64,000 nucleotides of DNA from Seongchinamella unica (GTDB lineage Bacteria > Pseudomonadota > Gammaproteobacteria > Pseudomonadales > Halieaceae), in assembly GCF_004354085.1 (NCBI RefSeq), contig NZ_SMSE01000001.1, positions 1,231,724-1,295,723 of the forward strand. Reading direction: 5' to 3'. Positions 1-64,000 of this stretch are shown here, piece by piece. The translations under genes and the position numbers were made by a program. The notes below the pieces were generated by a model, which saw nothing but the letters and a program-made list of their open reading frames with translations, did no database searches and was not told the DNA's origin. Numbering within the stretch: position 1 is the stretch's first letter; each line of letters opens with the position of its first letter.

Positions 1-137
1 TTCTCCACATCGTAAACCACAAACTCCAGCGCCGGATCTTCCCGTCCCAGCAGGGCGGTAAACATGTCCGGGTACTCACCAAATTCCGGTACCCACTCCG
101 GACGCACGGCATCGGTCTTCAAAATTCCTAGTTTCAT
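1..137 (-). CDS. class I glutamine amidotransferase (5' end only)
   Basis: The first 45 codons of a gene that runs off the left edge on the minus strand. The N-terminus begins MKLGILKTDAV and continues with a GEYPDMF motif and LEFVVYDVE. This resembles the start of GMP-synthase-like class I glutamine amidotransferases, which release ammonia from glutamine. The catalytic Cys-His-Glu residues would lie outside the window, so activity cannot be checked. The ATG at 137 has an AGGAG about a dozen bases upstream. It is divergent from the multiheme cytochrome gene. Confidence 0.7.
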   Translation of the reverse strand, partial: MKLGILKTDAVRPEWVPEFGEYPDMFTALLGREDPALEFVVYDVE

Positions 138-164
138 GGTTTACGCGAGTCTCCTGGGGCGGGT

Positions 165-364
165 AATTACCCGCAAAACCCCATGATAAAAACGGCACCC
201 GGTACTGTCTATACCACCATAGGGCAGGCCATTGCCGTCACCAAAAATACACGCCAGCGCCACCGAACTGCCACAGCGGCAACGCATTGTGGTCGCTGGT
301 GCACTCCGGCGATGGCTACCTCGAGGTGTCGGTGCGACTGCCCTCGCCTGACCCTTGGGCTTAA
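165..364 (+). other. coding-like tail in intergenic DNA (possible gene remnant)
   Basis: Most of the 242-bp gap between the amidotransferase and the cytochrome gene. One plus-strand frame stays open from about 165 to a TAA at 362-364. From about 260 it reads like a protein end (GDGYLEVSVRL) with mostly G/C third positions, but the frame has no ATG or GTG start. It could be the decayed C-terminus of a lost gene or chance. I do not call it a gene. Confidence 0.2.
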
Positions 365-379
365 CGCAGCGATGGGTTA

Positions 380-2668
380 ATGTGTCAGTCCACTTTAGTC
401 GCGGGACCAGGACACTTGCTGAACCGACTGATTTTGCTGGCCCTGCTTTTTACCAGCGCCACCGCAGCGGCCAACGAGGGCGGATTCCGGGGGGCGGAAA
501 GCTGCCGGGAATGCCACGCCAGCGAATACGATGCCTGGCGGGGTTCCCACCACGACCTGGCCATGCAGCTGCCTGGCCCGGACACTGTGCTGGGCAACTT
601 CAACAACGCCAGCTTCAGCTATAACGGGATCACCACCCGCTTCTACCGGGACGGTGATAAGTTCATGGTGCGCACCGACGGTGAGGACGGCAAGCTGACC
701 GATTTTGAGGTGGCCTATGTTTTTGGCGTATACCCTTTGCAGCAATACCTGCTGCCACTGTCCCGCGGTCGGCTCCAGGCACTGAGTATTGCCTGGGACG
801 CGAGGCCGGAACCGGAGGGCGGACAGCGCTGGTACCACCTGTATCCCGACGAACCCATCGATTACCGTGATCCCCTGCACTGGACCGGCCCTTACCAGAA
901 CTGGAATACCCGCTGTGCTGAATGCCACAGCACCGACCTGCAAAAAAACTACGACCGTGCAACGCGCAGCTTTGACACCCGCTACGCTGAAATCGACGTC
1001 AGTTGCGAGGCCTGCCATGGCCCCGGTCAAGCACACCTGCAATTGGCCCGGGCGGGAAAGCTGGGCGACTCTCCTCAGGGTGGCTTCGCTACCGACCTTG
1101 CCCAGCGAGGCCTGTGGTCATTCCCCGCAGGTGAATCCATCGCCCGGCGCAGCGAACCGCTGCAATCACGGACCCAGATCGACAGCTGCGGCCGCTGCCA
1201 CAGCCGCCGCGGCACCCTTGGCGACTACCACTATGGCGCAGACCTGCTGGACACCCACCGGCTGTCGCTACCCCAGTCACCCCTGTACCACTACGACGGC
1301 CAGATCCTCGACGAGGTCTATGTGTACGGCTCGTTTGTGCAGAGCAAAATGCACCAGGCCGGGGTCGTTTGCAGCAACTGCCATGAACCCCACAGCAACG
1401 CACTGAGGGCGCCGGGTAACGGCGTCTGCGCCCAGTGTCATCAAACCACTCGCTACGACACCCCTGATCATCACTTCCACCCTGCGGGCAGTGCCGGCGC
1501 ATCCTGCGCTAACTGCCATATGCCGGAAACCACCTACATGGGCGTGGACCCTCGCCGGGATCACAGCATGCGCGTGCCGCGACCGGACCTGTCAGTCGTC
1601 ATTGCCACGCCCAATGCCTGTACCCAATGTCACAGCGACAAGACGGATCAGTGGGCGCTGCAGGCCCTGCGCGCGCAGGGCGTCAATTTCCGGGACACCG
1701 GTAGCCATCCCGCCCGCAGTTTCGCCGCCTTTGACCGGGGCGACAGCCGGGCCGTACCCGGACTGGCACAGCTGGCCAATGATCCGCAGGCAGCCCCAAT
1801 CTGGCGCGCGACAGCCATGGAAGCCCTGGGGCAGGCGGGCGGCCGCGAAGCGACCCAGACCATGGCCAGCCTGCTGTATCACGACGATTCGATTATTCGC
1901 ACCAGCACGGTACGTTCACTGGATCAGTTGCTGTCACTGCCACAGCGTTTCCAGCTGCTCACACCCCTGCTCGACGACCCGGTCCTGGCGGTGCGCATGG
2001 AGGTAGCCGAGTCTCTGGCGGGAGTTCCGCTCGACCAGGTCGAGCCCGCTCAAGCGAAAGCACTCAGGACCCTGTTCGGCGAGTACCAGGCGGTGCAGGA
2101 GCAGCACACGGATATGCCGGGTGTCCTGATGCAACTGGCCATGTTCCAGGCCAATCGTGGTGACACGCCGTCCGCAGAACGGGCCTACCGGGAAGCACTG
2201 ACGCTCAACGCCCAGCTGCTGCCGGCCTACCTTAACCTGGCGGATCTGTTGCGGGCTCAGGACAGGGACGAAGAGGCGCGGACGCTGTTACTCGAGGCTT
2301 TGGCCCTGGCCCCGGAAAATGGCAACGCCCTACATGCTCTGGGCTTGCTGGAAGCGCGCAGTGATAATCCCGACAGGGCACTGGATTACCTGGGCCGGGC
2401 GGCGGCCCGGGAAAACCTGGGCACCCGGCATCGTTTTGTCTATGCCATCGCCCTGCACGACCTTGGCCAGCCGCGAGAGGCGCTGATTGAGCTGGGCAGG
2501 CTGCATCGCCAGTTCCCGGCCGACCAGCAGGTGTTACTGACCCTGGCCAACTACAGCGCGGAACTGGGTGAGACCGCCCAGGCACGCGGCTACGCCGACA
2601 AGCTGGTGAAGCTGGCGCCCGGCAACCCCAACTACCAGCAACTGCAGCGAAGCCTTCAGGGAAAGTAG
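380..2668 (+). CDS. exported octaheme cytochrome c with C-terminal TPR repeats
   Basis: A 762-aa protein with a hydrophobic leader ending near Ala30. It has eight CxxCH heme-binding motifs, at about residues 42, 179, 209, 270, 331, 350, 376 and 414. The spacing and the GPGQAH and MPETTYMG motifs recall cytochrome c554/paired-CXXCH families. HEAT-like helices follow (about 455-560), then tetratricopeptide repeats to the C-terminus. Expected role: periplasmic multiheme electron carrier or reductase held in a complex by the TPR part. The substrate is unknown. The ATG at 380 gives an N-terminus with no positive charge before Arg16. A TTG at 416 after an AGGA would give a more typical signal peptide, so the start is uncertain. 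Its last bases overlap the convergent hydrolase gene. Confidence 0.85.
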   Translation: MCQSTLVAGPGHLLNRLILLALLFTSATAAANEGGFRGAESCRECHASEYDAWRGSHHDLAMQLPGPDTVLGNFNNASFSYNGITTRFYRDGDKFMVRTDGEDGKLTDFEVAYVFGVYPLQQYLLPLSRGRLQALSIAWDARPEPEGGQRWYHLYPDEPIDYRDPLHWTGPYQNWNTRCAECHSTDLQKNYDRATRSFDTRYAEIDVSCEACHGPGQAHLQLARAGKLGDSPQGGFATDLAQRGLWSFPAGESIARRSEPLQSRTQIDSCGRCHSRRGTLGDYHYGADLLDTHRLSLPQSPLYHYDGQILDEVYVYGSFVQSKMHQAGVVCSNCHEPHSNALRAPGNGVCAQCHQTTRYDTPDHHFHPAGSAGASCANCHMPETTYMGVDPRRDHSMRVPRPDLSVVIATPNACTQCHSDKTDQWALQALRAQGVNFRDTGSHPARSFAAFDRGDSRAVPGLAQLANDPQAAPIWRATAMEALGQAGGREATQTMASLLYHDDSIIRTSTVRSLDQLLSLPQRFQLLTPLLDDPVLAVRMEVAESLAGVPLDQVEPAQAKALRTLFGEYQAVQEQHTDMPGVLMQLAMFQANRGDTPSAERAYREALTLNAQLLPAYLNLADLLRAQDRDEEARTLLLEALALAPENGNALHALGLLEARSDNPDRALDYLGRAAARENLGTRHRFVYAIALHDLGQPREALIELGRLHRQFPADQQVLLTLANYSAELGETAQARGYADKLVKLAPGNPNYQQLQRSLQGK

Positions 2669-3582
2669 TGGCGGTCCAGAGCGGCTTCGTAGTCGGCGCG
2701 GATCGCAGCGGACTCATTGGCCAACTGGTGGCCCGCTGTGGGCAGGTAGCAGATCTCGGACCCGGGAAAGAGTTGGACAATGGCCTTCATGTTGTAACGC
2801 CAGCCCACCGTGCCGTCCTTGCATCCCTGGACCACCAGGGCAGGCCCCACGCCAAGGTCGGCCAGGGGCAGCGATTTCAGCCAGCGCCGCAGGGCACCAA
2901 TCCAGGGCAGCGACACGCGGTGGCTCTGCAGTGGATCATCGCGCAGAAAATCCAGGAACCCCAGGTCCGAGGTGTTGTGGTTTAACCTCCGCTCGAGGCT
3001 ATCGGTAAAGCGGTGCAATAGAATGTGCCCCAACTGCACGCCGCGCCAGCCAGCCGGTCTTACCAGCGGTGCCAGCAACGCCAGTTTACTGAATGGCCAC
3101 CGGTGGTGCCTGGCCAGCTCCATCAATGCGGCACAGCCGGTGCTCTGTCCCAGGGCGTTAAACGGCAGGTCTGGCATCTGCGCCGCACTCACCACCTCGT
3201 GGACCGCCTGACCGTAGTCGGCAAAGTCATCGATACCGGCCCGCTCCCCACTGGACAGTCCGTGTCCCGGCAGGTCGAAGATCAGCACGTTGCAGCGGCG
3301 GGACAGGCCGTAGTCGATCAGCTTGTCGTATATCCCGCTGTGATCGAAGTAGCCATGCACCAGCAGCAGGTTGGCGCGGGCGCCGGGCTGCAGCCAGCGG
3401 TGAGTCAGCAGTTGGAAACGGCCCGATGGAATAGTGCCGCAATGATGCTGGACATCGGGGTATCGGGCGGTGAAGTCGAGGTTGTAGAACTGGAGGTAGT
3501 TTTCCAGTAGTGGCGAGTGCGGTACGGTTTCCGAGAAGGACGGAAGTGACTGGCGCAGTTGCCTGACCTGGTCCGGGGTCAC
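2656..3582 (-). CDS. alpha/beta hydrolase (lysophospholipase-like)
   Basis: About 308 aa with the serine hydrolase fold. It has an LVHGY oxyanion-hole strand, a DLPGHG motif and a GQSTG nucleophile elbow as in monoacylglycerol lipase/lysophospholipase-like proteins. A C-terminal TAGHQL carries the likely catalytic His. No signal peptide is seen, so it is probably cytoplasmic or peripheral. The reading frame is open to a GTG at 3606, but those first codons lie in REP-like repeat DNA with no Shine-Dalgarno. I prefer the GTG at 3582, which has a GAGG just upstream. The 3' end overlaps the cytochrome gene by 13 bp, tail to tail. The substrate is unknown. Confidence 0.8.
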   Translation of the reverse strand: MTPDQVRQLRQSLPSFSETVPHSPLLENYLQFYNLDFTARYPDVQHHCGTIPSGRFQLLTHRWLQPGARANLLLVHGYFDHSGIYDKLIDYGLSRRCNVLIFDLPGHGLSSGERAGIDDFADYGQAVHEVVSAAQMPDLPFNALGQSTGCAALMELARHHRWPFSKLALLAPLVRPAGWRGVQLGHILLHRFTDSLERRLNHNTSDLGFLDFLRDDPLQSHRVSLPWIGALRRWLKSLPLADLGVGPALVVQGCKDGTVGWRYNMKAIVQLFPGSEICYLPTAGHQLANESAAIRADYEAALDRHYFP

Positions 3583-3591
3583 CGGTACCTC

Positions 3592-3696
3592 GTCGTCCCC
3601 GCGCACCGGGTCAATTGCGCGGCAAGAGAATCCCCGGGGACAGGACGGGACCCCGGGAACGGGGCCTCAACGGATCCCCGCTTACGCGGGGATGAC
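3592..3696. repeat. REP-like palindromic repeat pair
   Basis: A perfect hairpin at 3672-3696 (GGATCCCCGC, loop TTACG, GCGGGGATGAC) follows a degenerate opposite copy at 3592-3610 (GTCGTCCCCGCGCAC). This is the common GTCATCCCCGCG type of repetitive extragenic palindrome. It lies between the divergent-facing hydrolase start and the fba stop, and could act as an mRNA 3'-end stabiliser for the tkt-fba operon. Confidence 0.6.
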
Positions 3697-3779
3697 AGCT
3701 TTCGACCCGGGTTACCCGGCAACCGGCAAAGCATTCGCTGTCGCGTCACATCAACGGCCACAGGGCAGCAACGCAGGCG

Positions 3780-4844
3780 TCAATTTACCCGGGGCGTCAG
3801 TTCACCCGCATCGTACAGCAGGTGCATGGTCTCCAGGTTCTTGACCCGGATCTTGTCCGCATTGCCTGCGGTATTGAACGCTTCGTAGCGGGCGATACAG
3901 ATATCGCGCATAGCGTCGATGGTCTTGCCCAGAAACTTGCGCGGGTCGAACTCGGCGGGATTTTCAGCGAGAAAACGACGCACCGCCCCGGTGGACGCCA
4001 GGCGCAGGTCAGTATCGATGTTGACCTTACGCACGCCGTGGCGAATGCCTTCCTGAATCTGTTCGACCGGAACGCCATAGGTTTCGGGGATCTCGCCACC
4101 ATACTGGTTGATTATCGCCAACCAGTCCTGCGGCACAGAGGAGGAGCCGTGCATCACCAGGTGAGTGTTGGGGATGCGGGCGTTGATCTCCTTGATCCGG
4201 TCAATCGCCAGGATATCGCCCGTGGGCGGACGGGTAAATTTGTAGGCGCCGTGGCTGGTACCGCAGGCGATGGCCAGCGCGTCCACCTCGGTGGCCTTGA
4301 CGAATTCAGCCGCCTCCTCCGGGTCGGTCAACATCTGGTCGTGAGTCAGCTTGCCGGCGGCACCAATGCCGTCTTCCTCGCCGGCTTCACCGGTTTCCAG
4401 CGATCCCAGGCAACCCAGTTCACCCTCTACGGACACGCCGCAGGCATGAGCCATTTCCACCGCACGGCGAGTTACCGCCACATTGTAGTCGTAGTCCATC
4501 GGTGTCTTGCCGTCTTCACCCAGGGAGCCGTCCATCATGACCGAGGAGAAACCCAGCTGAATGGAACGCTGGCACACCGCAGGGGAGGTGCCATGGTCCT
4601 GGTGCACCACCACCGGGATATGCGGGAACTCGTTCATCGCCGCTTCCATCATTGCCCGCAGGAAAGGCGCACCCGCGTACTTGCGCGCCCCGGCGCTGGC
4701 CTGCATGATCACTGGCGAATTGGTCTGGTCCGCCGCTTCCATGATGGCGCGGGTCTGTTCCAGGTTATTGACGTTGAATGCCGGTACGCCGTAGTCGTGC
4801 TCGGCGGCGTGGTCCAGCAACTGGCGCAAGCTGATTAATGCCAT
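3780..4844 (-). CDS. fba: fructose-bisphosphate aldolase, class II
   Basis: A 354-aa zinc-dependent aldolase that reversibly cleaves fructose 1,6-bisphosphate into dihydroxyacetone phosphate and glyceraldehyde 3-phosphate. The HQDHGT motif at about 81-86 carries the catalytic Asp83 and zinc ligand His84. Further zinc/substrate motifs are EGELG, CGTSHG, HGSSSV and KVNIDTD. Length and motifs fit the Calvin-cycle-type class IIB branch also used in gluconeogenesis. It is the last gene of the tkt-epd-pgk-fba operon, 30 bp after pgk. An REP-like hairpin follows the stop. Confidence 0.97.
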
Positions 4845-4874
4845 TGTGTTACCTCTGCGATCGTTTTGTGTGCG

Positions 4875-6044
4875 TTAGTCGGCAGCCCGGGCTTCCAGTA
4901 CGGCCACCGCAGGAAGAACTTTGCCTTCCACATATTCCAGGAACGCCCCACCCCCGGTAGAAATATAGGATACCTTGTCGGCAATGTTGTATTTATCGAT
5001 TGCGGCCAGGGTGTCACCACCACCCGCCAGGGAAAACCCGGCAGATTCGGCGATAGCCAGGGACAGGGCTCTGGTGCCGCCGCCAAACTGGTCGAACTCG
5101 AATACGCCCACCGGGCCATTCCAGAGTATGGTGCCCGCGTCTTTGAGCAGGCTCGCCATCGCTTGCGCTGACGCGGGACCAATATCAAAAATCATGTCGT
5201 CGTCGGCCACGTCCTCCGCTGACTTGAGCTCGGCTTCGGCGCTCTCGGAAAATTCCTTGCCGGTGACCACATCCGTGGGCAGGGGTATGCTGGTCTTTTC
5301 CATCAGGGCACTGGCGGCGGGTATCAGTTCATGCTCGCACAGGGACTTGCCCACCGGTTTGCCGGCAGCGGCGAGGAAGGTATTGGCGATGCCGCCACCC
5401 ACAATCAGCTGGTCGACCTTCTCTGACAGGGTCTCCAGTACCGTGAGCTTGGTGGACACCTTGGAGCCCCCGACGATGGCGACCATCGGGCGGGCGGGGT
5501 CCGAAAGGGCCTTTCCCAGGGCACTCAGTTCGCCGGCAAGCAGCGGTCCGGCGCAGGCCACCGGGGCGAACTTCGCCACCCCGTGAGTAGACGCCTGAGC
5601 ACGGTGGGCGGTGCCAAAGGCATCCATCACAAAAATCTCGCAAAGCCCGGCGTATGCCCTGGCCAGGGACTCATCATCTTTCTTTTCGCCGGGGTTAAAG
5701 CGGACATTTTCCAGCAGGGCGACCTCTCCGTCATTGAGTTCTACGCCCAGTTTCCAGTCTTCCACCAGGCTGACCTTCTGGCCCAGCAGATCCGCCAGGT
5801 GCTCTGCCACCGGCGCCATGGAGAACTGCTGCTCGAATTCCCCCTCGGTGGGCCGGCCCAGGTGTGACATGAGAATAACTTTTGCGCCCGCGTCCCGCGC
5901 CGCCACAATCGTCGGCAATGCAGCGCGGATACGGGCATCGGAGGATACCCTGCCATCCTTGACCGGCACGTTGAGATCCTCGCGGATCAACACCCGCTTG
6001 CCCTTGAGATCCAGGTCCTGCATCAGTTTCACATTCAGGGCCAT
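4875..6044 (-). CDS. pgk: phosphoglycerate kinase
   Basis: A 389-aa cytoplasmic kinase that interconverts 1,3-bisphosphoglycerate + ADP and 3-phosphoglycerate + ATP. The N-terminal DLNVPV substrate loop, the SHLGRP motif, VGGSKVSTK and the C-terminal nucleotide loop GPVGVFEF with GGGTRAL are all present, and length is normal. The ATG at 6044 has a strong AGGAG upstream. It lies 12 bp after epd, so transcription is surely shared. Confidence 0.98.
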
Positions 6045-6056
6045 TGAGATTGTCTC

Positions 6057-7067
6057 CTATAAACTTGTCCAGTGATGGGCAACATCCAGCATCCGGTTGG
6101 CGTACGCCCATTCGTTGTCAAACCATGTCAGCACCTTTACCAGGCGCGAGCCACTGACCCGGGTCTGGCTGGCATCGATGATGCTTGAACGCAGGTCGTG
6201 ATTAAAATCGCAGGATGCCAGAGGCTCCTCAGTATAGCCCAGAACCCCCGCGAACCGGGATTGGGCAGCCTCGAGCAGGGCGCGGTTGACCGCTTCCACA
6301 TCGGTGTCCCGGCAGGTCTGCACCGTCAGGTCCATGGCTGACACGTTCAGCGTCGGAACCCGCAGGGCCTGGGCGCTGAACCTGCCCTTCATTTCCGGCA
6401 GCACCCGCTCCACCCCCCGGGCCAGGCCGGTGTCGACAGGAATGATGGACTGGGACGCCGCCCGGGTCTTGCGTAAATCCGTATGGTGATAGGCATCGAG
6501 GACGGGCTGGTCGTTCATTGCCGAGTGTATGGTGGTGATAGTGCCGCTCTCTATGCCGACCGTATCCGCCAGGGCCCGTATCACCGGCACGATACCATTG
6601 GTGGTACAGGATCCGGCTGAAACCACCCGGTGCGACGGCCGCAGCTGGTCCTGGTTGATGCCATAGACCACGGTCGCATCCACATCGGACTGGGCCGGCT
6701 GGGAAAACAGCACTTTGCCTGCACCGGCGGCCAGGTGCTCCTCGGCGGTGGCCCGGTCGGTAAACGCCCCGGTGCATTCCAGTACGAGGTCAACACCGAG
6801 TTCCGACCAGGGCAAGGTGCTGATGTCGGCGCTGCGCAACAGCGTGATGGACTGCCCACCCACAACCAGTTGCCGCTCATCTCCGTGCAGTTCCCCGGGG
6901 AAACGACCGTGAGTGGAATCATAGCGGGTCAGGTGCAGCACGGTAACGGCGTCGGCCAGTTCGTTGATGGCCACAACCTGCATGTGCGCCTGCAGCGGGC
7001 TCTCCTGCAAGGCCCGCAGCACACTGCGGCCAATCCTGCCGTAACCGTTGATCGCCAGCCGAATCAT
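6057..7067 (-). CDS. epd: erythrose-4-phosphate dehydrogenase (GAPDH family)
   Basis: A 336-aa NAD-dependent dehydrogenase. The N-terminal Rossmann motif INGYGRIGRSVLRAL, the catalytic Cys154 in GSCTTNG and the TTIHSAM histidine are clear. Sequence features (INELADA, YDSTHGRF, GINQDQLR, SQSIIPVDT) match E. coli Epd more closely than GapA. Epd oxidises erythrose 4-phosphate to 4-phosphoerythronate for pyridoxal phosphate synthesis. A GAPDH role cannot be excluded from sequence, since no other gap gene is visible here. The usual second Cys (SCTTNC) is Gly. It sits between tkt and pgk as in enterobacterial and pseudomonad operons. Confidence 0.88.
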   Translation of the reverse strand: MIRLAINGYGRIGRSVLRALQESPLQAHMQVVAINELADAVTVLHLTRYDSTHGRFPGELHGDERQLVVGGQSITLLRSADISTLPWSELGVDLVLECTGAFTDRATAEEHLAAGAGKVLFSQPAQSDVDATVVYGINQDQLRPSHRVVSAGSCTTNGIVPVIRALADTVGIESGTITTIHSAMNDQPVLDAYHHTDLRKTRAASQSIIPVDTGLARGVERVLPEMKGRFSAQALRVPTLNVSAMDLTVQTCRDTDVEAVNRALLEAAQSRFAGVLGYTEEPLASCDFNHDLRSSIIDASQTRVSGSRLVKVLTWFDNEWAYANRMLDVAHHWTSL

Positions 7068-7080
7068 GATGACTCCCTGG

Positions 7081-9084
7081 CTAGTCGATCAGCACCTCTT
7101 CCACGGCGGCCACCACGTTATCCACGGTGAAGCCAAACGCCTGGAACAGGTCGCCGGCGGGGGCGGATTCGCCAAAGGTGGTCATGCCGACAATGCGCCC
7201 GTCCAGGCCCACGTACTTGTACCAGTAGTCGGCGTGGAGAGCCTCGACGGCAACCCTGGCCAGCACGTCCGAGGGCAGAACAGCCTCGCGATACGCCGCG
7301 TCCTGGGCCTCGAACACTTCAGTGCTGGGCATGGACACCACGCGAATGTTCTTGCCCGCCTCTTCCAGGCGCTCGGCTGCAGCCATGGCCAGGGCTACCT
7401 CGGAACCGGTGGCGATCACAATCGCATCCGGAGTGCCGTTACAGGCTTTGAGCACGTAGCCGCCGCGGGCCACCTCTGCCACCTGCTCGGGGCTACGGTC
7501 CTGGTGGGGCAATCCCTGGCGCGAGAAGACCAGCGCGCTAGGGCCATCCCGGCGCTCGATGGCTGCCTTCCAGGCAACAGCGGATTCGACCGTGTCGCAG
7601 GGGCGCCAGGTATTCATGTTGGGCGTACTGCGCAGGGACGCGACCTGCTCCACCGGCTGGTGGGTGGGGCCATCTTCGCCGAGGCCGATGGAATCGTGGG
7701 TAAACACGAAGATCGACTGTTGCTTCATCAACGCGGCCATCCTCACCGCGTTGCGCATATACTCCATGAACACCAGGAAGGTGGCGCCGTAATTGATAAA
7801 CCCGCCGTGCAGGGCAATGCCGTTCATGATCGCGGCCATACCGAATTCGCGCACCCCGTAATACAGGTAGTTCCCGCTGGCATCGTCCCTGCTGATGCCT
7901 TTTGATCCGGACCAGATGGTCAGGTTGGAGCCGGCCAGGTCGGCTGACCCGCCGAACAGTTCCGGCAGTATGGGGCCATAGGCATTGAGGCAGTTCTGGG
8001 AGGCCTTGCGGGAAGCGATGCTGGCACCATCGCGCTGGCACTCGGCGATATAGTCTTCGGCCCGGGCAGCAAAGTCTTGCGGCAGCTCACCCGCCAGGCG
8101 ACGCTGGAGTTCGGCGGCGAGGTCGGGGTGGGCGGCGGCATAGGCGGCAAATTGCTCATCCCAGGCCTGCTGCGCTGCGGCGCCCTTGTCGCGGGCGTTC
8201 CAGCCGGCGTAGACCTCTTCCGGCACCTCGAAAGGCTCGTGAGGCCAGTCCAGGGCAATACGGGTGGCGGCGACTTCGTCACCACCGAGGGGAGCGCCGT
8301 GACAGGACTCGCTGCCCTGCTTGCCGGGCGAGCCCTTACCGATGATGGTCTTGCAACAGATCAGGGTCGGCTTGCCGGTCTCGTGGCGGGCGGCCTCAAT
8401 CGCAGCCTTGATTTCAGAGGGACTGTGGCCGTTAACGTCGTTGATTACCTGCCAGCCGTAGCTCTTGAACCGCGTCGGCGTGTCATCGGTAAACCAGCCG
8501 TCTACTTCACCATCGATGGAGATGCCGTTGTCGTCGTAGAAGGCCACCAGCTTGCCCAGGCCCAGGGTGCCGGCCAGCGAACAAACCTCATGTGAAATGC
8601 CTTCCATCAGGCAACCGTCGCCGAGGAAGGTGTAGGTGTAGTGGTCGATGATGTCGTGGCCTTCACGGTTGAACTGCTCAGCCAGTACTTTTTCCGCAAT
8701 GGCCATACCCACCGCGTTGCTGATGCCCTGGCCCAGCGGGCCGGTCGTGGTTTCCACCCCCGGGGTGTAGCCGTGCTCCGGGTGGCCCGGGGTCTTGCTG
8801 TGCAGCTGGCGGAAATTTTTCAGCTCGTCAATCGGCAGGTCGTAGCCGGTCAGGTGCAGCAGGGAGTAGATCAGCATGGAGCCGTGGCCATTGGAGAGCA
8901 CAAAACGGTCGCGGTTGGGCCAGTCCGGGTTGGCCGGGTTATGCTGCAGGTAGTCGTTCCAGAGAACTTCAGCGATATCTGCCATACCCATGGGGGCACC
9001 AGGGTGACCGGAATTGGCCTTCTGGACTGCATCCATGCTCAGGGCGCGGATGGCATTGGCGAGTTCAGTGCGGTTGGACGACAT
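7081..9084 (-). CDS. tkt: transketolase
   Basis: A 667-aa thiamine diphosphate enzyme that moves two-carbon ketol units between sugar phosphates in the pentose phosphate pathway. The N-terminus contains the substrate-binding motifs [10 protein letters not shown] and SNGHGSML. The ThDP motif begins GDGCLMEG near residue 155, and the pyrimidine-domain EFGMA and [18 protein letters not shown] motifs are present. It is the first gene of the minus-strand operon, 13 bp before epd. A possible -10 (TACAAT, read on the minus strand from 9178 to 9173) lies in the 234-bp gap it shares with the divergent sahR-like gene. Confidence 0.98.
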
Positions 9085-9266
9085 GTGGTTCTCCGTTTCA
9101 GGGGGAAACTGCTGAAAAAAGGGCCGCCATTTTCGCGTAACAAGGCGCTAACAGCAATCAAATCGGGGGTAAATTGTACCTGCCCGCCCCGGGATTTCAC
9201 GCCCGGTAAGCGCTAATCGGGGCCGGGGTGCCGGCACGCGGACACTACTGCGACATCGCCCCAAAG

Positions 9267-9290
9267 CTATATCAAAATATTTTGATATAG
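9267..9290. promoter_or_regulatory. 24-bp perfect palindrome, probable SahR-type operator
   Basis: The core ATATCAAAATATTTTGATAT is extended by a further matched pair of bases on each side, so all 24 bp are self-complementary. Its right half contains the TTGATA (9282-9287) that serves as -35 for the regulator-metK operon. A repressor bound here would block that promoter. AT-rich dyads are typical of ArsR-family operators, and the adjacent gene is an ArsR-type protein. I cannot confirm the published SahR consensus from memory. Confidence 0.7.
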
Positions 9291-9310
9291 ATTGCCCGTC
9301 CTGCTAGAAT
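9282..9310 (+). promoter_or_regulatory. sigma70 promoter of the sahR-metK operon
   Basis: TTGATA (9282-9287), 17-bp spacer, TAGAAT (9305-9310). The predicted transcript start near 9317 is only about 2 bases before the ATG at 9319, so the mRNA would be leaderless or nearly so. The -35 is inside the palindrome. Confidence 0.65.
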
Positions 9311-9318
9311 CCTGCGCC

Positions 9319-10347
9319 ATGTTATCTGCAACCAAGACACCCGGAAGCGCCAACGAGCCGGAACAGCCCGATCTGGCCAGCGACCTGGCCGCTTTCTGTA
9401 AAGCCAGCGCTGACCCGCTCAGGCTGCAGGTCTTGCGGGTGTTGCGCGAGGATTCCTTCGGGGTTTCCGAACTGTGCGCGATTTTCAACATTCGCCAGCC
9501 CGCTCTCAGCCACCACCTCAAGGTCCTGGCCGGGGCGTCGCTGGTAGCCACCCGCCGCGAGGGGAATTCCATTTTCTACCGTCGCGCGGAACTGGGCCAG
9601 CGACCGGAGCTGGAAACGCTGCAAAGCGCGCTGTTTGAATCGGTGGACCGGATTGAGCTGCCGGCTGGAACAGAGCAGTCCCTGGACGCCCTGCACCGCC
9701 AGCGGGAGCAGAATTCGCGGAATTTCTTTCGCGATAATGCCGACAAATTTCGCCAGCAGCAGGATTTGATTGCCAGTTACGAGCAGTACGCGGGCTCGGT
9801 GGCGGATGTCCTGCGCAATGCCCGGCTGGCGCGACATGGCACGGCACTGGAGGTGGGCCCCGGTGACGGCAGCTTTCTACTGGAGCTGGCGCCCGCCTTC
9901 GATCAGGTAGTCGCCCTGGACATCGAGGCGGCCATGCTGGAGCAGGCGCGCGCCAGGGCCGGCGAAGCCGGCCTCAACAACATTGAATTTGTTCACGGCG
10001 AGACCGGCCACCCGCGGCTGGGCGAACTGCAGGCCGACTGTGTGGTCATCAACATGGTGCTGCACCACACACCAAACCCTGGCCAGGTCCTGAAAGATGT
10101 GGCCGGTTGCCTGGCCCCGGGTGGCGTGGTGCTGGTGACTGACCTGTGCCGCCATGACCAGGGCTGGGCCAGAGAGAACTGCGGTGACCTGTGGCTGGGT
10201 TTTGACCCGGCGGATCTAACCCGCTGGGCCCTGGCCGCCGGTCTGGATGACATCGCCAGTGTCTACCTGGCGCAACGCAACGGATTTCAAATACAGGTGC
10301 GCCTCTTTGGCCACCGCCAATCACTGAAGGAAACCAAGCATGAGTGA
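9319..10347 (+). CDS. sahR: ArsR-family regulator fused to SAM-methyltransferase domain (SahR-like)
   Basis: A 342-aa protein. Residues about 20-95 form an ArsR winged helix ([19 protein letters not shown] recognition region). Residues about 170-320 form a class I methyltransferase fold with the SAM motif EVGPGDGSF at 178-186. This architecture next to metK, ahcY and metF matches SahR, the repressor of methionine/SAM-cycle genes that responds to S-adenosylhomocysteine. The assignment to SahR is inference from domain plus context. The start is the ATG at 9319. The frame extends back to a TTG at 9292, but that lies upstream of the predicted transcript start. It overlaps metK by 8 bp (ATGAGTGA), so the two are translationally coupled. 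Confidence 0.85.
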
Positions 10348-11500
10348 ATATGCGATTTTCACCTCGGAGTCTGTCTCTGAGGGCCACCCGGACAAAATGG
10401 CGGACCAGATTTCCGATGCCATCCTCGACGCCATCATCGCCGATGACCAGGACGCCCGGGTCGCGGTAGAGACGATGGTGAAAACCGGCATGGCCGTTAT
10501 CGCCGGTGAGGTCACCACCTCCACCTATGTGGATCTCGAGGAGGTTGTTCGCGCGGTGATTTTGGACATCGGCTACACCAGCTCCGATGTTGGCTTTGAC
10601 GGTGCCTCCTGCGCCGTGCTTAACGCCATTGGCAAGCAGTCCCACGATATCGCCATGGGCGTGAACGAGGGCGAAGGCGCGCACCTGGAACAGGGCGCTG
10701 GCGACCAGGGCCTGATGTTCGGCTACGCCACCAACGAAACCGAGGTGCTGATGCCAGCGCCCATCTACTACTCACACCGCCTGGTGGAAAAGCAGGCAGA
10801 ACTGCGCAAGCATGGCACCCTGCCCTGGCTGCGGCCCGATGCCAAGAGCCAGGTGACCCTGCGCTACGAGAACGGCAAGCCGGTGGCCATCGATGCGGTG
10901 GTGCTTTCCACCCAGCACGATGCCGACATAGCGCAGGCAGACATCCACGAGGCGGTGATGGACCTGATTATCAAGGAAACCCTGCCCGCCGAGTGGCTGC
11001 ACGCAAACACCCAGTACCACATCAACCCCACCGGCCAGTTCATCATCGGCGGCCCTGTCGGCGACTGCGGCCTGACCGGCCGCAAGATCATCGTCGACAC
11101 CTACGGCGGCATGGCCCGCCACGGCGGCGGCGCCTTCTCCGGCAAGGACCCGTCCAAGGTGGACCGCTCGGCGGCCTACGCCGGCCGCTACGTGGCCAAG
11201 AATGTGGTTGCGGCCGGTCTCGCCGATCGCTGCGAGATCCAGGTTTCCTACGCCATCGGCGTGGCCGAGCCCACCTCGATCGCCATTAACACCTTCGGCA
11301 CCGGCAAGCTGTCAGATGACAAGATTGCCGAGCTGGTACGCGATCATTTCGACCTGCGCCCACGCGGCCTGATCGAAATGCTGGATCTGAAACGGCCAAT
11401 CTACCGTAAAACTGCAGCATACGGTCACTTCGGACGCGAGGACGTAGACTTCACCTGGGAAGCGACTGACAAGGCAGAGGCGCTGAAGGCGGCGCTGTAA
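10340..11500 (+). CDS. metK: S-adenosylmethionine synthetase
   Basis: A 386-aa enzyme making SAM from methionine and ATP. The N-terminal [13 protein letters not shown] motif, DQGLMFGYA and the P-loop-like [19 protein letters not shown] region are conserved, and length is standard. The start codon lies inside the end of the upstream regulator gene. A 111-bp gap holding a REP-like palindrome separates it from ahcY. I see no SAM riboswitch, and the upstream palindrome suggests protein-based control. Confidence 0.98.
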
Positions 11501-11512
11501 CCATCTATCAAG

Positions 11513-11559
11513 GTCATCCCGGCGTGGGCCGGTAGATTCCGGCTTGCGCCGGAATGACA
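11513..11559. repeat. REP-like palindromic repeat between metK and ahcY
   Basis: It begins GTCATCCCGGCG (11513-11524) and ends with the hairpin ATTCCGGCTTGCGCCGGAAT (11536-11555) plus GACA. The two ends carry the typical GTCATCCC / GGAATGAC boundaries of a widespread REP class. In the metK-ahcY gap it may attenuate or stabilise the polycistronic transcript. Confidence 0.65.
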
Positions 11560-11611
11560 AGGACTTAACCTCAGGGCCTGGCGGCCCTGACGCAACTGAA
11601 GGACACAAACC

Positions 11612-13003
11612 ATGAGCACAGCAGAAAAACTGGACACCAACACCGACTACAGGGTCGCCGATATCTCCCTGGCCGATTGGGGCCGCCGCGAGTTGGACAT
11701 CGCCGAGGGCGAAATGCCCGCGCTGATGGCCCTGCGCGCCCGCTATGCCGACAGCAAGCCTCTGGCAGGCGCAAAAATTCTCGGGTGTATCCACATGACC
11801 ATCCAGACTGGCGTGCTGATCGAGACCCTGACTGCCCTGGGTGCGGAGGTGCGCTGGTCCTCCTGCAATATTTTCTCTACCCAGGACCACGCGGCTGCAG
11901 CGATTGCGGCGGCCGGAATTCCGGTCTTTGCCTGGAAGGGTGAGACCGAGGAAGAGTATGACTGGTGCCTGGAACAGACCATCCTCAAGGACGGCCAGCC
12001 CTGGGATGCCAACATGGTGCTGGACGACGGTGGCGACCTGACCGCCATGCTGCACGAAAAATACCCGCAAATGCTCGACAGCATTCACGGCATCACCGAA
12101 GAGACCACCACCGGCGTGCACCGCCTGCAGGAAATGCTTGCAGCGGGCACCCTGAAAGTACCGGCGGTAAACGTCAATGACTCGATCACCAAGTCCAAAA
12201 ACGACAACAAGTACGGCTGCCGCCACAGCCTCAACGATGCCATCAAGCGCGGCACCGACCACCTGATGGCGGGTAAAAAAGCCCTCGTCATCGGCTACGG
12301 CGACGTAGGCAAGGGTTCCGCCCAGTCTCTCCGTCAGGAAGGCATGATCGTTAAAATCACTGAGGTCGATCCGATCTGCGCCATGCAGGCCTGCATGGAC
12401 GGCTTTGAAGTGGTCTCCCCCTATATCAACGGCGAGAACAAGGGCAACGACGAGTGCGTCAACCGAGAACTGCTGCAAACTACCGACCTTGTCGTCACCA
12501 CCACCGGCAACTACAACGTTTGCGACGAGTACATGCTCAGGGCCCTGAAGTCCGGTGCCGTGGTTTGTAACATCGGCCACTTCGACAACGAAATCGATAC
12601 CGCCTTCATGCGCCGCAACTGGGAGTGGGAAGAAGTGAAACCCCAGGTCCATAAGGTCTACCGCGACCAGGCCAGCAACGATCATCTGCTCTTGCTGTCC
12701 GAGGGCCGCCTGGTAAACCTCGGTAACGCCACCGGCCACCCCTCGCGCATTATGGATGGCTCTTTTGCCAATCAGGTACTGGCGCAGATTTACCTGTACG
12801 AGCGTAAGTTCGCCAATCTGGAGCCGGAAATGAAGCCCGCTGCCCTGTCCGTAGAGGTCCTGCCCAAAAAGCTGGACGAGGAAGTGGCCGCCCACATGAT
12901 CGGCGGCTTCGGTGCAGTCCTTACCAAGCTGACCAGCGAACAGGCCCGGTACATCAACGTCAACATCGACGGCCCCTTCAAACCCGAAAGCTACAAGTAC
13001 TAA
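11612..13003 (+). CDS. ahcY: adenosylhomocysteinase
   Basis: A 463-aa NAD-containing enzyme that hydrolyses S-adenosylhomocysteine to adenosine and homocysteine, removing the inhibitory product of methyltransferases. The motifs [24 protein letters not shown], the NAD-binding [13 protein letters not shown] and [10 protein letters not shown] are intact. The C-terminus ends KPESYKY as in the family. A GGACAC Shine-Dalgarno-like stretch precedes the ATG. It is the third gene of the SAM-cycle operon, 6 bp before metF. Confidence 0.98.
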
Positions 13004-13009
13004 GGAGCG

Positions 13010-13846
13010 ATGGTGGCCAAGCCCAGAATCAGCTTTGAATACTTCCCGCCCAAGACCGAGGCGGGAAGGGAAAAGCTGCTCAATGAGACCACACCGGCGC
13101 TGAATGAGCTCAACCCCGAGTTCTTCTCTGTCACCTATGGCGCCGGCGGCACCACCCGGGACACCACCCTGGGGGTCGTCTCCGCCATCGGCGCAACCGG
13201 CATCGACGTGGCCCCGCACCTGAGCTTTGGGGGGGACGACGAGGAAACCGTTGCCGCCCTGCTGGAGACTTACCGGGAACGAGGCATCAAACGGCTGGTC
13301 GCCCTGCGCGGCGACATGCCCTCGGGCATGGGTGCGGCGATGCAGCTGGTACACGCCAACGACCTGGTGGGGTTTATCCGCGAGCGCACCGGCGATCACT
13401 TCGAGATTGAGGTGGCCGCCTACCCGGAAATCCATCCCGAGTCCCGCAGTTACGATAGCGACATACAATTCCTCAGGAAGAAACTGGACGCCGGCGCCAA
13501 CAGCGCCATCACCCAGTATTTCTATAACGTGGAAGCGTATTTCTACTACCTGGACCAATGCGCGGCGGCGGGTATCGACAAGCCGATTTATGCCGGCATC
13601 ATGCCCATCACCAACTACCAGAATCTGGCCCGATTCTCCCGCAACTGCGGCGCGGAAATCCCCCGCTGGATCTGCCAGCGCATGGAGAGCTATGGCGACG
13701 ACCTGGACAGCGTGCGCAAATTCGGCCTGGAGGTGGTCACCCAGTTGTGCCAGACACTCATTGATTCGGGCGCTCCCGGCATCCACTTCTACACCATGAA
13801 TCAGGTGGAGCCGACCCGGGAGATCTACAACAACCTGGGGCTGTAG
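13010..13846 (+). CDS. metF: 5,10-methylenetetrahydrofolate reductase
   Basis: A 278-aa FAD enzyme that reduces methylene-THF to 5-methyl-THF for methionine synthase. It has FEYFPPKTEAG at the N-terminus, FFSVTYGAGG and LRGD near residue 104, and the C-terminal PGIHFYTMNQ motif. AAGGAG overlaps the ahcY stop and serves the ATG at 13010. Together with metK and ahcY it completes the remethylation cycle. A hairpin terminator lies just downstream. Confidence 0.97.
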   Translation: MVAKPRISFEYFPPKTEAGREKLLNETTPALNELNPEFFSVTYGAGGTTRDTTLGVVSAIGATGIDVAPHLSFGGDDEETVAALLETYRERGIKRLVALRGDMPSGMGAAMQLVHANDLVGFIRERTGDHFEIEVAAYPEIHPESRSYDSDIQFLRKKLDAGANSAITQYFYNVEAYFYYLDQCAAAGIDKPIYAGIMPITNYQNLARFSRNCGAEIPRWICQRMESYGDDLDSVRKFGLEVVTQLCQTLIDSGAPGIHFYTMNQVEPTREIYNNLGL

Positions 13847-13858
13847 CACCTGTTTGCT

Positions 13859-13887
13859 GTAACGCTGCGCGTCCTGTGCGGCGTTAC
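13859..13887. terminator. hairpin between metF and the HxlR gene
   Basis: Perfect 7-bp arms GTAACGC (13859-13865) and GCGTTAC (13881-13887) with a GC-rich loop, then CTTGTTT on the plus strand. It is placed between two converging genes, so it probably terminates both. Confidence 0.5.
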
Positions 13888-13893
13888 CTTGTT

Positions 13894-14586
13894 TCAGGCC
13901 TTACCGATAAAATTCCGGTTGTGATTGGCGTAGCCGCTGATACCGAACCAGCGAGACAGACACCGCACGTACTCGGGATGCCCCACTACCTTGAGATCGC
14001 CACTCTCCCGTGCCCTGGACAATGCCAGGTCGCCGTACCAGATACGGGTAAGTGTCTTGAGGCTAGCGGTGATGTAAACGTCCACCTCGTGCCCCGTATC
14101 CACTTCACATAACTCCACCGTACCCTCGCAGACCCGGATGTATTGCCGGGGAAAATCCGGCAGGCCATCAAGATTGACCTGGATCAGGGAGTTACCGGAA
14201 GGCAGCTCTTCCACTTTCACACCGGCACTTATATCGCGCATCAGGGTCGTGGCGTTAAGCGCTTCATCGGTAATCCGGTCGTGGACCCAGTACATACCCC
14301 ACTTGCCCAATTCCGAGAGCACCGGCTCCAGCGCCCGCCCCTTCGGGGTCAGGTGATAGGTGCTGCCACGCTGGCCCGCGCGCGCCTTGCGAACCAACAC
14401 CCCCTGCTCTTCCAGAAACCGCAGGCGCGTCTTCAGCAGGCTCGGCGATATCCTCGGCATGTGACTCTGGAACTCGGAGAACCGCGTTGCCCCGAGCAAC
14501 ATCTCGCGAACGATCTGCAACGTCCAGCGCTCACACAATACCGAGGTCGCCAGGGAGATCGGACAAAACTCACCGTAGTCGAACAT
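13894..14586 (-). CDS. HxlR-family transcriptional regulator with SCP2-like C-terminal domain
   Basis: A 230-aa protein. Residues 1 to about 110 are an HxlR/MarR-type winged helix (CPISLATSVLCERWTLQIVREMLLG, then the wing YHLTPKGRAL). The C-terminal 100 residues (VDVYITASLKTLTRIWYGD, DLKVVGHPEYVRCL) resemble the SCP2 sterol-carrier fold, which could bind a hydrophobic ligand. The ATG at 14586 fits the family's N-terminus; an upstream extension to 14652 is unlikely. It is downstream of, and probably co-transcribed with, the DsrE-like gene. Confidence 0.82.
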   Translation of the reverse strand: MFDYGEFCPISLATSVLCERWTLQIVREMLLGATRFSEFQSHMPRISPSLLKTRLRFLEEQGVLVRKARAGQRGSTYHLTPKGRALEPVLSELGKWGMYWVHDRITDEALNATTLMRDISAGVKVEELPSGNSLIQVNLDGLPDFPRQYIRVCEGTVELCEVDTGHEVDVYITASLKTLTRIWYGDLALSRARESGDLKVVGHPEYVRCLSRWFGISGYANHNRNFIGKA

Positions 14587-14669
14587 GGCTGGGCTCCCGT
14601 TATCTACACGAAGACCAGCGTACACCTTCGCCAGGATCAGCTGAAGACCCACCGGCGACGCTGACCTTC

Positions 14670-15038
14670 CTAGAAAGTCAGCGTCGCCGCACCCTGACGA
14701 ATGCGCTCGAAGATGACACTGGCACCAGAGATAACAACCCCTTCGACCAGCGACTCTTGATCATAGCCGCGAGCGGTCGTACAGGGGGGGCAGGCCCAGA
14801 CATCGCCGCCGCGAGCCATAAAATCTTCCAGCAGATTCTTGAGTGGCTCCATCGGGCTGACATGGGTGTGGTCAATGCCATTGCGGCGCACCAGGTCTAT
14901 CGCTGCACTGGTGAGAAACACGCCCACTGTCTTGCCCGAGGTAAGCGCTCCATTGGCCAGTGTCAGGCCTACCGTAGAGACTTCATCGTGAATACCGCGT
15001 GTCATTACTATGATCAGGTCTTTGGTTTCGTTATCCAT
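14670..15038 (-). CDS. DsrE/DsrF-like sulfur-relay family protein
   Basis: A 122-aa cytoplasmic protein with the DsrE fold pattern: N-terminal LIIVMTRG strand, GVFLTS, and a conserved pair Cys83/Cys86 in WACPPC. DsrE-like proteins carry persulfide on such cysteines or serve as small sulfur/redox sensors. It is encoded 83 bp upstream of an HxlR regulator on the same strand. The partner or substrate is unknown, and true DsrEFH genes are not adjacent. Confidence 0.75.
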   Translation of the reverse strand: MDNETKDLIIVMTRGIHDEVSTVGLTLANGALTSGKTVGVFLTSAAIDLVRRNGIDHTHVSPMEPLKNLLEDFMARGGDVWACPPCTTARGYDQESLVEGVVISGASVIFERIRQGAATLTF

Positions 15039-15134
15039 TGCTCTTTGCTCCTGTTATTGATAATCCTTCGGGGTCTCATCCCCGATCGCAAGAACAGCCT
15101 AGAGCAATGCAACGGTCAGTTAACCGACAAAATC

Positions 15135-15164
15135 TGTAGTAACTGGCTACTAAATTTGTAGTAA
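15135..15164. promoter_or_regulatory. repeated TGTAGTAA boxes, probable regulator site
   Basis: TGTAGTAA occurs at 15135-15142 and again at 15157-15164, 22 bp apart (about two helical turns). The first copy also forms a dyad TAGTA-N6-TACTA (15137-15152). It sits about 100-125 bp upstream of the DsrE gene and 56 bp before rsmE. HxlR-type operators are often GTA/TAC-rich dyads, so this is a candidate autoregulatory site. Confidence 0.45.
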
Positions 15165-15219
15165 GCGGGTCGCATTAACTACCGTCCACAATCAACGACC
15201 GCTGTAGTAGCATGCGCCC

Positions 15220-15951
15220 ATGCGTATTCCCCGGATCTACACCACTGCGGCACTTGCACCCCATGGCAGCTTTGAGCTGGAAGCGGGGCCCAGCCAGCAC
15301 CTCGCCCGCGCCCTGCGTATGCAGGTGGGTGAAGCTCTGGTTGTATTCGACGGCCGTGGCGGGGAGTACCCCGCTACCCTGTCGGCCATCGGCAAGAAGC
15401 AGGTATCCATTACCACCGGGAAACACAACCCCAGGGAGGCCGAATCCCCCCTGGCCATCCACCTCGGTATCGCCGCATCACGGGGTGACCGCATCGATTG
15501 GGTAATTCAGAAGGCCACCGAACTCGGCGCGAGCCAGATCACCATCCTGTTAACCGAGCGCACTGAGGTAAAACTCCGGGGGGAACGGGCGGCAAAAAAA
15601 TCAACGCACTGGCAACAGGTTGCCATCAGCGCCTGTGAGCAGTGCGGGCGCAACCGCATTCCACGGCTGGAGGCCCTGGTGTCACTGGATGCCTGGCTGC
15701 AGGCGACCCAGGCCGAACGTAAACTGGTCCTGCACCACCGCGCACTCAATGACGAGGGTGCGGATGCGGCGCCGGTGAGCGTTGCCCTGCTGATCGGCCC
15801 GGAAGGGGGTCTCAGCGACCGTGAAATCCGCCTGGCGGAATCGGCCGGCTACCAGTCGTTGCGGCTGGGACCGAGGGTGCTGCGAACGGAAACAGCACCG
15901 CTGGCAGCCATTGCCCTGCTGCAGGGAAGGTGGGGCGACATGCTCAGCTGA
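15220..15951 (+). CDS. rsmE: 16S rRNA (uracil-1498-N3)-methyltransferase
   Basis: A 243-aa SPOUT-family enzyme that methylates U1498 of 16S rRNA using SAM. The N-terminal PUA-like part begins MRIPRIY. The central DWVIQKATELGASQI motif and the C-terminal knot LLIGPEGGLS plus LRLGPRVLRTETA are diagnostic. Length is standard. It is a single gene between the DsrE-HxlR unit and the OmpA-like lipoprotein. Confidence 0.96.
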   Translation: MRIPRIYTTAALAPHGSFELEAGPSQHLARALRMQVGEALVVFDGRGGEYPATLSAIGKKQVSITTGKHNPREAESPLAIHLGIAASRGDRIDWVIQKATELGASQITILLTERTEVKLRGERAAKKSTHWQQVAISACEQCGRNRIPRLEALVSLDAWLQATQAERKLVLHHRALNDEGADAAPVSVALLIGPEGGLSDREIRLAESAGYQSLRLGPRVLRTETAPLAAIALLQGRWGDMLS

Positions 15952-15986
15952 AGCCGGCGGTCCGCCTCAACCCCGCAAGCTTACCG

Positions 15987-16610
15987 CTAGTTGGGGACCT
16001 GGGTGCCCACCCGGACTTCAACCCGGCGGTTTTGTGCCCGGCCCTCAGTCGTAGCGTTGTCGGCGACCGGCGAGCTCTCTCCCATCCCTGACACATCGAT
16101 AATGCCGGCATCGACATTTCGCTGGTTGACCAGGTAATCCCTGATCGCGTTGGCGCGACGCTCGGAGAGCTGCTGGTTGTAGTCCTCCGCCCCCACGCTG
16201 TCGGTGTGGCCGATAATATCGATGTCCACGACCGAGGCGCCCCTGGAGCGGATGCTGTCTCCTAGCGCCTTCAGCTCGACCAGGCCATTCTCCGTCACCT
16301 GCGCACTATCGAACTCGAACAGGGCAACGGCGGACAGTGTCATGGCTTCATAGCGGGGTTCGGCCGCCGCGGCCGCCGCCATGGGCTCGGGGTCAGTAAA
16401 CAACTGGGGGTCGCATTCCCTGGTGGCCGTTGCTTCTGTCCAGTCCGGGGTGCGGATGCAATGGCCCTGGCGATCGGTGACCCGAACCACGGTTTCACCG
16501 CCGTTGGTGACATAGGGCTGGGTCTCGTAGGTTCCAGTCGCACCGGAGCAACCGGCCAGCAGAACAGCGGCGATGAATAAGGTTGCCGCAGTTGGCTGAT
16601 AATTTTTCAT
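15987..16610 (-). CDS. OmpA-family outer-membrane lipoprotein
   Basis: A 207-aa protein with a lipoprotein signal peptide and lipobox LLAGC (Cys21). A central linker is Ala-rich. The C-terminal OmpA/Pal domain has IIGHTDSVG and LSERRANAIRDYL, whose Asp and Arg bind diaminopimelate in peptidoglycan. It probably tethers the outer membrane to the cell wall. It is not Pal itself, as the tol-pal neighbours are absent. Confidence 0.88.
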   Translation of the reverse strand: MKNYQPTAATLFIAAVLLAGCSGATGTYETQPYVTNGGETVVRVTDRQGHCIRTPDWTEATATRECDPQLFTDPEPMAAAAAAEPRYEAMTLSAVALFEFDSAQVTENGLVELKALGDSIRSRGASVVDIDIIGHTDSVGAEDYNQQLSERRANAIRDYLVNQRNVDAGIIDVSGMGESSPVADNATTEGRAQNRRVEVRVGTQVPN

Positions 16611-16731
16611 TTAGATTTCTCCTCTGGCGTGAATCTCAGACAGCGAAAGGCGTCCATAACCTCATTTGACTCGCCGCAGAGGACCGGCGCAATAAGACCT
16701 TGGTCGCCTGCCAACGGCAGAAGGCAGTCTT

Positions 16732-17649
16732 TCAGCCGGTCCCTGCCGCATCCAGGGGAAAACATTCACCAGCAATAAAGTCGGCCACATGGCCTGTTAC
16801 CCGGTCGCCATCCAGCCGGCGGTGCCAGGCCAGGTGCACGGTATAACCGGGCATATCCACGGGCGGGGGCAATAATTCGAACTCCGCGAACAGTTCCCGC
16901 GGCACCCCATGGACCGGCAGCATTGACACCAACTCGGTTTGTTGCAGCAGTGGCAGCGCCAGATTGAAGCTGGGAACCACCATCGCCACCCGGCGCTTTC
17001 GCCCCATTCCCTCCAGCAGCAGATCCAGTCCCGTTCGCGTCTCGCCCCGGCCCGACATGATAAGGTGTGGCAGTGCCAGCCAGGTATCGAGGTCAAACCT
17101 GGCCAGTGCAGGATGATCCTTGCGAAGAATAATCCGATAGTCTTCATGCGCCAGCTCTCGCCTGCTGATGCTGGACTGCACCTGTGGAAACTGGGAGATG
17201 GCGAGGTCCACTTGGCCCTTGACCAGCTGCTCCAGCGCGGCTCCGGGTCCCACCCAGGGCAGAAATACCAGGTTGACCCCGGGTGCGGTCGCTCCCAGGT
17301 AGGCGGCCAGTTTCGGTCCCAGGCTGGCGACATAGGCATCGGACATCGACAGCCGCAAGGTCTGCTCGATTCGCTGCAAGTCCTCATCGCGGCTCTCCAA
17401 CACGTCTTCCAGCTCGACAAGTACTTGTTTGAGTCGATGGTGCAAACGGTCGGCCTTTGGGGTCAGGATCATCCCGCCCCTGCTTCGAATCAGCAGGGGA
17501 TCGTCAAACAGCTGCCGACATCGCTCCAGGGCCGCGGAGGTGGCCGGTTGTGACAGGTTGATACGCTGGGCCGCACGGGATACGTGCGCTTCATCCAGCA
17601 GGGCATCCAGTATCACCAGCAGGTTGAGGTCGGTCTTGCGCAGGCTCAT
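16732..17649 (-). CDS. LysR-family transcriptional regulator
   Basis: A 305-aa protein. The N-terminal HTH region runs LNLLVILDALLDEAHVSRAAQ and continues through NLSQPATSAALERCR. A periplasmic-binding-protein-like effector domain follows (about 90-300). The LDALLDE and AALERCR variants are typical of the NodD/SyrM-like branch. The ATG at 17649 is preferred to a TTG two codons upstream. It is divergent from a DUF4242 gene across 115 bp that contain a perfect dyad, so it probably controls that gene and itself. Confidence 0.9.
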   Translation of the reverse strand: MSLRKTDLNLLVILDALLDEAHVSRAAQRINLSQPATSAALERCRQLFDDPLLIRSRGGMILTPKADRLHHRLKQVLVELEDVLESRDEDLQRIEQTLRLSMSDAYVASLGPKLAAYLGATAPGVNLVFLPWVGPGAALEQLVKGQVDLAISQFPQVQSSISRRELAHEDYRIILRKDHPALARFDLDTWLALPHLIMSGRGETRTGLDLLLEGMGRKRRVAMVVPSFNLALPLLQQTELVSMLPVHGVPRELFAEFELLPPPVDMPGYTVHLAWHRRLDGDRVTGHVADFIAGECFPLDAAGTG

Positions 17650-17664
17650 CGTCAATTATCCAAA

Positions 17665-17697
17665 TAACAAATAATCTACTATATTTAATATTTGTTA
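17665..17697. promoter_or_regulatory. dyad TAACAAATA-N15-TATTTGTTA, LysR-type operator candidate
   Basis: Perfect 9-bp arms (17665-17673 and 17689-17697) lie in the intergenic region between the LysR gene and the DUF4242 gene. This is the usual place for a LysR regulatory binding site. The surroundings are AT-rich against a GC-rich background. Confidence 0.55.
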
Positions 17698-17764
17698 GAC
17701 AGCATTACCCGTTGTGACCACACTTGTCGCTGCAACCCGATTCACAGACGTTGAGGAGCAAACC

Positions 17765-18037
17765 ATGCCCAGATACATCATCGAACGCGAAATTCCCGGG
17801 GCGGGAGATCTGTCGCCTGATGAACTGCAGGGAATTTCGCAGACTTCCTGCGGCGTACTAAAAAATATGGGGCCGGAGATTCAGTGGATCCGCAGTTTCG
17901 TCTGCGACGACAAGATCTACTGCGAATACCTGGCGAAAGACGAGGAACAGATCGCTGAACATGCGGCCACCGGGGGTTTCCCGGCCAACAGCATCAAGCG
18001 CGTGGCTTCGGTCATCGATCCGACGACCGCGGAGTAA
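17765..18037 (+). CDS. DUF4242 family protein
   Basis: A 90-aa protein beginning MPRYIIEREIPGAG. The core (WIRSFVCDDKIYCEYLA, then EHAATGGFPANSI) matches DUF4242, small ferredoxin-like-fold proteins, some described as nickel-binding. Function is not established. The ATG at 17765 has GAGGAG 8 bases upstream. Its divergent LysR neighbour suggests induction by an unknown signal. Confidence 0.75.
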   Translation: MPRYIIEREIPGAGDLSPDELQGISQTSCGVLKNMGPEIQWIRSFVCDDKIYCEYLAKDEEQIAEHAATGGFPANSIKRVASVIDPTTAE

Positions 18038-18093
18038 GCCGGGCCGGCGACAACCGGGCACAACGGAGTGGGCTGCCAGCTGCCGGAGCCGGC

Positions 18094-18729
18094 TCATTGC
18101 CACGCAAAACGCGGCTGGTCGTAATGCAGGACCCGGGTGCTGCGCCCCAGCATGGCCACCTCCCGGAACTGGTAGAGCAGGGCCCCGGTGGGCGCGAAGA
18201 TCACATCGCCGTTAAAGTGCATGGACAACACCTGCCGACCGCCCTGAGCGGCGTCACTCAATAGCGGGGAATCGCTGCGGGCCAGTTCGGTAAACCCGAA
18301 AGGCGAAATGCTCGCCACTTCGCCCGGGTTGGGCTGCAGCTCACGCCAGGGAATCTCATTCCAGACAACAACCGGGGTGATCAGGTAGCCCGAACGCGTC
18401 ACGTAGTCATCGAGGGTGCCGAGAATCTGCTTCGCGTCCAGCGACAGATTGATCTCCTCGTGCATTTCCCGCAACGCCGCTTCCCTGACGGTTTCATCGG
18501 GGTCGAGTCTGCCGCCAGGCAGCGCCCATTGGCCGGAGTGGGCGCGCAGGCTGCGGGCGCGACGGGTGACAATGATCGCCGCTTCCCGCTCAAACCGCGT
18601 TATGGCCAGCACCACGGCTGCATGCTTCAGGTCCGGGTTGGACTGGGCCCGGGACTGGAAAGCGGAGAGGTTGGCCTGCAACTGCTCGCGCATACCCGGG
18701 CCGTGCTCATACTGCTGCAGGGTTGGCAT
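18094..18729 (-). CDS. NUDIX hydrolase (CoA-pyrophosphatase-like)
   Basis: A 211-aa protein with an intact NUDIX box around residues 75-97 (G-x5-E-x7-REMHEEINL). The preceding SLRAHSGQWALPGG resembles the UPF0035/CoA diphosphatase signature. It likely hydrolyses a nucleoside diphosphate linked to another group; the substrate cannot be set from sequence. The ATG at 18729 lies 13 bp after the esterase gene and follows a GAGGG, so the two form an operon. Confidence 0.85.
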   Translation of the reverse strand: MPTLQQYEHGPGMREQLQANLSAFQSRAQSNPDLKHAAVVLAITRFEREAAIIVTRRARSLRAHSGQWALPGGRLDPDETVREAALREMHEEINLSLDAKQILGTLDDYVTRSGYLITPVVVWNEIPWRELQPNPGEVASISPFGFTELARSDSPLLSDAAQGGRQVLSMHFNGDVIFAPTGALLYQFREVAMLGRSTRVLHYDQPRFAWQ

Positions 18730-18742
18730 TGGCCGCCCGCCC

Positions 18743-19990
18743 TCAGGCCTGCTGCTGCAGCCAGCGAGCATGGCTCCACTCGAGGAAATCCGTCACCGCA
18801 TTCACCGTATGGTCGGTGCGCACGGAGTGGAACACCTCGAAGGCGTGCTGGGCGCCGGGCAGTTCCCCGTAAACCACCGCCTGTTTCGATGTCTTTTGCA
18901 GGGCAGAGACAAACGTCCGTGCCTCCTCTACCCAGACCAGGGAATCGTGGGTGCCATGGATCACAAACATCGGCGGTGCATCCTCGTTCACATTACTCAG
19001 TGGCGACCCCCTGTCCCACAATTCCGGGTCCTGCTCCTGACGACACTGCATCACCTTGTCGGCCAGCATTTTTTCCATCGACATCTCAGACCGGATATCA
19101 AACCGATCCAAAAAATCATACACGCCATAGAAGGGCACCGCGGCCTGGATGGACGTGTCCGCCTCCTCAAACCCGGGCTGATAGGGCGCGTAGTTTGGGG
19201 TCAACGCCGCCAGCGAACTCAGGTGGCCCCCGGCGGAGCCGCCGGTGATGGCAATAAAGTCCGGGTTACCGCCATACTCAGCGATATTGTCACGAATCCA
19301 GGCAATGGCTTTTTTCACATCGACAATATGGGCGGGAAATGCCGCATTCGGGCTCAGTCGATAGTTGATCGCCACGCACAGCCAGCCCCGTTGGGCCAGG
19401 TGGTACATCAGTGGCTTGGCCTGCTGTTCCTTCTCACCGATCATCCAGCCACCCCCGTGCACCTGCAGCAGCACCGGGAATCCGCCCTCCCGGGGTTCCC
19501 GGGGGTGGTAAATGTCCAGCAGATTGCGCTTACCGGCCTCAGCGTAGGCGATGTGTGAGTGCACGCGCACGCCTTCGCGCGCCATCCTGAATGGCCGCAT
19601 CCAGTGAGCGGCCCTGACCCCATCCTCCAGCACCCGCTGGCGCTCAACCGGCAGGGTGCTGCGGTAGTCCTCGCCGAGGCCGCGCTTGAGTGACCGGCGC
19701 AGAACGAGTGGCGTCTCCATGGACTGGATGTGCAGGTAGGCAAGTCCCAGCCATGACAGGGCAAACACTCCCAGGCCCGCCTGGGCGAGACCGCTGTCCA
19801 GCAGCCCGCTGAATGCCAGCAATGCTGTCAGTGCCACCTGCCAGATCAGGTGTATCATGGCCAGCTCGCCAGTAAGCCAGGCGACCAGGAAATAAAAGGG
19901 GGCTGCCCAGTAGATGCGCCTGGCCTGGATGACCGCGCTCCAGGTGCCAATGGCGGACACGACCGCCAGGAAAAAATAGAGTCCGCTCAC
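18743..19990 (-). CDS. membrane-anchored alpha/beta hydrolase (esterase/lipase)
   Basis: A 415-aa protein. The N-terminal 90 residues hold about three hydrophobic helices (near 3-20, 28-60 and 70-88). The rest is a hormone-sensitive-lipase-like esterase domain with the oxyanion motif HGGGW (178-182), nucleophile Ser252 in GGSAGG, a likely Asp in HGTHDS and His in GAQHAFE. It probably acts on a lipid or short ester at the inner membrane. It is the first gene of a pair with the NUDIX hydrolase. Confidence 0.85.
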   Translation of the reverse strand: MSGLYFFLAVVSAIGTWSAVIQARRIYWAAPFYFLVAWLTGELAMIHLIWQVALTALLAFSGLLDSGLAQAGLGVFALSWLGLAYLHIQSMETPLVLRRSLKRGLGEDYRSTLPVERQRVLEDGVRAAHWMRPFRMAREGVRVHSHIAYAEAGKRNLLDIYHPREPREGGFPVLLQVHGGGWMIGEKEQQAKPLMYHLAQRGWLCVAINYRLSPNAAFPAHIVDVKKAIAWIRDNIAEYGGNPDFIAITGGSAGGHLSSLAALTPNYAPYQPGFEEADTSIQAAVPFYGVYDFLDRFDIRSEMSMEKMLADKVMQCRQEQDPELWDRGSPLSNVNEDAPPMFVIHGTHDSLVWVEEARTFVSALQKTSKQAVVYGELPGAQHAFEVFHSVRTDHTVNAVTDFLEWSHARWLQQQA

Positions 19991-20119
19991 TATCGAGCCT
20001 CCGTCAGCATTGCAAACCGCCTATTCTAGGGCAGCAATCACTAATTCACTACCTGACACGCTTGCGCTGCTTTTAGCCATTGCGTAACGTAGCATGCCGC
20101 TTACCGACAGGAGTCCTCC

Positions 20120-21076
20120 ATGACAATCAAACTGGGCGTGGTAATGGACCCCATTGCCGATATCAACTACAAAAAAGACACGACACTGGCCATGCTCTGG
20201 GCCGCCCAGGCCCGCGATTGGCAATTGTTCTACATGGAGCAAAAGGACCTCTACCTGCGGGATGGGGACGCCCGGGCGGCCATGTCGCCGCTGGCGGTAT
20301 TTCACGACCCCGAGGCCTGGTACGACCTGAAAGACGCTGAGGATCAGCCGCTTGCGGAGCTCGATGTGATCCTGATGCGCAAGGACCCGCCCTTCGACAA
20401 CGAGTACATCTACAGTACCTACATCCTTGAAGACGCCGAGCGCAAGGGCACCCTGATCGTCAATCGCTGCCAGGGCCTCAGAGACAGCAACGAGAAGGTC
20501 TTTGCCACGCAATTTCCCCAATGCTGCCCGCCGCTGCTGGTAAGCCGTGAAATAAACCGGCTCAAGGCATTCTATCGGGAGCACAAGGACGTCATCTTCA
20601 AGCCCCTGGACGGCATGGGCGGAAGTTCAATCTTCCGGGCCCAGGAAGGTGACCCCAATGTCAGCGTTATCCTCGAGACCCTCACCCAACATGGCCAGCA
20701 GAGCATCATGGCACAGCGCTATATCCCCGAGATCATCGACGGCGACAAGCGGATATTGACGATTAATGGCGAGGTGGTTCCCTACTGCCTGGCAAGAGTA
20801 CCCCTGGCCGGGGAACTGCGCGGCAATCTGGCCGCCGGCGGAACCGGCAGACCCCAGCCACTCAGCGACCGGGATCGCTGGATTGCAGAGCAGGTTGCGC
20901 CCTTCCTGCGAGAGCGCGGCATTTTGTTTGCCGGTCTCGACATCATCGGCGATTACCTCACCGAGATAAACGTCACCAGCCCCACCTGTATTCGTGAAAT
21001 TGACGCCGGATACGATCTGGACATCGCCGGTAATCTGATGGATTGTATTGCCGGGGAACTGAATAAACGGAGCTGA
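20120..21076 (+). CDS. gshB: glutathione synthetase
   Basis: A 318-aa ATP-grasp ligase joining gamma-glutamylcysteine and glycine. MTIKLGVVMDPI at the start, the MRKDPPFDNEYIY motif, FKPLDGMGGSSIF and the C-terminal EINVTSPTCIREI are diagnostic. Length is standard. A GGAG lies upstream of the ATG. It opens a plus-strand run gshB-tonB-algH-ruvX. Confidence 0.98.
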   Translation: MTIKLGVVMDPIADINYKKDTTLAMLWAAQARDWQLFYMEQKDLYLRDGDARAAMSPLAVFHDPEAWYDLKDAEDQPLAELDVILMRKDPPFDNEYIYSTYILEDAERKGTLIVNRCQGLRDSNEKVFATQFPQCCPPLLVSREINRLKAFYREHKDVIFKPLDGMGGSSIFRAQEGDPNVSVILETLTQHGQQSIMAQRYIPEIIDGDKRILTINGEVVPYCLARVPLAGELRGNLAAGGTGRPQPLSDRDRWIAEQVAPFLRERGILFAGLDIIGDYLTEINVTSPTCIREIDAGYDLDIAGNLMDCIAGELNKRS

Positions 21077-21089
21077 GCTGCCAGGGACG

Positions 21090-21956
21090 ATGTATTATCT
21101 GGAGCACTCGGAGGGTGAACACAAACGGATGCGCAATGCGGTGCTGGTCGCCGCCGGCCTGCACGTTCTGCTGGCATTCGCGGTGTCGTTCAGCAGCCAG
21201 TCCAGCCCCCACTACAACCCGCAGATTGAAGTGACCCTGGCGACCCGGCCCAGCGCACAGGCCCCGGACGAGGCACGGCACATCGCCCAGCAGAACCAAA
21301 AGGGCTCTGGCCAGGAGGCCGAGCTCGAGGCCGCCAGCTCACAAAATAGCGAATCTCTCCTGCAGTCGCCCACCCCGCAACAGTCCGCACCGCGACATAC
21401 GGATTCCGATACCAGTGCCAGCGGCGAGTTACTGTCGACCGTTGCCGCCGCTCCGCGGGTGGTCGACGAACAGCGCGAACAGGATGAAAAACGGCAGCAA
21501 CTGACGCCGGGCACCAACCCGGAAGTCGACCCGCTGACCCAGCAGCTGGCATCGCTTGAGGCGACCCTGGACGAACAGACACAGGCCTACGCCAACCGGC
21601 CACGGGTCAGGCGACTCACCTCCGTATCCGCCAAACAGGCGGCCGACGCGGCTTACCTGGCGGACTGGCGCCAGCGGCTCGAGGCCGTTGGCAACAAGTA
21701 CTACCCGGAAGCCTCGGTACGCTACGGGCTTTACGGTGACCTGCGGCTGCTGGTGGTTATCCGCAAGGACGGCAGCCTGGAAGATATCAAGGTGCTCAAG
21801 TCATCCGGATATGCGGTACTGGACGAGGCAGCACTCAAAATCGTGCGCATGGCAGCGCCCTACTCACCCTTTCCCGCTGAGCTTGCAGCCACGACCGACA
21901 AGCTGGAAATCATTCGCACATGGCAATTTCAGGAAAATGAGCTAGGCTCCAATTAA
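21090..21956 (+). CDS. TonB-like energy transducer
   Basis: A 288-aa protein with one N-terminal membrane helix (about residues 15-35). A long Gln/Ser/Glu-rich periplasmic stretch (about 45-190) follows, then a C-terminal TonB domain (YPEASVRYGLYGDLRLLVVI, SSGYAVLDEAALKIVRMAAPYSPFP). It would span the periplasm to outer-membrane receptors, given ExbB/ExbD elsewhere. The linker is not the usual Pro-Lys/Glu repeat. A second ATG at 21129 would remove 13 residues and could be the true start. Confidence 0.85.
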   Translation: MYYLEHSEGEHKRMRNAVLVAAGLHVLLAFAVSFSSQSSPHYNPQIEVTLATRPSAQAPDEARHIAQQNQKGSGQEAELEAASSQNSESLLQSPTPQQSAPRHTDSDTSASGELLSTVAAAPRVVDEQREQDEKRQQLTPGTNPEVDPLTQQLASLEATLDEQTQAYANRPRVRRLTSVSAKQAADAAYLADWRQRLEAVGNKYYPEASVRYGLYGDLRLLVVIRKDGSLEDIKVLKSSGYAVLDEAALKIVRMAAPYSPFPAELAATTDKLEIIRTWQFQENELGSN

Positions 21957-22014
21957 CGCCGGAAAACAGCCGTTTTCGGGCATTTAAGACGCCACCGAGG
22001 TCATTTTCGCAACC

Positions 22015-22605
22015 ATGCCAGGACGAGTGCACGCCACTACCGCGAGGAGCAGCGACAGTCTGCGGGATCATTTCCTGCTCGCCATGCCCTGTCTCAGTGA
22101 AGGCATTTTTTCCCACAGCATTACCTACATCTGCGAGCACGGCGAGAGCGGCGCCATGGGCATTGTTATCAACCAGCCCCTGGATCTCTCGGTGGGCGAG
22201 ATTTTCGAGCACCTGCAAATCGACAGCCTGCGGGATTTTTCCAAGATGCCGGTCATGGCCGGCGGACCCGTGCAAATCGATCACGGCTTCGTGCTCCACC
22301 GTGGCAGCGACAGCGCCTGGGAAGCGAGCCTGAAAGTGACCGACGAAATCACCCTGACCACCTCACGGGATATCCTCCGCGCCATCGCCCACGGCAACGG
22401 CCCGGAGGAGCACCTCATCGCCCTGGGCTATGCCGGCTGGTCAGCCGGTCAATTGGAGCAGGAACTGGCAGAAAACAGCTGGCTGACCCTGCCCGCAGAC
22501 AGCCAAATCATATTCTCCACGCCCGCCGAACTGCGCCTCAGCAAGGCTGCCGCGCAGCTGGGTATCGACATGAACCTCATCTCCGGGGAGGCGGGACACG
22601 CCTGA
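22015..22605 (+). CDS. algH: YqgE/AlgH family protein (UPF0301)
   Basis: A 196-aa cytoplasmic protein. LRDHFLLAMPCLSEG, GAMGIVINQP, MAGGPVQIDHGFVLH and LGYAGWSAGQLEQEL are signature motifs of the AlgH/YqgE family. The family has been linked to alginate control in Pseudomonas, but its biochemical role is not settled. The last 4 bases overlap the proposed CTG start of ruvX. Confidence 0.95.
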   Translation: MPGRVHATTARSSDSLRDHFLLAMPCLSEGIFSHSITYICEHGESGAMGIVINQPLDLSVGEIFEHLQIDSLRDFSKMPVMAGGPVQIDHGFVLHRGSDSAWEASLKVTDEITLTTSRDILRAIAHGNGPEEHLIALGYAGWSAGQLEQELAENSWLTLPADSQIIFSTPAELRLSKAAAQLGIDMNLISGEAGHA

Positions 22606-23039
22606 ACAAGCCCCCCCGCACCGTCCTCGCCTTTGACTACGGCCTGCGCCAGATCGGTGTCGCCACCGGGAATACCCTGCTCGGCACCACCCGCCCCCTG
22701 CCCATTCTCAGGGCGAGGGACGGTATCCCCGACTGGGACGAGATCGCTAAACTGGTAGCAGAGTGGCAACCGGACCTGCTGGTGGTGGGTGAACCCCTGA
22801 ACATGGACGGCAGTGCCAGCGAGCTCTCGGCCAGGGCCAACAAGTTTGCCCGACGCCTGCACGGCAGGCTGGGTATGTCAGTGATCATGGTGGATGAACG
22901 GCTCAGCAGCTTCGAGGCCAAGCAACAGAGCCGCGAGCGGGGCCACCGGGGAGATTACAACGCCGATCCTGTCGACAGCCTGGCGGCAGAACTGATCCTG
23001 CAGACCTGGCTGGCCGACAACAGGGTCCCGGAGCCCTGA
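22602..23039 (+). CDS. ruvX: RuvX/YqgF, pre-16S rRNA nuclease-like protein
   Basis: 145 aa with the RNase H-like fold: LAFDYGLRQIGVATGN at the start, DLLVVGEPLNMDG in the middle and VDERLSSFEA, with Asp in YNADPVDSLAAE at the end. YqgF processes the 5' end of 16S rRNA. The frame contains no ATG, GTG or TTG between the upstream stop and 22782, which is far too late and would delete the first catalytic Asp. The only sensible start is CTG at 22602, overlapping the algH stop (CTGA) and preceded by GGGGAGG at 22585-22591. The non-canonical start is inference. Confidence 0.9.
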   Translation: MNKPPRTVLAFDYGLRQIGVATGNTLLGTTRPLPILRARDGIPDWDEIAKLVAEWQPDLLVVGEPLNMDGSASELSARANKFARRLHGRLGMSVIMVDERLSSFEAKQQSRERGHRGDYNADPVDSLAAELILQTWLADNRVPEP

Positions 23040-23040
23040 A

Positions 23041-24186
23041 TCAGCTGCGGCCCATAAAGCGGCCCTTGTCGTCCTTTTCGTCGTAGGACAGGGAAAAGTC
23101 GTCGCTGCCGACCCCGAACTGGCCTTTTTCGAACATCTTGATCGCCAGCCGCACATCGTTGGCGGAATCGGCGTAGCGGATCGCGTCTTCCTTGCTGATG
23201 AGGCCATCCTTGTAGGCCTTGGTCAGGGACTGGTCCAGGGTCTGCATGCCCAGTTCGGTAGACTTGGCCATCAGGTCCTTGATCAGGTGTACCTCACCCT
23301 TGCGGATGTGGTCTGCCACCAGAGGCGAATTCAGCAGTACTTCCACCACCGGCACCCGCCCCTCGCCGTCCTTGCGCGGCAGCAATTGCTGCGCCACCAT
23401 GGAACGCAGGTTCAGTGACAGGTCCATCCACACCTGGTTGTGCTGTTCCGGTGGGAAAAAGCTCTGGATGCGATCCAGCGCCTGGTTGGCATTGTTGGCG
23501 TGCAGGGTACAAAGGCACAGGTGGCCGGTTTCGGCAAAGGTCAGCGCCTGCATCATGGTCTCGGCAGTACGTACCTCACCAATCATAATCACGTCCGGCG
23601 CCTGCCGCAGGGTGTTCTTCAGGGCCACGTCAAAGGACTCGGTATCCACCCCCACTTCCCGCTGCGTGACAATGCAGTTGCCGTGGTTGTGCATGTATTC
23701 GATGGGATCCTCGATGGTGATGATATGGCCGCGACTGTGCTCGTTGCGGTAACCCACCATGGCGGCCAGCGAGGTCGACTTACCGGTACCGGTGGCACCG
23801 ACAAAAATCACCAGCCCGCGCTTGGTCATGGAGAGATCCTTGATGATCTCCGGCAGTCCCAACTCATCGATGGTGGGAATCTCGGTGACGATACGGCGCA
23901 ACACCATGCCGTAATCGCCTTTTTGCTGGAAACAGCTGACCCGGAAGCGCCCCAGCCCCTCGCGGCCGATGGCAAAGTTGTATTCGTGGTGTTCGTGAAA
24001 GTGAATCCGCTGTTCTTCATCCATGGTGGAGAGAACCAGCTCGGCCGCCTCTTCCGACGTCAACGGAATGTCATTAATCGGGTACAAGGTGCCATCGATT
24101 TTGATACTGGGAGGAGCTCCGGCAGAGATGAACCCGTCCGAGGCCCCGTCGTCCACTACCCGTTGCAGCAAGTCTTCTATTTGCAT
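23041..24186 (-). CDS. pilU: type IV pilus retraction ATPase PilU
   Basis: A 381-aa hexameric ATPase. Walker A GATGTGKST, Asp box ITIEDPIEYMH, Walker B MIGEVRTAETM and the His box TGHLCLCTLH are intact. The N-terminal GFISAGAPPSIKIDG and the extra C-terminal tail mark PilU rather than PilT. PilU assists PilT in disassembling type IV pili during twitching and DNA uptake. It lies 34 bp after pilT, with its stop adjacent to that of the convergent ruvX. Confidence 0.95.
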   Translation of the reverse strand: MQIEDLLQRVVDDGASDGFISAGAPPSIKIDGTLYPINDIPLTSEEAAELVLSTMDEEQRIHFHEHHEYNFAIGREGLGRFRVSCFQQKGDYGMVLRRIVTEIPTIDELGLPEIIKDLSMTKRGLVIFVGATGTGKSTSLAAMVGYRNEHSRGHIITIEDPIEYMHNHGNCIVTQREVGVDTESFDVALKNTLRQAPDVIMIGEVRTAETMMQALTFAETGHLCLCTLHANNANQALDRIQSFFPPEQHNQVWMDLSLNLRSMVAQQLLPRKDGEGRVPVVEVLLNSPLVADHIRKGEVHLIKDLMAKSTELGMQTLDQSLTKAYKDGLISKEDAIRYADSANDVRLAIKMFEKGQFGVGSDDFSLSYDEKDDKGRFMGRS

Positions 24187-24220
24187 GATACCGCCCCCTG
24201 TTTCTGGTTATTGCGTCACC

Positions 24221-25255
24221 CTAGAAATTCTCCGGCATGCGCGCTTTCTCCCGCGCCACATCGCGGGAAACAATCCGTTTGTCCACCAGCTCCTGCAGGC
24301 ACTGGTCCATGGTCTGCATACCAATGGCGTGACCGGTCTGGATGGCTGAATACATCTGTGCCACCTTGTCCTCGCGAATCAGGTTCCGAATCGCAGAGGT
24401 GCCCCGCATGATCTCGTGGGCCGCAACCCGGCCGCCCGTGGTGCGCTTGAGCAGTGTCTGGGAAATCACCGCCTGCAGGGATTCCGAGAGCATCGAGCGC
24501 ACCATGTCTTTTTCCGCCGCAGGAAATACGTCGATCACCCGGTCGATCGTTTTTGCCGCCGAGGTGGTGTGCAGGGTGCCAAACACCAGGTGCCCGGTCT
24601 CCGCCGCGGTCAGGGCAAGGCGGATGGTTTCCAGGTCGCGCATCTCACCCACCAGAATAATATCCGGGTCTTCCCGCAGGGCGGAGCGCAGGGCCTCGGC
24701 AAAGCCAAGGGTGTCCTTGTGCACTTCCCGCTGGTTGACCAGGCACTTCTTGGACTCGTGAACGAATTCGATGGGATCCTCAATCGTGAGGATGTGTTCA
24801 TATTTATTGTCGTTGATAAAGTCGACCATCGCCGCCAGGGTGGTGGACTTACCGGATCCGGTCGGGCCGGTGACCAGCACCAGGCCCCGCGGCATCATAC
24901 TGATATCCCTGAACACCTGGCCCATACCCAGGTCTTCCATGGTCAGGACTTTCGAGGGAATGGTACGGAACACAGCGCCGGCACCGCGGTTCTGGTTAAA
25001 GGCATTCACCCTGAATCGCGCCACGCCGGGGACTTCGAAGGAAAAGTCGGTCTCGAGGAATTCCTCGTAATCCTTGCGTTGCTTGTCGTTCATGATGTCG
25101 TAAATCAACTCATGAACCTGCTTGTGCTCCATCGGCGGCAGGTTGATCCGGCGAATATCGCCATCAACCCGGATCATCGGCGGCAATCCTGCGGATAGGT
25201 GCAGGTCAGAAGCACCCTGTTTGGCGCTGAATGCGAGAAGCTCTGTAATGTCCAT
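24221..25255 (-). CDS. pilT: type IV pilus retraction ATPase PilT
   Basis: A 344-aa ATPase. Its N-terminus carries the ASDLHLSAGLPP motif. Walker A GPTGSGKST, ILTIEDPIEFVH, LVGEMRDLETI and the C-terminal PilT signature AIRNLIREDK are present. It powers pilus retraction at the inner-membrane base. It is the first gene of a pilT-pilU operon and divergent from yggS across 137 bp. Confidence 0.97.
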   Translation of the reverse strand: MDITELLAFSAKQGASDLHLSAGLPPMIRVDGDIRRINLPPMEHKQVHELIYDIMNDKQRKDYEEFLETDFSFEVPGVARFRVNAFNQNRGAGAVFRTIPSKVLTMEDLGMGQVFRDISMMPRGLVLVTGPTGSGKSTTLAAMVDFINDNKYEHILTIEDPIEFVHESKKCLVNQREVHKDTLGFAEALRSALREDPDIILVGEMRDLETIRLALTAAETGHLVFGTLHTTSAAKTIDRVIDVFPAAEKDMVRSMLSESLQAVISQTLLKRTTGGRVAAHEIMRGTSAIRNLIREDKVAQMYSAIQTGHAIGMQTMDQCLQELVDKRIVSRDVAREKARMPENF

Positions 25256-25392
25256 TTTATCCCCTCTGGCATGACGACAAGCCGTTCAGGCTCCCCTGGG
25301 ATCGCCAGGCCCTCGGCCCGCTGGCCGCTCTGTTCTTCTTTATTTGGGCTTTATATGGCCCCCGGTGCCGCGAATCAGCTACCATTCGCGGC

Positions 25393-26085
25393 ATGAGCCA
25401 GCCCTTCCCCAACGACAATATAGCAAAGCTACTCCAGAGGGTACGTCTGAGTGCAGAAAAAAGCCAAAAAGCACACCGTACCCCCATACTGCTGGCGGTC
25501 AGCAAAACCAGGCCCGCCGCGGACATCCGGGCCGCCCATGCCTGCGGCCTGAACCAGTTTGGCGAGAGCTACCTGCAGGAAGCGCTGGACAAGATCGACC
25601 AACTGGCCGACCTGCCCATTACCTGGCATTTTATCGGCCCTATCCAATCCAATAAAACGCGGCCCATTGCCGAACACTTTCAGTGGGTCCACAGCGTCGC
25701 CAGGGAGAAGATCGCCCGCAGGCTGAGCGAGCAGCGCCCGACGGGGCTGCCCCCCCTGCAGGTCTGCCTGCAGGTGAATATTTCCGGCGAGGAGAGCAAG
25801 TCGGGTGCTAGCGTGGAGGCGTTGCCGGCGCTGGCGGCGCTGGTCGACGAGTTACCCGGCCTGCAGCTGAGGGGCCTGATGGCGATTCCCGCGGCCACCG
25901 ACGATGAGCAGGAACAGCGACAGGCGTTTGCCCGTCTGCGCCGGGTGTTCGAGGCACTGCAGCAGGACCACCCCCACATGGACACGCTTTCGATGGGTAT
26001 GTCCGGTGACTGGGAAGCGGCGATTGCAGAAGGCTCTACGATGATCCGGATCGGTACCGCCATCTTTGGGCCAAGGCAGAGGTGA
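25393..26085 (+). CDS. yggS: pyridoxal phosphate homeostasis protein (YggS family)
   Basis: A 230-aa TIM-barrel PLP-binding protein. LLAVSKTRPA carries the Schiff-base lysine. HFIGPIQSNKT, the SGEESKSG phosphate loop and LSMGMSGDWEAAI are conserved. It buffers free PLP and affects amino-acid metabolism; it has no known catalytic activity. Placement before proC and yggT is the classic arrangement. Confidence 0.95.
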   Translation: MSQPFPNDNIAKLLQRVRLSAEKSQKAHRTPILLAVSKTRPAADIRAAHACGLNQFGESYLQEALDKIDQLADLPITWHFIGPIQSNKTRPIAEHFQWVHSVAREKIARRLSEQRPTGLPPLQVCLQVNISGEESKSGASVEALPALAALVDELPGLQLRGLMAIPAATDDEQEQRQAFARLRRVFEALQQDHPHMDTLSMGMSGDWEAAIAEGSTMIRIGTAIFGPRQR

Positions 26086-26105
26086 TATTGCCCGGCGGCG
26101 GGCGG

Positions 26106-26111
26106 TATACT
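26106..26111 (+). promoter_or_regulatory. possible -10 element upstream of proC
   Basis: TATACT, 86 bases before the TTG start of proC, in a 111-bp intergenic gap. No convincing -35 is seen (TGATAT at the right distance), so this is a weak call. Confidence 0.3.
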
Positions 26112-26196
26112 TTCGGTTTGGAATCACCAACCACACCGTCATCCACGGCAAGCGGGAGTGACGGCACATTAACCCGCAACTAACTGAGATCCGGCA

Positions 26197-27015
26197 TTGA
26201 GCACACCTACCATCGCCTTTATCGGCGCCGGCAACATGGCCACCAGCATTGTCGGCGGCCTGGTTGAAGCCGGCCACCCCGCCGACCACATTCGCGCTGC
26301 AGACCCGTTCCCGGAAAGCCTGGAGCGATTGCAGCAGGTCGCTCCCGTGCATGCCTGCACCAGCAACCATGAGGCGGCGGCGGGAGCGGACGTCATCATC
26401 CTGGCGGTCAAGCCGCAGGTTATGGCGGAGGTATGCACCGGTATTTCTGCCAGTCTGGCGACCGACAGCCTGGTCATTTCCATTGCCGCCGGCATCACCA
26501 TCAACAGCATGCAGTCCTGGTTGGGTAACGCCACTGCCATCGTGCGCTGCATGCCCAATACCCCGGCCCTGCTGGGCTGTGGCGCCAGCGGACTGTTCGC
26601 CAATGAACAGGTCAGTGAGGTGCAACGGCGCCATGCCGAGCAGGTGCTGTCGGCGGTGGGATTACTCAGCTGGGTCCCCCGGGAGAAAGACCTGGATGCG
26701 GTTACCGCCCTGTCCGGCAGCGGTCCCGCTTACTTTTTCCTGTTCATGGAGGCAATGATAGACGCTGGCGTGGCCCAGGGCCTGGACCGGGGAACCGCGA
26801 CCCGACTGGCCCAGCAGACCGCCCTGGGCGCGGCGCGGATGGCACTGGAAAGTGACGTCGACCTGATAGAATTGCGCCGCCGGGTCACCAGCCCGGGAGG
26901 CACCACCCAGGCCGCAGTGGAAAGTTTTGAAGCAGCCGGACTGCGCCAGTTGGTGAGTGAGGCAATGCAGGCCGCGGCCGACCGGGCCGACGAGATGGCA
27001 AGGGAGATGGGATAA
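26197..27015 (+). CDS. proC: pyrroline-5-carboxylate reductase
   Basis: A 272-aa NAD(P)H enzyme for the last step of proline synthesis. The Rossmann motif IAFIGAGNMATSIVGG, AVKPQ, CMPNTPALLGCGASG and the C-terminal VTSPGGTTQAAVESFE are diagnostic. The start is a TTG at 26197, which gives the usual family N-terminus. It is four bases before yggT. Confidence 0.97.
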   Translation: MSTPTIAFIGAGNMATSIVGGLVEAGHPADHIRAADPFPESLERLQQVAPVHACTSNHEAAAGADVIILAVKPQVMAEVCTGISASLATDSLVISIAAGITINSMQSWLGNATAIVRCMPNTPALLGCGASGLFANEQVSEVQRRHAEQVLSAVGLLSWVPREKDLDAVTALSGSGPAYFFLFMEAMIDAGVAQGLDRGTATRLAQQTALGAARMALESDVDLIELRRRVTSPGGTTQAAVESFEAAGLRQLVSEAMQAAADRADEMAREMG

Positions 27016-27019
27016 CAAC

Positions 27020-27607
27020 ATGGGTGCTTTTAACGAGATATTTATTTACCTGGTGCAGACAGCGCTAACCCTGTACATGCTGGCCATGGTCCTGCGCTTT
27101 CTGTTGCAACTGGTGCGCGCCGACTTCTATAACCCGATCAGCCAGTTCCTGGTGAAGGTCACCAACCCGCTGGTGTTGCCGGTGCGCAGAGTCCTGCCCG
27201 GTCTCGCAGGCATGGACCTGGCCTCACTGCTACTGGCACTGCTGCTGCAGATGCTGTGTATCATCGTCCTGATGGGGCTCTACGGCCTGGGATTGCCCAA
27301 TCCGCTATTACTGCTGTTGTGGTCGGCACTGGGACTGCTGGGACTGCTGGTGAACATTTATTTTTTCGCCCTGCTGGCGATGATAATTCTCAGCTGGTTG
27401 GCCCCCGGCAGTGGCAATCCGGCCGTATTCCTGCTGTACCAGATCACCGAGCCGGTAATGGCGCCCTTCCGCAAGCTACTGCCACCCATGGGAGGCATGG
27501 ATTTTTCGCCAATCCTGGTTTTCATCCTGATTAACGTGGTCCAGATCGCCCTGCGCCACATGGCGGCCGGAGTGGGCTTGCACCCGGCACTGGTCATCGG
27601 TCTTTGA
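27020..27607 (+). CDS. yggT: YggT family integral membrane protein
   Basis: A 195-aa protein with two copies of the YGGT module. Each is a membrane helix followed by an amphipathic segment (NPISQFLVKVTNPLVLPVRRVLPG and LYQITEPVMAPFRKLLPPMGGMDFSP). There are four or five hydrophobic helices. Function is unclear; the family is linked to osmotic or cell-division phenotypes. The ATG at 27020 is chosen over an upstream frame extension that overlaps proC. Confidence 0.93.
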   Translation: MGAFNEIFIYLVQTALTLYMLAMVLRFLLQLVRADFYNPISQFLVKVTNPLVLPVRRVLPGLAGMDLASLLLALLLQMLCIIVLMGLYGLGLPNPLLLLLWSALGLLGLLVNIYFFALLAMIILSWLAPGSGNPAVFLLYQITEPVMAPFRKLLPPMGGMDFSPILVFILINVVQIALRHMAAGVGLHPALVIGL

Positions 27608-27617
27608 GTAGCGGCTG

Positions 27618-28766
27618 ATGACTGCAGACCGCGACCGCCGATCCATCGGCATAGTCACGCCCCAGCTCGCTCGCTTTGACAAGCCGTTCACCCTGGCCTG
27701 TGGCAAGGTGTTAGCCAGCTATGAACTCGTGTACGAGACCTACGGCGAACTCAATGCGGACCGCACCAATGCGGTACTGGTCTGCCACGCCCTCTCCGGC
27801 CACCACCATGCCGCCGGCTACCACAGCGAGGACGACCGCAAGCCCGGATGGTGGGACGAGTGCATAGGCCCCGGTAAACCCATCGACACCGATCGCTTTT
27901 TTGTCGTCAGCCTGAACAACCTCGGTGGCTGTCACGGCTCCACCGGCCCCACCAGTATCAACCCTGACACCGGTAAACCCTGGGGTCCCAATTTTCCGCC
28001 CCTGCGCGCCCGCGACTGGGTCCATAGCCAGGCCCGACTGGCAGACCGGCTGGGGATAGATTGCTGGGCGGCCGTCATCGGCGGCAGCCTGGGTGGCATG
28101 CAGGCCATGCGCTGGGCCCTGGAATACCCGGAGCGACTTAAACATTGCGTCGTGATAGCCGCGGCAATGAAACTCAGTGCTCAAAACCTGGCCTTTAATG
28201 AACTCGCACGCCAGGCCATTATCTCCGATCCTGCTTTTGAGGGCGGTAATTACATATACCAGCAGACGACGCCGGCCCAGGGGCTGGCCCTGGCGAGAAT
28301 GGTCGGTCACATTACCTACCTCTCCGACGAGGCGATGGCCAACAAGTTTGGCCGCGACCTGCGCTCGGGCAGTTTCGAGATGGGCGACGAGGACAACATC
28401 GAGTTTCAGGTGCAGAGTTACCTGCGCTACCAGGGCAGCCAGTTTTCCGGCAGCTTTGACGCCAACACCTACATCCTGATGACCCGGGCACTGGATTACT
28501 TTGATCTCGCCCGGGAATACGACCACGATCCGGTGAAGGCATTCCGTCATGCCCGCTGCAGTTTTTTCGTTGCCTCATTCTCCACCGACTGGCGCTTCTC
28601 GCCAGCGCGATCCCGGGAAATCGTCAACGCCCTGATCGCCGCCGAGCGGCCGGTCACTTACACCGAAATCGAGGCGGACGAGGGCCATGATGCTTTCCTG
28701 ATGCCTATACCGCGCTACATTGAAGCCTTTACCGCCTACATGAAGCGGGTGGGAGGTGACGGCTGA
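27618..28766 (+). CDS. metX: homoserine O-acyltransferase (MetX)
   Basis: A 382-aa alpha/beta-hydrolase-fold enzyme. [24 protein letters not shown], nucleophile GGSLGGMQ and the C-terminal EGHDAFL catalytic His are conserved. It activates homoserine for methionine synthesis. MetX proteins paired with MetW in gammaproteobacteria often use succinyl-CoA (MetXS) rather than acetyl-CoA; which donor applies here is not decided by what I can see. It overlaps metW by one base and joins the SAM-cycle theme of the operon at 9-14 kb. Confidence 0.94.
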
Positions 28767-29356
28767 TGCGCCAGGACCTGTCACATATCCAGCGCTGGAT
28801 CGAACCCGGCTCCCGGGTACTGGACCTGGGCTGCGCCAACGGCGAGTTCCTGCAAATACTCAGGGACCAGCGCCAGGTGCGCGGCACCGGAATCGAGATC
28901 GACCAGGGAAACATTAACCAGGCCATCAGCCGCGGCCTGAATATCATCGAACAGGATATGGACCAGGGCCTGGGTAACTTTCCGGACCAGAGCTTCGACA
29001 CGGTGGTGCTCGCCCACGCGCTGCAGGCAGTGCACTACCCCGACCGGGTGCTGGAGGAAATGCTGCGCATTGGCCGCCAGTGTATTGTCACCTTTCCCAA
29101 CTTCGGTCACTGGAAGTGCCGGCTCTACCTGGGCGCCAGGGGACGAATGCCGGTGTCCAAGTTCATGCCTTACACCTGGTATAACACCCCCAACATCCAC
29201 TTCTGCACCGTGCGTGATTTTGAGGCGCTATGCCGCGAGCGGGGCATCCGCATTCTGGCCCGCGACGTAGTAGGTAATACGGAGCGTAAACCGCTATTGG
29301 CCAATGTCTGGCCCAATATGTTTGCGACTACTGCGATTTACCACATCACCCGCTGA
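28766..29356 (+). CDS. metW: methionine biosynthesis protein MetW
   Basis: A 196-aa methyltransferase-fold protein. The SAM-like motif VLDLGCANGEFL near residue 19, GIEIDQGNINQAI, FDTVVLAHALQAVHYPD and the FPNFGHWKCRLYL motif are characteristic. It works with MetX; the mechanism is incompletely known. The ATG overlaps the metX stop (TGATG), so expression is coupled. Confidence 0.95.
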   Translation: MRQDLSHIQRWIEPGSRVLDLGCANGEFLQILRDQRQVRGTGIEIDQGNINQAISRGLNIIEQDMDQGLGNFPDQSFDTVVLAHALQAVHYPDRVLEEMLRIGRQCIVTFPNFGHWKCRLYLGARGRMPVSKFMPYTWYNTPNIHFCTVRDFEALCRERGIRILARDVVGNTERKPLLANVWPNMFATTAIYHITR

Positions 29357-29363
29357 GGTCACC

Positions 29364-29804
29364 ATGTACAGACTTGTTGTTATCCTGTTCGCCATTATCG
29401 CTCTGCAGGTCGCCCCCGCGAACGCCCAGCAGTCGCAAATGTTCGGCACCTACGAACTGCACTACAGCGTGGTCAACACCACCTTTATCGAACCGGACGT
29501 GGCCGCCACCTATGGCATCACCCGGGGTAAGGACCGGGCCATCCTGAATCTGTCAGTCAGGGAACACTTGCCCGGGGGCGGTGACGTGGGCCGGTCCATG
29601 CAGCTCAAGGGCACCACCCGGGACCTGCTGCAAAAACAGGAGGTCCTCGAATTCCAGGAGGTAAAAGAGGGACCCGCGATTTACTATATCGCCGAGATCA
29701 GTTTCCTCGACGAAGAACATCGCTTTTTCGAGGTCCACTTCCGCCCCGAGGGCGCGACCCAGACCTATACCTTCAAACTCCAGCACAAGATGTACGAGGA
29801 CTGA
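29364..29804 (+). CDS. DUF4426 exported protein
   Basis: A 146-aa protein with an N-terminal signal peptide (cleavage near ANA-QQ, residue 21). A single beta-rich domain follows, starting [20 protein letters not shown], as in DUF4426. It is probably periplasmic. Function is unknown. It is consistently found by metW and rdgB in related genomes as far as I recall. The ATG at 29364 follows a GAGGT. Confidence 0.85.
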
Positions 29805-29812
29805 GGGCAGCC

Positions 29813-30409
29813 ATGGACAAGCAGATCGTCGTCCTTGCCAGTGACAACGCCGGCAAGCTGAAAGAGTTCAGCCGGATACTCGCTCCCCTGCACATGGAAA
29901 TCAGGTCCCAGGGCGAATTTGGCGTGCCGGACGTGCCCGAGGATGGCTTGAGCTTTGTCGAGAACGCCATCATCAAGGCGCGGGCCGCCTGTGAGCATAC
30001 CGGTTTGCCGGCAATCGCCGATGACTCCGGGCTGGAGGTGGACTACCTGCAGGGAGCCCCCGGTATTCACTCCGCCCGCTACTCCGGCCAGGGCGATGCC
30101 GCCAACAACGCCAAACTGCTGCGGGAACTGGAGGGCGTACCCGAGGGCAAGCGCAGCGCGCGGTTCCAGTGCGTGCTGGTGTATATGCGCAACCCCATGG
30201 ACCCGACGCCGCTGATCTGCCAGGGGAGCTGGGAGGGACGCATCCTGTTTGCCGAGCAGGGTGAGCAGGGTTTTGGTTACGACCCGCTGTTTTATGTGCC
30301 CGAACACAACTGCAGTTCGGCGCAACTGCCTGCCGGGGAGAAAAACCGGATCAGCCACCGGGCCAGGGCCAGCGCCCTGTTATTGCAGGCGCTGGGCGGC
30401 GGCCGCTGA
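29813..30409 (+). CDS. rdgB: non-canonical purine NTP pyrophosphatase (RdgB/HAM1)
   Basis: A 198-aa enzyme that hydrolyses dITP, ITP and XTP, keeping deaminated purines out of [53 protein letters not shown] and [11 protein letters not shown] are hallmark motifs. It is 8 bp after the DUF4426 gene and 4 bp before hemW. Confidence 0.97.
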
Positions 30410-30413
30410 ACCT

Positions 30414-31547
30414 GTGCAACTGCCACCCCTGAGCCTGTATATCCACCTGCCCTGGTGCGAGCGCAAATGTCCCTATTGTGACTTCAATTCACACGAGGCA
30501 ACGCACATCCCGGAGGGGGACTATGTGCAGGCACTGTTGGATGATCTGCGCCGTGACCAGGACCTGGCGGCAGACAGGGAAGTGCAGACCCTGTTCATCG
30601 GCGGCGGCACCCCCAGCCTGTTCAGCGCCCAGGCCATTGACCGGCTGCTGCAAGGTGTGGCGCAGCAGCTCAATCTTGCGGTGACGCTGGAAGCCACCAT
30701 GGAGGCCAATCCCGGCAGCGCAGAGGCCAGCAAATTCCTGGGATTTCGCCAGGCCGGGATCAACCGGCTGTCGCTGGGCATCCAGAGCTTCCAGGAAGAC
30801 AAGTTGCAGGCACTGGGGCGAGTCCACGATGCCGGGCAGGCCCGCGCCGCGGTTGAGTGCGCCCAGGCTGCCGGGTTCGACAGCGTCAACCTGGACCTCA
30901 TGCACGGTCTGCCCGGCCAGGGGGTTGAAGACGCGCTGGCAGACCTGCAGACCGCGGTCGATTTTCAGCCGGCACACCTGTCCTGGTACCAGCTGACGAT
31001 CGAACCCAACACGGTGTTTAACAAGCGACCGCCAATCCTGCCGGTGGAGGACACCCTGGCGGATATCCAGGATGCCGGCGAACAGTTACTTGCCGATGAG
31101 GGCTACCGGCAGTACGAGGTTTCGGCCTACAGCCGCCCCACCATGCAGTGTCGCCACAATCTCAACTACTGGTCATTCGGGGACTACCTCGCCATTGGCG
31201 CCGGCGCTCACGGCAAGATCACCGGGGCAGACGGCCGGATTCTGCGCTATGCGAAAACCAGAACACCCGGGGACTACCTGACGGGAGAAAACTATACCGC
31301 CAGCAGCCGTGAACTGGGCAGGCCCGAGGTGATGAGCGAATTTATGCTGTTCGCCCTGCGCCTCAACGAGGGCTTCAGCCTGCCCGGATTCGAACGGGCT
31401 ACCGGCCTGCAGGCACGTCATCTGCAACCGACACTGGGGGCACTGTGTGAGCGGGGCCTACTGGAACAAGAGGGTGATAACGTCCGGGCAACCATACTGG
31501 GGCGCCGGTTTCTGGATACGGTGATCGCCGAGTTCCTGCCGGCGTAA
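30414..31547 (+). CDS. hemW: radical SAM heme chaperone HemW
   Basis: A 377-aa protein with the radical SAM cluster CERKCPYC near residue 16 followed by DFNSH, and GGGTPSLF. The C-terminal HemN-like wing is present. HemW inserts heme into respiratory enzymes; it was long misnamed coproporphyrinogen oxidase. A GTG at 30414 gives the family N-terminus (LYIHLPWC). The open frame extends upstream inside rdgB but that part is a shadow. Confidence 0.95.
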   Translation: MQLPPLSLYIHLPWCERKCPYCDFNSHEATHIPEGDYVQALLDDLRRDQDLAADREVQTLFIGGGTPSLFSAQAIDRLLQGVAQQLNLAVTLEATMEANPGSAEASKFLGFRQAGINRLSLGIQSFQEDKLQALGRVHDAGQARAAVECAQAAGFDSVNLDLMHGLPGQGVEDALADLQTAVDFQPAHLSWYQLTIEPNTVFNKRPPILPVEDTLADIQDAGEQLLADEGYRQYEVSAYSRPTMQCRHNLNYWSFGDYLAIGAGAHGKITGADGRILRYAKTRTPGDYLTGENYTASSRELGRPEVMSEFMLFALRLNEGFSLPGFERATGLQARHLQPTLGALCERGLLEQEGDNVRATILGRRFLDTVIAEFLPA

Positions 31548-31552
31548 CAGCC

Positions 31553-32239
31553 TCAGTCGCGCTGAAACAACAAGTCCCAGACCCCATGTCCGAGGCGCTC
31601 GCCGCGAGCCTCAAACTTGGTCAGAGGCCGGTCATCAGGGCGGGGGGCATATTCGCCAGGTCCCGCCTGGTTGCTCAGTCCCCCGGCGGCAGACAGGACT
31701 TCCATCATCTGCTCGGCGTAGTTTTCCCAGTCGGTGGCCAGGTGGATAACCCCGCCCGGTTTCAGCTTGCGGGTGAGGAGGGCGACGAATTCCGGCTGTA
31801 TCAACCGTCGCTTGTGATGACGTTTTTTGTGCCACGGGTCGGGGAAAAATATCTGCACCGTATCCAGTGATGCATCGGCGATGCAATCCTGCAGGACTTC
31901 GACCGCGTCGTGGCAGTAGACCCTGATGTTATCCACGCCGTCATCGGCCATGGAATGCAGCAGGCGTCCCACCCCGGGTTTGTGGACCTCGATACCGACG
32001 AAATTTTTCTCTGGCGCCGCGGCGGCCATCGCCACCAGCGACTGGCCCATGCCGAAGCCAATTTCCAGCACCCGCGGTCCCGGGCGTCCAAAGCGGGCAT
32101 CGAAATCCAGGGCGCCATCACTGTGCTCCAGCCCCCAGCGCACCCAGTTCTCCTTGAAAGCACGTTCCTGTCCCGGGGTCATGCGCCCGGTGCGCAGCAC
32201 GTAACTGCGGATTCTGCGGTGCTTGCTGTCGTCGCTCAT
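31553..32239 (-). CDS. trmB: tRNA (guanine-N7)-methyltransferase
   Basis: A 228-aa enzyme that methylates G46 of t[15 protein letters not shown] is the SAM site; [17 protein letters not shown] is the diagnostic TrmB motif, and [14 protein letters not shown] lies near the end. The ATG at 32239 lies one base after the DUF423 stop, so the two are co-transcribed. The stop faces hemW, 5 bp away. Confidence 0.96.
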
Positions 32240-32240
32240 A

Positions 32241-32618
32241 TCAGCCCAGCAGTTTCCAGCCGACCGCTGCCAGACAGGCCCAGCCGGCAATAAACGCCAG
32301 ACCGCCCAGCGGGGTGACAGCACCCAGCCACTTCACGCCGGTGAGGGCGAGAAGATAGAGACTGCCTGAAAAAACAACGGTGCCGATGAGGAACAACCAG
32401 CCGGCACTCTTGAGCAACATCGTCTGGGGGTGGTTGAGCGCAATCACGCCCACGGCCAGCAGGGCCAGTGCATGGTAAAAGTGGTACTGCACCGCCGTTT
32501 CGAACACACCCATCTGGTACTCATCCAGGCGGTTGCGCAGCCCGTGGGCGCCAAAGGCGCCAAACACAACGGCGAGCATGCCACTGAGTGATGCGAGGGT
32601 AATAAAGAGTTTTGCCAT
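32241..32618 (-). CDS. DUF423 family membrane protein
   Basis: A 125-aa protein with four predicted membrane helices and no large loops. [23 protein letters not shown] and [22 protein letters not shown] are the DUF423 (YgdD) signature. It is an inner-membrane protein of unknown function, upstream of trmB. Confidence 0.92.
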
Positions 32619-32642
32619 GGTAGGTGCTACCCCTGAAATGCC

Positions 32643-32699
32643 GGAGCCCTCTGGAAGACGATGATGTTGATGTCAATCATCGCCTCCCGAGAGGGCTCC
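32643..32699. terminator. compound hairpin between rpoH and DUF423
   Basis: Outer arms GGAGCCCTCT (32643-32652) and AGAGGGCTCC (32690-32699) enclose a second perfect hairpin CGATGAT...ATCATCG (32659-32682). It lies just downstream of the rpoH stop. There is no T-run on either side, so it may be an RNA 3'-end or processing structure rather than a classic terminator. Confidence 0.5.
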
Positions 32700-32718
32700 T
32701 TCAAGCGTGTTGGTCTAA

Positions 32719-33573
32719 TCAGGCGGCGATCGCGGCCTTCAACTTTTTCATCGCATTGGCTTCCAACTGGCGAATTCGCTCAGCGGACACACCATACTGG
32801 TCGGCCAGCTCATGCAGTGTGGCTTTTTCATCTGCCAGCCAACGCTGGGCCAGAATATCGCGGCTGCGCTCGTCGAGGTCCGACAGCGCACTGTGCAACC
32901 GGCTTTCCGAATTTTCCTGCCAGTCACCCTCTTCCACCGCGGTGGCCGGGTCGGAGCTCTGGTCCTCCAGGAAGTACTGGGGGGCCTGCCAGTTGTCCTC
33001 TTCGTCGCCGTCGGTGGGCAGGTCGTAAGCGAGGTCGCGGCTGGCCAGGCGGCCCTCCATACGATGAACCTCCTTCACATCCACACCCAGGTCCTCGGCA
33101 ACTGCCTTGGCTTCGTCGGCGCTGAGCCAGGAAAGACTTTTCTTCTGGCTGCGCAGGTTGAAGAACAGCTTGCGCTGAGCCTTGGTGGTGGCCACTTTCA
33201 CAATACGCCAGTTGCGCAGGATGAACTCGTGCATCTCGGCCTTGATCCAGTGCACGGCAAAAGACACCAGACGTACACCCTTCTCCGGATTGAAGCGTTT
33301 TACCGCCTTCATCAGGCCCACGTTGCCCTCCTGAATGAGGTCGGCTTCCGCCAGGCCATAACCGGAGTAGCTGCGCGCGATATGCACCACAAACCGCAGG
33401 TGGGACATAACCAGTTCCCGGGCCGCGTTGAGGTTGTCGTTGTAGTAGAGATCCTCGGCAAGCTCGCGCTCGCGTTCGGGGCTAAGTACGGGGATGCTGC
33501 CAACGGCCTGGACATAGGCCGCGAGATTAGCTCCCGGTACCATCTGGTCTACAGGTTGCAGGCTGTTACTCAT
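32719..33573 (-). CDS. rpoH: heat-shock sigma factor sigma-32
   Basis: A 284-aa sigma factor. Region 2 ([27 protein letters not shown]), the RpoH box [13 protein letters not shown] and region 4 ([26 protein letters not shown]) are clear. It directs RNA polymerase to chaperone and protease promoters. A perfect CIRCE operator lies 31-57 bp upstream of the ATG, so HrcA probably represses it. It follows ftsX in the classic ftsY-ftsE-ftsX-rpoH order, but with its own promoter region. Confidence 0.98.
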
Positions 33574-33603
33574 ACTCGGTTCTCCATAAATTGGCGGGCA
33601 ATA

Positions 33604-33630
33604 TTAGCACTCTTTGTATTAGAGTGCTAA
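33604..33630. promoter_or_regulatory. perfect CIRCE element (HrcA operator) upstream of rpoH
   Basis: TTAGCACTC-N9-GAGTGCTAA, an exact match to the CIRCE consensus bound by the heat-shock repressor HrcA. On the minus strand a TTAGCA / 18 bp / TAATAT promoter is embedded in the element, so HrcA binding would shut it. The transcript would begin roughly 20-25 bases before the rpoH ATG. Confidence 0.92.
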
Positions 33631-33719
33631 TCACGGAAAAGTTCCCTGTCATTGAAAATTTTTATTAGTCAAATATCAATATAATCAATAGCTTAGCATG
33701 AATAAGCGAAGGGCTTTTG

Positions 33720-34688
33720 TCAGCGGGGCTGGATCGCCGCCAAATGCCGGCTTACCGCCAGCCAGGCGCCCGCCAGCCCGAGCAGGCCGCCCAGTATCAA
33801 CAGGTTGAGAGCCCCCATCAATCCCAGTCCACGAAGGACGAAATCACTCTGGTAGAGCGCGGCCAGATCGGCCACGGGAGCAGACAGGAACCAGAGGGAC
33901 AGGCTGACCAGGAGAGCGGCGGACAGACCGCCGCCCACACCGTACCAAAGCCCGGTGTACAGGAAAGGTCGGCGAACAAAGGGATTACTGCCACCCACCA
34001 GCTTGACGATGACGATCTCTTCCCGCCGGTTTTCAATCGCCAGGCGAATGGTATTGCCCAGAATTAACACCACCCCCAGTACCAGCAGGGCACCAATAGC
34101 CATCACCAGGCGGCGGCTCAACTCCATCAGGCTGTTTAGCCTTTGCAGCCACTCCATGTCCAGCACGGCTTCGGCGACATCGGGGTTTGCGGCCAACTGG
34201 GCGCGCAGGCCTGAAGTGCCGTCTTCATCCGCGGATGGCGCGGGGGTTACCAGCAAGAGGTTGGGCAAGGGGTTGTCCTCCAGGCTGGCCAGGACATCGG
34301 CAAACCCGGAAAGCGCACTGAACTCGGCCAGGGCATCCTCGCGGGAGACGAACAGCACATCGTCCACGTCGTCCCTGGCCCGGATCTGCCCGGCCAGCGC
34401 CCGGGCCTGTTCGCTGCTCACGCCCTCTTCCATAAACAGCGAGATCTGGGACGGACTGTCCCAGCCGGTGCTGAGCTCGGTGACGTTGTCCAGGGCGACA
34501 TCCAGCCCCACCGGCAGCGCCAGGGCAATGCCGATCACCAGCCAGGTCATCAGGCTGGATACCAGGTTGTCCAGCACCCGTTGCAGACTGTCGGCTGCCG
34601 ACAGCCGGTGGTGCCGCAGCCAGGCGTGGTAACGGTCGGAAAAACGGGCACGACTCTGCACCGCCCCTTCGGCCCTCACCCTGTTCAC
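33720..34688 (-). CDS. ftsX: cell division protein FtsX
   Basis: A 322-aa inner-membrane protein with four membrane helices: one near residues 45-65 and three in the C-terminal FtsX domain. A periplasmic loop (about 70-180) is expected to activate a cell-wall amidase through EnvC. GTG start overlapping the ftsE stop (GTGA). Works with the FtsE ATPase at the septum. Confidence 0.95.
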   Translation of the reverse strand: MNRVRAEGAVQSRARFSDRYHAWLRHHRLSAADSLQRVLDNLVSSLMTWLVIGIALALPVGLDVALDNVTELSTGWDSPSQISLFMEEGVSSEQARALAGQIRARDDVDDVLFVSREDALAEFSALSGFADVLASLEDNPLPNLLLVTPAPSADEDGTSGLRAQLAANPDVAEAVLDMEWLQRLNSLMELSRRLVMAIGALLVLGVVLILGNTIRLAIENRREEIVIVKLVGGSNPFVRRPFLYTGLWYGVGGGLSAALLVSLSLWFLSAPVADLAALYQSDFVLRGLGLMGALNLLILGGLLGLAGAWLAVSRHLAAIQPR

Positions 34689-35350
34689 AACCCACCTCCG
34701 GTCACCAGGCGGCCTTCGCGCAGGGTAATGATGCGGTGACGCAACCGGGAGATGAGCGCCAGGTCGTGACTGGCGATCAATACGGTCACACCCACCTGAT
34801 TGAACTCCTCGAACAGCTGCATGATCTCCGCGGAGAGCGCCGGGTCAAGGTTACCCGTGGGTTCGTCAGCCAACAGGATTTTCGGCTTGCCCACCACGGC
34901 CCGGGCGATACCCACCCGCTGCTGTTCGCCACCAGACAGGGTCACCGGCATGGCCCGCTCGCGCTTCAGCAGGCCGACCTTGTCCAGCGCCGCCCGCACC
35001 CGCCGGCCAATTTCCCGGTAGTCGTAGCCGGCAATAATCAGCGGCAGGGCCACATTGTCAAACACCGGTCGATCGAACAGTAATTGATGGTTCTGGAACA
35101 CCACCCCGATGTCACGGCGATGCGCCGGGATACTGCGGTTGGGAACCCGGGCCAGGTCGATACCGTCGACCGAGACCATGCCCCGGGTCGCCCGGTCCAT
35201 CAGCATGATCAGGCGCATCAGGGTGCTTTTGCCGGCACCGGAATGGCCGGTGAGAAACACCAGCTCGTCACGGGCGATGTCAAAGCTGACCTCGCGCAGG
35301 GCATCGTGGCCCTCCGCATAGCGCTTGCTGACCCGTTCAAAGCTGATCAT
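34685..35350 (-). CDS. ftsE: cell division ATP-binding protein FtsE
   Basis: A 221-aa ABC ATPase. Walker A GHSGAGKST, signature LSGGEQQRVGIARA, Walker B ILLADEPTGNLDP and the switch His are all intact. It starts MISFERVSKRY as in the family. Its ATG overlaps the ftsY stop (ATGA). Confidence 0.97.
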   Translation of the reverse strand: MISFERVSKRYAEGHDALREVSFDIARDELVFLTGHSGAGKSTLMRLIMLMDRATRGMVSVDGIDLARVPNRSIPAHRRDIGVVFQNHQLLFDRPVFDNVALPLIIAGYDYREIGRRVRAALDKVGLLKRERAMPVTLSGGEQQRVGIARAVVGKPKILLADEPTGNLDPALSAEIMQLFEEFNQVGVTVLIASHDLALISRLRHRIITLREGRLVTGGGL

Positions 35351-36666
35351 GCAGCAGGATCATCCCCGGCAAACAATGCTTCGATAAATGGCTCCGCTTC
35401 AAAGGGCCGCAAGTCGTCAGCTGACTCGCCGATGCCGATAAAGCGGATCGGCAGTCCGAGCTTGCGGGCGATGGCGAAAATCACGCCTCCCTTGGCGGTA
35501 CCGTCAAGCTTGGTCAGGGTGATGCCGGATACCCCCACCCACTGGCGGAAATGGTCCGCCTGGGCCAGGGCGTTCTGGCCGGTGCCCGCGTCCAGCACCA
35601 GCATGACTTCGTGGGGCGCCGAGTCATCCAGCTTGCCCATTACCCGGACCACCTTTTTCAGCTCTTCCATCAGGTTGTCCTTGTTGTGCAACCTGCCGGC
35701 GGTATCGGCGATCAGTACATCAATCTGCCTGGCCTGGGCAGCCTGCAGCGCATCGAACACCACCGAGGCGCTATCGGCGCCGGTGTGCTGGGCTATCACC
35801 GGAACCTGGTTGCGCTCACCCCACACCTGCAACTGCTCAACCGCCGCGGCCCGGAACGTGTCACCCGCTGCCAGCATCACCGAGTGCCCCTGTGCCTGGA
35901 ACCGCTTTGCCAGTTTGCCGATTGTCGTTGTCTTGCCTACACCGTTAACCCCCACCATCAGCATCACATAGGGTTTGTTAGCACTTACTGACAAGGGCTG
36001 TTCGCAGGGCTTGAGCAGGGCCAGCAATTCTTCTTTCAGGGCTCCCTGCAGGGCCTGGGGGTCGGTCAGTTCCTTGCGCGAGACCCGTTGGGTGAGGTGC
36101 TCGATGATCTCCATCGTCGCTTCTACTCCCACGTCGGCCATCAGCAGGCGGGACTCCAGTTCCTCCAGCAGGTCCGCATCGATTTCCTTGCGGCCCAGAA
36201 ACAGGTTGCCCAATCCCTGGACCAGGTTATCGCTGGTCTTGCCCAGACCACGGCGCAGGCGGCTGAAAAAGCCGGGCTTTTCCCGGGTGGCGGGAGTGAC
36301 TGCCGGGGCTGCCGTTGGCGCTGCCGGTGCCGTCGGCTCAGCGGGCCTGGCCGCCGCTGCTGTCGCCTGTTCGGCCACTGCCGACGGTTCAACAGGTGCC
36401 ACCGCAGTTGGCGCGGATTCCGTTGGTACCGATTCCGTTGCTGCGACTTCCGCCTGCACGGGCAGGGGTTCAGGCACCGGTTCTGGCACGGCTTCTGTGC
36501 TCCTTGACGGGACAGCGGCAGCTGTCGCCGGAGGAGTGGCAGCGCTTCCCGCACTCCCCTCCGGCAGATCTTCTTTTCCCGCCGCCGAATCGGCGCTCAC
36601 CGGTACTGCCGCTTCCTCGGCAGGCGCGGGCGCCTCCGGCTTTTTATTGCGTTTGAAAAATTTCAT
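35347..36666 (-). CDS. ftsY: signal recognition particle receptor FtsY
   Basis: 439 aa. The N-terminal about 130 residues are a low-complexity Ala/Pro/Val/Glu region, the variable A domain. The NG GTPase domain follows, with G1 GVNGVGKTTTIGKL, DTAGRLHNKDNLMEEL and TKLDGTAKGG. It receives ribosome-SRP complexes at the membrane for cotranslational insertion. The ATG at 36666 gives MKFFKRNKK. First gene of the ftsYEX unit, divergent from rsmD. Confidence 0.97.
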   Translation of the reverse strand: MKFFKRNKKPEAPAPAEEAAVPVSADSAAGKEDLPEGSAGSAATPPATAAAVPSRSTEAVPEPVPEPLPVQAEVAATESVPTESAPTAVAPVEPSAVAEQATAAAARPAEPTAPAAPTAAPAVTPATREKPGFFSRLRRGLGKTSDNLVQGLGNLFLGRKEIDADLLEELESRLLMADVGVEATMEIIEHLTQRVSRKELTDPQALQGALKEELLALLKPCEQPLSVSANKPYVMLMVGVNGVGKTTTIGKLAKRFQAQGHSVMLAAGDTFRAAAVEQLQVWGERNQVPVIAQHTGADSASVVFDALQAAQARQIDVLIADTAGRLHNKDNLMEELKKVVRVMGKLDDSAPHEVMLVLDAGTGQNALAQADHFRQWVGVSGITLTKLDGTAKGGVIFAIARKLGLPIRFIGIGESADDLRPFEAEPFIEALFAGDDPAA

Positions 36667-36747
36667 ATTGGTCGTGTTAGAGTCTGCGGTCACCAGAGGG
36701 GCGGCCGCGAAAGGGCCTATCCTACCACTGCTTCACAGAGTGATTAA

Positions 36748-37335
36748 ATGTCGCGAGGCACAAAAGCGCGAGGCCGGGCCAGTCAGCTGCGCATCATCGG
36801 CGGCCAGTGGCGGGGGCGCAAGCTGTCATTCCGGCCGGTCGCGGGGCTGCGCCCCACCACAGACCGGGTCAGGGAGACCCTGTTCAACTGGCTGGCACCG
36901 GATATCCACGCCGCCCGCTGCCTCGACCTGTTCGCCGGCAGCGGGGTCCTCGGCCTGGAGGCCCTGTCACGGGGTGCCGCCAGCTGCGATTTTGTCGAGC
37001 GGGACGCTGCCACCCTGGGCCAGGTCGAGAATCATTTGGCGACCCTGGATGCCAGGGACCGGGGCCACTGCCACCGGATCGGGGCAATCAATTTTCTTGA
37101 GCAGGCAGCCGACCGCTGGGACATCGTTTTTATCGATCCACCCTTTGGCCAGGGTCTTGTAGGCCCCAGCTGCGCGTTACTTGGGGCAAAACAACAGGTG
37201 ACCGATAACGGGCTGGTCTATATCGAAACCGGCGCCAGCGAAGCGCTCCCTTCACTGCCACCTGGCTGGGAACTGCACCGGGAGAAAAAAGCCGGCGACG
37301 TGTGTTACCGGCTGTTCGTTGTCCGGTCAGCGTGA
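36748..37335 (+). CDS. rsmD: 16S rRNA (guanine-966-N2)-methyltransferase
   Basis: A 195-aa SAM-dependent enzyme modifying G966 of 16S rRNA. LRIIGGQWRGRKL and RPTTDRVRETLFNWL are RsmD signatures. LDLFAGSGVLGLEALSRG is the SAM motif and DIVFIDPPF the catalytic motif IV. It is divergent from ftsY and 48 bp before coaD, the widespread rsmD-coaD pair. Confidence 0.96.
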   Translation: MSRGTKARGRASQLRIIGGQWRGRKLSFRPVAGLRPTTDRVRETLFNWLAPDIHAARCLDLFAGSGVLGLEALSRGAASCDFVERDAATLGQVENHLATLDARDRGHCHRIGAINFLEQAADRWDIVFIDPPFGQGLVGPSCALLGAKQQVTDNGLVYIETGASEALPSLPPGWELHREKKAGDVCYRLFVVRSA

Positions 37336-37866
<531 letters not shown>

Positions 37867-37907
37867 AATAGCGTGGTCGGGCCGGGAGCAGGCGAAGACT
37901 TCGCGGC

Positions 37908-38261
37908 TTAACCTTCCTCGCGTGCGGCGCGAATGGCGTCGACGTCCTTGTGGGTATAACCGGTGTTACGACAACCCAGGCAACGCATGAACGTGGACTC
38001 ACCGGGCCCCAGGATCAGGGTCTCCGCTGCTTCACCGGCGTGTCCCGCCAGCAGGGTGAACGGCAGGCTCACCAGCCAGACCGCGGCACCGCCCGCTGTC
38101 ATCACCAGACCCACGGGCCTGGCCACCAGCAGATCTCCCACCATGGCCCATTCGTTAGGGCTTTCATCGATTGCCGATTCTGCCAGCAGTGCCTGCGGCA
38201 CCATCAGGCAGGAAATCATGAGGGCTGTTACCAGGCGACGAGCGCCTTTGCTTCTTGTCAT
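37908..38261 (-). CDS. small exported/membrane protein, unknown function
   Basis: 117 aa. A signal peptide (to about ALLAES, residue 28) is followed by a hydrophobic helix (PVGLVMTAGGAAVWLVSLPF, about 48-67). A short hydrophilic tail contains CLGC and RNTGYTHKDVDAI. I do not recognise a named family. It lies between the ends of coaD and mutM, on the mutM strand. A CxxC near the C-terminus could bind metal or form a disulfide. Confidence 0.65.
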   Translation of the reverse strand: MTRSKGARRLVTALMISCLMVPQALLAESAIDESPNEWAMVGDLLVARPVGLVMTAGGAAVWLVSLPFTLLAGHAGEAAETLILGPGESTFMRCLGCRNTGYTHKDVDAIRAAREEG

Positions 38262-38318
38262 TGTATTACTCCCCGAGGTCCCATCCCCGTCCCCTATGGA
38301 GTTTTTAGTGTAGCCTGT

Positions 38319-39131
38319 TCATCGCTGGCAGGCCACGCAGTACACCGTAGTTCGCTGACTAATTCGACTTTCTTGCATTTTTTTCCCACATTGCTTGCAG
38401 GGCAGGCCCTCGCGCCCATAGGCAAACAGCTGCTGGGCGAAGTACCCGGGCTTACCGTCACCGCCAACAAAGTCTCGCAGGGTTGTACCCCCCTGCTCTA
38501 TAGCCGAAGTAAGCACTTGCTTTACACGCTCAGCCAGCACCTGGTAGCGAGCCCGGGAGATACGCCCGGCAGCCCGGTCGGGACGGATGCCGGCAAGGAA
38601 CAGCGCCTCGTTGGCGTAAATATTACCAACCCCAACCACGATCTTCTGGTCCATGAGAAACGATTTGACCGGCCCCCTGCGCCCCCGGGAGCGTCGATAC
38701 AGCAGGTCTCCGTCGAAATCCGCGGACAGCGGTTCCGGGCCCAGCCCCACCAGCAGTGGGTGCGCTTCACCTGCGGGCTGCCACAGGCAGCACCCGAACC
38801 GCCGGGGGTCGTTATAGCGGAGGATCTTGTCGCCCGACAACACAATATCGAAGTGGTCGTGAAATGCGGCGGGCTCCGCCGGGTCCACCAGGCGCAGGGA
38901 CCCGGACATTCCGAGGTGCAGCAACACATATCCCGGCGCAGTGTGGAACAACAGGTACTTGGCACGGCGGTGCACCGCAGTAATTCGCTGCCCTTCTATC
39001 ATTGCCGGCAGGTCATCGGGAATCGGCCAGCGCAGGCGGGGCTCACGTACAAGCATGGCCTTGATTTCGCGACCATCCACATGGGGGGCAACTCCACGGC
39101 GGGTGGTCTCTACCTCTGGCAGTTCAGGCAT
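38319..39131 (-). CDS. mutM: formamidopyrimidine-DNA glycosylase
   Basis: A 270-aa base-excision repair enzyme that removes 8-oxoguanine. The catalytic N-terminus MPELPEVET (Pro2 and Glu3), Lys in [15 protein letters not shown], and a C-terminal zinc finger of the CxxC-x16-CxxC type ending ACQR are intact. Transcribed away from rpmG, from which it is separated by a strong terminator. Confidence 0.98.
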
Positions 39132-39181
39132 TGGGCGGTATCGCTGGTTGGGGGTGGCAATGATACCCCGGCTACAGGCAC

Positions 39182-39210
39182 AAAAAACCCCGGCAATGTC
39201 CGGGGTTTTT
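39182..39210. terminator. rho-independent terminator of rpmB-rpmG
   Basis: AAAAAACCCCG, short loop, CGGGGTTTTT: a GC stem flanked by A- and T-runs, so it works in either direction. It lies 21 bp after the rpmG stop. Confidence 0.88.
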
Positions 39211-39230
39211 CGACGTACGCTGGGGGAGGC

Positions 39231-39386
39231 TTACTTGATCTTGCCTTCCTTATACATCACGTGCTTGCGGGCGACGGGATCGTATTTCTTCATTTCCAGC
39301 TTGTCTGGGGTGGTGCGCTTGTTTTTGTCTGTGGTGTAGAAGTGACCAGTGCCAGCAGACGAATTCATGCGAACTTTTTCTCTCAT
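39231..39386 (-). CDS. rpmG: 50S ribosomal protein L33
   Basis: A 51-aa ribosomal protein beginning [19 protein letters not shown] and ending [11 protein letters not shown], a full-length match in pattern to L33. The zinc-binding cysteines found in some L33 paralogues are absent, which is the zinc-independent form. It is 11 bp after rpmB and preceded by AAGGAG. Confidence 0.97.
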
Positions 39387-39397
39387 CGGACTACTCC

Positions 39398-39634
39398 TTA
39401 TACCTTCTCGCCACGGGCGCGGATATCATCGAGAACGCTTTCAATGCCGTTCTTGTCGATGATGCGCATGCCCTTGGAGGAAACCCGCAGGCTGACGAAG
39501 CGCTTCTCGGATTCCACCCAAAAACGGTGCTTGTGGAGGTTGGGCAAAAAACGACGACGGGTACGGTTTTTTGCGTGTGATACGTTGTTTCCGGTAACCG
39601 GACGCTTGCCGGTGACCTGACATACTCTTGCCAT
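39398..39634 (-). CDS. rpmB: 50S ribosomal protein L28
   Basis: 78 aa, starting [21 protein letters not shown] and containing [27 protein letters not shown], as in bacterial L28. No CxxC zinc ribbon. The ATG at 39634 is preceded by GAGACAGG. First gene of the rpmB-rpmG operon. Confidence 0.97.
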
Positions 39635-39722
39635 GATCCTGTCTCTCCCAAATCGCAGGGAATTAATAAATAAGAGGCTTTTACGGGCCCAAAAAAGGGA
39701 CCCCAGCCGCGCGGAGCGCGAC

Positions 39723-39751
39723 TTTATACCAGAACAGCCACCCCATAGCAA
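39723..39751 (-). promoter_or_regulatory. promoter of rpmB-rpmG
   Basis: Read on the minus strand: TTGCTA (39751-39746), 17-bp spacer, TATAAA (39728-39723) with an upstream TG (extended -10). It gives a leader of roughly 80 bases before rpmB. Confidence 0.65.
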
Positions 39752-39787
39752 GAAATACCCACGCCAGGTTTTGAGCGCCGCCGGGCT

Positions 39788-40462
39788 TTACAGCAGTCCT
39801 CCCTCGGCAAAGGAGAACTCCTGGCCCGCGCCGACAATGATGTGATCCAGCACCCGGATGTCGAGCAGCCCCAGTGCCGCCACCAGGCGCTCGGTAATCC
39901 GGCGATCGGCACTGCTGGGCTCGGCCACGCCGGAGGGGTGGTTATGGGCGAAAATGACGGCAGCGGCGCGGTACTGCAGGGCCCTAACGGCCACTTCCCT
40001 GGGGTATACCGCCGCCCCGTCAATGGTACCCAGAAACAGGTCGTCGCAACGAATAACCCGGTGCTGGTTGTCGAGAAATATGACGCTGAACACTTCCCTC
40101 ACCTGGGCTCCGAGATGGTGTTGCAGGAATCGCCGGGTGCGCTGGGGACTGGATAATACATCAGCGTCTTCCAACTGTTGCAGCGCCAGCCGCCGTGCCA
40201 GCTCAACCGAGGCCTGCAGCAGCGCATACTTGGCACGACCCACACCCTGGCAGGCCAGTATACTGGCGGGGTCTGCCCGCAACAGCCCGGCCAGGCCACC
40301 GAACTGCTGCAGCAATTGCCGGGCCAGCACTACCGCATTGCAGTCCCGGTAACCGGTCCGCAGCAACACCGCCAACAACTCTGCGTCGGCCAGGCTTCCC
40401 GGGCCCCGCAACATCAACCTGTCCCTCGGGCCCTCTCCCGGCTCCCATGCCTGATCTGCCAC
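39788..40462 (-). CDS. radC: RadC family JAMM/MPN-domain protein
   Basis: 225 aa. An N-terminal helix-hairpin-helix-like part (GPRDRLMLRG, ADAELLAVLLRTG) is followed by the JAB domain with the metal motif HNHPSG. The family was tied to DNA repair, but that role is doubtful and its activity is unknown. I start it at the GTG at 40462, preceded by GGGAGG, because the longer frame to 40567 would run into coaBC and has no family similarity. Confidence 0.92.
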   Translation of the reverse strand: MADQAWEPGEGPRDRLMLRGPGSLADAELLAVLLRTGYRDCNAVVLARQLLQQFGGLAGLLRADPASILACQGVGRAKYALLQASVELARRLALQQLEDADVLSSPQRTRRFLQHHLGAQVREVFSVIFLDNQHRVIRCDDLFLGTIDGAAVYPREVAVRALQYRAAAVIFAHNHPSGVAEPSSADRRITERLVAALGLLDIRVLDHIIVGAGQEFSFAEGGLL

Positions 40463-40560
40463 AACGCGCCTCCCTGAGCCCGCCCCCGGTGTCAAATAAA
40501 GGAAGCAGGTGGTATCTTTCCATGCCTTCGGGCAACAATTGTGGCAATTCAGGTCCAGCA

Positions 40561-41751
40561 ATGGCACATCTATTTAATCGCAATGTCCTCCTTGGCGTGA
40601 GCGGCGGGATTGCCGCGTACAAGTCGGCAGAATTGGTGCGCCAGCTGCAGGAACTGGGTGCTACCGTGCGGGTCATCATGACCCGGGGTGCGCGCGAGTT
40701 CATCACCCCGCTAACGCTGCAGGCGCTATCGGGACATCCGGTGCACACGGAGCTGCTGGACGAGGAAGCAGAACAGGGTATGGGCCATATTGAGCTCGCC
40801 CGCTGGGCAGACCTGCTGCTGATAGCCCCCGCCACTGCGGATGTCATTGCCCGCCTGGCCGCCGGTCGCGGCGATGACCTGCTGACCACGGTCGCCCTGG
40901 CCACGGCAGCACCCAAACTCATCGCCCCGGCCATGAACCAGCAGATGTGGCGTGATCCGGCGACCACAGCCAACGTGGCCACCCTGACCCAGCGAGGTTT
41001 CAGGATGACAGGCCCGGCCGCCGGGGAACAGGCCTGCGGCGACGTGGGTCCGGGCCGCATGGAACAGCCGCCGGTGATCGCCGAGGCAGCGGCGTCGCTG
41101 TTCAGCAGCGGGTTGCTGGCGGGAAAGCGCGTGCTTATCACCGCCGGACCCACCCGGGAGGCGCTGGACCCGGTGCGTTACATCTCCAATCACAGCTCGG
41201 GCAGGATGGGCTATGCGCTGGCAACAGCAGCCGTCGACGCCGGCGCCCGCACCACGCTGGTCAGCGGGCCCGTCAACCTGCCGGTGCCTGAACACGTCCA
41301 GTGTCACCGGGTGGAAAGCGCCCTGGAAATGCTGGAAAAATGCCAGCAACTGGTGGCCGACTGCGACATCTTTATCGCCTGTGCGGCGGTCGCCGACTAT
41401 CGTCCCGCACAGGTGCAACCGCAGAAGATCAAGAAAGGCGACGACACCACCACCCTCGAGCTGGTGAAAAACCCTGACATTGTCAGCACCGTGGCCGCCA
41501 GCGAGAACGGCCCTTTCACGGTGGGTTTCGCCGCCGAGACCCGGGATGTGCTGCACTACGCGCGTTCCAAAATGCAGCGCAAGAGCCTCGACATGATCAT
41601 CGCCAATGATGTCTCCGACAGCAGCATCGGTTTCAACAGTGCGGAAAACGAGGTCACGGTGCTGTGGCCAGGCGGGGAACAGACCCTGGCCCGCGCCAAC
41701 AAGGCGGCTATCGCCCGCCAGATCGTGGAGTTAATCGCCAATCACCGCTAA
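40561..41751 (+). CDS. coaBC: bifunctional phosphopantothenoylcysteine decarboxylase/synthetase
   Basis: 396 aa. The N-terminal CoaC flavoprotein half (GVSGGIAAYKSAELV, catalytic His in MGHIELARWAD, PAMNQQMW) is followed by the CoaB half (TAGPTREALDPVRYISNHSSGRMGYALA). It makes 4'-phosphopantetheine precursors of CoA. ATG at 40561, divergent from radC. In many relatives dut follows; here the next gene is the algC fusion. Confidence 0.97.
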   Translation: MAHLFNRNVLLGVSGGIAAYKSAELVRQLQELGATVRVIMTRGAREFITPLTLQALSGHPVHTELLDEEAEQGMGHIELARWADLLLIAPATADVIARLAAGRGDDLLTTVALATAAPKLIAPAMNQQMWRDPATTANVATLTQRGFRMTGPAAGEQACGDVGPGRMEQPPVIAEAAASLFSSGLLAGKRVLITAGPTREALDPVRYISNHSSGRMGYALATAAVDAGARTTLVSGPVNLPVPEHVQCHRVESALEMLEKCQQLVADCDIFIACAAVADYRPAQVQPQKIKKGDDTTTLELVKNPDIVSTVAASENGPFTVGFAAETRDVLHYARSKMQRKSLDMIIANDVSDSSIGFNSAENEVTVLWPGGEQTLARANKAAIARQIVELIANHR

Positions 41752-41844
41752 ACCCGCGACCCATGAACAAAAAATCGCAATCCGCGTTCACCCGAAGCGC
41801 GGGGCGTAATATCATTTGCTGCAAGCCACTGTCGGCCAGGGATA

Positions 41845-45362
<3,518 letters not shown>

Positions 45363-45364
45363 TT

Positions 45365-45394
45365 TTGTGACCCAGTGCGCGCTGGCACTATATT
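45365..45394 (+). promoter_or_regulatory. putative slmA promoter
   Basis: TTGTGA (45365-45370), 18-bp spacer, TATATT (45389-45394), beginning 2 bp after the argB stop and about 85 bp before slmA. Confidence 0.45.
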
Positions 45395-45478
45395 CTCAGC
45401 CATTTTTCGCGGTTGCTTATTGCAGCGCTCACGGGTAATCGCTAGCATGGTGAATAACCCGAGCGACGCGTACTTTTC

Positions 45479-46126
45479 ATGCCTCCCAGAAAGTCCCAAC
45501 GGCGCCAGCAAATTCTGGAAGCTCTTGCCCAGATGCTGGAGGCCAACCCCGGCAACCGGATCACCACTGCGGGACTGGCAATACAGGTAGGCGTATCGGA
45601 AGCCGCCCTCTACCGACATTTCCCCAGCAAATCCAAGATGTTCGAGGGTTTGATCGAATTTATCGAGGACACCCTGTTCAGCCGCATCAAGCTCATTCTC
45701 AGTGAAGAGCCCAGCGCTGCGGGACGTTGCGAGAAAATGCTGATGCTGTTGCTGGCCTTCACCGAGCGCAACCCGGGCATTACCCGGATTCTCACCGGCG
45801 ACGCACTTGCCGGTGAGACCGAGCGCCTGCACCTGCGGGTGGCCCAGTTGTTTGATCGTTTTGAGACCCAGCTCAGGCAGGTCATCAGGGAGGCCGAGAT
45901 GCGCGAGGGACTGCGCCCGGTAATCCCCTTGCCGGCCGCTGCCAACCTGTTGATGGCCGCCGCCGAGGGTCGCATTTCCCAATACGTGCGCTCGGGCTTC
46001 AAACGCTCACCGACGCAGGACTGGAAACTCCAGTGGGACCTGCTGATGGACGGTTTCTTCAAGGAGGCTGTGAGCCAGCCACACCCGGGGCAGGGTGGCT
46101 TTGCCCAGCCGCTGAGCCAGGGCTGA
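45479..46126 (+). CDS. slmA: nucleoid occlusion factor SlmA (TetR family)
   Basis: 215 aa. A TetR-type HTH ([34 protein letters not shown]) is followed by a SlmA-like core ([35 protein letters not shown]). SlmA binds DNA and blocks FtsZ ring assembly over the chromosome. Position between argB/coaBC and pyrE matches slmA in E. coli and relatives. Confidence 0.93.
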
Positions 46127-46138
46127 GACCCCGGCCCT

Positions 46139-46840
46139 TTAGCGGCGCGGGTCTTCGCGCATGTTTTTCTGCTTTTCCGCCCGCTGCCGGGCCATCATAT
46201 TGCGCCGGAATTCCACCATATCCAGCAGCACACCAAAGCGCTCGATATCCGCTTCATAGGCGGCCTGCACCGCCTTGATCTCTTCATTACGATCGGCGAT
46301 GGCACGGTCTGTAATCGCGATTTCTGACTGCAGATCGGCAATCGCCTGCAGCCGGGCCTCGTCCACCTGCTTGCCCATACGCTCCATCTCGGCAGCCTGG
46401 GCCTGGTAGTTTTCCACCTGCTGTTTCAGCGAGCGCTTGTTGGACTTGAGAATGCTCACCCGAATCCGCAGGTCGCGCAGGGCGCGCTCCTGGGCAGCCT
46501 CGATGTCCTCAATGGTGCTGTAGCGCAGCAGCAGGGCCTCGTCCCATTCCCGCAACCGCGCCTGTTCGGCCAGGGCCTCCTCTTCCAGACGTTTGCGGGC
46601 GTCGGCCTCTTTCTGCTCTTCCTCGGTCAGTTCCCGGGGCACCACACGCATCACCACGCCTTCGTCGTTGAGGATCTCGTACCCTTTTTTGACGTATTCC
46701 GGCGGCACCTGGTAGTCGACCACCGTGCTGCCCTCATCGTTGATATAACGGTAAAGCTCCACGGCGAAAGCCGGAAGCGGCAGCACAACAAGTGCCGCGG
46801 CAGCAATAAAAGCGGATAGTAGGGGCTGCTTGCAATTCAT
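46139..46840 (-). CDS. exported DUF4124 coiled-coil protein
   Basis: 233 aa. The signal peptide (to about AFAVELY) is followed by a DUF4124 domain (YRYINDEGSTVVDYQVPPEYV) and a long charged coiled coil (about 75-225) rich in Glu, Arg and Ala. It is probably periplasmic and elongated. Function is unknown. It is encoded 37 bp after pyrE on the same strand, likely in one transcript. The ATG at 46840 is preferred to an upstream extension. Confidence 0.8.
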   Translation of the reverse strand: MNCKQPLLSAFIAAAALVVLPLPAFAVELYRYINDEGSTVVDYQVPPEYVKKGYEILNDEGVVMRVVPRELTEEEQKEADARKRLEEEALAEQARLREWDEALLLRYSTIEDIEAAQERALRDLRIRVSILKSNKRSLKQQVENYQAQAAEMERMGKQVDEARLQAIADLQSEIAITDRAIADRNEEIKAVQAAYEADIERFGVLLDMVEFRRNMMARQRAEKQKNMREDPRR

Positions 46841-46877
46841 GCCGCCCAATATAGGCGCTGGCGATACTCGGAACAAG

Positions 46878-47519
46878 TCACACCCCGTAGCGATTGCGGT
46901 ATGCCTTCATTTTCTCCAGCGCGTCGGCGGACTCGCCGGTTTGCTCAAGGTAAGCAATGATGTGGCTCATATCGATAATACTGAGCACCGGCACGCCATA
47001 GGTTTTTTCCAGTTCCTGGATCGCCGACAACTCTCCCTCGCCCCGCTCCTGGCGGTTGAGGCCGATGGCGACCCCCGCCAGCCTGGCGCCGGCACCCTCA
47101 ATCATGGCAATCACCTCACGGACGGCAGTTCCCGCAGTAATCACATCATCAATCACCAGCACCCGGCCTTGCAGCGGCGCCCCCACCAGCACGCCGCCCT
47201 CGCCATGGGCCTTGGCCTCCTTGCGGTTGTAGGCAAAAGGCACATCCACGCCATGCTCGTTAGCCAGCGCCACGGCCGTCGCGGTGGCCAGCGGAATGCC
47301 CTTGTAAGCCGGTCCCAGCAGCACGTCGAACTCGATTCCGGAGGCAGCAATGCGGTTGGCGTAGCAACGGCCAAGGGCAGCCAGGGCGCGCCCGCTGTCG
47401 AATGCTCCGGCGTTAAAAAAGTAGGGGCTGATGCGGCCCGACTTGAGGGTGAATTCGCCGAACCTGAGCACCTCGTACTCCTTCGCCAACTCGATGAATT
47501 CCGTCTGATAAGCCTGCAT
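46878..47519 (-). CDS. pyrE: orotate phosphoribosyltransferase
   Basis: A 213-aa pyrimidine-synthesis enzyme joining orotate and [49 protein letters not shown] and the PRPP motif [13 protein letters not shown] are conserved. The ATG at 47519 follows GAGGAGA. It is divergent from the Crc-like gene, an arrangement shared with Pseudomonas. Confidence 0.98.
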
Positions 47520-47605
47520 GGGGGTGATTCTCCTCGAGGTATGGCCCGAATTCACAATTGTTGTACATTTCCGGACTTTGTTATCCAAGCATTCCCGGCT
47601 AGAAT

Positions 47606-47757
47606 GGGCGGCTGCCCGGTCTCTACTACTGCCCCGTCACCCATGACATGACGGGCCAGTCAAATAAACAGCGACAGTAGCGGGACTGAAGTCAGTAGCA
47701 ATCGGAATACGAGTTAGGACAGTCCGTGAGGCAGCCTGAAAGCGGCTGCCCCCTTGG
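47606..47757 (+). other. hairpin-rich intergenic stretch between pyrE and crc
   Basis: Most of a 277-bp divergent gap. A plus-strand promoter-like TTGTTA / 16 bp / TAGAAT (47578-47605) precedes it. Downstream are CCCGTCA...TGACGGG (47633-47655), CTACTG...CAGTAG (47625-47679), ACTGA-AG-TCAGT and GCAGCC...GGCTGC (47731-47749). A TATAAT at 47764-47769 could then drive crc. It may be a structured leader or a small RNA; there is no T-run to prove a terminator. Confidence 0.35.
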
Positions 47758-47796
47758 GCTGGATATAATACACGCTCTCATATCAAGGGGCTATGA

Positions 47797-48561
47797 ATGC
47801 GGATCATCAGTTTCAGCGCCGACGGCATCAAGAACGCCGCCGAAAAAGGATTTTACGACTGGCTGAAAGAACAGGATGCGGATTTCGTCTGCATCCAGGA
47901 TTTACAGTGCTCCGAATATGACCTGCAGGACAACCTGTTCTTCCCCGAGGAGTACAACCCTTACTTCTTCGATGACATCGATGGCAAGGCCAATGGCGTC
48001 GCCATCTACTGCCGCAAGCTACCGAAAGCCATCATGACCGGACTGGGCTTCGCCGACTTTGACATGGAGGGCCGTTATATCCAGGCGGACTACGAGAACA
48101 TCAGCGTCGGCTGCCTGCTGGCGCCCTCCGCCGAGCCGGGCAATGCCGATCAGCAGGCCCGGAAAAACGAGTTTTTCGACCTGCTGGGCAACCACCTGCA
48201 AAAGGTCCGCAACAAACGCCGCGAATTCATTATTTGTGGCAACTGGAACGTTGCTCACACCGCCGGCGACGTCCAGGATACCGAGAGCAATAGCACGGTC
48301 TCGGGGTTTCTCGCCGAGGAGCGCCAGTGGATGAACGAATTGTTTAGCGAAGGCTACGTGGATGCTTTCCGGGAGATCAACTCGGACCTCGACGAATTCA
48401 CCTGGTGGCCCGAAGGCGATCGTGGCAAAAATGGCTGGCGCACTGATTTCCAGGTGATCTCCAAGGGCCTGCAGTACTCAGTGGACTACGGCGCTATCTA
48501 CAAAAGCCGCGAGTTCTCCAACCACGCCCCGGTGATCATGGATTACGACATCGAGTTGTAG
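47797..48561 (+). CDS. crc: Crc-like protein (degenerate exonuclease III family)
   Basis: 254 aa of the endonuclease/exonuclease/phosphatase fold. Key nuclease positions are altered: Glu of LQE is Asp35 (CIQDLQ), the GDxN Asp is Asn149 (GNWNVAH), and the SDH Asp is Asn242 (SNHAP). Pseudomonas Crc shows similar losses. Crc acts with Hfq to repress translation of catabolic mRNAs. Position divergent from pyrE matches crc. A partially active nuclease cannot be excluded. Confidence 0.85.
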   Translation: MRIISFSADGIKNAAEKGFYDWLKEQDADFVCIQDLQCSEYDLQDNLFFPEEYNPYFFDDIDGKANGVAIYCRKLPKAIMTGLGFADFDMEGRYIQADYENISVGCLLAPSAEPGNADQQARKNEFFDLLGNHLQKVRNKRREFIICGNWNVAHTAGDVQDTESNSTVSGFLAEERQWMNELFSEGYVDAFREINSDLDEFTWWPEGDRGKNGWRTDFQVISKGLQYSVDYGAIYKSREFSNHAPVIMDYDIEL

Positions 48562-48910
48562 TCTTCCACAGCCCAGGAGCTATCCTGGATACACGTCATC
48601 CCGGTAAAGTTACGAACCTACATATGTTAGATCTAACCGGCTCGTCACTGGGAAAGTCCTTCTGAAACGACCGCAAGCTCCGCTCCGTTTTCGGGCTGCT
48701 GCGGAACTCGGCATGGGTTGCTGGGCGCAACCCATAAGCAGCCTCAGACAGTCCTCGCAGAAATCCCCCGAAAACTCCGTTACGCAAAAAGCGGCGGCCT
48801 GATGGTTTCTGAAGGCTTTACCCGGCGCCGCTCCTCACTACGGCATAATCGCCTGATCCGAGGGCCGTTCGGTGTGGATGCCGGCAAACCGCATAGCGGG
48901 AAAAAAAGCG
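48562..48910. other. 349-bp gap without a gene, several hairpins
   Basis: No credible reading frame on either strand. It holds a perfect hairpin just after crc (CCAGGA-GCTA-TCCTGG, 48573-48588). A 9-bp-arm hairpin follows (ATGGGTTGC, TGGGC, GCAACCCAT, 48713-48735), enclosed by GTTTTCGGG (48687-48695) and CCCGAAAAC (48767-48775). The nested layout looks like structured RNA or a decayed mobile or integrated fragment. Confidence 0.4.
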
Positions 48911-49633
48911 TCAACCCTCCGCCAACGCCGCCTTCTGCTTCTCGATCAGCTGGAATATCCCGTCACTCGCCAGGTCAAGCATCGCATTGAGCTCTTCACG
49001 CCTGAACGGCGCCTGCTCGGCGGTGCCCTGCACCTCGATAAAGCCGCCGGACTCCCCCATGATCACGTTCATATCGGTATCGGCAGCGGAGTCCTCTGGG
49101 TAATCCAGGTCCAGCACCGGAACCCCCTGGTAGACGCCAACCGACACCGACGCCACCATTTCCAGCAGTGGGTCGGTCTTGATGATTTTCTCCCGTTGCA
49201 GGTAGTTGACAGCATCCACCAGTGCCACCAGGGCGCCGGTAATGGAGGCGGTGCGGGTGCCGCCATCGGCCTGGATCACATCGCAGTCGATGGTGATCGT
49301 GTTCTCGCCAAGCTTGTTGAGATCCAGGGCGGCCCGCAGGGAACGGCCAATCAGGCGCTGGATTTCCACGGTGCGGCCGCCCTGTTTGCCACGACTGGCT
49401 TCACGGCCCATCCGGCTGTCGGTTGAGCGCGGCAACATACCGTACTCCGCAGTGACCCAGCCGCTACCCTTGCCACGCAGGAAACGGGGCACCCCCTCCT
49501 CCACGCTGGCAGTACAGATAACCTTGGTATTGCCGAAGCAAATGAGGACGGAACCCTCGGCGTGACAGGTAAATTTACGGGTGATGGTAATGTTCCGGAG
49601 TTGATCCGGGCTGCGACCGCTGGGGCGTTGCAT
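48911..49633 (-). CDS. rph: ribonuclease PH
   Basis: A 240-aa phosphorolytic exoribonuclease that trims tRNA 3' ends. [52 protein letters not shown] and [19 protein letters not shown] are diagnostic, and length is standard. Divergent from yicC. Confidence 0.98.
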
Positions 49634-49745
49634 GTAAGCTCTCCAATGAAAAGAATGTGCAAGTATACGCGCCGCAGCCTACTGTGAGCAGTCCCGGCAA
49701 GCTGCTACACTTTCAGCCCACTTCAAATGACAAGGAATCGCGGCA

Positions 49746-50615
49746 TTGGCCAGGATACACAGCATGACAGCGTTCGCTCGGGAGAGCAGTAACACCGGGC
49801 AGGGCGTGCTGACTGTAGAGCTGCGAACCGTCAACCACCGTTACCTGGATTGCAGTTTCAAGCTGCCCGACAGCCTGCGCGTGCTGGAAACCCGTCTACG
49901 CGAACTCGCCGCCCGCAAACTGGCCAGGGGCAAGGTGGACTGCATGATCCGGATTCAGCCGCTTCCCGAGCGCAGTGCAACCCTGGAGATCAATCAGGAG
50001 CAGCTGAAACAGCTCGCCGCCGCCAGCGACTGCGTCTCCAAAGTCATCGACATTTGCAAACCCACCGCTCTGGAAGTGCTGCAGTTCCCCGGTATCTGCA
50101 GCGCGCCGGAGCAATCCGAGGAAGAGCTACACCAGGCTGCCCTGAACCTGTTCGAAACAGCGCTTGCGACTCTCGCCGACAATCGCGCCAGGGAAGGGCA
50201 GAAACTCTCCGCCATGATTGGCGAACGTATAGACCAGGTGGAAGCCGAGGTCGCGGTAACCCGCAAGCGGGTGCCGGAGCTGCTGCAGCAGCAGCGGGAC
50301 AAGGTCATCAGCAGAATCGAGGAGCTGGACGTGGAAGTGGACCAGGGTCGGCTGGAGCAGGAGCTGGTGCACATGTCGCAAAAAGCCGACGTGGACGAGG
50401 AACTGGACCGGCTTGACGCCCACGTCGCCGAGGTACGCCGCGCCCTGGACAAGGGTGGCCCCTGCGGCCGGCGCCTGGACTTTCTGATGCAGGAACTGAA
50501 CCGCGAGGCCAACACCCTGTCGTCAAAGTCTACCTCCAGCGGCACCACCCAGAACGCCGTGGAACTGAAGGTGCTGATCGAGCAGATGCGTGAACAAATC
50601 CAGAATATTGAGTAA
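49746..50615 (+). CDS. yicC: YicC/YloC family endoribonuclease-like protein
   Basis: A 289-aa protein with SMTAFARES at the start, ELRTVNHRYLD, and the C-terminal GRRLDFLMQELNREANTLSSKS motif of the YicC family. These are metal-dependent endoribonucleases in recent work. A TTG at 49746 after AAGGAA gives the family length; an ATG six codons later is the alternative. 12 bp before gmk, as in many genomes. Confidence 0.94.
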   Translation: MARIHSMTAFARESSNTGQGVLTVELRTVNHRYLDCSFKLPDSLRVLETRLRELAARKLARGKVDCMIRIQPLPERSATLEINQEQLKQLAAASDCVSKVIDICKPTALEVLQFPGICSAPEQSEEELHQAALNLFETALATLADNRAREGQKLSAMIGERIDQVEAEVAVTRKRVPELLQQQRDKVISRIEELDVEVDQGRLEQELVHMSQKADVDEELDRLDAHVAEVRRALDKGGPCGRRLDFLMQELNREANTLSSKSTSSGTTQNAVELKVLIEQMREQIQNIE

Positions 50616-51245
<630 letters not shown>

Positions 51246-51320
51246 GGCCTGTTCACACTGGCTGAGCTGGCCCTGCTGTGGCAGGCATTATTCACGCTGG
51301 AGCAATAGGCCACACACGGG

Positions 51321-51326
51321 TATAAT
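51321..51326 (+). promoter_or_regulatory. -10 element upstream of rpoZ
   Basis: A consensus TATAAT 43 bases before the rpoZ ATG, in the 123-bp gap after gmk. No clear -35, so strength is unknown. Confidence 0.45.
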
Positions 51327-51368
51327 TTCCGGTTCCGTTTTATTACTTACTATTGGGAAATTTGATTC

Positions 51369-51635
51369 ATGGCACGTGTAACCGTTCAAGATTGCCTGGA
51401 AAACGTTGCGAACCGCTTTGAGCTGGTCATGGTAGCCAGCAAGCGAGCCCGGCAAATGGCCACCGGCGGCAAGGATCCCCTGGTTGATGAGGAATCCGAC
51501 AAGCCCACCGTTATTGCCCTGCGCGAAATTGCCGAAGGCCTGGTCACCCCGGACATCCTCACTCGCGAAGACGAACTGGAAGCCGAGGAGGAGCTGGCGG
51601 AAGTCATGATGGAGGCCAGCAGCGAGTCCCTCTAA
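51369..51635 (+). CDS. rpoZ: RNA polymerase omega subunit
   Basis: 88 aa starting [20 protein letters not shown], with [23 protein letters not shown] and an acidic C-terminus. Omega stabilises the beta' subunit and forms part of the ppGpp site 1. It is 33 bp before spoT. Confidence 0.98.
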
Positions 51636-51668
51636 GCTCCACCAGGGGCATCGCGGGGCAGCAAAGTT

Positions 51669-53789
51669 ATGAACGCCGTGCAACCTATCGATGCCCTTAC
51701 CCACACGCTCCAGAGCTATCTCACCCCGGAGCAAAGCAACAGCGTAAGACGAGCCTACTACTTCGCCGAACAGGCCCATCACGGCCAGCTGCGGCGCAGT
51801 GGCGAACCTTACGTCACCCATCCGCTGGCAGTTGCCATCATCCTCGCGGACATGCACATGGACCACCAGAGCCTGGTGGCGGCCATGCTTCACGATGTCA
51901 TCGAAGACACCGGCATTCCCAAGTCCGCTATCGGCGAACAGTTTGGCGCCCCGGTGGCGGAACTGGTTGACGGGGTCAGCAAACTGACCCAGATGGAATT
52001 CGAGTCGCTGGAAGAGAAACAGGCGGAGAATTTCCAGAAGATGGCGCTGGCCATGGCACGTGACATCCGGGTGATTCTGGTGAAACTGGCAGACCGCCTG
52101 CACAACATGCGCACCCTGGGTGTGCTCCAGACCAGCAAGGCTCGCCGCATCGCCAGGGAGACTCTGGATATCTACGCGCCCATTGCCATGCGCCTGGGCA
52201 TGAACAACGTGCGCATGGAGTTCGAGGACCTGGGTTTCAGCGCCCTGCACCCCATGCGGGCACGGCGCATCAAGGCGGCCATGCGCAATACCCGCGGCCA
52301 CCGCAAGGAACTGGTGGACAAGATCCGCCAGCAGATCGAGGCCACCCTGGAACAGGAAGGTCACCAGGCCGAGGTCATGGGCCGGGAAAAGCACCTCTAC
52401 AGCATCTACAAGAAGATGAAGTCCAAGCGGAAATCCTTTTCCGAGATCATGGACATCTACGCCTTTCGTATCATCGTTGACTCGGTGGACACCTGCTACC
52501 GGGTGCTGGGCTGCGTGCACAGCCTGTACAAGCCGGTGCCCGGCGAGTTCAAGGACTATATCGCCATCCCCAAGGCCAACGGCTACCAGTCGCTCCATAC
52601 CGTGTTGATGGGCATGCATGGGGTACCGATTGAAATCCAGATACGCACCCGGGAAATGGAAGACATGGCCAACAACGGCATTGCCGCTCACTGGCTGTAC
52701 AAGAGCGACACCCAGTCGGCCAACGGCAGCCACGCCCGGGCCCGGGAATGGGTACAGGGTCTGCTGGAAATGCAGCAGCGGGCGGGCAATTCGCTGGAGT
52801 TTATAGAAAGCGTCAAGATTGACCTGTTCCCGGACGAGATCTACGTATTCACGCCCAAGGGGCGCATTATGGAGCTGCCCCGGGGCGCCACCGCAGTGGA
52901 CTTCGCCTACGCGGTGCACACCGATGTGGGCAACAGCTGCGTCGCCTGTCGCATCAACCGTCGACTGGCGCCCCTGTCGGAACCCCTGCAAAGCGGCCAG
53001 ACCGTGGAAATTCTCACCGCCAAGGGGGCCAGCCCCAATCCCTCCTGGTTCAACTACGCGGTGACCGCCAAGGCGAGGACCAACATCCGCCACTTCCTCA
53101 AGCACCAGACCCGTGAGGATTCCGTTGCCCTGGGCCGCCGACTGCTGGACCGGGCCCTGGCCGCCATGGACAGCAGCCTGGAGACCATCCCTGAAGACGA
53201 GATGGGCGAATTCCTGAGCGAACACCAGTACGACAGCCTCGACCAGCTGGTGGAAGATATTGCCCGGGGCAATCGCCTGCCCGCCATCACCGCCCAGCAA
53301 ATTCTCGGCGAGGTGGGCGCGGACCAGAAGGAGCCCGACCATGCCCACCCGGTGGCGATCCGCGGCACCGAGGGCTTTATGCTCACTTACGCCAAATGCT
53401 GCCACCCGATTCCCGGTGACCCTATCGAAGGCTACCTGAGTTCGGAGAAAGGCGTCGTAGTGCACCGTGAGCGCTGCAATAACCTGGGCGACATGCGCGG
53501 TAACAGCGAGCGTCTGGTAGCCCTGCGCTGGGACGACCAGGTCGAGGGCGAGTACGCGGTGGAGCTGCGGATCGAGGTGGAAAATCGCCGTGGCATGATC
53601 GCCGTGCTGGCCACCAGGATCAACGCCATGGGTGTCAACATCGAGAAAATTTCCACCGAGGACAAGGATTACCAGTTCACCTATGTCGACCTGGAAATGA
53701 TGGTGAAGAACCGGGTACACCTTGCGCGAATCATGAAACGCTTGCGCAGCACCAATTCTGTGCGCAAAGTAGTCCGCATCAAAAACTAG
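51669..53789 (+). CDS. spoT: bifunctional (p)ppGpp synthetase/hydrolase SpoT
   Basis: 706 aa. The HD hydrolase domain has HHGQLRRSGEPYVTHPLAVA and LHDVIEDT. The synthetase domain (about 240-360) has YAFRIIVDSVDTCYRVLG and KDYIAIPKANGYQSLHT. TGS (about 390-450, IYVFTPKGRIMELPRGAT) and a C-terminal ACT domain (about 635-706) follow. It sets the alarmone level in response to starvation. The HD motif is intact, which distinguishes it from RelA. Confidence 0.98.
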   Translation: MNAVQPIDALTHTLQSYLTPEQSNSVRRAYYFAEQAHHGQLRRSGEPYVTHPLAVAIILADMHMDHQSLVAAMLHDVIEDTGIPKSAIGEQFGAPVAELVDGVSKLTQMEFESLEEKQAENFQKMALAMARDIRVILVKLADRLHNMRTLGVLQTSKARRIARETLDIYAPIAMRLGMNNVRMEFEDLGFSALHPMRARRIKAAMRNTRGHRKELVDKIRQQIEATLEQEGHQAEVMGREKHLYSIYKKMKSKRKSFSEIMDIYAFRIIVDSVDTCYRVLGCVHSLYKPVPGEFKDYIAIPKANGYQSLHTVLMGMHGVPIEIQIRTREMEDMANNGIAAHWLYKSDTQSANGSHARAREWVQGLLEMQQRAGNSLEFIESVKIDLFPDEIYVFTPKGRIMELPRGATAVDFAYAVHTDVGNSCVACRINRRLAPLSEPLQSGQTVEILTAKGASPNPSWFNYAVTAKARTNIRHFLKHQTREDSVALGRRLLDRALAAMDSSLETIPEDEMGEFLSEHQYDSLDQLVEDIARGNRLPAITAQQILGEVGADQKEPDHAHPVAIRGTEGFMLTYAKCCHPIPGDPIEGYLSSEKGVVVHRERCNNLGDMRGNSERLVALRWDDQVEGEYAVELRIEVENRRGMIAVLATRINAMGVNIEKISTEDKDYQFTYVDLEMMVKNRVHLARIMKRLRSTNSVRKVVRIKN

Positions 53790-53808
53790 GGCAAGCAGGA
53801 GCACGCAC

Positions 53809-54192
53809 GTGAGCAACCGCGCCATTATTTCCACCCCGGACGCACCGGAAGCCATTGGCCCCTATTCCCAGGCGGTAAAAGTAGGCAATACCGTATGGAT
53901 CTCCGGGCAGATCCCGCTGGTTCCCGGCTCCATGGAGCTGGTTACCGGCGACATCAGCGCCCAGGCGACCCAGGTATTCAACAACCTGGCGGCCATCGCC
54001 GAGGCCGCCGGTGGCTCACTCAACCATGCCGTCAAGATCAATATCTCCCTGACCGACCTGGGCGATTTTGCCGCGGTCAACGAGGTCATGACCGACTTCT
54101 TCAGCCAGCCCTACCCCGCCCGTGCCTGCGTGCAGGTCGCCGCCCTGCCCCGGGCGGTAAAGATCGAAGTCGAAGCCATTCTCGCCGTCTGA
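53809..54192 (+). CDS. ridA: RidA family enamine/imine deaminase
   Basis: A 127-aa trimeric protein (YjgF/YER057c/UK114). SNRAIISTPDAPEAIGPYSQAV, WISGQIPL, NHAVKINISLTDLGDFAAVNEVM and YPARACVQVAALP with the catalytic Arg are intact. It clears reactive 2-aminoacrylate. GTG start. One-base overlap with oxyR (TGATG). Confidence 0.96.
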   Translation: MSNRAIISTPDAPEAIGPYSQAVKVGNTVWISGQIPLVPGSMELVTGDISAQATQVFNNLAAIAEAAGGSLNHAVKINISLTDLGDFAAVNEVMTDFFSQPYPARACVQVAALPRAVKIEVEAILAV

Positions 54193-55091
54193 TGACACTC
54201 ACCGAACTGCGCTATCTCGTTGCCCTGTCGGAAGCGGGACACTTCCGCAAGGCCGCCGACGCCTGTAACGTCAGCCAGCCTACCCTCAGTATCGCCATCA
54301 AAAAGCTGGAAGAAGAACTGGGCATCAGCCTGTTCGAGCGCGCCAGGCATAAGGTGAGCCCTACTCCCATCGGCGAGCGCATTGTGGACCAGGCCCGCAC
54401 GGTGCTGCAGGAAATAAACAACCTGGTGAACCTCGCAGAACAGGGGAAGGACCCGCTGGGCAGTGTGCTCTCCGTGGGCGCCATCTACACCGTGGGACCC
54501 TACCTGTTCCCCCGTCTGGTGCCCCGTATCAGGAAGCTGGCCCCGGGCATGCCCATGTACATCGAGGAAAGCTACACCGCAGACCTGCGGGTGAAGTTGA
54601 GCAGCGGCGCCCTCGATGCGATTTTCATTGCCCTGCCATTCACCGAGCCAGAGGTGGTTACCCGACCCCTGTTCGATGAACCGTTCATGGTCTTGATGCA
54701 AAAAGATCATCCGCTGGCCGGCGACAGGGAAATTGAGCCAGCTGCCCTGGCGGAACACCGGGTGCTGCTGATGGGTGAGGGGCACTGCTTTCGCGACCAG
54801 GTCCTTGAGGCCTGTCCGGGGCTGCAGGAATCCATTGCCGCCCATAACGCCAGGGACCAGGCCGTCGTAGAGGGCAGCTCGCTGGAAACCCTCAAACACA
54901 TGGTGGCCAGCGGCATGGGCATCACCGTGCTGCCGGAATCGGCAGCCAGCGTCGCCTCCTATGGCGAACAGGACCTGGTGCTGCGGCCGTTCACCGATCC
55001 CACCCCCCACCGCACTATTGCCCTGGCCTGGCGAGTTACTTATCCCCGCCACCAGGCGATTGATGTGCTCGCCGAGGCGCTGAAGGATTAG
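54192..55091 (+). CDS. oxyR: hydrogen peroxide-inducible regulator OxyR
   Basis: 299 aa, LysR family. The HTH (FRKAADACNVSQPTLSIAIK) is followed by the redox regulatory domain with Cys199 (GEGHC) and Cys208 (LEACPG), the same positions as in E. coli OxyR, so the disulfide switch is preserved. It activates peroxide defence genes. The ATG overlaps the ridA stop, and its own stop overlaps the recG start. Confidence 0.96.
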   Translation: MTLTELRYLVALSEAGHFRKAADACNVSQPTLSIAIKKLEEELGISLFERARHKVSPTPIGERIVDQARTVLQEINNLVNLAEQGKDPLGSVLSVGAIYTVGPYLFPRLVPRIRKLAPGMPMYIEESYTADLRVKLSSGALDAIFIALPFTEPEVVTRPLFDEPFMVLMQKDHPLAGDREIEPAALAEHRVLLMGEGHCFRDQVLEACPGLQESIAAHNARDQAVVEGSSLETLKHMVASGMGITVLPESAASVASYGEQDLVLRPFTDPTPHRTIALAWRVTYPRHQAIDVLAEALKD

Positions 55092-57157
55092 TGGCCGGAA
55101 TTGCCAGTGACCCGGTAACCCAGCTGCGCGGTGTCGGCCCCAAGCTGGCGACAAAGCTTGCCGACGCCGGCATCCAGCGAGTGGAAGACCTGCTGTTTCA
55201 CCTGCCGCTGCGCTATCAGGACCGCACCCGCGTGACGCCCATCGGCGCTGCCCAGGAAGGGGTGGATGTGGTGATCGAGGGCGACGTGCGGGTAGCCGAT
55301 ATTGCCTTTGGCCGTCGCCGCAGCCTGGTGGTCAGGCTGCAGGATGGGTCCGGCACCATCAGCCTGCGCTTTTTCCATTTCTCCGCGGCGCAGAAAAACA
55401 ACCTCAAACCGGGCACTCGCCTGCGCTGTTTCGGCCAGGTACGCCGCGGCAGCAGCGGGCTGGAAATGTATCACCCGGAATACCGCCAGGTTAACGAAGG
55501 CGAGGCCCTCGTCGAAGAAGTGCTGACACCGGTGTATCCGGCTATCGGGGGTATTGGCCAGAACCAGTGGCGCAATCTCTGCGCCCAGGCGGTGAACCGG
55601 CTTAAACACACCGCGCCACCGGAGTTACTGCCCGCCAACCACCGCCTCACCTATGGTCTCGGTGACGCCCTGGTTTATCTGCATTCACCCCCGCCCGACG
55701 CCCCCCAGCAAGCCCTGCGCGAGGGCGAACACCCGGCGCAACTGCGGCTGGCGCTGGAGGAACTGGTTGCCCACAACCTGACCTTGCAGGGCTTGCGGGC
55801 CCAGCAGCAGTCGGAGGGTGCACCCGTGCTGGCCGGCAACCCCGCGCTGCTCAACCGGTTCCTGGACTCACTGCCGTTCACCCCCACTGGTGCCCAGCGA
55901 CGGGTAATGGCGGAGATTCACGACGACATCACCCGCCCCCATCCCATGCTGAGACTGGTACAGGGTGACGTGGGGTCGGGCAAAACGCTGGTGGCAGCGG
56001 CAGCGGCACTGCAGGCCATTGCCAGCGGTTACCAGGTGGCCATCATGGCGCCCACCGAGATTCTCGCCGAGCAGCATCGCAACAATTTCGCCAACTGGTT
56101 CGCCGAACTGGAGATTAACATTGCCTGGCTGAGCGGACGCAGCAAGGGTAAAAAACGGCAAGCCGCGTTACAGGCCATTGCCTCCGGACAGGCGGCGTTG
56201 GTGGTCGGTACCCATGCCCTGTTTCAGGACGATGTGCTCTTCGATCGACTGGGCCTGGTGGTGGTGGATGAGCAACACCGCTTCGGCGTCCACCAGCGAC
56301 TGTCGCTCACTGAGAAATCGGGGAAAAATGTTGGCAGGCCGCACCAGCTGGTAATGACCGCCACCCCCATACCCCGCACCCTCTCGATGGTGGCCTACGC
56401 CGACCTCGACTGCTCGGTCATCGACGAACTGCCGCCGGGGCGCCAACCGGTGGAGACCGCGCTTATCGACAACAGCCGACGGGAGCAGATTGTCGAGCGG
56501 GTCAGCAATGCCTGCGCGGGTGGACGCCAGGCCTACTGGGTCTGCACCCTGGTAGAGGAAAGTGATGTGTTGCAGGCACAGGCAGCCGAAGCAACGGCCC
56601 GGGAGCTGGCGGAGGCACTGCCAGGGCTGCGCGTGGGCTTGGTGCACGGGCGGCTCAAGCCCGCCGAAAAAGACGCCGTGATGGCCGCATTCAAGGGCGC
56701 CGAGCTGGACCTGCTGGTGGCAACCACCGTGATCGAGGTGGGAGTCGATGTGCCCAATGCGAGCCTGATGATCATAGAAAACCCGGAACGCCTGGGCCTG
56801 GCCCAGCTACACCAGCTGCGCGGACGGGTGGGTCGTGGCACCGCCGCCAGTCATTGCGTTCTGCTGTACCAGAGTCCGCTGTCCTTCAACGGCAAACAGC
56901 GCCTGCAGGCCATGCGCACCAGCAATGACGGGTTCTTTATCGCCGAGAAAGACCTGGAACTGCGCGGGCCGGGTGAAGTACTGGGCACCCGGCAAACCGG
57001 CCTTATGGAGTTTCGCATCGCCCAACTCCCGGCCCACAACCATTTACTCGGGGAGGTCCAAAGACTGGCCGGGGAAATACAGGCCACCCGTCCTGACCTG
57101 ATCGAGCCGCTGATCAAGCGCTGGACCGGCAGCAACCGCGAATTTGCCAAGGTGTAA
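55091..57157 (+). CDS. recG: ATP-dependent DNA helicase RecG
   Basis: 688 aa. The N-terminal OB-wedge domain (about 50-160) binds forks. Motif I GDVGSGKT, motif II DEQHRFG, motif III TATPIPRT and the C-terminal LRGRVGRG and PGEVLGTRQTG are complete. It reverses stalled forks and processes recombination intermediates. GTG start at 55091 overlapping oxyR, the Pseudomonas-type oxyR-recG pair. Confidence 0.98.
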   Translation: MAGIASDPVTQLRGVGPKLATKLADAGIQRVEDLLFHLPLRYQDRTRVTPIGAAQEGVDVVIEGDVRVADIAFGRRRSLVVRLQDGSGTISLRFFHFSAAQKNNLKPGTRLRCFGQVRRGSSGLEMYHPEYRQVNEGEALVEEVLTPVYPAIGGIGQNQWRNLCAQAVNRLKHTAPPELLPANHRLTYGLGDALVYLHSPPPDAPQQALREGEHPAQLRLALEELVAHNLTLQGLRAQQQSEGAPVLAGNPALLNRFLDSLPFTPTGAQRRVMAEIHDDITRPHPMLRLVQGDVGSGKTLVAAAAALQAIASGYQVAIMAPTEILAEQHRNNFANWFAELEINIAWLSGRSKGKKRQAALQAIASGQAALVVGTHALFQDDVLFDRLGLVVVDEQHRFGVHQRLSLTEKSGKNVGRPHQLVMTATPIPRTLSMVAYADLDCSVIDELPPGRQPVETALIDNSRREQIVERVSNACAGGRQAYWVCTLVEESDVLQAQAAEATARELAEALPGLRVGLVHGRLKPAEKDAVMAAFKGAELDLLVATTVIEVGVDVPNASLMIIENPERLGLAQLHQLRGRVGRGTAASHCVLLYQSPLSFNGKQRLQAMRTSNDGFFIAEKDLELRGPGEVLGTRQTGLMEFRIAQLPAHNHLLGEVQRLAGEIQATRPDLIEPLIKRWTGSNREFAKV

Positions 57158-57164
57158 CGCTAAA

Positions 57165-57266
57165 AAATTTGGGGTCAGAGTAAAAACTTGGAATGCGACC
57201 AAGATAATACAATCATCCGGTTTGAAGTTTTTACTCTGACCCCAAATTTTTACTCTGACCCCAAAT
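57165..57266. repeat. three copies of TTGGGGTCAGAGTAAAAA repeat
   Basis: Copy A (plus) at 57169-57188, copy B (inverted) at 57226-57246 and copy C (same direction as B) at 57246-57266. A and B form a large stem with about 40 bp of AT-richer DNA between them; B and C are direct repeats sharing a junction. This GGGGTCAGAGTAAAA type of repeat is familiar next to REP-associated/IS200-like Y1 transposases, but no transposase is present here. Copy C encodes the end of the DUF1415 gene. Confidence 0.75.
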
Positions 57267-57825
57267 GTGTCTGCGGATCGAACAGCGCATTCCAGCGGAG
57301 CTGCAGCTCTGCTGGCCCCAGGGCTTCCAGCCGCTCCACGTTGCGCCCCGGAATCCCCGCGGGATCGGGATAATCCAGTAACACCCGCTCCAGCATATCC
57401 TCCCTGATCAGGTGGATGGTAGGCCAGGGGGAGCGGTTGCTGAAGTGGCTGGCGGCATTCGCGGGCTCGCCCTCGAACTGGTAGTCCGGGTGAAAGCTGG
57501 CCAGCTGGATAACGCCCTCCAGTCCGGATTCGCCAAGCAGGTCGTGGGCAAGTCCAAGGAAATCCAGGTAGTCCTCGAAATCGGCGAGGGCCGTGGTGAA
57601 CACCAGCAGGCTGGTGGCAATCTCGGATTCAGGGCTCGATTGAACCCGATCCAGTTCAGAGAGGAAAAAATGCTGCAGCGCCGAGGGATCGGCCGCCGGG
57701 CAGGTCACAATTCGCAGCTGGGGTGAAGTCAGCAGCGGCCGGGCGAACGGGCAGAGGTTGAGACCCACCACAAACTCATCGAGCCAGCGGCGGGTCTGCT
57801 CTTCTGCAGGCCCGGGATCCAGCAT
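57250..57825 (-). CDS. DUF1415 family protein
   Basis: 191 aa. CPFARP, LLVFTTALADFEDYLDFL, GVIQLASFHPDYQFEG and ANAASHFSNRSPWPTIHLIRE are DUF1415 signatures; function is unknown. The last codons and the TAA stop (Leu-Gly-Ser-Glu-stop) are supplied by repeat copy C, so the native C-terminus may have been replaced. It is 2 bp after the rubredoxin reductase gene, on the same strand. Confidence 0.85.
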   Translation of the reverse strand: MLDPGPAEEQTRRWLDEFVVGLNLCPFARPLLTSPQLRIVTCPAADPSALQHFFLSELDRVQSSPESEIATSLLVFTTALADFEDYLDFLGLAHDLLGESGLEGVIQLASFHPDYQFEGEPANAASHFSNRSPWPTIHLIREDMLERVLLDYPDPAGIPGRNVERLEALGPAELQLRWNALFDPQTHLGSE

Positions 57826-57827
57826 GC

Positions 57828-59198
57828 TCAGGCCATAATGGCCGGCAGTTCCTTCTGCAGCGTCATCTTATGCCGGGTGGCCTCACCGGTGAGGGCAAAG
57901 CCCAGCAGGGCACCGCCGCTGTCGCGGAACTCAGCCTTCACGTTGTGGCCATCGATTTCGAAGCTCCACTCACCCTGTGCGCCTTCGGCGGGAGGCGCCA
58001 CGGTGACCGGGCAAGCGGGCACCTTGATGGTAACGGGCATTGCGGGGTAGCTGACTTCGGTCGGCTCACCGGCCAGGGTCTTGCCCAGGGCTCTGGCCTG
58101 GGCCATCAGCGGTGCCACATAAACCAGCACGTGCCCGTCTACCTCGGCACAGTCTCCCATGGCGTAAACATTGGGCGCGCTGGTTTCCAGCAGGCGGTTG
58201 GTCACTACGCCGCGATTGGTTTTAATACCTGAGGCCTGGGCCAGGTCCACACGGGGACGCACCCCCACGGCGGAAACCACCAGGTCAGCGACGATGGTTT
58301 CGCCGTTGTTCAGACTGACCTCAACACCCACAGCGGCCTTATTGACCTCGGTCACCAGCGGTCCGAAGTGGAATCTGGCGCCTTTCTCTTCCAGCGCCGC
58401 CTGCACCGCCTTGCCCGCGGGCTCGGGGAGCAGCGTCGGCAGGCAATAACCCAGCGGATCCACGGTCTCGGTCTGGAAACCGCCATTGATCAGGTCGTTG
58501 GTGTACTCACAGCCGATCAGGCCACCGCCGATCAGGCACACCTTCTTCACGTCGTTTTTCTTCATCGCCGTGCGGAAGTCGTCGTAGTCCAGCAGGTCGT
58601 TAATCGAGTACACCCTGTCCAGGCCGTCGCCGGCGATGGGCGGCCGGATCACGTCGGCCCCCAGGGCCAGTACCAGCTTGCCATAATGCACGGCGGTATC
58701 GGTATCGCCGACCTTGATCAACTGGTGTTCGGTATCAATCGCGCCCACCTTGGTCATGGTCCAGACGCTGGCCTTGAGCATACGACCCATGCTGCCCGCA
58801 TCCATTTGTGCGAGGTCGTCGGTGGACATGTCCTTGGTGAACCCGGTGGAAAGCATCGGCTTGGAGTAGGAGCGACCATCGTCAGAGGTAATCAGGATCA
58901 GCGGCGTGTCCTGATCGTGCTTGCGAAATTCCCGGGCCAGACCATAACCAGCGAGGCCCGTGCCGAGAATGACCACTGGCGCATGGACGGTATCCACCGC
59001 CGGTTCCTCATGGTGGGGAGTGTCGTCTACCGGGGATTCCTCCAGCAGTTCGAAGTCTTCCTTGCCCACACCACAGTCGGGGCAAAGCCAGTCCTCGGGG
59101 ACGTCTTCCCAGCGGGTGCCAGGGGCGATGCCGTCATCGGGCCAGCCCTGTTTCTCGTCATAAATCAGGCCGCAGACTATACATTCCCATCTACTCAT
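57828..59198 (-). CDS. rubredoxin / rubredoxin-NAD(+) reductase fusion
   Basis: 456 aa. Residues 1-50 are a rubredoxin with CIVCG and CPDCG iron ligands and the [17 protein letters not shown] core. Residues about 72-456 are an FAD/NAD reductase ([42 protein letters not shown]). It would pass electrons from NAD(P)H through FAD to rubredoxin, for alkane hydroxylase or oxygen/peroxide detoxification. In Pseudomonas these are separate genes near ubiC. The ATG at 59198 is chosen; the longer frame lies in the divergent promoter region. Confidence 0.93.
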
Positions 59199-59238
59199 CG
59201 TTGTTCTCGCTCGTGCTGTCTTTGCTTCTGGGTGTAAC

Positions 59239-59269
59239 TTTCCCGGCGCTGCACACAGCGCCCGGGAAA
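59239..59269. repeat. hairpin in the rubredoxin-reductase/ubiC intergenic region
   Basis: TTTCCCGGCGCT, short loop, AGCGCCCGGGAAA with one bulged C. It sits about 40-70 bp upstream of the rubredoxin-reductase start in the 202-bp divergent gap. Role unclear: leader RNA structure or operator. Confidence 0.35.
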
Positions 59270-59400
59270 ACAGATTCAGGGGAGGCAACACTATAAGGTT
59301 GTGTGAAAATTGTGCAAGCGCAATCTGGGCCCCGGACGCTGGCAATTTGAGCCAGCGGCGCCTTGCAAGCGACCGGCTGATCGCGCATCCTCGCCCCTTC

Positions 59401-60057
59401 ATGAATGAAGACGCCTGCACAGCCAATGCATCCCCGCCACCAGCCGGTCACCGGGTTCACCGGGAGCCCCTGTGGCGACCGGTCAAACAGTTCACCACCG
59501 GCGAGCTGGCGCCGGCTGTGCGGCGCTGGCTGCTGGACGACGGCTCCCTCACCGGCCGCTTGATCGATCAGTGCCGCGGTCCGTTCAGCGTGCAACGGCT
59601 GTATCAGGGCTGGGACGTCCCACTACCATCGGAACGCCGGCTGCTGCGCCTGCCGCAGCGGCAGCTGTCCATCGTGCGCGAAGTGGTGCTCCGGCAGGGC
59701 GATGACAGCGTGGTGTTTGCCCGCTCGGTTCTGCCCCTCACCAGCCTGACCGGCAAGCTGGCACACCTGCGGCGACTACAGAACCGTCCCCTCGGGGCGA
59801 TTCTTTTCAATCACGCCGGCATGCGTCGCAGTCCCTTCGAGGTCGCCCGGCTGGACGGGGCCAGCGACTACATCCCCGCGTTTCTGCGACAACAGGAACC
59901 GGCCTGGGCCAGGCGTTCCCGCTTTACCATCGACGGCCGGAGCCTGATGGTGAGCGAAGTTTTTCTGCATGCCTTCCAGCCCTGGCCCGCGGTACTGCCC
60001 GTCCACAGAACCCAGCGCGGCAAAGTCAGCGCTGCAATTCTCAGCCCGAAACAGTAA
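59401..60057 (+). CDS. ubiC: chorismate pyruvate-lyase
   Basis: A 218-aa enzyme turning chorismate into 4-hydroxybenzoate, the first step of ubiquinone synthesis. [47 protein letters not shown] and LGAILF match UbiC. The ATG at 59401 gives a slightly long N-terminus but is the only ATG near the family start. It is followed by ubiA. Confidence 0.93.
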
Positions 60058-60087
60058 GCTTGGAGCCCCGCCCCAGGTAACCGCACC

Positions 60088-60948
60088 ATGCCCACCGAAT
60101 CCAGATTACAGGCCCTGTTACAGCTGATCCGTTTCGACAAGCCCATAGGCACCCTGCTGTTGCTGTGGCCCACCCTGTGGGCCCTGTGGATTGCGGCGCA
60201 GGGTGTGCCGGACTGGGACCTGCTGCTTATTTTTTGCCTGGGAACCTTCCTCATGCGTTCCGCCGGATGCGTGGTTAACGATCTCGCGGACCGCCACTGG
60301 GACGGTGAGGTAAATCGCACCCGGGGCCGGCCACTGGTCACCGGCGCGGTGTCGGCAAAGGACGCACGGCTGCTGTTCCTGGGCCTGCTGGTCAGTGCCT
60401 TTGTACTGGTGCTGCTCACTAACACGCTGACGATAAAATTATCGTTCGCGGCGGTGGCGCTGGCCTCAACCTATCCCTTTATGAAGCGCTACACCCACCT
60501 GCCACAAGTGGTGCTGGGTGCGGCATTTTCCTGGGGCATCCCCATGGCTTTTGCCGCCCAGACCGGCGAATTGCCGGCGGGGTTGTGGCTGTTGTATGGC
60601 GGCAACGTGCTGTGGACCATGGCTTACGACACCAAGTACGCCATGGTGGATCGCGAGGACGACCTGGTCGTCGGCATTAAATCCTCCGCCATCCTGTTCG
60701 GCGACCGTGACCGGGTCATGATCGGCATGCTGCAGCTGGGGTTTCTTGGCTTGATGGTGGCTGCCGGTGTTGAATTCGGGCTGGGCACGTTCTATTACCT
60801 GGGACTGGTCGGGGCGGCAGGCCTGTGCGTATATCACCAATACCTGATACGCGAGCGGGACCCGGCAACATGCTTCAGGGCTTTCCTTCACAACAACTGG
60901 GTGGGCGCGGTGATTTTCGCCGGTCTGCTGCTGGACTACGCTTTTTGA
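60088..60948 (+). CDS. ubiA: 4-hydroxybenzoate octaprenyltransferase
   Basis: A 286-aa inner-membrane prenyltransferase with about eight or nine helices. The two Asp-rich motifs are [20 protein letters not shown] and [33 protein letters not shown] is the typical start. It attaches the polyprenyl tail to 4-hydroxybenzoate made by UbiC. Confidence 0.97.
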
Positions 60949-60961
60949 GGCCGGGGTCACG

Positions 60962-62107
60962 GTGGAGCTGAGCGCGGAGTTTATCACCAGTCTGGAGCAG
61001 GTGGACGCCGCCCAGTGGGAGGGCCTCTGCGGCACCGACTACCCCTTCCTGCGTCACCATTTTTTGCTGGGACTTGAGCAATCGGGTTGCACCACCGCGG
61101 AAACCGGCTGGCAGCCCTGTCACCTGATCCTGCGGGAGGGGGAAACGGCAGTGGCCGCACTGCCGCTGTATCTCAAATCCCATTCCTACGGGGAATATGT
61201 GTTCGACTGGTCCTGGTCACAGGCCTGGCAACAGAACGGCCTCCAATACTACCCCAAGCTGGTCAGCGCGATACCCTTTACCCCGGCCACCGGGGCCCGA
61301 CTGTGTCACAGCGACGACCTTACCACCGATCAGGCCTGGCACATGGCGACCCGGGCGCTGGAGCAGTTTGCCCGCAAGCAGGGGATCTCCAGCTGGCACC
61401 TGCTGTTCCCCGAGGAATCGGTGTCCAATGCGCTGCTGGCCCGGGGCTTTCACCAGCGCCAGGCCACCCAGTTTCACTGGTTCAATGAGGACTACCGGGA
61501 CTTCGATGATTTCCTCTCCGGCTTCAGCAGCCGCAAGCGCAAGTCCCTCAAGCGAGAGCGCCGCCGGGTGCAGGAACAGAACCTGGAACTGCAAACCCTG
61601 GTGGGCGGGGAGATCAGCGCAGAGCACTGGGAAAGGTTTTACCACTTCTACCAGTACACCTATGCCAAGCGCAGTGGTCATGGCGGCTACCTGACCCGGG
61701 AGTTTTTCACCCGGGTCGCAGCCGCAATGGGTGACCAGGTCATCATGGTCATGGCATCTCACGAGAGTAAGGCCGTTGCCGCAGCCCTCTACTTTCGCTC
61801 TGCCGACACGCTTTACGGGCGCTACTGGGGCTGTGAACGGGAGTTTGACTGCCTGCACTTTGAAGCCTGCTACTACCGGGGCATCGAATATTGCATTGCA
61901 CAGGGCATCACCCGCTTTGACCCCGGGGCCCAGGGGGAACACAAAATCCAGCGCGGCTTCCGGCCGGTTGCAACCTTCTCCAACCACTGGATTGCCGATC
62001 CGGGCCTGTCAGCGGCAGTGGCTGACTTTACCCGCCGGGAACGGCCACACACCGAAGCCTATAAGAAAGAAGCGGAAACCCTGCTGCCCTTCAAGCAGGC
62101 GCCCTGA
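60962..62107 (+). CDS. FemAB/GNAT-like protein (DUF482, peptidogalycan family)
   Basis: 381 aa. PFLRHHFLLGLEQSGC, LPLYLKSHSYGEYVFDWSWSQAW, FSSRKRKSLKRERRRVQEQ and GRYWGCEREFDCLHFEACYY are the signature of this family, which has two acetyltransferase-like folds. It is annotated as a GNAT N-acetyltransferase, with the substrate unknown; no aminoacyl-tRNA or peptidoglycan role is proven. GTG at 60962, 13 bp after ubiA. Confidence 0.88.
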   Translation: MELSAEFITSLEQVDAAQWEGLCGTDYPFLRHHFLLGLEQSGCTTAETGWQPCHLILREGETAVAALPLYLKSHSYGEYVFDWSWSQAWQQNGLQYYPKLVSAIPFTPATGARLCHSDDLTTDQAWHMATRALEQFARKQGISSWHLLFPEESVSNALLARGFHQRQATQFHWFNEDYRDFDDFLSGFSSRKRKSLKRERRRVQEQNLELQTLVGGEISAEHWERFYHFYQYTYAKRSGHGGYLTREFFTRVAAAMGDQVIMVMASHESKAVAAALYFRSADTLYGRYWGCEREFDCLHFEACYYRGIEYCIAQGITRFDPGAQGEHKIQRGFRPVATFSNHWIADPGLSAAVADFTRRERPHTEAYKKEAETLLPFKQAP

Positions 62108-62131
62108 CACGGCACCGCAGGCTGGGCCCGC

Positions 62132-62731
62132 TCAGGCTTTGCGCCAGGCCAGCAAACGGTTATTGGCAGGCATCTCGACGTCGGAGCGCGGGACAAAACC
62201 CGCCGCCGCGGCCAGCGCGTCCACTTTTTCGACATCGCGGATGGCGCTATAGGGGCTTTGCTGCGCCAGCCAACCGTCAAACCTGGCATTGCTGTCCGAG
62301 GTGTACTGCCCGCCGTAATTAAAGGGACCGTAAATCGCCAGCAGGGTGTCGGCCCCGGCGCGCTCGCCGAGTTCGGCAAACAGATCCTGTACCGACGCCC
62401 AGGGCATGATGTGCAGGCTGTTGGCGGTAAAAACAGCGTCGGGTATTTTCGCCCCCGGCCAGGGGCGCTGACTGACATCCAGGGCGTACGGGGGGAGCAG
62501 GTTCGCTCCACTGAAGGCATCGCAGCGCGGTTTCAGTACAGCCAGGTGCTGCTGCACCTCCGTAGGCTGCCACTGGAGGTGTGGCAAATGACCGGCAAAC
62601 CAGCTGGCATGCTGGCCAGTGCCGGAGCCTATCTCCAGCACCCGTAGGCGGTCGACGAATAGTTCCCTCAGGACCTCGAGAATCGGGCCCTTGTTGTTTT
62701 CGCAAGCCTGGGAAAAGGGCAGCCTCTCCAC
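62132..62731 (-). CDS. DUF938 SAM-dependent methyltransferase-like protein
   Basis: 199 aa. LPFSQACENNKGPILEVL is the DUF938 start, VLEIGSGTGQHASWFA the SAM motif, and ANSLHIMPW and YGPFNYGGQYTSDSNARFDGWL are family motifs. Target unknown. It follows yaaA by 9 bp on the same strand. Confidence 0.88.
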   Translation of the reverse strand: MERLPFSQACENNKGPILEVLRELFVDRLRVLEIGSGTGQHASWFAGHLPHLQWQPTEVQQHLAVLKPRCDAFSGANLLPPYALDVSQRPWPGAKIPDAVFTANSLHIMPWASVQDLFAELGERAGADTLLAIYGPFNYGGQYTSDSNARFDGWLAQQSPYSAIRDVEKVDALAAAAGFVPRSDVEMPANNRLLAWRKA

Positions 62732-62740
62732 CGGACAGGC

Positions 62741-63526
62741 TTACTTTTGCGCCGGTGCCTGATCCCGGGTAAACACCCACTCGTGGGCGGTGGACTCGGC
62801 CTTGTTGTAGCGATAGCCGTCCTTGCGGAACTGCTTGATACCTGCCGGATCATTGAGCTCTTTTTCGATGATGAAACGCGCCATCTGGCCGCGGGCCTTC
62901 TTGGCGTAAAAGCTGATGACCTTGTACTTGCCGTTCTTGAGGTCCTTGAATACCGGGGTGATGATTTCGGCATCCAGCTGCCGCGCCTTCACCGACTTGA
63001 AGTATTCGTTCGAGGCGAGATTGACCAGCACTGGCGAACCGGATTTTTCCAGCTGCTTGTTGATGGCCTGGTTGATGTCGTCACCCCAGAACTCATAGAG
63101 GTTCTTGCCGCCACGGTTGGCGAACTTGAGCCCCATTTCCAGCCGGTAGGGCTGCATCAGGTCCAGCGGACGCAACAGGCCGTAGAGGCCGGAGAGAATG
63201 CACAGGTGCTTCTGCGCGAAACCCAACTGGGATGCGCTCAGGGTTTCTGCTTCGAGCCCGGTGTATACATCGCCCTTGAACGCCAGCACCGCCTGCTTGG
63301 CGTTATCCAGGCTGAAGGGTGCGGTCCAGTTCATAAACCGGGCGTGGTTGAGCTCGGCAATATTGTCGCTCACGCCCATCAGGGCGCGGATATCGTCGGG
63401 GCTCATTTTACGGGCATCCTCAACCAGCTCTCCCGCACGCTCGATGAACAGCGGCTGGCTCGCCTTGCGGGTGGTCGGGGCAGTGTCAAAATCCAGCGTC
63501 TTCGCCGGCGAAATTACGGTCAGCAT
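62741..63526 (-). CDS. yaaA: peroxide stress protein YaaA (DUF328)
   Basis: 261 aa beginning MLTVISPAKTLDF, with FKGDVYTGLEAETL, LSGLYGLLRPLDLMQPYRLEMG and FYAKKARGQMARFII. The family limits free iron and oxidative damage during peroxide stress in E. coli and binds DNA in some work. OxyR is encoded 8 kb away; no link is visible here. Confidence 0.95.
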   Translation of the reverse strand: MLTVISPAKTLDFDTAPTTRKASQPLFIERAGELVEDARKMSPDDIRALMGVSDNIAELNHARFMNWTAPFSLDNAKQAVLAFKGDVYTGLEAETLSASQLGFAQKHLCILSGLYGLLRPLDLMQPYRLEMGLKFANRGGKNLYEFWGDDINQAINKQLEKSGSPVLVNLASNEYFKSVKARQLDAEIITPVFKDLKNGKYKVISFYAKKARGQMARFIIEKELNDPAGIKQFRKDGYRYNKAESTAHEWVFTRDQAPAQK

Positions 63527-63582
63527 TACTCAGGGCCTGTAGGTTATTGCAGCGCCGGGGGTGTCCCCTTTAGCGAGGGGGC

Positions 63583-63588
63583 TATGAT
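63583..63588 (+). promoter_or_regulatory. possible -10 of the TRAP transporter operon
   Basis: TATGAT followed by ACT, about 38 bases before the ATG at 63626 in the divergent gap with yaaA. No good -35. Confidence 0.3.
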
Positions 63589-63625
63589 ACTCTGCACTCC
63601 GTCCAATAAAAAAGACCCGATCCAC

Positions 63626-64000
63626 ATGGCTTTCGTGCGCAAGCTTGTGCAGACCATAGACGCCTTTACCGACCGGTTCGGCCGCGCCCTGGCCTGGCTG
63701 GTGCTGGCAATGGCGCTGCTGATCACCGTTATCGTCGTCATGCGCTACGGTTTTAATACCGGCTCTATTTTTGCCCAGGAACTGGTCACCTACATGCACG
63801 CCACCCTGTTCCTGCTGGGTGCCGGCTATGCCCTCAAACACGGCGCCCATGTCCGGGTGGATATTTTTTACCGGGGTTTTTCCGACCGCGGCCGGGCCTG
63901 GGTAAACGCACTGGGTGGCGTGGTATTCCTTATCCCCCTGTGCCTGTTCATCATCGGCGTAAGCTGGAATTTCGTCAGCGAATCCTGGGCCATGCGGGAA
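63626..64000 (+). CDS. TRAP transporter small permease (DctQ), 5' part
   Basis: The first 125 codons of a gene that leaves the right edge. Three hydrophobic helices are visible (about 21-40, 55-72 and 91-112), with RYGFNTGSIFAQELVTYMHA and GAGYALKHGAHVRVDIFY, which are the DctQ small-permease pattern of TRAP carboxylate transporters. The large permease and binding protein should lie to the right. Substrate unknown. Confidence 0.88.
   Translation, partial: MAFVRKLVQTIDAFTDRFGRALAWLVLAMALLITVIVVMRYGFNTGSIFAQELVTYMHATLFLLGAGYALKHGAHVRVDIFYRGFSDRGRAWVNALGGVVFLIPLCLFIIGVSWNFVSESWAMRE

Follow-up and report, generated by a model that had tools for sequence, protein, structure and literature searches.

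The CIRCE element located at positions 33604 to 33630 of the Seongchinamella unica window, the stretch of 64,000 nucleotides analysed here, probably functions as an HrcA operator overlying the cores of two superposed rpoH promoters, one of the sigma-70 type and one of the sigma-E type, both of which HrcA would block. The element is a perfect 9-9-9 palindrome (TTAGCACTC-N9-GAGTGCTAA, 0 mismatches) and the sole CIRCE match in the 64-kb window with up to 3 mismatches allowed. It is positioned 30 bp ahead of the start codon of a minus-strand gene (32719 to 33573) that was confirmed as rpoH, encoding sigma-32 (TIGR02392, 400 bits for a cut-off of 323), the presumed controlled gene. The initial annotation, which had described a perfect CIRCE just before rpoH, was thus correct on both the element and the adjoining gene. 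Upstream of rpoH and on the same strand, the gene order is ftsY (35347 to 36693, TIGR00064), ftsE (34685 to 35350, TIGR02673) and ftsX (33720 to 34688, TIGR00439). The nearest named relatives of this rpoH carry the labels Haliea, Halioglobus, Sediminihaliea and Parahaliea.

The element has exact arms, shares its genome with hrcA and occupies a conserved promoter or 5' position of a heat-shock gene, all as expected of a CIRCE. Dinucleotide shuffles of the window produced a CIRCE match in 2 of 100 cases (mean 0.02), and a reversed-sequence control of the rpoH upstream regions from the class sample described below contained CIRCE in 0 of 148. Both controls reject a chance palindrome. A peculiarity of the S. 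unica genome is likewise rejected, as CIRCE recurs before rpoH in near relatives and in the class sample. CIRCE (up to 2 mismatches) was found in 30 of 38 genomes, comprising S. unica and 37 relatives, and in all 30 one copy lies just upstream of rpoH; 25 of these sites were read as sequence (L006 to L030) and 5 were placed by coordinates (G011, G026, G028, G032, G036). The second CIRCE of these near relatives is a groES site in 20 of the 21 cases examined, that of S. unica included, the remaining one not being orientable. Among 80 named loci, 15 carry CIRCE before rpoH, under the labels Haliea, Halioglobus, Sediminihaliea, Parahaliea, Halieaceae, Luminiphilus, Ketobacter and gammaproteobacterium 42_54_T18. 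The 39 Pseudomonas-labelled loci include no such site. E. coli is absent from the hrcA control matches.

We then considered the class as a whole, using a sample of 185 gammaproteobacterial genomes from 166 families, in which searches returned an RpoH match in 169, HrcA in 130 and RpoE over the curated cut-off in 127. One rpoH upstream region was read for each of 148 genomes, which are the RpoH genomes among the matches listed; 21 of the 169, with weaker matches, stand outside the count, and one of them (G144) has both hrcA and an exact CIRCE before rpoH (L312). CIRCE occurs somewhere in the genome, with at most 1 mismatch, in at least 131 of the 185; the class-wide figures given here come from the 148 fetched upstream regions and not from that genome-wide listing. 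With up to 3 mismatches, CIRCE precedes rpoH in 112 of the 148 genomes, and 61 of these 112 sites are exact. Of the 108 genomes with hrcA, 102 have the element at rpoH, as do 10 of the 40 without an hrcA match (Fisher p 5e-17, shared ancestry ignored). CIRCE before rpoH is the usual arrangement among the sampled hrcA-bearing gammaproteobacterial genomes, and the survey of rpoH upstream regions in related genera proposed by the initial annotation thus finds the element kept, both close to S. unica and in the wider class. Six genomes with hrcA lack CIRCE at the counted rpoH (G063, G069, G109, G150, G185, G188); in G069 a second rpoH copy, on contig C325 and left out of the count, has CIRCE 77 bp ahead of it. 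In 12 further genomes of the class, 9 of them of Pseudomonadales, no CIRCE was detected within 450 bp of rpoH (best match with at least 6 mismatches). Outside the class, an RpoH match (E 1e-60) was obtained in 4 of 60 genomes, with CIRCE within 450 bp in 0 of the 4.

The association with hrcA weakens the idea of a CIRCE that has no operator role. It is also an argument against the least probable of the readings that we weighed, which takes the element for a conserved relic, or for a DNA or RNA structure, and has rpoH governed, as in E. coli, at the levels of translation and proteolysis, with no HrcA control. The 10 genomes that keep CIRCE at rpoH among the 40 without an hrcA match fit this reading, which we consider very improbable, and translational and proteolytic control may act in addition to HrcA. 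The predicted rpoH 5' mRNA shows no unusual fold (z -0.39), which also weakens the candidacy of an RNA thermometer, and the rpoH 5' region has no Rfam family above threshold. A known RNA family at this position is similarly weakened, the single sub-threshold match being on the opposite strand. Five of the 10 genomes with CIRCE and no hrcA match are at least 97% complete (G053, G112, G131, G165, G172); they have no PF01628 match, and their hrcA has been lost, is missing or has diverged.

Since HrcA sites are symmetrical, the mirror image of CIRCE was used as the control for asymmetric features around the operator. The initial annotation had noted that CIRCE overlaps a TTAGCA/18/TAATAT promoter. 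These letters are indeed present on the minus strand from 33630 to 33601: the -35-like TTAGCA lies in the left arm (33625 to 33630), and the right arm with its flank forms the extended -10, TGCTAATAT (33601 to 33609). The pair retains 8 of the 12 bases of the sigma-70 consensus (TTGACA, 16-18 bp, TATAAT) plus the TG, and a strict sigma-70 scan of positions 33500 to 33800, requiring at least 9 of 12, returned no promoter. Across the 112 class sites, AAT directly past the right arm creates the extended -10 TGCTAAAAT, preceded at a distance of 18 bp by the left-arm sequence TTAGCA or TTGGCA. The +3 position is T at 100 of 112 class sites, whereas the mirror image shows it in 18 of 112; the third base of the -35-like element is G, towards TTGACA, at 29 of 112, versus a C at the mirror position of the right arm in 2 of 112. 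The +3 T is unlinked to rpoE (85 of 96 genomes with rpoE, 15 of 16 without; p 1). The putative sigma-70-type promoter is weak when taken by itself, and the class-wide conservation of the flank is what argues for it. The overlap described in the initial annotation thus stands as to its letters and conserved flank, less so as to promoter strength, and that description was incomplete: it did not mention GGAACTT at 33639 to 33645 on the minus strand, the -35-like element of a second candidate promoter, of the sigma-E type, that also overlaps CIRCE and recurs throughout the class.

The consensus quoted in PMC7641640 for sigma-E (RpoE/AlgU) promoters is GAACTT, a spacer of 16-17 bp and TCTNN. In S. 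unica both hexamers are exact, with a spacer of 15 versus the 16-17 quoted; on the minus strand, the -10-like element TCTAA (33619 to 33623) combines the last bases of the CIRCE left arm with the opening bases of the loop. In the alignment of the 112 class sites, GGAACTT is most often 9 bp upstream of CIRCE (8 bp in S. unica) and the commonest first loop bases are T-N-A, so that arm end and loop together read TCTAA or similar. Of the 74 class sites that have at least 5 of the 7 GGAACTT bases, 59 have a spacer of 16; in close relatives it is 15. A GAAC core at -18 to -10 was found in 74 of 112 class sites versus 2 of 112 mirror images, and an A at loop position 3 in 82 versus 32 of 112. All three asymmetric features (GAAC, loop-3 A, +3 T) occur together in 58 of the 112 sites. 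Among close relatives, the 25 rpoH sites have GAAC, loop-3 A and +3 T in 25, 24 and 25 cases, and the 20 groES sites in 0, 2 and 0; the groES set consists of 20 relatives' sites and that of S. unica, 20 of the 21 being orientable, and covers close relatives only.

On the sigma-E reading, the GGAACTT block is expected to fade where rpoE is absent, and the comparison agreed. Of the 96 genomes with rpoE, 72 have the sigma-E block, as do 2 of the 16 without (p 2.9e-6, shared ancestry ignored); the GAAC core is present in 73 of 96 versus 1 of 16 and the loop-3 A in 76 of 96 versus 6 of 16, where absence of rpoE means a score below the curated cut-off and three of the 16 genomes have weaker matches (G107, G151, G166), G107 being one of the two that have the block. 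The S. unica genome contains rpoE. A different reading retains repression of rpoH by HrcA and takes the sigma-70-type promoter as the only real one in this lineage, GGAACTT being a fading sigma-E relic. The spacer of 15 instead of 16 is in keeping with it, as is the genome-wide count, in which the sigma-E consensus is not enriched (4 matches with N15 and 1 with N16 at up to 1 mismatch, the backward pattern giving 7 and 17). Three relatives, two Luminiphilus MAGs (metagenome-assembled genomes) and one Halieaceae MAG (L046, L048, L049), keep the rpoH CIRCE and have lost the GGAACTT block. Against this reading, GAAC is retained in all 25 close relatives despite their diverged flanks, with the loop-3 A in all but one, and rpoE is in the genome; we judge it unlikely. 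The asymmetric sigma-E features and their association with rpoE weaken sigma-70 as the sole relevant promoter. The rpoH site is the sole exact N15 sigma-E match in the S. unica genome. On account of the spacer, the lack of enrichment, the 24 of 96 genomes that have rpoE and no sigma-E block, and losses of the Luminiphilus type, we hold the sigma-E part of the S. unica arrangement less firmly than the operator itself.

The distance from the end of ftsX to CIRCE is only 89 bp, and a scan for a terminator between ftsX and rpoH detected none, so that read-through into rpoH is possible. HrcA bound to CIRCE could then act mainly as a roadblock to ftsYEX read-through rather than by promoter occlusion. 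This seems quite improbable to us, given that promoter elements are found at fixed offsets from CIRCE throughout the class sample, an arrangement that favors occlusion of the two promoters.

The sites found in the S. unica genome are consistent with a regulatory hierarchy. The initial annotation had suggested searching for hrcA and for further CIRCE copies at groESL and dnaK. The gene is present (TIGR00331, 334 bits) as the first of hrcA-grpE-dnaK-dnaJ, and the whole genome (4.19 Mb, up to 3 mismatches) has two CIRCE sites, one before rpoH and the other before groES-groEL; the same scan returned none before hrcA, grpE or dnaK, so that the suggestion was borne out at groESL and not at the dnaK operon. 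A perfect sigma-32 promoter (CTTGAAA-N14-CCCCAT) precedes groES, 6 bp past its CIRCE. Sigma-32-type promoters were also found between hrcA and grpE (CTTGAAT-N13-CCCCAT, 1 mismatch) and ahead of dnaK (GTTGAAT-N13-CCCCAT, 2 mismatches), and none was detected before hrcA at the thresholds used (L004, about 6487-6620). The first sigma-32-type promoter of the hrcA-grpE-dnaK-dnaJ operon is therefore the one between hrcA and grpE. Since grpE and dnaK have sigma-32-type promoters and no CIRCE, HrcA would, judging by these sites, act directly on groESL and reach the DnaK system solely through rpoH. The cascade from HrcA over rpoH to the chaperones that had been proposed in the initial annotation is thus backed at the level of sites, by the presence of hrcA, the CIRCE at rpoH and the sigma-32-type promoters of grpE and dnaK. 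In the groES upstream regions of S. unica and its relatives (L001, L271-L290), the sigma-32 promoter starts 6-7 bp past CIRCE in 18 of 20 oriented sites, and a TTGAC-TA[AG]AAT promoter enters the CIRCE left arm in 12 of 21.

HrcA of other bacteria binds CIRCE and depends on GroE. In the circuit that we propose for S. unica, HrcA on CIRCE would cover both promoter cores, namely TT[A/G]GCA with the extended -10 TGCTAAaAT after 18 bp, and GGAACTT with TCNNA after 15-17 bp, the TC forming the last two bases of the CIRCE left arm; both promoters would then be blocked. Unfolded protein would occupy GroEL and leave HrcA without chaperonin support, upon which HrcA would leave the operator. Basal transcription of rpoH by sigma-70 could then resume, and would be stronger with active sigma-E. 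The sigma-32 produced would switch on grpE, dnaK and groESL, the latter itself freed from HrcA, and fresh GroEL would reactivate HrcA and shut rpoH again. Given a need of HrcA for GroE, unfolded protein should thus free groESL and rpoH, and recovered GroE should close both. Chaperonin status would gate both the basal and the envelope-stress transcription of sigma-32, and the overlay predicts that sigma-E does not induce rpoH while HrcA is bound. Such transcriptional negative feedback on sigma-32 is not possible in E. coli, which has no hrcA.

HrcA and sigma-32 are usually seen as alternative or parallel heat-shock controls. The recurrent overlay in many relatives across the class suggests that the two controls are wired in series. 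In regulons of the Bacillus subtilis type, HrcA and CIRCE cover the groESL and dnaK operons. S. unica shares with this type the operator sequence, the repressor family and the groESL target, and differs from it in having CIRCE at a sigma factor gene and none at the dnaK operon. The P3 promoter of E. coli rpoH is a sigma-E promoter, with a GAACTT-type motif shortly before the gene as in S. unica. A similar motif precedes rpoH in Pseudomonas aeruginosa, where, according to the account in PMC7641640, rpoH belongs to the AlgU regulon and its heat induction requires AlgU. In both species an envelope-stress sigma factor drives sigma-32. The Pseudomonas-labelled loci are free of CIRCE, whereas in S. 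unica the operator incorporates the sigma-E-like -10. In 2004, a CIRCE ahead of rpoH was predicted for Geobacter sulfurreducens, treated there as a delta-proteobacterium (PMC545781, Table 8, site at -51). As in S. unica, the arms are exact and groESL belongs to the regulon; unlike in S. unica, hrcA-grpE-dnaK-dnaJ has a CIRCE, and the part of PMC545781 consulted does not describe a promoter overlay at rpoH. In Agrobacterium tumefaciens, as in S. unica, HrcA and RpoH meet at groE (PMC11764788); the title of a 1999 paper cited in that article calls their roles "independent", whereas HrcA of S. unica would also stand above rpoH.

CIRCE before rpoH is therefore already known as a prediction, and the class-wide promoter overlay is what appears to be new: we found no record of it in the open-access literature searched, and part of it may already stand in the beta/gamma survey of Permina and Gelfand (2003) or in regulon databases such as RegPrecise. 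If repression of rpoH by HrcA is common, both systems would be in series in a good part of a large bacterial class; E. coli, whose circuit has no such transcriptional brake, may then represent the derived state. We put at about even the chances of a broader evolutionary scheme, in which the ancestral circuit of HrcA-keeping Gammaproteobacteria was hierarchical, with one operator fused base for base with the housekeeping and sigma-E promoters of rpoH, and chaperonin status acting as an AND-type gate on the envelope-stress induction of sigma-32. After the loss of hrcA, the sigma-E promoter would have persisted in E. coli and Pseudomonas, with translational and proteolytic control taking the place of the brake. 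Finally, the rpoH upstream region of one genome with hrcA (L127, from G218) harbors a CIRCE variant, TTAGCAGTC-N9-GACTGCTAA, with the identical change in both arms, which possibly reflects a shift in HrcA specificity.
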